Made by a program: the position numbers and the translations under genes. Below the pieces are notes generated by a model, which saw only the letters and a program-made list of their open reading frames with translations, had not been told where the DNA came from and did not search any database. 33,608 bases of DNA from Verrucomicrobiota bacterium (GTDB taxonomy: Bacteria > Verrucomicrobiota > Verrucomicrobiia > Chthoniobacterales > UBA10450), in the NCBI GenBank assembly GCA_003219465.1, contig QHOX01000170.1:1-33608 (forward strand), in the 5' to 3' direction. Below are positions 1 through 33,608 of the stretch, piece by piece; position 1 is the stretch's first letter, and the number at the start of each line of letters is the position of its first letter.

Positions 1-270
1 AATTCGCTAACGAGCGATTTTACCTCGTTTAATTCCGCTACCGACGCATCGATTTTCGAGCGACTGAAATCGCTTATCGGAAGTCCTTGCGACTTCCCAT
101 TTTCCTTCACGTACATGGACCCGGAACGAGGAGATTAATCCCTGCTCCACGTCACAACTTCGATCGGAACAAACGGCCACGCTGGCACAGTGGTTGCCCG
201 ACGTGTGGTTAGTGAGCGAGCAAACTGTGTCTACGATTGCGTCGGCAGCTGGCCCGGCGGACGAAAGGCC
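1..270 (-). pseudogene. 5'-truncated, frameshifted malate dehydrogenase fragment (3' end of an mdh paralog)
   Basis: Plus-strand bases 1-270 align by eye with 3863-4134 of the intact mdh. Peptide AADAIVDTVCSLTNHTSGNHCASVAVCSDRSCDVEQGLISSF resembles [43 protein letters not shown] 2-nt indel (tgcgacttccc vs tgcacgatttccc) shifts the frame after GKWE. Confidence 0.85.
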
Positions 271-407
271 ACAGCAATGCGGAAAAATCGTCAGCGTGCT
301 TGTCATTACCAATACGTTTTTACCCGGAAGTGGAAGGAATGCCAGTTTGTCGTCTCGCTCCCACCGCGCACAATCCCGTCTTGCATAAGCTGCAAGTAGC
401 TAAACGA

Positions 408-890
408 TCATCGCGCGGGCGGAATGTCAACGCGAACAGCCGCTGGGGAATGCTTTAGCTCCGCATGAAATTCATCCACGGAAATGATGTAATCCATTTT
501 TGCAATCTCCTGCTGCGTCAGCTGATTTGTGCCCTCGTGGTATATTCGCAGGAAATGGTCGTTATAGACCAGAGAAGCGATAAACACCGTATTCCATCCA
601 TTTGACCAGAATGGATCTGACCGGTAGGGCCATCCTCTCAGCAAGATCACGCTGCCTGGTGCTGGACGAAGATTCAACGAGCGGAGCGCTTGGATAACGC
701 GAAGCGCCTTCTGCCCTAAATTTAGCAAAATGGGAACGCGGTCAAAACGTCGGTTTTCCCATTGGGTGAAGATCGCAAGGCCAGATGCTGCCAGCAATGT
801 TGCAAACGCACGAAACATCGGCGGGGACATTTTGCCTGCGACAGCAGCCACGGCCGTGCCGATGGGGGCCCACTGGACACCATTCGCCGT
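408..890 (-). pseudogene. C-terminal fragment of polytopic glycosyltransferase-like membrane protein
   Basis: IFTQWENRRFDRVPILLNLGQKALRVIQALRSLNLRPAPGSVILLRG...FIASLVYNDHFLRIYHEG...DEFHAEL closely resembles the C-terminus of the ORF at 25345-26823 (VFTQWENQRFDRTRGLLNSGEKSLRVIQAFRSLALHPEPGSRILLR...). The N-terminal membrane domains are missing. Confidence 0.8.
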
Positions 891-894
891 CGCG

Positions 895-1420
895 CCTCCC
901 AGAAAGTGCCGGTAACGATGGCGGCAATCGCAAACTGCAATGCAACCAGCGCAGTGGCATCATTCACCAGACTCTCGCCCCCAAGAATCACCTGTATCCG
1001 ATGAGGAACGCCGAGCCGGCGAATAATCGCCGTCGCCGCAACCGCATCTGGCGGGGAGACAATTGCTCCGAGAGCGAAAGCAGCCGCCCATGGAAGCGCC
1101 GGCACAATGGAATGCGCGATCCACGCAACTGCGAGCATTGTGGCCAACACCAGCCCAGTTGCGAGCAGGAGTATCGGGCGAAGATTTCGCCGGAAATCAC
1201 GCCACGATGTGAACAACGCCGCAGGATAAATCAGCGCCGGAAGAATAAAATAGAACACAACGTCCGGATTCAGGTTCACTGGCGGCAATCGCGACACGAA
1301 ACTCAAAGCAAGTCCGCCAACGACGAGCACGATCGGATATGGCAGCGTAATCTTGTGCGCGAGAACGGCCAGAACTGCGACGGCCGTCAACAAGAGCACG
1401 ATAATCTCGGCCTGTTGCAT
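895..1420 (-). pseudogene. N-terminal part of CPA1-family Na+/H+ antiporter, truncated
   Basis: MQQAEIIVLLLTAVAVLAVLAHKITLPYPIVLVVGGLALSFV...FILPALIYPAALFTSWRDFRRNLRPILLLATGLVL...LGAIVSPPDAVAATAI...GGESLVNDATALVALQFAIAAIVTGTF is typical of NhaP/CPA1. Homology stops near 895 and the ORF runs out of frame into the GT fragment. Confidence 0.8.
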
Positions 1421-1430
1421 GTTCAGAAGC

Positions 1431-1504
1431 TGGAGTGATGGAGTAGTGGAGTCATGGAGTAATGGGCTCTCATTACTCCAATACTCCCGTACTCCATTAC
1501 TCCA
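1431..1504. repeat. Imperfect inverted repeat (33-nt arms, 8-nt loop) built from TGGAGTNA-type units
   Basis: Arm 1431-1463 tggagtgatggagtagtggagtcatggagtaat; arm 1472-1504 attactccaatactcccgtactccattactcca; the inner 9 bp are perfectly complementary. Confidence 0.85.
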
Positions 1505-1599
1505 CCACTGCTTGCTTCGCCCGCGATAATCAAACCCATAATCCCACTCGACACAGCAAAGTGCTCTCGGCTTAATAGCAGATTTGAATAGCCACAGTT

Positions 1600-3351
1600 A
1601 TGAAAGAACACGGACGCCGCATCCTCGGCTCCCTTCCCGTTGATTGTCTCCTCCTGGGAGCTGTCGCTGTGCTCACATGCTTCCCTTATATCACCGGGCT
1701 CGGTTTTTATGGTGACGACTGGGGGGTCCTAGGTGTTTTTGGCTCGTTAACCGATCACTTTTTTGGGAGATTGTTCTCGTTGCTTGCGCACCACCACCTT
1801 GGCCTTTCCCGGCCAGGACAGATGCTGTACATGGCGCTGCAGTACAAAGTTTTTGGTTTTCAGCCCATTGGCTATCATGTGGTGAATACCGCAGTGTTGG
1901 CGCTAGGCGCAATCCTGTTTTATCTCACCTTGCGCCAGCTCGGTCAGGATCGTCTCATCGCGCTCAGCGTGGGCTTGGTGTTCTCGCTTTTGCCTCACTT
2001 CTCTACCACACGGTTCTGGTATGCAGCTTCTCAGGGTAATTTGAGCCTGGCCTTTTATTTTTTAAGTCTCTACTCCGATTTAAGAATGCTGAAGGCGAAT
2101 TATTCACGCCGGTGGCTCTGGAAGGGAATCGGCTGGGTGAGTTTACTCGGGAGTGTTCTGTGTTACGAAAGCGTCCTGCCGCTGTTTCTACTCAATCCGC
2201 TTCTGGTATGGCATCGCAGACGTCAACTTGAAGTTGCGTCGCGGATGGACCAAGGACAGAGCTCAACTGGGTTGCCGGTTGCGCCTTTGACATCAATGCG
2301 ACTTGCGTTGCTGCTTGCAACTAATCTGCTTGTGCTCGCGCCACCAGTGATCCTCAAAGTCTTATACGCGAGCCGTGTTCCCCGTCATTTTAACCTTGCT
2401 GATTATTTCCTATCGTTTTTTCGGTTAGTGAAAGACGCGTTCGTTGTGAGTTATGGCGTTTACGGCATAAAACTTCCGCAGGTGTTGTGGAAGATCGAGC
2501 ATGAGTATCGCGATGCATTGGTCGCATTATTGGGGCTCACTCTTGGAATGGTTGTGTTCCTTTTTTTGCGGCAAAGAGTCGTTTGGGGGAACGCTAAGGA
2601 AAGACCGGCCCAACATCACGTATCGGCTGGGAACACGCCCTTGAAGCCTAAGGCCATGTTGTTCCTGATAGGATTTGGCATGGCAGTTTTCGCGTTGGGT
2701 TACGCGATCGCCTCGGCGATCGGACTTAGTCAGACCAGCCCAACAGGCATGATTAACCGCATCAACAGCGCAGCAGCCATTGGAGTTGCACTGTCATTTG
2801 TAGGGTTCGTCGGCCTGTTGAGCAGTTGCTTCAGAAAGCAAGAGGTGAAGCGAAATCTGTTCTGTGGATTGATCGCGTTATTATGCGCTTCCAATATTAT
2901 CGTAAACGCGACTATTGCATCGTTTTGGGTTAGAGCTTACAAGCGAGAGCAGACTATTCTACAGGCGATCTACCAAAGCTTTCCGCAATTAGGTCCGGGT
3001 AGCATAGTCCTGCTGGATGGAGTTTGTCCTTACGACGGACCCGCTATTGTATTCGAGTCCTACTACGATCTTTGGGGCGCTCTCGCATCACACTATCATG
3101 ACCTTACTCTGCGCGCGGACGTCGTCACATCGCGGACAAAAGTAGGAACCGCTGGGATTTCCACTTTTCTGTATAATCGGTGGATCGACTACCCATACGG
3201 AGAGAACACCTTCGTTTATCGTTTTGACCACAGGATGGTGTACCCAATACCCAACGCACAGGCCGCTCACCGCTATTTTGAGACAATTCGCTCCAATTGG
3301 GACAACTATTGTCCACCAGGCGCGCCAGGAATGGGGTCTCAGATTTTCTAG
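1600..3351 (+). CDS. Polytopic membrane protein, glycosyltransferase-like (GT-C/PMT-like architecture)
   Basis: 583 aa, many hydrophobic segments, early FYGDDWG acidic motif after the first TM, soluble C-terminus. Confidence 0.7.
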   Translation: MKEHGRRILGSLPVDCLLLGAVAVLTCFPYITGLGFYGDDWGVLGVFGSLTDHFFGRLFSLLAHHHLGLSRPGQMLYMALQYKVFGFQPIGYHVVNTAVLALGAILFYLTLRQLGQDRLIALSVGLVFSLLPHFSTTRFWYAASQGNLSLAFYFLSLYSDLRMLKANYSRRWLWKGIGWVSLLGSVLCYESVLPLFLLNPLLVWHRRRQLEVASRMDQGQSSTGLPVAPLTSMRLALLLATNLLVLAPPVILKVLYASRVPRHFNLADYFLSFFRLVKDAFVVSYGVYGIKLPQVLWKIEHEYRDALVALLGLTLGMVVFLFLRQRVVWGNAKERPAQHHVSAGNTPLKPKAMLFLIGFGMAVFALGYAIASAIGLSQTSPTGMINRINSAAAIGVALSFVGFVGLLSSCFRKQEVKRNLFCGLIALLCASNIIVNATIASFWVRAYKREQTILQAIYQSFPQLGPGSIVLLDGVCPYDGPAIVFESYYDLWGALASHYHDLTLRADVVTSRTKVGTAGISTFLYNRWIDYPYGENTFVYRFDHRMVYPIPNAQAAHRYFETIRSNWDNYCPPGAPGMGSQIF

Positions 3352-3813
3352 GGCGATTTCACAAATGCATCTGACATCGATCCGAACGTCGGCTTTGATG
3401 GTGGCGTGTTCGAACTCAGTACCGACGGTGGCAACATGTTTCAAGACGTCATTGCCGCGGGCGGCAGTTTCGTGATGGGCGGCGGCTATAACCGCACGAT
3501 AGCCGCTGATCGAGGCAGTCCCATTGCGGGTCGTCAGGCATGGAGCGGAAACTCGGAAGGTTTCATGACGACTGTCGTGAATGTCCCGGCGTTTCAGGTA
3601 CTTCCTGGCACCATATTCCGGTGGCGGATGGCTAGCGATACCAGTGGATCTGGCGAAGGTTGGCGCGTTGACACATTGAATATCAGTTGGTGTCACGTCG
3701 TGCCGTGTACACCCATTCCTCGGCCTACACCGGCACCACGCCCCTTGCCGTCGGTACCGCCAAGCCCTCACGCTACGCCCGCGTTTACTCCGGCACCTCG
3801 CCCAACCCCGTGA
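3352..3813 (+). pseudogene. C-terminal remnant of a large secreted protein (beta-rich domain plus Pro-rich tail)
   Basis: The frame is open from directly after TAG 3349-3351: GDFTNASDIDPNVGFDGGVFELSTDGGNMFQDVIAAGGSFVMGGGYNRTIAADRGSPIAGRQAWSGNSEGF...WRMASDTSGSGEGWRVDTLNISW followed by PRPTPAPRPLPSVPPSP. No signal peptide or N-terminal domain is present. Confidence 0.6.
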
Positions 3814-3835
3814 CAGCCGATGACGCAGAAGACGC

Positions 3836-3856
3836 GGGCGTTTCGCAGAAACGCCC
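3836..3856. terminator. Hairpin between convergent genes, possible terminator
   Basis: gggcgttt-cgcag-aaacgccc, 8-bp perfect stem abutting the mdh stop codon (3856-3858). No clear U-tract. Confidence 0.4.
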
Positions 3857-4836
3857 TACAACAATTCGCTAACTAGCGATTTCTCTTCTTTTAGTTCCGC
3901 TACTGATGCGTTGATTTTCGCGCGGCTGAAATCGTTTATCGGAAGGCCTTGCACGATTTCCCATTTTCCGCCGCGCACACGGACTGGGAACGACGAGATC
4001 AATCCTTCCTCGACGTTATAACTTCCATCAGAACGAACGGCGACGCTGTGCCAATCGTCGCCCGGGGTGTCGTTGATTAGGGAGTGTACTGTGTCGACAA
4101 CCGCATTTGCAGCTGACCCGGCTGATGAAAGGCCGCGCGCCTTGATCACGGCGGCGCCGCGCTGTTGGACGGTTCTAATGAAATCTTCCTTCAGCCATTT
4201 CTCGTCGGCGATCACTTCGTTCGCGGGACGGCTGTCGATCTTCGCGTTGTAGAAATCTGGATACTGGGTCGAGGAGTGATTGCCCCAGATCGTCATGTTC
4301 GTCACGGAGGTGATGCTCACACCCGCCTTATGCGCGAGCTGCGCGCGCGCGCGGTTTTCATCCAATCGGGTCATGGCAAACCACCGCTCGCGCGGAATGT
4401 CCTTGGCGTTGTTCATCGCAATCAGACAATTGGTGTTGCATGGATTTCCAACCACAAGTACGCGCACATCGGCCGCGGCATTCTTTTGAATCGCCTGGCC
4501 TTGCCCGATGAAAATCTTGCCGTTAATCCCGAGTAGATCCTTCCGTTCCATGCCTGCCTTGCGTGGCACGCTTCCAACCAGCAGAGCCCAGTTCACGTCG
4601 CGAAACCCTTCATTGAGATCGGTCGTCGGTATCACCGATTCAAGAAGTGGAAACGCGCAATCATCCAGTTCCATGACCACGCCTTCGAGCGCGCCGAGCA
4701 CGGTAGGAATTTCGATCAAATGAAGACTAAGCGGCTGATCGGGCCCGAACATTTGTCCAGAGGCAATCCGAAACAGGAGCGCGTAACCAATCTGCCCTGC
4801 GGCGCCGGTCACAGCGACTTTAATCGAAGTTTTCAT
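3856..4836 (-). CDS. mdh: Malate dehydrogenase
   Basis: [31 protein letters not shown]...[16 protein letters not shown]...[14 protein letters not shown]...[14 protein letters not shown]. The likely start is ATG at 4834-4836; the open frame up to 4968 is repeat-derived. Confidence 0.95.
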
Positions 4837-4879
4837 GGCGCAATTAGCCATAAACATCTTATTGAGAGCAAGTGATTCC

Positions 4880-4959
4880 TCCTCTTTCGCTAAAGCTACC
4901 GCGCGGCGGACGCGTGCCCGCCTTCGCTGTGCTACGGCGCGGCAGGCGCTCGGAATGAC
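4880..4959. repeat. GC-rich dispersed repeat-like element upstream of mdh
   Basis: ctttcgctaaagctaccgcgcggcggacgcgtgcccgccttcgctgtgctacggcgcggcaggcgctcggaatgac. Part of it (gctacggcgcggcaggc, 4931-4947) nearly matches uvrA-internal gctacggcgggcaggc (28400-28415). Confidence 0.6.
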
Positions 4960-4991
4960 AGCAAACAAATCAGCCGTAGATTTCTAACGCG

Positions 4992-5447
4992 ATGTATCCA
5001 ACGAAGTTAAGCAAGATCATCAATCTCTTTGAATCCCTGCCGGAAGATGAGCGGCGAGAGACGCTCGTTTCGTATGCGGACAACGCGAAGAAACAGGAAC
5101 CGCGCGAAAGCGAGAAGTTCGATCTTGTCGATGTACGAAAAGACGAGGAATGCACAGACACAGTCGGCGTTTATCTACATGTGGATGAAGATGGCAAGGC
5201 GCATGTCCGGATGACACTCGGTCCGGAAGTGCAAACGCTTACCCGTTCGATGACGGCGATTCTCTGCAGGGGTCTCGATGGCGCCACACCGCAGGAGATT
5301 CTTGATATGCCGAGTGACTTTGTAACGCGCATTGTCGGCACTGAACTCGTGCGGCTCCGTAGTCAGACTGTGTATTACGTCCTCACGCGGATCAAAGGCA
5401 TCTGCAAAGTTTGGCTAAATCGCCAGCGCATGGCGCAGGTGGCGTAG
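4992..5447 (+). CDS. sufE: SufE-family Fe-S cluster assembly protein
   Basis: 151 aa; KIINLFESLPEDERRETLVSYADNAKK...DEECTDTVGVYLHVDEDGKAHVRMTLGPEVQTLTRSMTAILCRGLDGATPQEILDMP fits the SufE fold and conserved Cys region. Confidence 0.75.
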   Translation: MYPTKLSKIINLFESLPEDERRETLVSYADNAKKQEPRESEKFDLVDVRKDEECTDTVGVYLHVDEDGKAHVRMTLGPEVQTLTRSMTAILCRGLDGATPQEILDMPSDFVTRIVGTELVRLRSQTVYYVLTRIKGICKVWLNRQRMAQVA

Positions 5448-5549
5448 CAAGGTTCGCAGAGGTGATCGCTTCCAGTCGCCGACGAGACACCTTGTAACGT
5501 TTCTCGCGTGACCTTTGCGTGATTTCGTTTACCATCCCCGCTGGCGCAG

Positions 5550-8500
5550 ATGCCGCGGAATAACGAACTCAAAAAAATTCTTCTCATCGGCTCCGGTCCA
5601 ATCGTGATCGGGCAGGGCTGCGAATTTGATTATTCCGGTGTGCAAGCCTGTAAGGCACTGCGCGAAGAAGGTTACGAGGTGGTGCTGGTGAATTCGAATC
5701 CAGCCACCATCATGACCGATCCGGAATTCGCCGATCGAACCTATGTCGAGCCGATCACGCCCGAAGTGATCGAAGCGATTATGGAGCGCGAAAAACCGGA
5801 CGCGATTTTGCCCACCCTCGGCGGGCAAACTGCGCTCAATGCCGCAATGGAATTGAATCGGAACGGCGCGCTGGCGCGGCACGGCGTGAAATTGATCGGT
5901 GCTAACGCGCAGGCCATCGCGAAAGGCGAAGACCGTCAGTTGTTCAAGGAAGCGATGTTACGCATCGGCCTGGAAGTGCCGCGCTCTGGCGTCGCACGTT
6001 CGCTCGCGGATCTCGATCGCATCGTTGCTGAGATCGGAACATTTCCGCTGATCATTCGCCCGGCGTTCACTCTGGGCGGTACCGGCGGCGGGATCGCTTA
6101 CAACCGCGAGGAACTCGATCTGATCGCTGCGCGCGGCTTGGATCTTTCGCCAGTCCGCGAGGTGCTGATCGAAGAATCGCTGGTCGGCTGGAAAGAGTTC
6201 GAGATGGAAGTGATGCGCGACCGAATGGATAACTGCGTCGTCGTTTGCTCCATCGAGAATTTCGATCCCATGGGCGTGCACACCGGCGATTCCATCACCG
6301 TCGCGCCTGTGCAAACGCTGACCGACAAGGAATATCAAATGATGCGCGACGCGGCGTTCGCGGTTATTCGCGAGATCGGTGTCGAGACCGGTGGATCGAA
6401 CATTCAATTTGCTGTTCACCCTGAAACGGGCCACATGGTCGTGATCGAAATGAACCCGCGCGTGTCGCGTTCCAGCGCGCTGGCGTCAAAGGCGACAGGG
6501 TTTCCGATTGCGAAGATCGCGGCCAAACTCGCCGTCGGCTATACGCTCGATGAGATCAAAAACGACATCACACGCGAAACGCCAGCCTGCTTCGAGCCGA
6601 CAATTGACTACTGCGTGGTTAAGGTGCCGCGCTTTACGTTCGAAAAATTTCCGCAGGCAGACGCGACGCTTACGACACGGATGAAAAGCGTCGGCGAAGC
6701 GATGGCCATCGGGCGCACATTCAAGGAAGCGTTGCAAAAAGCGCTGCGCAGCCTTGAGATCAAGCGCTTCGGCTTGTTAGGCGACGGTGCGGATAAGGAT
6801 GTTGACCTCGAAACGCTGCGGTTAAAGCTGGCGATTCCGAACGCCGAACGGATTTTCTACATCGCGCAGGCATTTAAAAAGGACGCCTCGATTGATGAAG
6901 TTTACGAGCTTACAAAGATCGACAGGTGGTTTTTGCGAAACATTGCCGAGCTCGTCCAAGAAAGCGAGCGACTGCATGCCGACAAATCATTTCAATATTG
7001 GCTTTCCACACCGGGCGGGGACGATCCCGTTCACCAGAAAGATCCCTCTTTCGCCGCAAAACGATTTCGTGAATTGAAGCGGCTCGGCTTTTCTGATCGT
7101 CAGATCCTAGTGACAGCACACGGAGTTACGGATCGCGGGGCGATAAAGTGCGGCCAAGACGGTGTTCGTGTTCTTCGGAAGTCAGAAAATGTGATTCCGA
7201 CCTATCGGCTGGTCGACACCTGCGCGGCAGAGTTTGAAGCGTATACGCCTTACTACTATTCGACGTACGGCGACGAGAACGAGCGACGCGAGAGTGGCAA
7301 GCGCAAGATCATGATCCTGGGCGGCGGGCCGAACCGGATCGGCCAGGGCATTGAATTCGATTACTGCTGCGTGCATGCAGCGTTCGCCCTGCGTGAGCTT
7401 GGATTCGAAACCATCATGGTGAACTCGAATCCGGAGACGGTTTCCACCGATTACGACACCAGCGACAAACTCTACTTTGAGCCGCTCACCTTGGAGGACG
7501 TGCTCAACATTTACGACCAGGAGAAACCGGAAGGCGTCTTTGTCCAGTTTGGGGGTCAAACACCGCTGAATCTCGCCAGTGGATTGAAAGCGGCAGACGT
7601 CCCTATTCTTGGGACGCAGCCCGAAAGCATCGAGACCGCGGAAGACCGGAAATTATTCGCGGCCATGCTGGACAAACTTGGCCTGCGCCAAACTCCCAAC
7701 GGATCGGCCACAAGCACCAAAGAGGCCGTGGCGATAGCGAAGAAAATTGGCTATCCGGTGCTCGTTAGGCCAAGCTTCGTTCTGGGCGGGCGCGCGATGG
7801 AGCTCGTGTATACGGAGACGGATCTCAGACGCTACATGACAAGTGCGATTGAAGTAACGCCTGATCGCCCGGTGCTCATCGATCGCTTTCTTGAGGAAGC
7901 CATCGAGGTCGATGTCGATTGCATCTCCGACGGCGAGACCACCGTCATCGGCGCGATCATGGAGCACATCGAGGAAGCGGGCATCCACAGCGGTGACAGC
8001 GCATGCGTTATCCCGACATTCTCGTTGTCGCAAAAAGTTCTCGACGAAATTTCCTCCGCGACGAAAGCAATGGCGCGCGAGCTGAACGTGCGCGGTCTGA
8101 TGAACGTGCAATTTGCCGTGAAGGGCGACGACGTTTACGTGCTCGAAGTAAATCCGCGCGCTTCGCGGACTGTTCCGTTCGTCAGCAAAGCGATCGGCGT
8201 CCCGCTGGCAAAACTGGCAGCCAAAGTGATGACGGGAAGGTCATTGCGCGAACTCGGATTCACGAAAGAAATCGTGCCGAAACATTTCTCGGTGAAAGAA
8301 GCGGTGTTTCCGTTTCTGCGGTACGAGGGTTTGGATATTTCGCTCGGACCGGAAATGAAATCGACCGGCGAAGTGATGGGCATCGACGTCGATCTGGGCC
8401 TTGCCTATGCCAAATCGCAGATGGCTGCGCCGCCTCCGTTGCCGAAACGCGGAAGAGTATTTGTCAGCGTCAAAGACGCCGATAAGGAAGCGATCATTCC

Positions 8501-8852
8501 CGTCGCCCGCGAATTTCTCAAACTGGGCTTTGAAATTGTTTCCACCAGCGGAACGGCAGAGGCGCTAAGCAAAGCGAAGATCAAAGTGACCAAGGTTTTC
8601 AAGATTCACGAAGGACGTCCCAACGTGCTCGACCGCATCAAGAACGGCGACATCAATTTCATCATCAACACGCCGAGCGGTAAGATTCCGCGAGAACACG
8701 AAGTGGTTATTCGTAACGCCGCGCTAGCGGCAAAAATTCCGATCATGACCACGGTCCGCGCCGCGCTGGCCAGCGCGAATGGAATCCGCTCACTGCAAAA
8801 ACGAAAAGTTCAGGTGCGGAGCTTGCAGGAATATCACGCTTCGCGGCGTTAA
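5550..8852 (+). CDS. carB: Carbamoyl-phosphate synthase large subunit
   Basis: 1100 aa with duplicated ATP-grasp halves: [50 protein letters not shown] and [53 protein letters not shown]-terminal MGS-like domain. Confidence 0.98.
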
Positions 8853-8855
8853 TCA

Positions 8856-8877
8856 TCTCGACTTCGCTCGACATGAC
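8856..8877. repeat. Solo half of the same dispersed repeat, between carB and the PPIase gene
   Basis: tctcgacttcgctcgacatgac, exact 22-nt match to 9581-9602. Confidence 0.8.
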
Positions 8878-8901
8878 GGTGCGTTGATGTCATTTGTCGG
8901 A

Positions 8902-9507
8902 ATGAAATTCTCGACCATTCTGACTCTTTTGTTAATTTCGGCTGTTTTTGCCGCCGACGAAAAGAAAGAAGAGAAAAGTCCCATGAATTCACCCAACGAA
9001 GTGGCCGTGATAAAGACGAGTGAAGGCGATATGGTGGTGCAGTTTTGGACTGATGCCGCGCCGAACACGGTCGAGAATTTCAAGAAACTGGCGGGCCAGG
9101 GCTTTTACGACGGGACAATTTTCCACCGAATCGTCAAAGGATTCATGATCCAAGGCGGCGATCCGAATTCGAAGGACCCGGCAAAAGAGAACAGCTACGG
9201 CGAAGGCGGACCCGGCTACAACATCAAGGCCGAGTTCAACGATCATAGTCACGACCGCGGCGTGATTTCGATGGCCCGCGGGCCGGATCCGGATTCCGCC
9301 GGTTCACAATTCTTCATCTGCCTCGCCCCGGTGCACCGGCTCGACCATCAATACACCACGTTTGGCAAACTGGTGAAAGGCCAGGATGTACTGGAGAAAA
9401 TCGGCGACACGCCCGTGACCAGGAACAGCGTGGGCGAACCGAGCAAACCGACCAAACGAGTGGTGATCGACAGCATCAAAATCGTGCCGGCTGATTCGGT
9501 GAAGTAG
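8902..9507 (+). CDS. Cyclophilin-type peptidyl-prolyl cis-trans isomerase with signal peptide
   Basis: MKFSTILTLLLISAVFAADEKKE signal peptide, then FKKLAGQGFYDGTIFHRIVKGFMIQGGDP...SAGSQFFICLAPVHRLDHQYTTFGKLVKGQDVLEKI. An alternative start is at 8887. Confidence 0.93.
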   Translation: MKFSTILTLLLISAVFAADEKKEEKSPMNSPNEVAVIKTSEGDMVVQFWTDAAPNTVENFKKLAGQGFYDGTIFHRIVKGFMIQGGDPNSKDPAKENSYGEGGPGYNIKAEFNDHSHDRGVISMARGPDPDSAGSQFFICLAPVHRLDHQYTTFGKLVKGQDVLEKIGDTPVTRNSVGEPSKPTKRVVIDSIKIVPADSVK

Positions 9508-9525
9508 CGACTCGGTCCCGCGGTT

Positions 9526-9602
9526 GTCATTCCGAGCGAAGTCGAGGAATCTCTTGCTGTTTTCAAAGAATCGAGAGATGTCTCGACTTCGCTCGACATG
9601 AC
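9526..9602. repeat. Dispersed inverted repeat (GTCATTCCGAGCGAAGTCGAGGAATCTC type)
   Basis: Arms 9526-9554 and 9574-9602 are complementary at about 25/29 positions. The 22-nt tail tctcgacttcgctcgacatgac (9581-9602) is identical to 8856-8877. Confidence 0.88.
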
Positions 9603-10470
9603 AAAGATTGGATTAATTCAGATGCGTTGCGGCGCGGAACCGGAGAAGAATCTGGTGCGCGCGATTGAATTTGTTCGCGATGCTGCAAGGCAAGGCGCAG
9701 AGATTATGTGCCTGCCGGAGCTTTTTAGGTCGCAATACTTTTGTCAGACAGAGGATCACAAGAATTTCGATTTGGCCGAGGAAGTCCCGGGAGAATCAAC
9801 CGCTGTGCTGGGAAAAGTCGCTCGGGAAAGTGGTACAGTGATCATTGCGTCGCTCTTCGAGAGACGCAGCGCCGGCCTTTATCACAATACCGCGGCGATT
9901 ATCGACACAGATGGAAAATTGCTCGGCAAATATCGCAAAATGCATATTCCCGATGATCCGCTGTATCACGAAAAGTTTTACTTCGCGCCTGGCGATCTTG
10001 GATTCAAGGCGTGGGACACAGCGCGCGGCAAGATCGGCGTCTGCGTTTGCTGGGACCAATGGTATCCAGAAGCGGCGCGACTGACGGCGTTGCGAGGCGC
10101 GGAGATCATTTTTTATCCAACGGCAATCGGCTGGCATCCGAGCGAGAAAAAGGAATTTGGAAAAGCGCAACATTCTGCATGGGAGACAATTCAGCGCGGA
10201 CATGCGATCGCTAATGGGTGTTACGTCGCGGTGGCGAACCGCGTCGGTCACGAAGCGCCCGCCGGTGGAGATGGCATTGAATTTTGGGGCCAAAGTTTTG
10301 TGTGTGGCCCGGACGGCGAAATCATCGCGAAAGGTTCGATCGATCAAGAAGAGATTGTGGCGGCGGAAATCGATTGGGCTCGCGTCAACGAGCAGCGAAC
10401 ACATTGGCCGTTCTTGCGAGACCGCAGAATCGACGCCTACGGCGGCATTGAAGAGCGAATGATCGATTAG
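9598..10470 (+). CDS. aguB: Carbon-nitrogen hydrolase, N-carbamoylputrescine amidase-like
   Basis: 290 aa; KIGLIQMRCGAEPEKNL, LPELFRSQYFCQTED (Glu), KYRKMHIPDDPLYHEKFYFAPGD (Lys), GVCVCWDQWYPEAAR (Cys), AVANRVGHE. Confidence 0.88.
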   Translation: MTKIGLIQMRCGAEPEKNLVRAIEFVRDAARQGAEIMCLPELFRSQYFCQTEDHKNFDLAEEVPGESTAVLGKVARESGTVIIASLFERRSAGLYHNTAAIIDTDGKLLGKYRKMHIPDDPLYHEKFYFAPGDLGFKAWDTARGKIGVCVCWDQWYPEAARLTALRGAEIIFYPTAIGWHPSEKKEFGKAQHSAWETIQRGHAIANGCYVAVANRVGHEAPAGGDGIEFWGQSFVCGPDGEIIAKGSIDQEEIVAAEIDWARVNEQRTHWPFLRDRRIDAYGGIEERMID

Positions 10471-10575
10471 TTGCGGGCCGCTACGCACTACACGCGAAGT
10501 TCGCATGAGGCGGGCGTGTGTGCTCCCCGGAAACGGGCGCTGTTCCAACTCGCTCTTTGTGCTAATACGAGGGCG

Positions 10576-11928
10576 ATGACCACAAGCGCTGCCCAGTCGA
10601 GGCCGAGGCCTTGGTATCGCCCTTCGTTAACGGTGCAAATCATGATCGGGCTGGTTGTCGGCGGCGTGATCGGATGGCTGCGCCCCGATTGGGGCAACGC
10701 GGTTTATTTCTTGCGCGACATTTTCATTAACCTGATCAAGTCGATCATCGCGCCGCTTGTGTTCTCGACGATCGTGGTGGGAATCGCGGGCGCCGGTGCG
10801 CTCCGGAAGGTGGGGCGCATGGGAATCAAGGCGCTGATCTACTTCGAGATCGTCACCACCGCCGCGCTGTTCATTGGATTGGCCGTTGTCAATTTCACGA
10901 AGCCCGGCGCTGGGGTTACTCTCGCCGCTACCAATACCGACGTTCTAAAGACCATCGGCCAAACTCATCCAAAGACTTTCGTTGAAACGATCGTGCACGT
11001 TTTCCCCGCGAGCGTGATCGAGGCTATGGTGCGTGGCGATGTACTGCAGATCGTCGCGTTCAGCGTGCTCTTCGCGCTCGCCGTTACAGCCGTTGGCGAA
11101 AAAGGCAAACCAATTATCCGCGCGATGGACAGCCTGTCGCAGATCATGTTCAAGTTCACAAATTACGTGATGCTGTTTGCGCCGATCGGGGTCGGCGCGG
11201 CGATGGCTCACACCGTCGGCACGCAAGGTCTCCGTGTGCTGTTCAATCTAGGCAAATTAATCGGCTCACTTTATCTCGCGCTGCTGATTTTCATTTTGTT
11301 GATCTTCGGGCTTGTGATTTGGATCGCGCGGATTCCCCTGCGACAATTCGTCCGCGCAGTCCGCGAGCCCGCGGCACTCGCGTTTGCGACGACGAGTAGT
11401 GAGTCGGCGCTGCCGAAAGCGATGGAATCAATGGAGCGTTTCGGAGTGCCGCCGCACATCGTCGGGTTCGTGATGCCGACGGGTTATTCGTTCAATCTGA
11501 CCGGCTCGACATTGTATCTCGCAATGGCATCGGTGTTCGTCGCGCAGGCCGCCGAGACGACCATAGGCTGGCACATGTCGTTAGGCCAGCAGATCGCGAT
11601 GATGCTGACGTTGATGCTGACTTCCAAAGGAGTGGCCGGCGTGCCGCGGGCGTCGCTTGTCATTCTGCTGGGCGCGTTGAACTCGTTTGTGCCCTCAGGA
11701 CTCGGCCCGATCGGTGTAGCGGTTATTTTCGGCGTGGATGAATTGATGGACATGGGTCGCACCTGCGTCAACGTGATCGGCAATTGTCTCGCAACCGCGG
11801 TGGTCGCGCGCTGGGAGAGCGAATTCGATGACAGGCGCGCACGCGTGTTTGGCACGCCGGCCGAAGCCGAACTGGATTTGAAAACCGGCGAGGTCGCCTT
11901 CGCCGATGCCATCGCGCAGGGCGACTGA
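10576..11928 (+). CDS. Dicarboxylate/amino acid:cation symporter (SDF/DAACS family)
   Basis: IMIGLVVGGVIGW...FINLIKSIIAPLVFSTIVVGIAG...AFATTSSESALPKAMESMERFGVPPHIVGFVMPTGYSFNLTGSTLYLAMASVF. The first good start is ATG 10576. Confidence 0.93.
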   Translation: MTTSAAQSRPRPWYRPSLTVQIMIGLVVGGVIGWLRPDWGNAVYFLRDIFINLIKSIIAPLVFSTIVVGIAGAGALRKVGRMGIKALIYFEIVTTAALFIGLAVVNFTKPGAGVTLAATNTDVLKTIGQTHPKTFVETIVHVFPASVIEAMVRGDVLQIVAFSVLFALAVTAVGEKGKPIIRAMDSLSQIMFKFTNYVMLFAPIGVGAAMAHTVGTQGLRVLFNLGKLIGSLYLALLIFILLIFGLVIWIARIPLRQFVRAVREPAALAFATTSSESALPKAMESMERFGVPPHIVGFVMPTGYSFNLTGSTLYLAMASVFVAQAAETTIGWHMSLGQQIAMMLTLMLTSKGVAGVPRASLVILLGALNSFVPSGLGPIGVAVIFGVDELMDMGRTCVNVIGNCLATAVVARWESEFDDRRARVFGTPAEAELDLKTGEVAFADAIAQGD

Positions 11929-11989
11929 GAATACTACCAGAGCCTGCGCGCGACGGCGACGGGCTATGCACCGGATCCAAGATGGGGGG

Positions 11990-12011
11990 GTAACAATTTT
12001 GTTACTTTTTT
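11990..12011 (+). terminator. AT-rich hairpin plus T-run downstream of the symporter, possible terminator
   Basis: gtaacaa-tt-ttgttac followed by tttttt. The stem is weak (7 bp, AT-rich). Confidence 0.5.
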
Positions 12012-12099
12012 GCGACTGACACGCACGGGCGCGCGCGAATAGGAAATGAATTGACAAGCAACTCACATTACAGAAGTGTCACAAACTCTAATCCAACCT

Positions 12100-14376
12100 A
12101 TGAAGAAAATACTCGCTATAACCTTAATATTCTCTGCTATTGGCTTGGGCGTAATCGCATTTGGCGTAGGCGGCTCGCCTCGCCCGAATGCAAACGCTGA
12201 CGCCGTTTACCAAGGCCCGGACGTGGACACTGCCAGCGCGGTCGTGCAACTTAAAGGTGATCCCGTAAGTACCAATCCTAGTACGAAGCCGACACGCGGC
12301 AGAAAAATCGATTTCAATGGCCAGGCGGTAAGATCATACCGTGCGCAGTTGGCTGCTGGACGGAACGAATTCAAACAGTGGCTGCGCGCAAATGCACCCA
12401 GACCGAGGGTGACGAGCGAGTACGACATCTCACTTAACGCAGTGGCTGTGCAACTCAACGGGACACCCCTGGCGACACTTGCAGCCGCACCGATGGTACA
12501 AAGCGCCGAGTACAACGCGCTTTACCATCCTAACCTCAGCGAGAGCTACAAGATCATCAACGCGTCTGACGCCTGGACCGCCGCTGGCGGCAGGGCAAAT
12601 GCCGGTGCCGGCATAAAAATCGCCGATATCGATACCGGTATCGATAACAACCACCCTTTCTTTGATCCGACCGGCTTCAATTTTCCCACAGAAGGCGGAC
12701 CCTGGCCCAAGTGCGACGCTGCGGACAGCGCTTCGCATCACCAGGATCAGGACTGCAACTACACCTCAGCCAAAGTCATTGTTGCCAAGGTTTTCTTTAA
12801 CAAGGCCAAACAACAAGGCCTCGACGCCCAAGCAATCCAGGATCACGGCACACACACGGCCGGAATCGCGGCGGGCGTGACCGGCAAGACTGCGGTGGTG
12901 AATGGCGTGAGCATCGACGACATGTCGGGGATCGCGCCGGGCGCCTGGCTGGGTAACTATAATGTTTTCCCCGGCGACCTTCTCAGCGCCCGCAGCGAGG
13001 ATCTCCTCAACGCCGTCGATGCCGCAATCGCTGACGGAATGGACGTTATCAATTTCTCAATAGGCGGGTTACGGCCGAACTCGGCAGGGAGGGACGTTCT
13101 CACGGTCGGCATGGACAATGCGGTCGACGCTGGCCTCGTTGTTTCCGTGGCCGCCGGCAACAGCGGTCCCGGGGCTGGTACTCTAGAATCACCCGGCCGG
13201 GCGCCCAAAGTCATTGCCGTCGGCGCGAGCACAAACCAGCATTTCGTCGGCCAACCGTTCACGTATCCTGCGAGCGGCGGAACGACGATCGGCGCGGCCG
13301 TCGGAGAGTTTCCTCCCCTTCCCACCGCCTCGTATGATCTTTTCGACACGCACAGCACTGCTTGCACCAGTGTCGATCCAGGCGCCTCCGGCAAGCTGGC
13401 GATAGTCGACCGCGGGGCTTGCACGTTCAGCACGAAGGTCCGCAACGCGATCGCGGCTGGCGCTCTCGGCGTGGTTGTGATCAATAATGTCGCCGGCGAC
13501 CCGATCGGGATGGCAAAGGACGGACTGGGTGGCGACGACCTGCCAGCAGTCATGATCAGCAAGAACGACGGGGCAGCGCTGCGGGCCGCTAACCCCGACG
13601 ATGCGTCAGCGGACGCGACGTTGCAGGAGTTTGTCACTACTGGCAACCAGGATATCCTCGCCGGCTTCAGTAGCCAGGGTCCGACGACCCCGGACATGCT
13701 CATCAAGCCCGACCTGACCTCGGTCGGAGTCAACGTCCTCAGCTCCATCACGTGTGTCGGCAAAGGACCGGATTGCCCCGGCGACGGCAGCGGTTGGGCT
13801 TTCTTCCAAGGCACCTCGATGTCGACGCCGCACATCGCGGGCTCAGCGGCCGTGCTCTTAGGGCTCCATCCGACTTGGTCGCCCGCACAAGTCAAGTCGG
13901 CTCTCGTCAATCGCGCCGACTTGGTCGTGAAGGATGCCATCACTGGCTTGCACGACATCGGTCCGACGGCGCAGGGTGCAGGGCGCGAGAACCTGTCCGT
14001 AGCTGCAGACGCAACGACGTGGCTGGATCCCGTCTCGGCGAGTTTCGGCAAGGTCGCGGTCGGCCATCCGACGTCGTTAAACATCACGCTGTCCAACCCG
14101 ACGGGCAGCCCCGAAACGTTCACCGTCTCGGTCACGAAGTTTACTCCGGATACCTTCGGGGGAACGGTTTTGAGTATTTACGATGCTGGCACCCTAAGCT
14201 CGGGCGACGACCGGATCACCGTCCCCGGCAGCGTGACGGTACCGGCCAACGGTTCGACCACGATGACAGTGACCGTCAATTCAAGTAACGGCGATGTGGT
14301 CCAGGGTTGGATCAACCTCGATGGCCCCGGATCGAACGACCTGCACTTCGCGTATTATGCCCAGGTAGGCAAATAA
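12100..14376 (+). CDS. Secreted subtilisin-like S8 serine protease with PA-domain insertion
   Basis: Signal peptide MKKILAITLIFSAIGLGVIAFG; catalytic Asp IADIDTGID, His DHGTHTAGIAAG, Ser GTSMSTPHIAGSAAVLLGLHP; PA-like ACTSVDPGASGKLAIVDRGACTFSTKVRNAIAAGALGVVVINN. Confidence 0.95.
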   Translation: MKKILAITLIFSAIGLGVIAFGVGGSPRPNANADAVYQGPDVDTASAVVQLKGDPVSTNPSTKPTRGRKIDFNGQAVRSYRAQLAAGRNEFKQWLRANAPRPRVTSEYDISLNAVAVQLNGTPLATLAAAPMVQSAEYNALYHPNLSESYKIINASDAWTAAGGRANAGAGIKIADIDTGIDNNHPFFDPTGFNFPTEGGPWPKCDAADSASHHQDQDCNYTSAKVIVAKVFFNKAKQQGLDAQAIQDHGTHTAGIAAGVTGKTAVVNGVSIDDMSGIAPGAWLGNYNVFPGDLLSARSEDLLNAVDAAIADGMDVINFSIGGLRPNSAGRDVLTVGMDNAVDAGLVVSVAAGNSGPGAGTLESPGRAPKVIAVGASTNQHFVGQPFTYPASGGTTIGAAVGEFPPLPTASYDLFDTHSTACTSVDPGASGKLAIVDRGACTFSTKVRNAIAAGALGVVVINNVAGDPIGMAKDGLGGDDLPAVMISKNDGAALRAANPDDASADATLQEFVTTGNQDILAGFSSQGPTTPDMLIKPDLTSVGVNVLSSITCVGKGPDCPGDGSGWAFFQGTSMSTPHIAGSAAVLLGLHPTWSPAQVKSALVNRADLVVKDAITGLHDIGPTAQGAGRENLSVAADATTWLDPVSASFGKVAVGHPTSLNITLSNPTGSPETFTVSVTKFTPDTFGGTVLSIYDAGTLSSGDDRITVPGSVTVPANGSTTMTVTVNSSNGDVVQGWINLDGPGSNDLHFAYYAQVGK

Positions 14377-14406
14377 CAACTCGAAACGCGAAGTAGTTTC
14401 TACGAA

Positions 14407-14440
14407 ACAGGGACGCGGGAAACCGCGTCCCTGTTTTTGT
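14407..14440 (+). terminator. Rho-independent terminator of the S8 protease gene
   Basis: acagggacgcgg-gaaa-ccgcgtccctgt followed by tttttgt: perfect 12-bp stem, GAAA tetraloop, U-tract. Confidence 0.95.
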
Positions 14441-14491
14441 TCGGCGAAAGAGGATTCAGGGCATCGACAACTCTGAATCGCTTCGCTTAAA

Positions 14492-14920
14492 GTGGGGCTT
14501 GTGATAGCAGCTTTGCACACATCCGCCAACGCAATCTATCTGATGCAGATCTTGGTCGCTGCTTTTCTGGCGATTCTTTTCCTCCAGTCGGGCATTGATA
14601 AGATCGTTGATCGCCGCGGAAATCTTGAATGGCTAAAAGGACACTTCGCTACAAGTCCACTGGCGGGAACTGTTCCCGCGCTGCTAAGTGCCATCACAAT
14701 CCTCGAAGTCGCTGCCGGCGTGCTGAGCGCGCTTGGCTGCCTGCTTCTGCTTGTCATGCGAGATTCGACACTCGCGTTCTGCGGCGCGGTCATTTCCGCA
14801 ACTGCGATCATTGCGTTGTTTTTTGGGCAGCGAGTCGCAAAAGATTATGCAGGCGCTGCGGTGCTTGTTCCCTACTTTCTGCTTACGCTGGTCGCAATTT
14901 ATCTGCTCGCGCAAGGGTAA
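14492..14920 (+). CDS. DoxX-like small integral membrane protein
   Basis: 142 aa, four hydrophobic segments, LFLQSGIDKIVDRRGNLEWLKGHF motif; GTG start. Confidence 0.6.
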   Translation: MGLVIAALHTSANAIYLMQILVAAFLAILFLQSGIDKIVDRRGNLEWLKGHFATSPLAGTVPALLSAITILEVAAGVLSALGCLLLLVMRDSTLAFCGAVISATAIIALFFGQRVAKDYAGAAVLVPYFLLTLVAIYLLAQG

Positions 14921-15050
14921 ACGAGTGAGAATCCGCGCTAATCTTTCAGAAGGCGCCACACGGACAGGTGCAATTGCAAACGAGTCCTAGACGAAACCGA
15001 TTCGGATCTCCGGACAATGCGATCAATCCCATGCAGGCGATATTCTGCTG

Positions 15051-16934
15051 TTGCCGATGGCGATAATCGCATTTTGGACGCTCGCATACGACCTTGTTCT
15101 TGTCGCCAGATGGCCAGCGCAAACGATCACATGGTGTTTCCTGGCATTCGCGTTAGCGGGCGGTGTTGCGTTGGGACGTTTGTGGACGAAAACAGGCGCA
15201 ATCCCCGGCAAAGGTTATCGATTTCATCCCTCGCAGCTTCTGCTGTTGGCTTTGGGCTTAGGTTACGCGATCACAGCCCTCTTTGTGCGACGGCCGAATC
15301 AGGATGACGTGGTGTATTTCCACAGAGTTCTTAGTCAACTACTCGACCTTCACCAGCCCATCTTCCTGCGTCAGACCAGTGTCGATATGGACGCGGCAGC
15401 GTTTTCACCCGTCCATCTGGCGACCAGTTACGAAATGTTCATAGCGTTCTCGGGCCACTGGCTTGGCCTCGATCCTCTCTATTTCTATCAGGTAGTTGGT
15501 CACGTAATTACCGCCTTTGCGCTTCCATTTGTTCTCTATTGGTGCGCTCGTCGAATCCAATTGGACCGCTGGCCTGCAGCGATTGGGGCCGCGCTCGGTA
15601 TGGGATTTCTGCTTCTCGCTGACAGGTCACCGTTCGGTGTGCTGCTCGGAGCTGTTAAGTCACTGCAGTCGGCCGACTCTGCCGGATGGGTTGGATTTGC
15701 AACTGTTGCCGGCTACATGTGGCAGGGTAAAGCGATCGTTTTAATTTTGTTTTTGCCGATCGGTCTGGCGCTCAGTTACCGCTTCCTCGGTAGCGGTAAC
15801 ACAAGTGATCTCGTGTGGCTTACACTTCTCGGCATTGCCGGGGTAGGTCTAAGCAATCCAGCGCTTTATCTGATTCCTGCTGTTATTGGATGTTCTTGTG
15901 TGGCCTTTTTTATGCTTCAGGTATTCCAACACGAAGCGCGCGAAAATTTATGGAAGCAGGTTCGCCGTAGCGTCCTGCTCGCGATTCCGCTTATGTACCC
16001 AGTCGCGATATTGGCCGCGCTAAAAGCCGACATGATCCCAAAGCCAATTGACATCCACTTTCTTGGGCCAAGGTACATGCCATGGAGTGAAGCGGTCGGG
16101 TATGCTGTTGGAGGGTCGACTGAGCACCTCCGTAATATCGTGCTCATGATTGCTGTGCCGTTGGTCATCGTCAGGGGGAAAAATGGGCTTTTTCTATTCT
16201 TCTACTTGTGTGCTGTCTGGCTGTTTTGCTTGAATCCCTTGCTCACACACGTGTGGATGGAAAACATTCTTGCGGCGACTTATTTCCGGTTGGTTTATCT
16301 CCTGCAACTGCCGCTGCTCTGCGCGTTGCTTGGGGCTGCAGTGCCTCGGCTGGCGCAGCCAGCTAGCCTTTTGAGATATCGACTAATAACTGTGGCAGCG
16401 GTCTTGGCGATTCTTGTGAGTTTCCTTTTCACCTGGCACGGAATATCGATCCTGCCAAAAAATGAGAACCTTGGCATCGGCTGGAAGTCGCCACGTGAGT
16501 ACCAGCTGCTCCCGGCGAATGTTGAGTTTGCCAAAGCAGCAGGCAAATACATCGCGCACGCCAAACTGCTCGTACCCATTTGGACGGCCGGCTGCGAGTT
16601 GCCGCTCCTGTTTCCTGAAATGAAAGTGGTTGCGCCCCGACTGGTCACGTATTATTTCGCTAACGCCGGCAATCCTGAAGAAGGCAACCTTCGCAACCAA
16701 GCCGCGGCTTTTATTATCGGAGAGCAGTTCGGCAGTCCCGACCGAGTCAAGGCGTTGGAAATGAACTTTCGGAAAGTAATAGAAACTGGCCGCGCAAATG
16801 CAGTTGCCGTTCCGACATCAGAGAGCAAAAGAGTATTGGCGACACTGAAATCGATTGACCCTGGCTGGCACCGCGTTTTAGAAGCGGGCGGATTGGTGTT
16901 GCTGTTGCCAAATGGCGCTGAACCACCAGGCTAA
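15051..16934 (+). CDS. Large polytopic membrane protein of unknown function, possibly GT-C-like
   Basis: 627 aa, multiple TM segments, RRPNQDDVVYFHRVL acidic motif after early TMs, soluble C-terminus. Confidence 0.6.
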   Translation: MPMAIIAFWTLAYDLVLVARWPAQTITWCFLAFALAGGVALGRLWTKTGAIPGKGYRFHPSQLLLLALGLGYAITALFVRRPNQDDVVYFHRVLSQLLDLHQPIFLRQTSVDMDAAAFSPVHLATSYEMFIAFSGHWLGLDPLYFYQVVGHVITAFALPFVLYWCARRIQLDRWPAAIGAALGMGFLLLADRSPFGVLLGAVKSLQSADSAGWVGFATVAGYMWQGKAIVLILFLPIGLALSYRFLGSGNTSDLVWLTLLGIAGVGLSNPALYLIPAVIGCSCVAFFMLQVFQHEARENLWKQVRRSVLLAIPLMYPVAILAALKADMIPKPIDIHFLGPRYMPWSEAVGYAVGGSTEHLRNIVLMIAVPLVIVRGKNGLFLFFYLCAVWLFCLNPLLTHVWMENILAATYFRLVYLLQLPLLCALLGAAVPRLAQPASLLRYRLITVAAVLAILVSFLFTWHGISILPKNENLGIGWKSPREYQLLPANVEFAKAAGKYIAHAKLLVPIWTAGCELPLLFPEMKVVAPRLVTYYFANAGNPEEGNLRNQAAAFIIGEQFGSPDRVKALEMNFRKVIETGRANAVAVPTSESKRVLATLKSIDPGWHRVLEAGGLVLLLPNGAEPPG

Positions 16935-16980
16935 CGGCGGCGTGTCCCGCTTCGCTGCGAATTTCGCTGGAGAAAGAAGC

Positions 16981-17005
16981 GCCCCGTGCTTAGCTGCAAC
17001 GGGGC
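16981..17005. terminator. Hairpin downstream of the polytopic protein gene
   Basis: gccccgt-gcttagctgca-acggggc, 7-bp perfect stem without a U-tract. Confidence 0.35.
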
Positions 17006-17032
17006 AGGGTCACTAGAACTCGCCGCAGCTTT

Positions 17033-18118
17033 ATGCAGATCACGAATGACATTGCTTCTGAGCCGTGCATTGACGAATCGATCGGCTCGAATCAGCCAGA
17101 TGCTTGCCTGTCCCTGGCGAAATCGCCATACGTGGCCAGTGCCGCTGAAGCGGTGAAGAATTATCGCGAGAACCCTGCTGCGACTTGGTACAAGGACAAC
17201 ACTGATCCGAATGATCCAGGTGACAAATACGCATTCCAGCGGCTGCGTCAAACTTGCTTCACTCCTCATGTGGTCCCAAAATTCAAGCTCTGTCGAGAGG
17301 ACAAGTTCTACGCGATCGGCTCCTGTTTTGCGCGAGGTATCGAAAAGGCGCTCGCAGCGCAGAATGTGATCGTTGAGAGCGTTGCGCCGGAATTCGTTAA
17401 GCTTCAGCCAGCCAACAGCGAGACCTCAGGCCTCGGCTTTACGAACAAGTACAACACGTACTCGATCCTAAACGAACTTCGGTGGGCGCTTGATCCAGAG
17501 GCAGAATTCCCGCGCGACTCCATTGTTCCATTAACAAAAACAACCTGGTATGATCCACACACAAACCCGACATTGAGTTTTGTCGATTTGGAAGAAACCC
17601 TTCAGCGCCGGGCTGTAATGCAGGCAGTCACGAAGCGTATAACAGATTGTCGCGGGGTCATTGTTACACTTGGTCTTGCAGAAGTGTGGCGCGACGCCAA
17701 GGCGAATGTTTTCGTTAACCGTACTCCCATTCCGTCCTTGTTTAAGAGCGACCCTGATCGTTATGAGTTTCAACTGAGCAACTTCGTTGAAAACTGGGCT
17801 AATCTGGAAGCGACCTATGAATTGCTGACTCGCTATGGACATCCTGATTTTCACATTATCGTGACGGTTTCGCCTGTGCCTTTGATGAACACTTTTTCAA
17901 CCATGGACATTGTCGTTGCGAATGCATGGGCCAAGTCGCTTTTAAGAGCCGTCGCACAGGAATGGGCGATGGCACATCCCAACGTAGATTACTTTCCAAG
18001 TTACGAGATCGTACAAAACTCCGATCATGCCGCAGTATGGGAAAAGGACTTGAGGCATGTCACAGGCCCAGCCGTACAGCACATTATAAAGTTGTTTCTA
18101 CGAAAGTACATCGACTGA
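17033..18118 (+). CDS. GSCFA-domain protein
   Basis: KFYAIGSCFARGIEKAL carries the signature GSCFA motif; also NTYSILNELRWAL, VTLGLAEVW and VSPVPLMNTF typical of the family. Confidence 0.85.
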   Translation: MQITNDIASEPCIDESIGSNQPDACLSLAKSPYVASAAEAVKNYRENPAATWYKDNTDPNDPGDKYAFQRLRQTCFTPHVVPKFKLCREDKFYAIGSCFARGIEKALAAQNVIVESVAPEFVKLQPANSETSGLGFTNKYNTYSILNELRWALDPEAEFPRDSIVPLTKTTWYDPHTNPTLSFVDLEETLQRRAVMQAVTKRITDCRGVIVTLGLAEVWRDAKANVFVNRTPIPSLFKSDPDRYEFQLSNFVENWANLEATYELLTRYGHPDFHIIVTVSPVPLMNTFSTMDIVVANAWAKSLLRAVAQEWAMAHPNVDYFPSYEIVQNSDHAAVWEKDLRHVTGPAVQHIIKLFLRKYID

Positions 18119-18226
18119 AACCAATATGAGCTGATAATGCCTGCGATGTGGTTCGTTACTTGACGCGCAACAGCTCACGAATGCGAGACGCGGGATTCAG
18201 TTGCAGACCTAGACTTCAGCCGACTG

Positions 18227-18964
18227 TTAGCGCTGTGATGCAAACAGATTCACGTAGCAATCTGGGTCCTCGGTAATTGAACCCGAACGCAGCGGGACAA
18301 GCCCACGCCTTGTTACTTCGGAAACCGTCATCTTCTTCGTTGTCAGAGCATCAATCAATTCAACCCAATTCGCCCCGGCCTGTTTCAGGCCGTAAGGCCA
18401 GAGTTCCAGGAGCAACTTGACAGCCGGATTATCGTCTAGAAGACGGCCCGTCCCGCGCAAGGCATGAAGCTCGTATCCCTGGACATCCATCTTGATGAAG
18501 TCAACGCGCTGACCGGGTTTGAAGTACTCGTCGAGCGCGACCATTTCGATTTGCAAGACCAGCCGTGCAGAGTTGTCAGCCAAATAGGTGCGATGGTCCA
18601 CATTGAGTGTGTCCGAAAGGTAGAGCTCTGACTTACCGCTGCGCTCCCCCACCGCCGCTTGCGAGAGGTACATGTTTGAAAATCCGCGCGCGGTTGCGCG
18701 CAACCGTTTGAAATTTTCTGGCGCCGGTTCAAAGGAATAGACAACGCCGGTAGGACCAACACAGCGGGCGAGAAATTCCGAGTAGATCCCGATATTCGCG
18801 CCGGCATCTACCGCGACAGCGCCGGGAACCAAAATTTGTCGGAGTAGCTGTCGCTCCGCGTGATCGGCATAAGCCTTGTAAGCAGCATAGATCGGTCGGT
18901 AGATTGGAAACGCATGTTGGTAAAGCTTATTCCCGAAAGTGCGAAGAACTGAAACTCCTGACAT
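18227..18964 (-). CDS. FkbM-family methyltransferase
   Basis: GAVAVDAGANIGIYSEFLARCVGPTGVVYSFEPAPENFKRL...VDFIKMDVQGYELHALRG. Start ATG at 18962-18964 overlaps the upstream stop as TGATG. Confidence 0.9.
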   Translation of the reverse strand: MSGVSVLRTFGNKLYQHAFPIYRPIYAAYKAYADHAERQLLRQILVPGAVAVDAGANIGIYSEFLARCVGPTGVVYSFEPAPENFKRLRATARGFSNMYLSQAAVGERSGKSELYLSDTLNVDHRTYLADNSARLVLQIEMVALDEYFKPGQRVDFIKMDVQGYELHALRGTGRLLDDNPAVKLLLELWPYGLKQAGANWVELIDALTTKKMTVSEVTRRGLVPLRSGSITEDPDCYVNLFASQR

Positions 18965-19746
18965 CAGCGGCGCGGTAGAACTATCGTAAAAAATGACGCG
19001 CATAGCCGCGGGAAACAGCGGCTGAGAAGCAGGTCCATGGCAAAAAATGCGCGGTAAAGCCAAGCAGGAACCGGCAATTTATGGGATATCCCGCCAGTAG
19101 CCATGTAAGACATCGAGCTAAAGAACCGAACCGAGCCATTCGCCACATCGTAGTTCTCACTCAAATTCTCAGCCCAATCGCGCCGGCAGAAGAAAATTAG
19201 CCATGGCAACGCGATGTTCGCAGACGCCAGCGGCCCTCGAACATCTTTCAGCTCCGGCTCAGAAATCTCGAAGTCAACTGGCTCGTAGTGCAAATACTTA
19301 AAGATCGGAGTCGATACGCGTGAAAAGAACGGTTCAGTGGCGATGATTTTGCCGCCGGGTTTCAACTTGTTTGCGGCGCGATTGAGAAACGCAATAGGAC
19401 TCTTCAGGTGATGCAGCACATTGGTCAGCGTAATAACATCAAAGCTTTCGTCCCTAATCGCATCGAATTTATCGATTTCGTGGCAGTCAAACACAAGATC
19501 AAGATAGTCGAGGTCCAGCACATCGCTGGTGACAACGTTTGGGAGAAATTGTTTCAGTGGCGACGTGCCGCTTCCTACCTCCAGTACGGAGAGCGTTACG
19601 AGATCGGGAATGCCCTCGAACTGATCACGGTAAAGTTCGCGGTACCAGAAGAGAAGATTTTGATTCGCACCGAGGCGCGCGCGATTGCGCAATGTCACGG
19701 CGCGATCCTGAGTCTTCTCGCTTTGCACCATCATGCCGCGCCTCAT
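18964..19746 (-). CDS. Class I SAM-dependent methyltransferase
   Basis: VLEVGSGTSPLKQFLPNVVTSDVLDLDYLD...FDVITLTNVLHHLKSPIAFLNRAANKLKPGGKIIATEPF. Confidence 0.85.
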   Translation of the reverse strand: MRRGMMVQSEKTQDRAVTLRNRARLGANQNLLFWYRELYRDQFEGIPDLVTLSVLEVGSGTSPLKQFLPNVVTSDVLDLDYLDLVFDCHEIDKFDAIRDESFDVITLTNVLHHLKSPIAFLNRAANKLKPGGKIIATEPFFSRVSTPIFKYLHYEPVDFEISEPELKDVRGPLASANIALPWLIFFCRRDWAENLSENYDVANGSVRFFSSMSYMATGGISHKLPVPAWLYRAFFAMDLLLSRCFPRLCASFFTIVLPRR

Positions 19747-20495
19747 TTGATTGCGCGAATATAAAGCGAGCCGGCAAACTCCGAGGCCACCGGCATCCTT
19801 TCAAAAAAGCGACCCAGCGCGTTCAGTCGATTGACTATGGAGGGAGGTGTTTTCGGGTGCAAAAAATCAAACGGATCGATTCGCACATCGCGGAAGCCAG
19901 TTCGTTCGAGTGACCGCTGCAGCGGCCAGCGAAAGAACGCGGTCTCATCGGGTGAGTCGCCGAGCTTCCGCTTGATCCAAGGGATATTCTTTTGAATGGC
20001 GATCTGCGGGTTTAGCATATTTGGCTCGGTAAAGTAGATCGTGCCGCCGGATTTCAATACCCGATAGATTTCATGCAGTGCCTCCTTAATCTCCAAATGG
20101 TGTAAAACTGAACTGCCCACTACGGAATCAAAGACGGCGTCAGGATAGCTTAACGCACAAGCGTTCTGGATTTCGTAACGAACATTTTCCGCAGCACAAT
20201 CCACTTTCGCGATTTCCAGGAGCTCAGGCGATACGTCAATCGCCACAATATCCGCCCCGGAGCGAGCCAGTTCCCGAGTGAAATACCCGATACCGCATCC
20301 CAGTTCGAGCACGCTCATCCCTGGCCGGAGGTGGTTACTGAGCATTTTGACCCGGCGCGCCCAGCGCAGTTTGCCAGCCTGGCCTTCCCAATTCCAAATC
20401 TCCCCTGCCCCATGTTGGGCTAGGAAACGTCCGTGCTGGATCTCTTTAGCAATGCGCTCTTGCACTGGAAAGTTTTCAGATGACCGCGAGTCCAA
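19743..20495 (-). CDS. Class I SAM-dependent methyltransferase
   Basis: GMSVLELGCGIGYFTRELARSGADIVAIDVSPELLEIA...FDSVVGSSVLHHLEIKEALHEIYRVLKSGGTIYFTEPN. ATGA overlap with the next gene. Confidence 0.9.
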   Translation of the reverse strand: MDSRSSENFPVQERIAKEIQHGRFLAQHGAGEIWNWEGQAGKLRWARRVKMLSNHLRPGMSVLELGCGIGYFTRELARSGADIVAIDVSPELLEIAKVDCAAENVRYEIQNACALSYPDAVFDSVVGSSVLHHLEIKEALHEIYRVLKSGGTIYFTEPNMLNPQIAIQKNIPWIKRKLGDSPDETAFFRWPLQRSLERTGFRDVRIDPFDFLHPKTPPSIVNRLNALGRFFERMPVASEFAGSLYIRAIK

Positions 20496-20535
20496 AGGAA
20501 CCAGCGCGGCCCAAATCCTTAGACGTGATAGCGAC

Positions 20536-22029
20536 TCAGTAACCCAGTTTTAGTTTCACGAAGCCGTGCCAGCACATCTTTAACATAATAAGACCGTTTC
20601 GAAGCACCCTGGTCATCTTCGTGGAACCGTAAATCCGTTCCTGGTAGTGGACGGGCAGATCCAGAATCTTAAGGTTGAGTTTTGCGGCGCCAAATAGCAG
20701 TTCATAATCGCCCCAGCGGTCTTTGATTCCCCAGCTTCCCAGCATCGGTTTAATGCGCTCCCAGTCGCTTCTCCAGAGCACCTTCGTGCCGCAAAGCGTG
20801 TCCTTTACGTGTTGTCCGAGCAGGTACGTAAACGCGACGCTGAAAAATTTGTTGCCCAACATGTTCGCTGTCGTCATCGCTCCTTTCGGCACTGGATAAA
20901 CAAGTCGCGATCCATTCACAAACTCCGCCCGCCCGGAGGCGATAACATCGACAAAGTAAGGCAGCTCCTCGGGAATGGTCGTCAAATCGGCATCCAGGAT
21001 CATCAAAATATCGCCGGTCGCTGCATCGAAACCTGTCCAAACATTTCGCGATTTACATATGCCCGGGCCCCGTTCCAGACGAATGTCCTTGTCCCGATAA
21101 AGCGACTGCACCCGCAATACTTCTTCAGCAGTCCCATCGGTCGACTGATCATCACAAAAAATGATTTCTGTCTGACGCCCTAGTTGAGGTATGCGTCGCG
21201 CGGCATCTTCCACGTTGCCTTTCTCATTTTTACACGGAACGATCACCGAGACGGAGAGCTCTTCTTTGGGAACCGGTGGGGGCAGCAACCTGCCGATGAC
21301 GACCTGCGTCATGCAGAGCCGTTTCAGCAACGGTAAGCGCGCGCAGAATCGATTGAGGAAAGCCGAGAGAAGCGGCACATACTTTGGCAAGATTACTATG
21401 CGGTGCGTTTCGAGCGCTTCGAATCCGGCAAGCTTCATCAGGTTTCGAATGTCAGCCGTGGAGAGCCAGTTTTGCTCCGTCCTCGAGACCTTCATTCCAG
21501 CCCGTTCCGCAAAAGTGACCAGCGGCTCCCAGAGATGATTGTAGGTCTCCACCAACAAGCGCGTGTGTCGCAGGCAAAGTGGTTTGAGGTTACGTAGCGC
21601 CTGAAGCACATCCACTGTATCGCCGATGTTGTTAAAGAGAATGTAATCGAATTTTTCGCTCGGCTCGAACACTTTCCGGAACTCCTCTTTGTCGGGGAAA
21701 GCAACTGCAAATTCGAAAGAAGGATTTCGCTGTCGCGCGATATCTACCATCTCCAAACAAATGTCGATGGCTTTCCCTTCTTTGGGCGTAACAGCAGCCA
21801 GATGATAGGCCGTGCCGCAACCCACCGACAGCACCTTCTTATTCGGTTCAACCAAGAACCGAAGAAGTCGGCTTAGGAGTTCGTAATAATATCGGTTGCG
21901 CTTTATCCAACTCTCGCGGCGAACAGCAATTTTGGCCAGATGATTCCGGGTCCGCTCGCGTCTCTTCTCGAGAGCAACAGGCCCCCAAGTGCCCTTTTTT
22001 GCCTCGGGCTCACTTAGCACAGCTTCCAT
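20536..22029 (-). CDS. Fusion: N-terminal SAM methyltransferase plus C-terminal GT2 glycosyltransferase
   Basis: N-terminus KKVLSVGCGTAYHLAAVTPKEGKAIDICLEMVDIARQR; C-terminus LSVSVIVPCKNEKGNVEDAARRIPQLGRQTEIIFCDDQSTDGTAEEVLRV...ILDADLTTIPEELPYFVDVI, in one 497-aa ORF. Confidence 0.85.
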   Translation of the reverse strand: MEAVLSEPEAKKGTWGPVALEKRRERTRNHLAKIAVRRESWIKRNRYYYELLSRLLRFLVEPNKKVLSVGCGTAYHLAAVTPKEGKAIDICLEMVDIARQRNPSFEFAVAFPDKEEFRKVFEPSEKFDYILFNNIGDTVDVLQALRNLKPLCLRHTRLLVETYNHLWEPLVTFAERAGMKVSRTEQNWLSTADIRNLMKLAGFEALETHRIVILPKYVPLLSAFLNRFCARLPLLKRLCMTQVVIGRLLPPPVPKEELSVSVIVPCKNEKGNVEDAARRIPQLGRQTEIIFCDDQSTDGTAEEVLRVQSLYRDKDIRLERGPGICKSRNVWTGFDAATGDILMILDADLTTIPEELPYFVDVIASGRAEFVNGSRLVYPVPKGAMTTANMLGNKFFSVAFTYLLGQHVKDTLCGTKVLWRSDWERIKPMLGSWGIKDRWGDYELLFGAAKLNLKILDLPVHYQERIYGSTKMTRVLRNGLIMLKMCWHGFVKLKLGY

Positions 22030-22177
22030 ACTGCCGTCCTCGACCGGTAATTAGCCGCACATTCGTTTACGCAATTTCGTTCCAACTTCGCAGCGCAGTT
22101 TCCTTCAAATCCCGTATCGTTCAAGGTTGTACTTCGTAATCGACTCATCGGCAAAACGCAGGAACAATGCATAGCCT

Positions 22178-23812
22178 GTGACAGAATTTTCAAGGAGAGA
22201 TCTCGCAACTAGCTCGTTTTTTGGTGGACTACTGCTGCTGCTTTGCGCACTGACGTTCTACTATTTTGCCGTGCTGAGGATTGATTACCGAAAGACGTCA
22301 CTGGTCGATCTCGGGCCATATCCAGATGCAACCGAGTATTTCGCTCAGGCGAAGGCATTATCAAAGGGCAGATGGCCTTCAATACAGATCGGATTCGAAA
22401 AGCTGCCGTCAAGGTATCCGCCTGGTTATCCCGCACTGATGGTTCCATGGCTGAAGATTCTCCCTCAAACACATTCCGTTCTGGCCCCATTTCGGACGAA
22501 TCAGACAATCGGCCTGCTTCTGCTTTTGACCGTGTTTACCTTTTACGCATATCTAGCGATGCCGTTGACGGGAGGTTTTGCGGCACTGTTAGTCACGACC
22601 CTCCCGGGCTTCTTCACCTTCTGTCGTTCCTCACTGAGCGAAGTTAGTCTGTCGCTGTTCGTCGTTCTAGCTTTTATGTTTTGCTATCTGGGGCTTAAGG
22701 AAGAACGCCGTTGGAAAACATATTTATCAGCGGTCCTTCTCGGTCTTTCATTCAACATTCGAATTCAGTCGCTGTTCTTTGTGCCACTATTGCTTCCCAT
22801 GGCTGCGCTCCCAATGAAAGGAATGCCGCTGCGCTGGCTGCTCCATTGCGCTGCAGTTCCGGTTGTTTTCATTCTGGCGGCCAGCCCTGTGCTGTTGTTG
22901 AATACGATGGAGTTCCATTCGCCGCTCAAAACAGGGTACGACTTCTGGGTCCCATATCCTGGCGAGAACCACCTTTTCTTTTCACTCCGATACGTTCCAA
23001 CAAACGCAGATGAACTCTGGAGGCAGCTAACTTTGCAACCGCACACATATGACGCGGTCAACATCTTCGGCACAGGTACTTCCTTCGTTCCGGCCTTCGT
23101 TCTTCTAAGTTGCGTCGGAGTCGCCTTTATGCGGCTGAACTGGTTCCTTTGTTGCGCTTTCTTAGCGTGGTTGTCCTCGCTTGTCGCGGATTTGTGTTTC
23201 CTATTTGGTAAGGATGGACGGCTATATCTGCCGCTCCTAATCGTTTTAGTCGGTGTGGCTGTTCTGCCTGTCACGTGGGCCGCGAACAACATTTTTGCCT
23301 GGAAACGGAGTATTTTCGCATCGGCGATCCTAATCTTGCTTGGCGCAGCTTGTCTCGGTTATCCATCGCGTTCCGGCTTTAATACATCGGGCATTGACCG
23401 GTCGCAGGCGTGGGACGGTGTCCATTTCCCTTCTCAGCCCCGCAAATGCAAGTGGTTCATTGCGCAAGCGCGTTTTCTTAACGCGCTCGGTCGGGAGCCT
23501 GGCATCGTTCTTTCAGATATTGATCCTGTTTACTTAAACGCGTTTTTTCCAGACTGGATCGTCGCGGCGCCGCTGGACGAAAAACATCATTACGGATACA
23601 GCCGAATTTGGCGGTACGCACGGCCCCAGGCTTTGGCACTCGTCAAACGCGGTTTAGATGAAAGGCATTCAGTTTACGCTCTATTCGCTTCGCAGAAAGA
23701 CATGGAGAAAAACAAAGCGCGCTTGCCAGCGCTCGATGGTTACGAATGGGCTCCTGTCGAAACTTCCACTCGTGACGTAGTGATTGTAAAACTGAGCACC
23801 GATAACGGATAA
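22178..23812 (+). CDS. Polytopic membrane protein, GT39/GT-C-like
   Basis: 544 aa, YPDATEYFAQAKALSKGRWPS...SRYPPGYPALM motif typical of GT39-like proteins, many TM segments. Confidence 0.65.
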   Translation: MTEFSRRDLATSSFFGGLLLLLCALTFYYFAVLRIDYRKTSLVDLGPYPDATEYFAQAKALSKGRWPSIQIGFEKLPSRYPPGYPALMVPWLKILPQTHSVLAPFRTNQTIGLLLLLTVFTFYAYLAMPLTGGFAALLVTTLPGFFTFCRSSLSEVSLSLFVVLAFMFCYLGLKEERRWKTYLSAVLLGLSFNIRIQSLFFVPLLLPMAALPMKGMPLRWLLHCAAVPVVFILAASPVLLLNTMEFHSPLKTGYDFWVPYPGENHLFFSLRYVPTNADELWRQLTLQPHTYDAVNIFGTGTSFVPAFVLLSCVGVAFMRLNWFLCCAFLAWLSSLVADLCFLFGKDGRLYLPLLIVLVGVAVLPVTWAANNIFAWKRSIFASAILILLGAACLGYPSRSGFNTSGIDRSQAWDGVHFPSQPRKCKWFIAQARFLNALGREPGIVLSDIDPVYLNAFFPDWIVAAPLDEKHHYGYSRIWRYARPQALALVKRGLDERHSVYALFASQKDMEKNKARLPALDGYEWAPVETSTRDVVIVKLSTDNG

Positions 23813-23834
23813 TGCCGAATTCGCGCCAGCGCTC

Positions 23835-24530
23835 TCAATTCTTGCTGGCAATCAAATAGACGTTTTTGCCGAACAGCCGGCCGAACACGAAGTCAAATGA
23901 TCTACTCAACGGCACAATGTAACGATCATAGAAATTCACAGCCCGCGCGCTCAAATCTCCGTTCTTGTTGCTGAACAGTTTGAAGCCCAGAGTGGCAAAG
24001 AAACCCAGTGAGTCTGCATAACGCGTTTTCCAAATAGTGAGCCCAGCGGAACGAGCAAGTCGTTCCAACTCCCGAGGGCGGTAACGGCGGTAATGTTTGA
24101 GCCTTTCGTCCAGACTCGTCCACAAACATTCAAAAGCTGGAACATAAATCAGCATTCGGCCGCCTCTTGCTAATTTTGTGGCAAGACGGCGAAAACTGGT
24201 CTCGTCGTCCTCAATATGCTCGAGGACATTTAGCGTGAAAATGAAATCAAACGAGCCATCTGGGACTTCGTTCAAGTCGTTGAATGTCAGAAACCCATCA
24301 CCAACCAGCCCGTTGGCCAGAAGCGCGTCAGGCTCAACGCAGACCACATCAATGCCCCTGTTTCGAAGAAGCTTCGCGAACGTTCCAATTCCAGCCCCAA
24401 AATCAAGCATGCGCGTACAATCTCCAGAATTGTCTAAGATGAGATCCAGCAATAGAGAATTATAGTTTGTCGCTCGGTCCAGCGTCTCTAAAACATCCAC
24501 CCCGGTATAGGTCAGCTGCGGAGTACTCAT
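23835..24530 (-). CDS. Class I SAM-dependent methyltransferase
   Basis: RMLDFGAGIGTFAKLLRNRGIDVVCVEPDALL...FDFIFTLNVLEHIEDDETSFRRLATKLARGGRMLIYVPAF. The likely start ATG 24528-24530 overlaps the GT2 stop as ATGA. Confidence 0.88.
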   Translation of the reverse strand: MSTPQLTYTGVDVLETLDRATNYNSLLLDLILDNSGDCTRMLDFGAGIGTFAKLLRNRGIDVVCVEPDALLANGLVGDGFLTFNDLNEVPDGSFDFIFTLNVLEHIEDDETSFRRLATKLARGGRMLIYVPAFECLWTSLDERLKHYRRYRPRELERLARSAGLTIWKTRYADSLGFFATLGFKLFSNKNGDLSARAVNFYDRYIVPLSRSFDFVFGRLFGKNVYLIASKN

Positions 24531-25225
24531 TTCTGGCGCCTTTGAATGTTGTATTTCACAATCGCATAGATAGCCCTGATTCCGTCTTTCCAATTGATCT
24601 TCTTGCCTTCCTTGTAAGTTCGTCCGCTATACGAAATTCCGACTTCATAAACGCGACAGCCCCTCTGCGCGAGCTTGGCAATAATTTCAGGCTCGACGCC
24701 AAACCGATCTTCTTCAAGCTCAATCGATTTGATGAGCGAGGCTTTGAAGGCTTTGTAGCCTGTCTCCACATCGGTCAGATTCAGATTCGTGAACATGTTG
24801 GAAAGCAACGTCAGAAACCTATTGCCGACCATGTGCCAGAAAAAAAGGACACGATGTGGTCGTCCGCCCATGAATCGGGAGCCAAAAACCGCGTCAGCTT
24901 TACCCGACATAAGCGGCTCAAGAAGTACAGGATAATCGTCGGGGCTATACTCGAGGTCTGCGTCCTGCACGAGGATCAGATCGCCAGTCGCAGCTGCGAA
25001 CCCGCTGCGCAAGGCTGCTCCCTTACCCCGGTTCACCGGATGATTAATAATTCGATCAACCATCGGCGCAACCTTGTCCCGGAGCAGAGTCTGTGTTCCA
25101 TCTTCTGAGCAATCGTCCACCACAATGATCTCCTTGTTCTCAAGCGGGGCATTGTGAACCGCCTCGACGATCTTTTCGATCGTATCCTTTTCGTTGTAAC
25201 AGGGGATTACGATTGAGACTTTCAC
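24527..25225 (-). CDS. GT2-family glycosyltransferase (dolichyl-phosphate mannosyltransferase-like)
   Basis: MKVSIVIPCYNEKDTIEKIVEAV...KEIIVVDDCSEDGTQTLL...GKGAALRSGFAAATGDLILVQDADLEYSPDDYPVLLEPL. Confidence 0.92.
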   Translation of the reverse strand: MKVSIVIPCYNEKDTIEKIVEAVHNAPLENKEIIVVDDCSEDGTQTLLRDKVAPMVDRIINHPVNRGKGAALRSGFAAATGDLILVQDADLEYSPDDYPVLLEPLMSGKADAVFGSRFMGGRPHRVLFFWHMVGNRFLTLLSNMFTNLNLTDVETGYKAFKASLIKSIELEEDRFGVEPEIIAKLAQRGCRVYEVGISYSGRTYKEGKKINWKDGIRAIYAIVKYNIQRRQK

Positions 25226-25290
25226 CTTTACACCCTGAGCGGGATTTCACTGGGCGAGGCACTCTGGCGCAATCTTGAGATAGCAATTGG

Positions 25291-25388
25291 CTGGAGAAAA
25301 GGAACAGCCGTGCTTGAGTGATAAGTTTGACATTCCTCGTCCGAATGCCTGCGCAAGTTATCAACATTAGCGGTGGGCGCCAGCACAA
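25291..25388 (+). repeat. Diverged direct repeat copy 1 of the uvrA 5' region (copy 2 at 27026-27123)
   Basis: Ungapped by-eye alignment at offset 1735: about 78 of 98 positions identical, spanning upstream sequence, the start codon and ~15-16 codons. Confidence 0.9.
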
Positions 25389-26823
25389 ACTCAGCGGACT
25401 GGATGTGGCCTGTGTGGTTCTGCTGCTGGCGTATTTCTTTCATTTTGCAATACCCGCGGTGGGGGCCGGATTTGGCGACGATGAAATGATGAACCTATAC
25501 TTGTATTGGTTGGCAGGTGCCTTCAAATCAATCCAGGCAAACCTCTGTTTTTGGTCGACGTTTCCACGGCCCGCTGGTGCGCTCTATTATCTGCCACTGT
25601 ATCACTTTTTTTTCCTCGATCCTCTACCCTACCGCATCGTTCAGATCGGCATACTTGCTGCCACAATCCCAATCTTCTTTTATCTTGTGCTGTTACTCTC
25701 TGGGTCGCGCGCTGTGGCGTTTCTGGTCGCACTGGCAATGTGCTACCACGGGCAAATGGCTAGTCTGGTCTTTACCGGCTCTTTCATCTACGACGTGCTG
25801 TGTGGTTTCTTTTATTTCGCGTCGCTGACTTATTACGTTTATATCCGCCAAAAAGGCCTAGCGCTGCGTCCGGGACAACTTGTGGTTTTTCTGGCGCTTT
25901 ACGTTTGCGCGCTGAATTCGAAGGAAATGGCAGTGAGTCTGCCGGTGATCGTGTTTATTTATGAAGCTCTCAAGTGCCCGCGGCTGCGCGACTGGAACGA
26001 GTTCGCACGGCGGAACTGGCGGGTGGCGATTCCGGCATTCGTCACCGCGCTCGTGACGGCTATTTACATTTATGGGAAATTAAATGGCGCTTATTCGCTG
26101 GCCAAATTGGAGGCGTATCGCCCGGTCTATTCGTGGCATCGATTCACACTCACGAACGCGCATTTTATCAATGACCTGCTTTATGATTCTGCATCGCGTA
26201 TTGGTCGGGCCATCTTAATCGCATGGCCGGTCCTGTTTTTATACGCGTTTTGGCGCCGGGATCGGCTGCTGCGACTAATGGCATTTTGGGTTGTGATCAC
26301 GCCGCTGCCGCTGGCGTTTATCCCAAGCCGCAGCGCGGCGATGTATTATATCGTGCTGTTGGGCTGGGCGACAATTTTTGCCGGGCTGGTGAGCGACTTA
26401 ATTGCATTGGCCGGCAAGGTGACCGCGCCCTCAGGGCCGAGAACAGCCATGCTATCGACGTGTGCCACGGCTGCTGTGGCGGTCGCCTTCGCTGTTTTCA
26501 CACAGTGGGAAAATCAGCGGTTTGACAGAACCCGCGGTCTGCTCAATTCCGGGGAGAAGTCGCTTCGCGTCATCCAGGCATTCCGTTCCCTGGCTCTTCA
26601 TCCGGAGCCGGGTAGCAGGATTTTACTGAGACCAGAAAAGCGCTTCTACCTAAACGACTACTACCCCCTGTTTGTCGCGTCGCTGGTCTGGAACGATCAC
26701 TCCCTACAAATATACGTGGAGGGTCAACCCCAACTCAGTCAGCACCAAGTCGCAAAAGTGGATTGCGTTGTTTCCTTTAATGAATTTCAAGCAAAGCTTG
26801 TCCCTGCTCCAGACCACTCCTGA
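25345..26823 (+). CDS. Polytopic glycosyltransferase-like membrane protein with UvrA-derived N-terminus
   Basis: MPAQVINISGGRQHKLSGLDV matches Uvr[22 protein letters not shown]. The rest is a polytopic protein with a GFGDDEMMN motif and a C-terminus paralogous to 408-890. Confidence 0.78.
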   Translation: MPAQVINISGGRQHKLSGLDVACVVLLLAYFFHFAIPAVGAGFGDDEMMNLYLYWLAGAFKSIQANLCFWSTFPRPAGALYYLPLYHFFFLDPLPYRIVQIGILAATIPIFFYLVLLLSGSRAVAFLVALAMCYHGQMASLVFTGSFIYDVLCGFFYFASLTYYVYIRQKGLALRPGQLVVFLALYVCALNSKEMAVSLPVIVFIYEALKCPRLRDWNEFARRNWRVAIPAFVTALVTAIYIYGKLNGAYSLAKLEAYRPVYSWHRFTLTNAHFINDLLYDSASRIGRAILIAWPVLFLYAFWRRDRLLRLMAFWVVITPLPLAFIPSRSAAMYYIVLLGWATIFAGLVSDLIALAGKVTAPSGPRTAMLSTCATAAVAVAFAVFTQWENQRFDRTRGLLNSGEKSLRVIQAFRSLALHPEPGSRILLRPEKRFYLNDYYPLFVASLVWNDHSLQIYVEGQPQLSQHQVAKVDCVVSFNEFQAKLVPAPDHS

Positions 26824-27025
26824 CTTCAATCTTTTATAGGCGGCGTCTACCGTCAGACTGCCTGCCACAGGTCGTTGAGACCAGTCGTGCGGCGGTCCGC
26901 ATCATCTCAAAACCTGCGCTTGGACAGGCTCGTCGCATTGGACAAGATTACGAGTAAGATTTTCATCTTCGCAACACAGACCGAGTTTCGCCGCCCCAAG
27001 CCAGTCCGCGGCTAACGCAACTCCG

Positions 27026-27123
27026 CTGGAGAAACGAAATGCCTGTGCTTGACTGATAGGTTCGACATTTCTCATCAGAATGCCTGCGCAAACAATTAAG
27101 ATTAGCGGCGCGCGTCAGCACAA
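27026..27123 (+). repeat. Diverged direct repeat copy 2 (native uvrA upstream/start region)
   Basis: See 25291-25388. Confidence 0.9.
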
Positions 27124-29980
27124 TTTGAAGAACCTCCACGTGGAAATACCGCGGGAGAAGCTGGTGGTGATTACTGGTCTAAGCGGCTCGGGGAAATCCT
27201 CGCTCGCTTTCGACACTCTGTATGCGGAGGGGCAACGGCGTTACGTCGAGAGCCTCTCCGCGTACGCGCGGCAATTCCTCGATCAAATGGAAAAGCCCAA
27301 TATCGATTTCATCGAAGGATTGTCGCCGGCGATTGCCATCGAGCAGCGCAGTGCCGGCGCTAACCCGCGATCCACCATCGCGACCACGACTGAGATCTAC
27401 GATTATCTGCGGGTCCTCTTTTCCGCCGTGGGTCAACCGCACGATCCGCTGACCGGCCGAGCTCTGACTCGCCAAACGCCTCAACAAATCGTCGATAAGA
27501 TTCTGGCGTACGAACCGGGCACCAAAATCATTGTGCTAGCGCCGCTGATCGAAAATCAGTCAGGCGAATTTCGGGACGTGCTCGAAAAACTCAAGCGCGA
27601 AGGGTTCGTTCGTGCACGAATTGACGCAGAGTTAGTGGAGCTGGATCGCCCCGAGCCGGTCCGACTCAAGAAACGCGAGCGGCACACCATCGAAGCGGTG
27701 GTCGATCGGCTGGTCATCCGCGATGGCATTCGCGTACGGCTGACAGATTCAATCGAAACGGCTCTGAAATGGGGCGACAACCGCATTGTCGTTTTGGGCC
27801 AGACGCCCCCTGCAAGCGACAATTGGGCAGAATGCCGCTACTCCACAGATTACGGGAACGCTGAAACCGGCTTCAACTTAGGCGAGCTGACGCCGAGACA
27901 TTTTTCGTTCAACAGCCACCTCGGCGCTTGTCCTGCTTGCCACGGTTTGGGAACACAACTTGAGTTCGATCCGGAGCTGATGATCTCCGACCAAACCAAA
28001 ACGTTGGCCGAAGGCGCAATCACACCCTGGCGTCGCGGCACAAAACGCATGCGAGTCTACTATCGGCATCTGCAGGATGCTCTGATCAAACACTTTAACG
28101 TGAACGATGACGTGGCGTTCGCCGATTTGCCTGACGCATTCAAAGCCGCCCTTTACTTCGGCACGAATGGGGAGCCGATTGAAATGGAGTTTGGCGGCAA
28201 CGGCGAAAAGAAAATCACAAAACCGTTCGAGGGACTGGTGCCGCAAATGCAGCGGCTTTATGAGCAAACCGAGAGCGAGTTCACGCGCAATCGCATTCGA
28301 GCATTCATGACACGCGAGACATGCAGGGTCTGCGGCGGCGCAAGACTTAAACCGGAAATCCTTGCCGTCACAATCAAGGACCGACCCGTCTCCGCCGAGG
28401 CTACGGCGGGCAGGCAGCGCCGCGAATTGAACATCCATCAGTTCAGCCAGCAAACCGTGGAAGACGCGCTGCAATTCATTGCCGATCTCGACCTGACCGA
28501 ACAGCAGGAGGCGATCATAACAGAAGTTGTCCGCGAGATTCGCTCGCGTCTGCAATTTCTCTCCGAAGTCGGGCTAGGTTATCTCACATTGAATCGCGAA
28601 AGCGGCACGCTTTCCGGCGGCGAAGCGCAACGGATACGACTGGCGACACAAATCGGGTCAGGCCTGGCAGGCGTTCTTTACATTCTGGACGAACCGAGCA
28701 TCGGTTTGCATCAGCGCGACAATGCACGTCTGCTCGGAACACTGCGAAAACTGCGCGATCTTGGGAATTCCGTCATCGTGGTCGAGCACGACGAAGAAAC
28801 GATTCGGGCTGCCGACCACATCATTGATCTCGGTCCGGGCGCAGGGCCGCGTGGTGGTGAGATTGTGGCAGAGGGAACTCTCGACGAAATCATGCGCGCG
28901 AAAAATTCTTTGACTGGCGATTATCTCTCCGGACGGGCGCGCATAGCCGTTCCAAAACAGCGCGCTCAGCCGCGGCATGATGGCTGGCTTACAGTCGTCG
29001 GCGCAAGTGAAAACAACTTGAAAGCAATCGATGTCTCATTTCCTCTCGGTTGCCTAACGTGTGTGACTGGTGTTTCGGGCAGCGGCAAATCGACTTTGGT
29101 CGACGACATTCTGCGCCGCGCGCTTTTCCGGCATTTCTATAATTCGAAAGACAAACCGGGCGTTCACAAAGCGATTCGCGGCCTGGAACAGATCGACAAG
29201 GTAGTAGTAATCGATCAAAACCCGATCGGCCGGACGCCGCGGTCGAACCCGGTTACATACACCGGCGCGTTCACCCCGATACGCGAACTGTTCGCGCAAT
29301 TACCAGCAGCGCGGGTCCGCGGTTACGACGCAGGTAGGTTCAGCTTCAATGTTAAAGGCGGTCGTTGCGAGAATTGCGAGGGCGGAGGCTTGATCAAAAT
29401 CGAGATGCACTTCCTGCCCAACGTTTACGTCGAATGCGAGGTTTGCCGAGGCAGACGCTACAACCGCGAGACGCTCGAGATCACTTACAAAGGCAAGAAT
29501 ATCGCGGATGTGCTGGACCTAACTGTTGACGAAGCTGCGCGATTCTTCCGCAATGTGCCGACCATCGCGGAGAAGCTGAATTCACTGCTCGATGTTGGCC
29601 TGGGCTACCTGCGACTCGGCCAGGCTGGAACGACCCTTTCCGGCGGCGAAGCCCAGCGGGTGAAACTTGCCACAGAGCTTGCCAAAAAAGCGACCGGTCG
29701 CACTGTCTACATTCTCGATGAACCGACGACCGGGTTGCATTTCGCCGATATTGAAAAATTACTGGAGGTGTTGATGAAGCTCCGCAACACGGGCAACACG
29801 ATCGTGGTGATTGAACACAATCTTGAGATGATCAAGTGTGCTGACTGGATCATCGATTTGGGTCCTGAAGGAGGCGAACATGGCGGCGAGGTGCTGGGAT
29901 CGGGATCGCCTGAGAGAGTCGCCACTATTGCGGCCAGCCATACCGGGCAATACTTACGAGCAATGCTGGAGAGACGATGA
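27080..29980 (+). CDS. uvrA: Excinuclease ABC subunit A
   Basis: 966 aa; [133 protein letters not shown]. Confidence 0.98.
28385..28426 (+). repeat. Palindromic repeat-like in-frame insertion inside uvrA
   Basis: cccgtctccgccgaggctacggcgggcaggcagcgccgc contains ccgccg-aggcta-cggcgg. It encodes [13 protein letters not shown], extra relative to other UvrA proteins; gctacggcgggcaggc resembles the element upstream of mdh. Confidence 0.65.
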
Positions 29981-30606
29981 GACACATCGGACACTTAGGT
30001 CTTATATATGTGATCGGCGTACTCAGCCAATTCGCTCGCGCCGATACCTCTGCTGACCTCGCCCAGGCGAGCGGAGCGCTTTCAGAAGGCGTGCCGGAGG
30101 TGGCGGTCGTGCGGTTGCAGTTGTTACTAAACAAAAATCTGCCCGAATCAGAATGGCGCGCCGTCGCTGAAAAACTTGCGGAAGCGCAAGTGGTCGCAAA
30201 CGAACCAGAGGACACTCTGGTTCTGTTGACCGACGCCAGGTTGCATGACTTGCCATGGACGAAATTCTGGCGTGCTCAGGCGCTGGCCAGTCTGCACCGG
30301 TGGGCCGACGCGTTGCCGCTTTATGAGGAATTGACTGACGAAAGTTCCCCGTTTCAGAGAGCAGCTATTTTTGGGGCCGGCGAGACGTTGCGCGCGCTAG
30401 GTAAATGCCAGGACGCTCTGAGAAAATTCATTCTGCTTGCGCATGATAAAAAATGGGGGGCGCGAGCGCAGGTGCGAGCGGCTGAGTTGCATATTGAATT
30501 GGGCAACGCTCCCGAGGCACGCCGGCTTTTGGAGCAGTTGAGTTGCAGAACGGCGCGAGCGGCGCGTGTTACGCGGGCGGCTCGAACTGATTTCGCACCG
30601 GCCTGA
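29977..30606 (+). CDS. Secreted/periplasmic TPR-like protein, N-terminal part of a frame-split gene
   Basis: ATGA overlap with the uvrA stop; signal-like [22 protein letters not shown]; helical repeats WAVALPLYEELTD-like, ending in a low-complexity out-of-frame tail TARAARVTRAARTDFAPA. Confidence 0.65.
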   Translation: MRHIGHLGLIYVIGVLSQFARADTSADLAQASGALSEGVPEVAVVRLQLLLNKNLPESEWRAVAEKLAEAQVVANEPEDTLVLLTDARLHDLPWTKFWRAQALASLHRWADALPLYEELTDESSPFQRAAIFGAGETLRALGKCQDALRKFILLAHDKKWGARAQVRAAELHIELGNAPEARRLLEQLSCRTARAARVTRAARTDFAPA

Positions 30607-32419
30607 ACGAGCGATCGGGATGTTTCAGGCGATTCTGAAGAGGCCGGAGGGAACGCCTCATCCCATTCTGCTGGCTGCGCTTTTCGGCATCGCTGAAGCG
30701 CATTTGCAACTCAAGACGCCGGAGACCGGAGATGATGTACTAGAGCGTTTCATCGATCGTAACCACGCAGACCCTGATCTCCCGCTGATATTTGCAAAAC
30801 TCGATGAGCTGTATCGCGCCGAACACAGACCGTCGCGCAATGAACTTGAAAAGTGGGTGCGCAGGCCGGAACAGCCGCGGCGAACATTCGCGCGTTGGTA
30901 CCTTGCACGACTAGAGATTCACGCAGGTCGCAGAGAGCGGGCCCGCCAGTTGTTTACGGATCTGCGGCGCACAGGGGTCAACTCCCCGGCCATTGCGCCT
31001 GCTCTGTTCGAGTTTGCCGAATTTGAAATTGACGACGGCCGCTTTGATGAAGCGATAGCTATCCTAGACGATGCGCGCTTGCTGCGACCCGACCCGGCGT
31101 TATTGACCCGGATCGCTTTCTTATCGGCGCAAGCGCAGTATTTAGCGAGGCGTTTCGATACAGCAACGGCTGCCTTCGAACAAATCGCGCAGGGCGATTC
31201 GCCCTGGACGAAAGCAGCGCTGTTTAACGCATCCAGCGGCTGGTTGCAGGTCGGTAATCACACTCGTTTTATTGCCGACTACAGCCAACTCGAAAAGCAG
31301 GGCGGCGACGAACAATCACGGGCTGATTTGCGATTGGAGGAAGGTTTGATGCAGGCGGCTAAAGGCGACAAAAAAGCCGCGGCATCGTTGCAGCGATTCA
31401 TTCACGATTTTCCAAAGAATCCGCGAGTATCAGAAGCTTGGGTCGGCCTCGCCGAGTTGGCGTTTCATTCCTCGCCACCGCGTCTGGAAGAAGCACGTAA
31501 GAATCTGGATCGCGCAATCGAGACTGGACCGACCGATGCCGCCGTCGAACGCGCCGATTATCTCCGCATCTGGGTTGAAGAGGCAGCTGGTGGAGACGAA
31601 TCGAAAGTGATTGCGCTCGCGAAGCGATTCTTGGAGCGCCATATCGAGTCGCCATTTGCTCCTGAAGTCCGAATGAAGCTGGCGGAGCTTTATTACCGGC
31701 GTGAGGATTTCGCCAATGCGCAGACCCAGTTTGAAATCATCGCACAACAGAATCCGAATGACTCGCTCGCGGAAAGAGCGCTCTTTTTCGCGGGGGAATC
31801 GACCATGTCGAGCATGGGCGAGCACACACTCGATCGGGCACTCGTTTTATTTGATCAGGTCGTGCAGAAGAAAGGCGCAATGCGTTGGGCAGCGCGCAAC
31901 GAACAAGCCGTAATCGAGCGCAAACTTGGCAAGCCCAATGACGCACTCACGCTGTACGATGAGGTGTTAAAGAGCGACGCAGGCGCATCTGAAAAACGCG
32001 AGGCGCTTTGCGGAAAAGGCGACATTTTCTTCGAGGGTGGGACCAGTGACCCCGCCAGTTACGAGCGTGCCATTGAGGCCTACGATCAATTGGCTGCTGA
32101 TAAGGTGGGCTCGATTCATTGGCGTAATCAGGCGCTGTTTAAGAAGGGGCTGTGCCTGGAAAAGAAAGGCGATCGAGTCGGTGCGCTGGCGACGTTCTAT
32201 AAGATTCTAGAGGACGAATCGCGACCCGGTGAGCGCCGCGAGTTGTTCTGGTATTACAAGGCGGGGTTCAATGCTGCGCGATTGTTGGAGGAAGATTCCA
32301 AGTGGGAATCTGCCGTCGCGATCTATGACAAGCTCGTCGCAGCCGGAGGCAGTCGCAGCGAGGAAGCAAAGGCGCGTCTGAACAATATTCGGCTCGAACA
32401 TTTTCTTTGGACTGACTAA
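30566..32419 (+). CDS. TPR-repeat protein, C-terminal part of the same frame-split gene
   Basis: 617 aa; repeated TPR motifs (FANAQTQFEIIAQQNPNDSLAERALFFAGE, NDALTLYDEVLKSDAGASEKREALCGKGD, SWAVAIYDKLVAAGG-like). Continuity with the upstream ORF needs skipping 1 nt near 30541-30565. Confidence 0.75.
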   Translation: MLRGRLELISHRPERAIGMFQAILKRPEGTPHPILLAALFGIAEAHLQLKTPETGDDVLERFIDRNHADPDLPLIFAKLDELYRAEHRPSRNELEKWVRRPEQPRRTFARWYLARLEIHAGRRERARQLFTDLRRTGVNSPAIAPALFEFAEFEIDDGRFDEAIAILDDARLLRPDPALLTRIAFLSAQAQYLARRFDTATAAFEQIAQGDSPWTKAALFNASSGWLQVGNHTRFIADYSQLEKQGGDEQSRADLRLEEGLMQAAKGDKKAAASLQRFIHDFPKNPRVSEAWVGLAELAFHSSPPRLEEARKNLDRAIETGPTDAAVERADYLRIWVEEAAGGDESKVIALAKRFLERHIESPFAPEVRMKLAELYYRREDFANAQTQFEIIAQQNPNDSLAERALFFAGESTMSSMGEHTLDRALVLFDQVVQKKGAMRWAARNEQAVIERKLGKPNDALTLYDEVLKSDAGASEKREALCGKGDIFFEGGTSDPASYERAIEAYDQLAADKVGSIHWRNQALFKKGLCLEKKGDRVGALATFYKILEDESRPGERRELFWYYKAGFNAARLLEEDSKWESAVAIYDKLVAAGGSRSEEAKARLNNIRLEHFLWTD

Positions 32420-32520
32420 AGCATTCCTCGCGGAGGCTGGTGGAAGCGGGCTGGCCTAAAAATACGAAGTGGGTCGGGGAATTAGCTTGCTTAAATTCGC
32501 AGCAGGATCAAAATCACGAC

Positions 32521-32796
32521 ATGGGAAATGGAACCAGACTGAGTCGCGTGTGCGGCTGGTCGGTCCGATCTGCAATCGGGATCTTCGCCCTTGCATTCTG
32601 CGCATCAGCATTCGCTAATGATCCGAGCAAGAATGTCGTAGCGCGGCCCGCGCAACCACTGCCTACCACAACGACAAAGAAAATTTGTTACGTGGTAACG
32701 GGTGGCTCGCGCATTCCGCAGCGATGCGATCGTCTCTCTGCAATTCCGACCACTGCTCACGCGATGGATATTTACGGTCATCGTCCGGGCCTATAA
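32521..32796 (+). CDS. Small secreted protein of unknown function
   Basis: MGNGTRLSRVCGWSVRSAIGIFALAFCASAFANDPSKN signal peptide; 91 aa with KKICYVVTGGSRIPQRCDRLSAIPTTAHAMDIYGHRPGL. Confidence 0.5.
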   Translation: MGNGTRLSRVCGWSVRSAIGIFALAFCASAFANDPSKNVVARPAQPLPTTTTKKICYVVTGGSRIPQRCDRLSAIPTTAHAMDIYGHRPGL

Positions 32797-32926
32797 TAAT
32801 AGAGTCCGACGATGCTCGCGGGTGATTGCGTGCTGCCAGCACGGCAGCGCGGAGGGAAGATCATATTTTTTCTGCCGCCAGCCCATTCCTGCAGATTCAG
32901 CCTGAACCGCCCAGCGAAATTTAAAG

Positions 32927-32954
32927 CGACTTCGCGAAAACCTTTACGAAGTCG
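32927..32954 (-). terminator. Hairpin at the 3' end of the acyl-CoA dehydrogenase gene
   Basis: cgacttcg-cgaaaaccttta-cgaagtcg; 8-bp perfect stem overlapping the stop codon. On the minus strand it is followed by ctttaaattt. Confidence 0.4.
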
Positions 32955-33608
32955 TCTTGGCGGTCCCGCTCGTTAGGCAAGATTTTGCTGCTGCGATCAC
33001 GGCTTTGTCGTCATTATTTGTCAGCCCCGCCAGGAAACCACGAATGCGGCGGAACGATTGACGCAAAAATAAATCTGCCGCTAAATGATCGGGCGGCGGC
33101 AGCCCGCCATTTCGCCTCGCGAACTGAGTTTCGCTATCGATGCGGCTTAGGACACAGGTCGAAGCGAAAAGATCCATCGCCGCGTTCGCGATCCGTTCCT
33201 GGACAAGCTGCATGTCTAGAATTGGCTCACGATACGTAATCAACGCGCGATTAACGGCAAAATTAAAATGCCGGATCAACCGGCCGAGTTGCCGCGCGTG
33301 GGCGCGAAGCTGTTCGCTTTGCACGGGCACTTCAGGAACACGAACCGTCGCGCTGAGCCGGTTCTTTCCGGCCGCCCACGCTTTGCTCACACCATCGCGC
33401 GACGGCTTCATCATCGTGTCGTAAATTTCCTTGAACTCCATTCCCGGACCGCGCATCCCGACTAGCGCGATGAACGAAGTGAGCACTTCATTGGCGCCCT
33501 CGCCGATTTGGTTGATCCGCGCGTCGCGCAACATTCTCTCCAACGGCAGATCGGTGAAGTACGCCGAGCCGCCGTAAATCTGGAACACGTCGTTGATGCA
33601 CTCCCAGA
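32944..33608 (-). CDS. Acyl-CoA dehydrogenase, C-terminal part (5' end lies outside the window)
   Basis: DVFQIYGGSAYFTDLPLERMLRDARINQIGEGANEVLTSFIALVGMRGPG is a typical ACAD signature; extended C-terminal domain. Confidence 0.92.
   Translation of the reverse strand, partial: WECINDVFQIYGGSAYFTDLPLERMLRDARINQIGEGANEVLTSFIALVGMRGPGMEFKEIYDTMMKPSRDGVSKAWAAGKNRLSATVRVPEVPVQSEQLRAHARQLGRLIRHFNFAVNRALITYREPILDMQLVQERIANAAMDLFASTCVLSRIDSETQFARRNGGLPPPDHLAADLFLRQSFRRIRGFLAGLTNNDDKAVIAAAKSCLTSGTAKTTS

Follow-up and report, generated by a model that had tools for sequence, protein, structure and literature searches.

In this genus of Chthoniobacterales, new genes have probably been inserted repeatedly at the start of uvrA by a homologous crossover combined with an illegitimate join, which left displaced copies of the uvrA start upstream as scars. 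We analysed one such site in a window of 33,608 nucleotides (the whole stretch of contig QHOX01000170.1 under study) and in a comparison set of 35 genomes of the same genus. All genomes compared are metagenome-assembled genomes (MAGs), and their soil source was inferred from titles.

The window contains an intact uvrA gene (27080 to 29980, plus strand, 966 amino acids) with the UvrA_inter, UvrA_DNA-bind and ABC domains of Pfam, preceded by a leader (27025 to 27079, plus strand) that is conserved across the genus. Leader and first codons recur further upstream as a direct repeat. Positions 25290 to 25388 match 27025 to 27123 over 99 nt without gaps, at 80% identity and a spacing of 1735, which bears out the ungapped repeat of about 80% identity that an earlier note on this DNA had picked out at that offset. 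It was the sole long direct repeat detected by a repeat search within 24500 to 28500 and reached an E-value of 1.2e-18 in a self-blastn of the window. The displaced ATG at 25345 is aligned on the uvrA ATG at 27080, and the translations of the open reading frame behind it (492 amino acids) and of UvrA agree with those in the note. The upstream copy comprises the displaced leader, which forms the untranslated part of the scar (25290 to 25344, plus strand), and the displaced start codon with codons 1 to 16 (25345 to 25392, plus strand). According to the uvrA alignment, the latter form the N-terminus of a chimeric polytopic membrane protein with a predicted GT-C fold (F5, 25345 to 26823, plus strand). 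Against a profile of the genus uvrA 5' region, 25285 to 25393 scored 93 bits (nhmmer). Between the GT-C gene and uvrA lie an older, eroded uvrA-start scar (26841 to 26926, plus strand; nhmmer 16 bits, local score 46 compared with a maximum of 29 in 300 shuffles) and the 5'-end remnant of a second copy of F1, a GT2 family glycosyltransferase (26930 to 26966, minus strand). The other F1 gene (24527 to 25225, minus strand; Pfam PF00535, E 2e-34), the neighbour of uvrA before the insertion, is now separated from the scar by the old F1-uvrA spacer (25226 to 25289, plus strand). Elsewhere in the window, a truncated relative of the GT-C gene is located near the left end (408 to 854, minus strand; 53% identical to residues 351 to 489), and a further direct repeat, unrelated to uvrA, connects 1 to 270 with 3863 to 4134 (~78% over 272 nt).

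Relatives supply two types of empty site, GT2-uvrA and phoB-uvrA. The first type is present in two genomes. F1 starts 119 nt before uvrA in G004, and the corresponding distance to the displaced ATG of the window is 120 nt; the sister genome G001 has F7-F1-uvrA without interruption. Window positions 23837 to 25391 align to -1501 to +46 of G001, with 80% over 25143 to 25344 (G001 -195 to -1), and 26930 to 33608 align to -152 to +6523, with 81% over 26930 to 27079 (G001 -152 to -1), F1 start included; these alignments also identify the old spacer and the F1 remnant. Taken together, they place G001 -152 to +46, which surrounds a single uvrA start in that genome, twice in the window, flanking 25392 to 26929. 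The two window copies end at 25391 and begin at 26930, respectively, and the stretch common to both is longer than the one seen by eye.

At the other type of site, phoB adjoins uvrA in G009 with 184 nt between them (0.18 kb), and the distance amounts to ~0.8 kb in G013, 1.1 kb in G019, 9.3 kb in G002 and ~20 kb in G015, G029 and G028. The interval carries genes for methyltransferases, GT2, PMT_2/GT-C-like and GSCFA proteins, with uvrA-start scars at several joints. The order is phoB-scar-F46-uvrA in G013 and G022 and phoB-scar-F1-uvrA in G019; in comparison to G009, the left part of all three extends to about +44 to +60 in uvrA and the right part resumes at about -58. When G002 is compared with the same site in G009, the left part ends at -45. 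No scar adjoining phoB was found in the large clusters of G015, G029 and G028.

A profile search with the uvrA 5' region revealed the uvrA leader and first codons at about 20 displaced positions in the 35 genomes. The repeat picked out in the earlier note is not unique but one of these scars at a recurrent insertion site. Two copies together with a decayed GT-C start were found in G003, three in G013 and two each in G014 and G021, and others in G007, G008, G010, G015, G019, G022, G027, G028, G029 and G031. On contigs with uvrA, every displaced 5' copy lies upstream of the gene and in the same orientation, and a few copies are located on contigs without uvrA. With an internal uvrA segment, no displaced copies were detected in the 35 genomes beyond one marginal match and one fragment at a contig edge. 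Direct repeats counted on random contigs of the window's genome (G000) were mostly tandem or paralogous and do not represent a clean control.

Several scars show other arrangements. In three genomes a methyltransferase gene (F17) lies behind a uvrA scar that consists of the leader only, or nearly so (L098 ~5242, minus strand; L068 ~9077; L088 ~4664, minus strand), which is possibly a second case of leader capture, without fusion. A scar in G003 with uvrA codons 1 to 52 continues in frame into an unrelated open reading frame (L080 16482 to 16321, 162 amino acids in total). In G013 (C21; L159 6489 to 8530 after reversal), uvrA-start scars lie on either side of a PMT_2-type gene (F18) on a contig that lacks uvrA, which would fit a unit that has moved away from uvrA. 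In G027 (L087), 5407 to 5578 matches 8402 to 8504 and 1354 to 1423, where short segments of two genes, one for a methyltransferase (103 nt, 92%) and one of GSCFA type (70 nt, 98.6%), have been copied next to each other; illegitimate joins in the cluster are thus not limited to uvrA.

The scars and the uvrA starts of the same genomes have separate ancestries. For 20 scars, compared over ~100 nt each, the uvrA start of the own genome ranked between 3 and 30 of 31 as nearest relative and was first for none of the 20. The window scar is 78% identical to its own uvrA start (rank 23 of 31) and up to 88% identical to those of other genomes. Up to the joint, the scars of the window and of G029/G015 are ~88-92% identical to the best-matching uvrA starts, as expected for a fresh scar part before the joint if the uvrA start of the recipient is where such units recombine into the genome. 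The uvrA gene of the window may itself be a mosaic: the sister genome G001 ranks 12th of 29 for nucleotides 0 to 100 and first for 250 to 900, although this break is only suggestive, since nucleotides 0 to 210 give a tie and the exact crossover was not located. Between G000 and G003, dS is 0.38-0.46 for the GT-C gene compared with 1.59 for uvrA, while the values for G000 and G001 are 1.06 for the GT-C gene, which is interrupted by a contig break in G001, and 0.70 for uvrA. This contrast indicates that the GT-C gene moved horizontally and, together with the ranking of the own uvrA starts, that the scars are not plain duplications. Hence, the insertion of a foreign coding sequence behind a second uvrA start, as proposed in the earlier note, holds with its in-frame chimeric N-terminus, whereas a simple duplication of that start does not. 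The unit of scar and F5 has the same joint in G000, G001 and G003 at different positions of the cluster, and likewise the unit of scar and F6 in G014 compared with G029/G015. These sequence comparisons demonstrate the empty sites and the scars, the different origins of the two 5' ends and the horizontal transfer of the GT-C gene.

The GT-C cargo is fused in frame and therefore starts at the old uvrA ATG. Its reading frame begins with MPAQVINISGGRQHKLSGLDV, the first 16 to 21 codons being uvrA codons; agreement with the uvrA alignment falls after about +48 and the resemblance fades by about codon 21. The 492-amino-acid protein matched no Pfam family. An AlphaFold model (AF2, ten relatives in the alignment) had a mean pLDDT of 76, and Foldseek matched it to OST/STT3, ArnT, Pmt4 and PglB structures in the PDB (E 7e-6 to 1e-3, TM ~0.5). 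By this predicted polytopic fold the protein belongs to the GT-C superfamily, with a putative role in sugar transfer. In the model, residues 1 to 13 are disordered (pLDDT below 50) and the first membrane helix begins at residue 18, right behind the uvrA-derived part. For most homologues from the genus and from Terriglobia, the alignment starts near residue 18, and the preceding residues are unrelated; among them, only those of G001 and G003 carry the uvrA-derived start, decayed and with the same joint. A start peptide natural to the GT family, the objection named in the earlier note, is ruled out by its absence from the genus and Terriglobia homologues. Compared with G003, codons 22 onwards (dN 0.106, dS 0.44) show purifying selection on the body of the gene, while the first 21 codons (dN 0.39, dS 1.03) are drifting, which suggests that the uvrA-derived tail is tolerated but not conserved. 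The gene is presumably transcribed from the old uvrA leader and may show uvrA-like expression. A simple sigma-70 scan of 25200 to 27200 found no promoter in either leader, and our literature search returned no usable paper on a LexA/SOS motif of Verrucomicrobia for the leader and nothing on uvrA in Udaeobacter.

If genes enter by a homologous crossover and an illegitimate join, the uvrA start would be the growing edge of a variable glycosyltransferase/methyltransferase cluster that extends from phoB to uvrA. Incoming genes would be carried on DNA with the donor's uvrA start. One end would be fixed by homologous recombination within uvrA and the other joined with little or no homology in the recipient's leader or first codons, anywhere from near -45 to codon 50 and often near codon 16. 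The uvrA gene of the recipient would stay functional with its 5' end exchanged, and the former leader, ATG and first codons would persist upstream, where they form the scar joined to the cargo. Since joins further upstream would delete the neighbour and joins without the donor start would break uvrA, survivors would be expected to carry scars. The scars may later act as homology handles, as a unit of scar and gene is bordered on either side by sequence homologous to uvrA, so that ordinary recombination could bring it into other genomes. We infer this two-step route, an additive form of homology-facilitated recombination and the best fit among the explanations considered, from the joints and ancestries described above. 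The lack of a scar adjoining phoB in the large clusters of G015, G029 and G028 counts against it.

The main rival, which we regard as unlikely, is site-specific integration, in which an unseen recombinase would insert cassettes and an element-borne 5' copy would regenerate uvrA, as SXT-type elements do at prfC. It would be consistent with the position of many scar ends, as about 7 of 16 lie at +45 to +50 of uvrA, after CAGCACAATCTC, and with the start of the current uvrA block, which appears to lie near -60 in independent insertions. Examples of the former are L085 12950 to 13059, the window scar at 25285 to 25393 and L160 9816 to 9665. An excess at +45 to +50 is unlike a purely illegitimate join, although decay and a conserved block may exaggerate it, and the border near -60 may just be the limit of the conserved leader. 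Against this rival, the junctions at the scar ends lack extended homology and vary in position, with other ends at -45, +5, +30, +60, +70, +105, +140 and +155, and no constant crossover core like that of an integrase island or integron was found. Furthermore, no motif past the joint is common to the scars except where the cargo is identical, a search for tyrosine recombinases (PF00589) gave no match in or beside the element or on any uvrA-cluster contig, and the cargo consists of single glycan or methyltransferase genes. It is similarly doubtful that genes are acquired preferentially at the uvrA start, owing to an unrecognised recombinase or to a bias in DNA uptake and repair that favours codon 16. 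If it were, genes would be fed singly behind a working and perhaps damage-responsive promoter, and the ageing scars would record their order.

Alternatively, the 5' region of uvrA could have been duplicated in tandem in situ, with cargo placed between the copies later. This would suit the arrangement of the copies as direct repeats with the same orientation and the similarity of CAATCTC near +48 to CAATTTC near -62, where slippage could occur. It is nevertheless improbable, as no scar has the uvrA start of its own genome as nearest relative and the cargo has been transferred horizontally. We assign an equally low probability to an unequal crossover in a G001-like ancestor (F6-scar-F5-F7-F1-uvrA), in which an older scar would have recombined with uvrA, with later losses leading to the order in the window. 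The GT2 remnant and the eroded scar upstream of uvrA fit such a lost F7-F1 stretch, but the GT-C gene is nearer to that of G003 than to that of G001, contrary to the uvrA relationship. An assembly or binning artefact is highly improbable: the MAG consists of 413 contigs with 5.5% contamination, yet the same fusion joint occurs in the separately assembled G001 and G003, the two copies have diverged by 20% and scars are present in many genomes.

Recurrent insertion by crossover and illegitimate join would mean that a variable cluster of glycan-type genes can expand by addition next to a housekeeping repair gene that stays intact, and that the order of gene gain is readable from the ageing scars. 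It also offers a natural case in which a start codon and an N-terminal tail were taken from an unrelated housekeeping gene, with the tail readable in three genomes. Thanks to the scars, the way in which uncultured soil Verrucomicrobia gain genes can be tested directly in comparisons of close relatives.

O-antigen and capsule loci carry variable surface-polysaccharide genes between housekeeping flanks. As at the uvrA site, sugar-transfer genes vary between fixed flanks and recombination in the flanks shuffles them; unlike in those loci, one flank, uvrA, repeatedly leaves behind copies of the uvrA leader and start. Integrons acquire genes in order at one end, which is the pattern proposed here as well, but with variable scar ends and with neither a tyrosine recombinase nor a constant recombination core found. 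The nearest published model concerns type VI secretion system (T6SS) effector genes in Vibrio cholerae, whose sequential displacement was proposed to occur by homology-facilitated illegitimate recombination (Kirchberger 2017, PMC5361080). On the route proposed here, both systems combine a homologous anchor with a non-homologous join in repeated events, leftovers of earlier states accumulate beside a fixed gene, and the arrays spread by ordinary recombination. In V. cholerae, the leftovers are immunity genes at the effector locus; here they are broken copies of the 5' end of uvrA, a housekeeping gene for DNA repair, the inserted genes are of the glycan and methyltransferase type, and one of them now starts at a start codon left over from uvrA. 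In T6SS islands of Pseudomonas aeruginosa, effectors are swapped by homology-facilitated illegitimate recombination, with breakpoints in a conserved neighbour gene and imprecise ends on the other side, as proposed for uvrA (PMC11751169); that process is replacement rather than additive growth, and the parts of that study considered here do not describe start-region scars. The uvrA site therefore differs from the published T6SS cases in three respects: another anchor gene, other cargo and a captured start codon.
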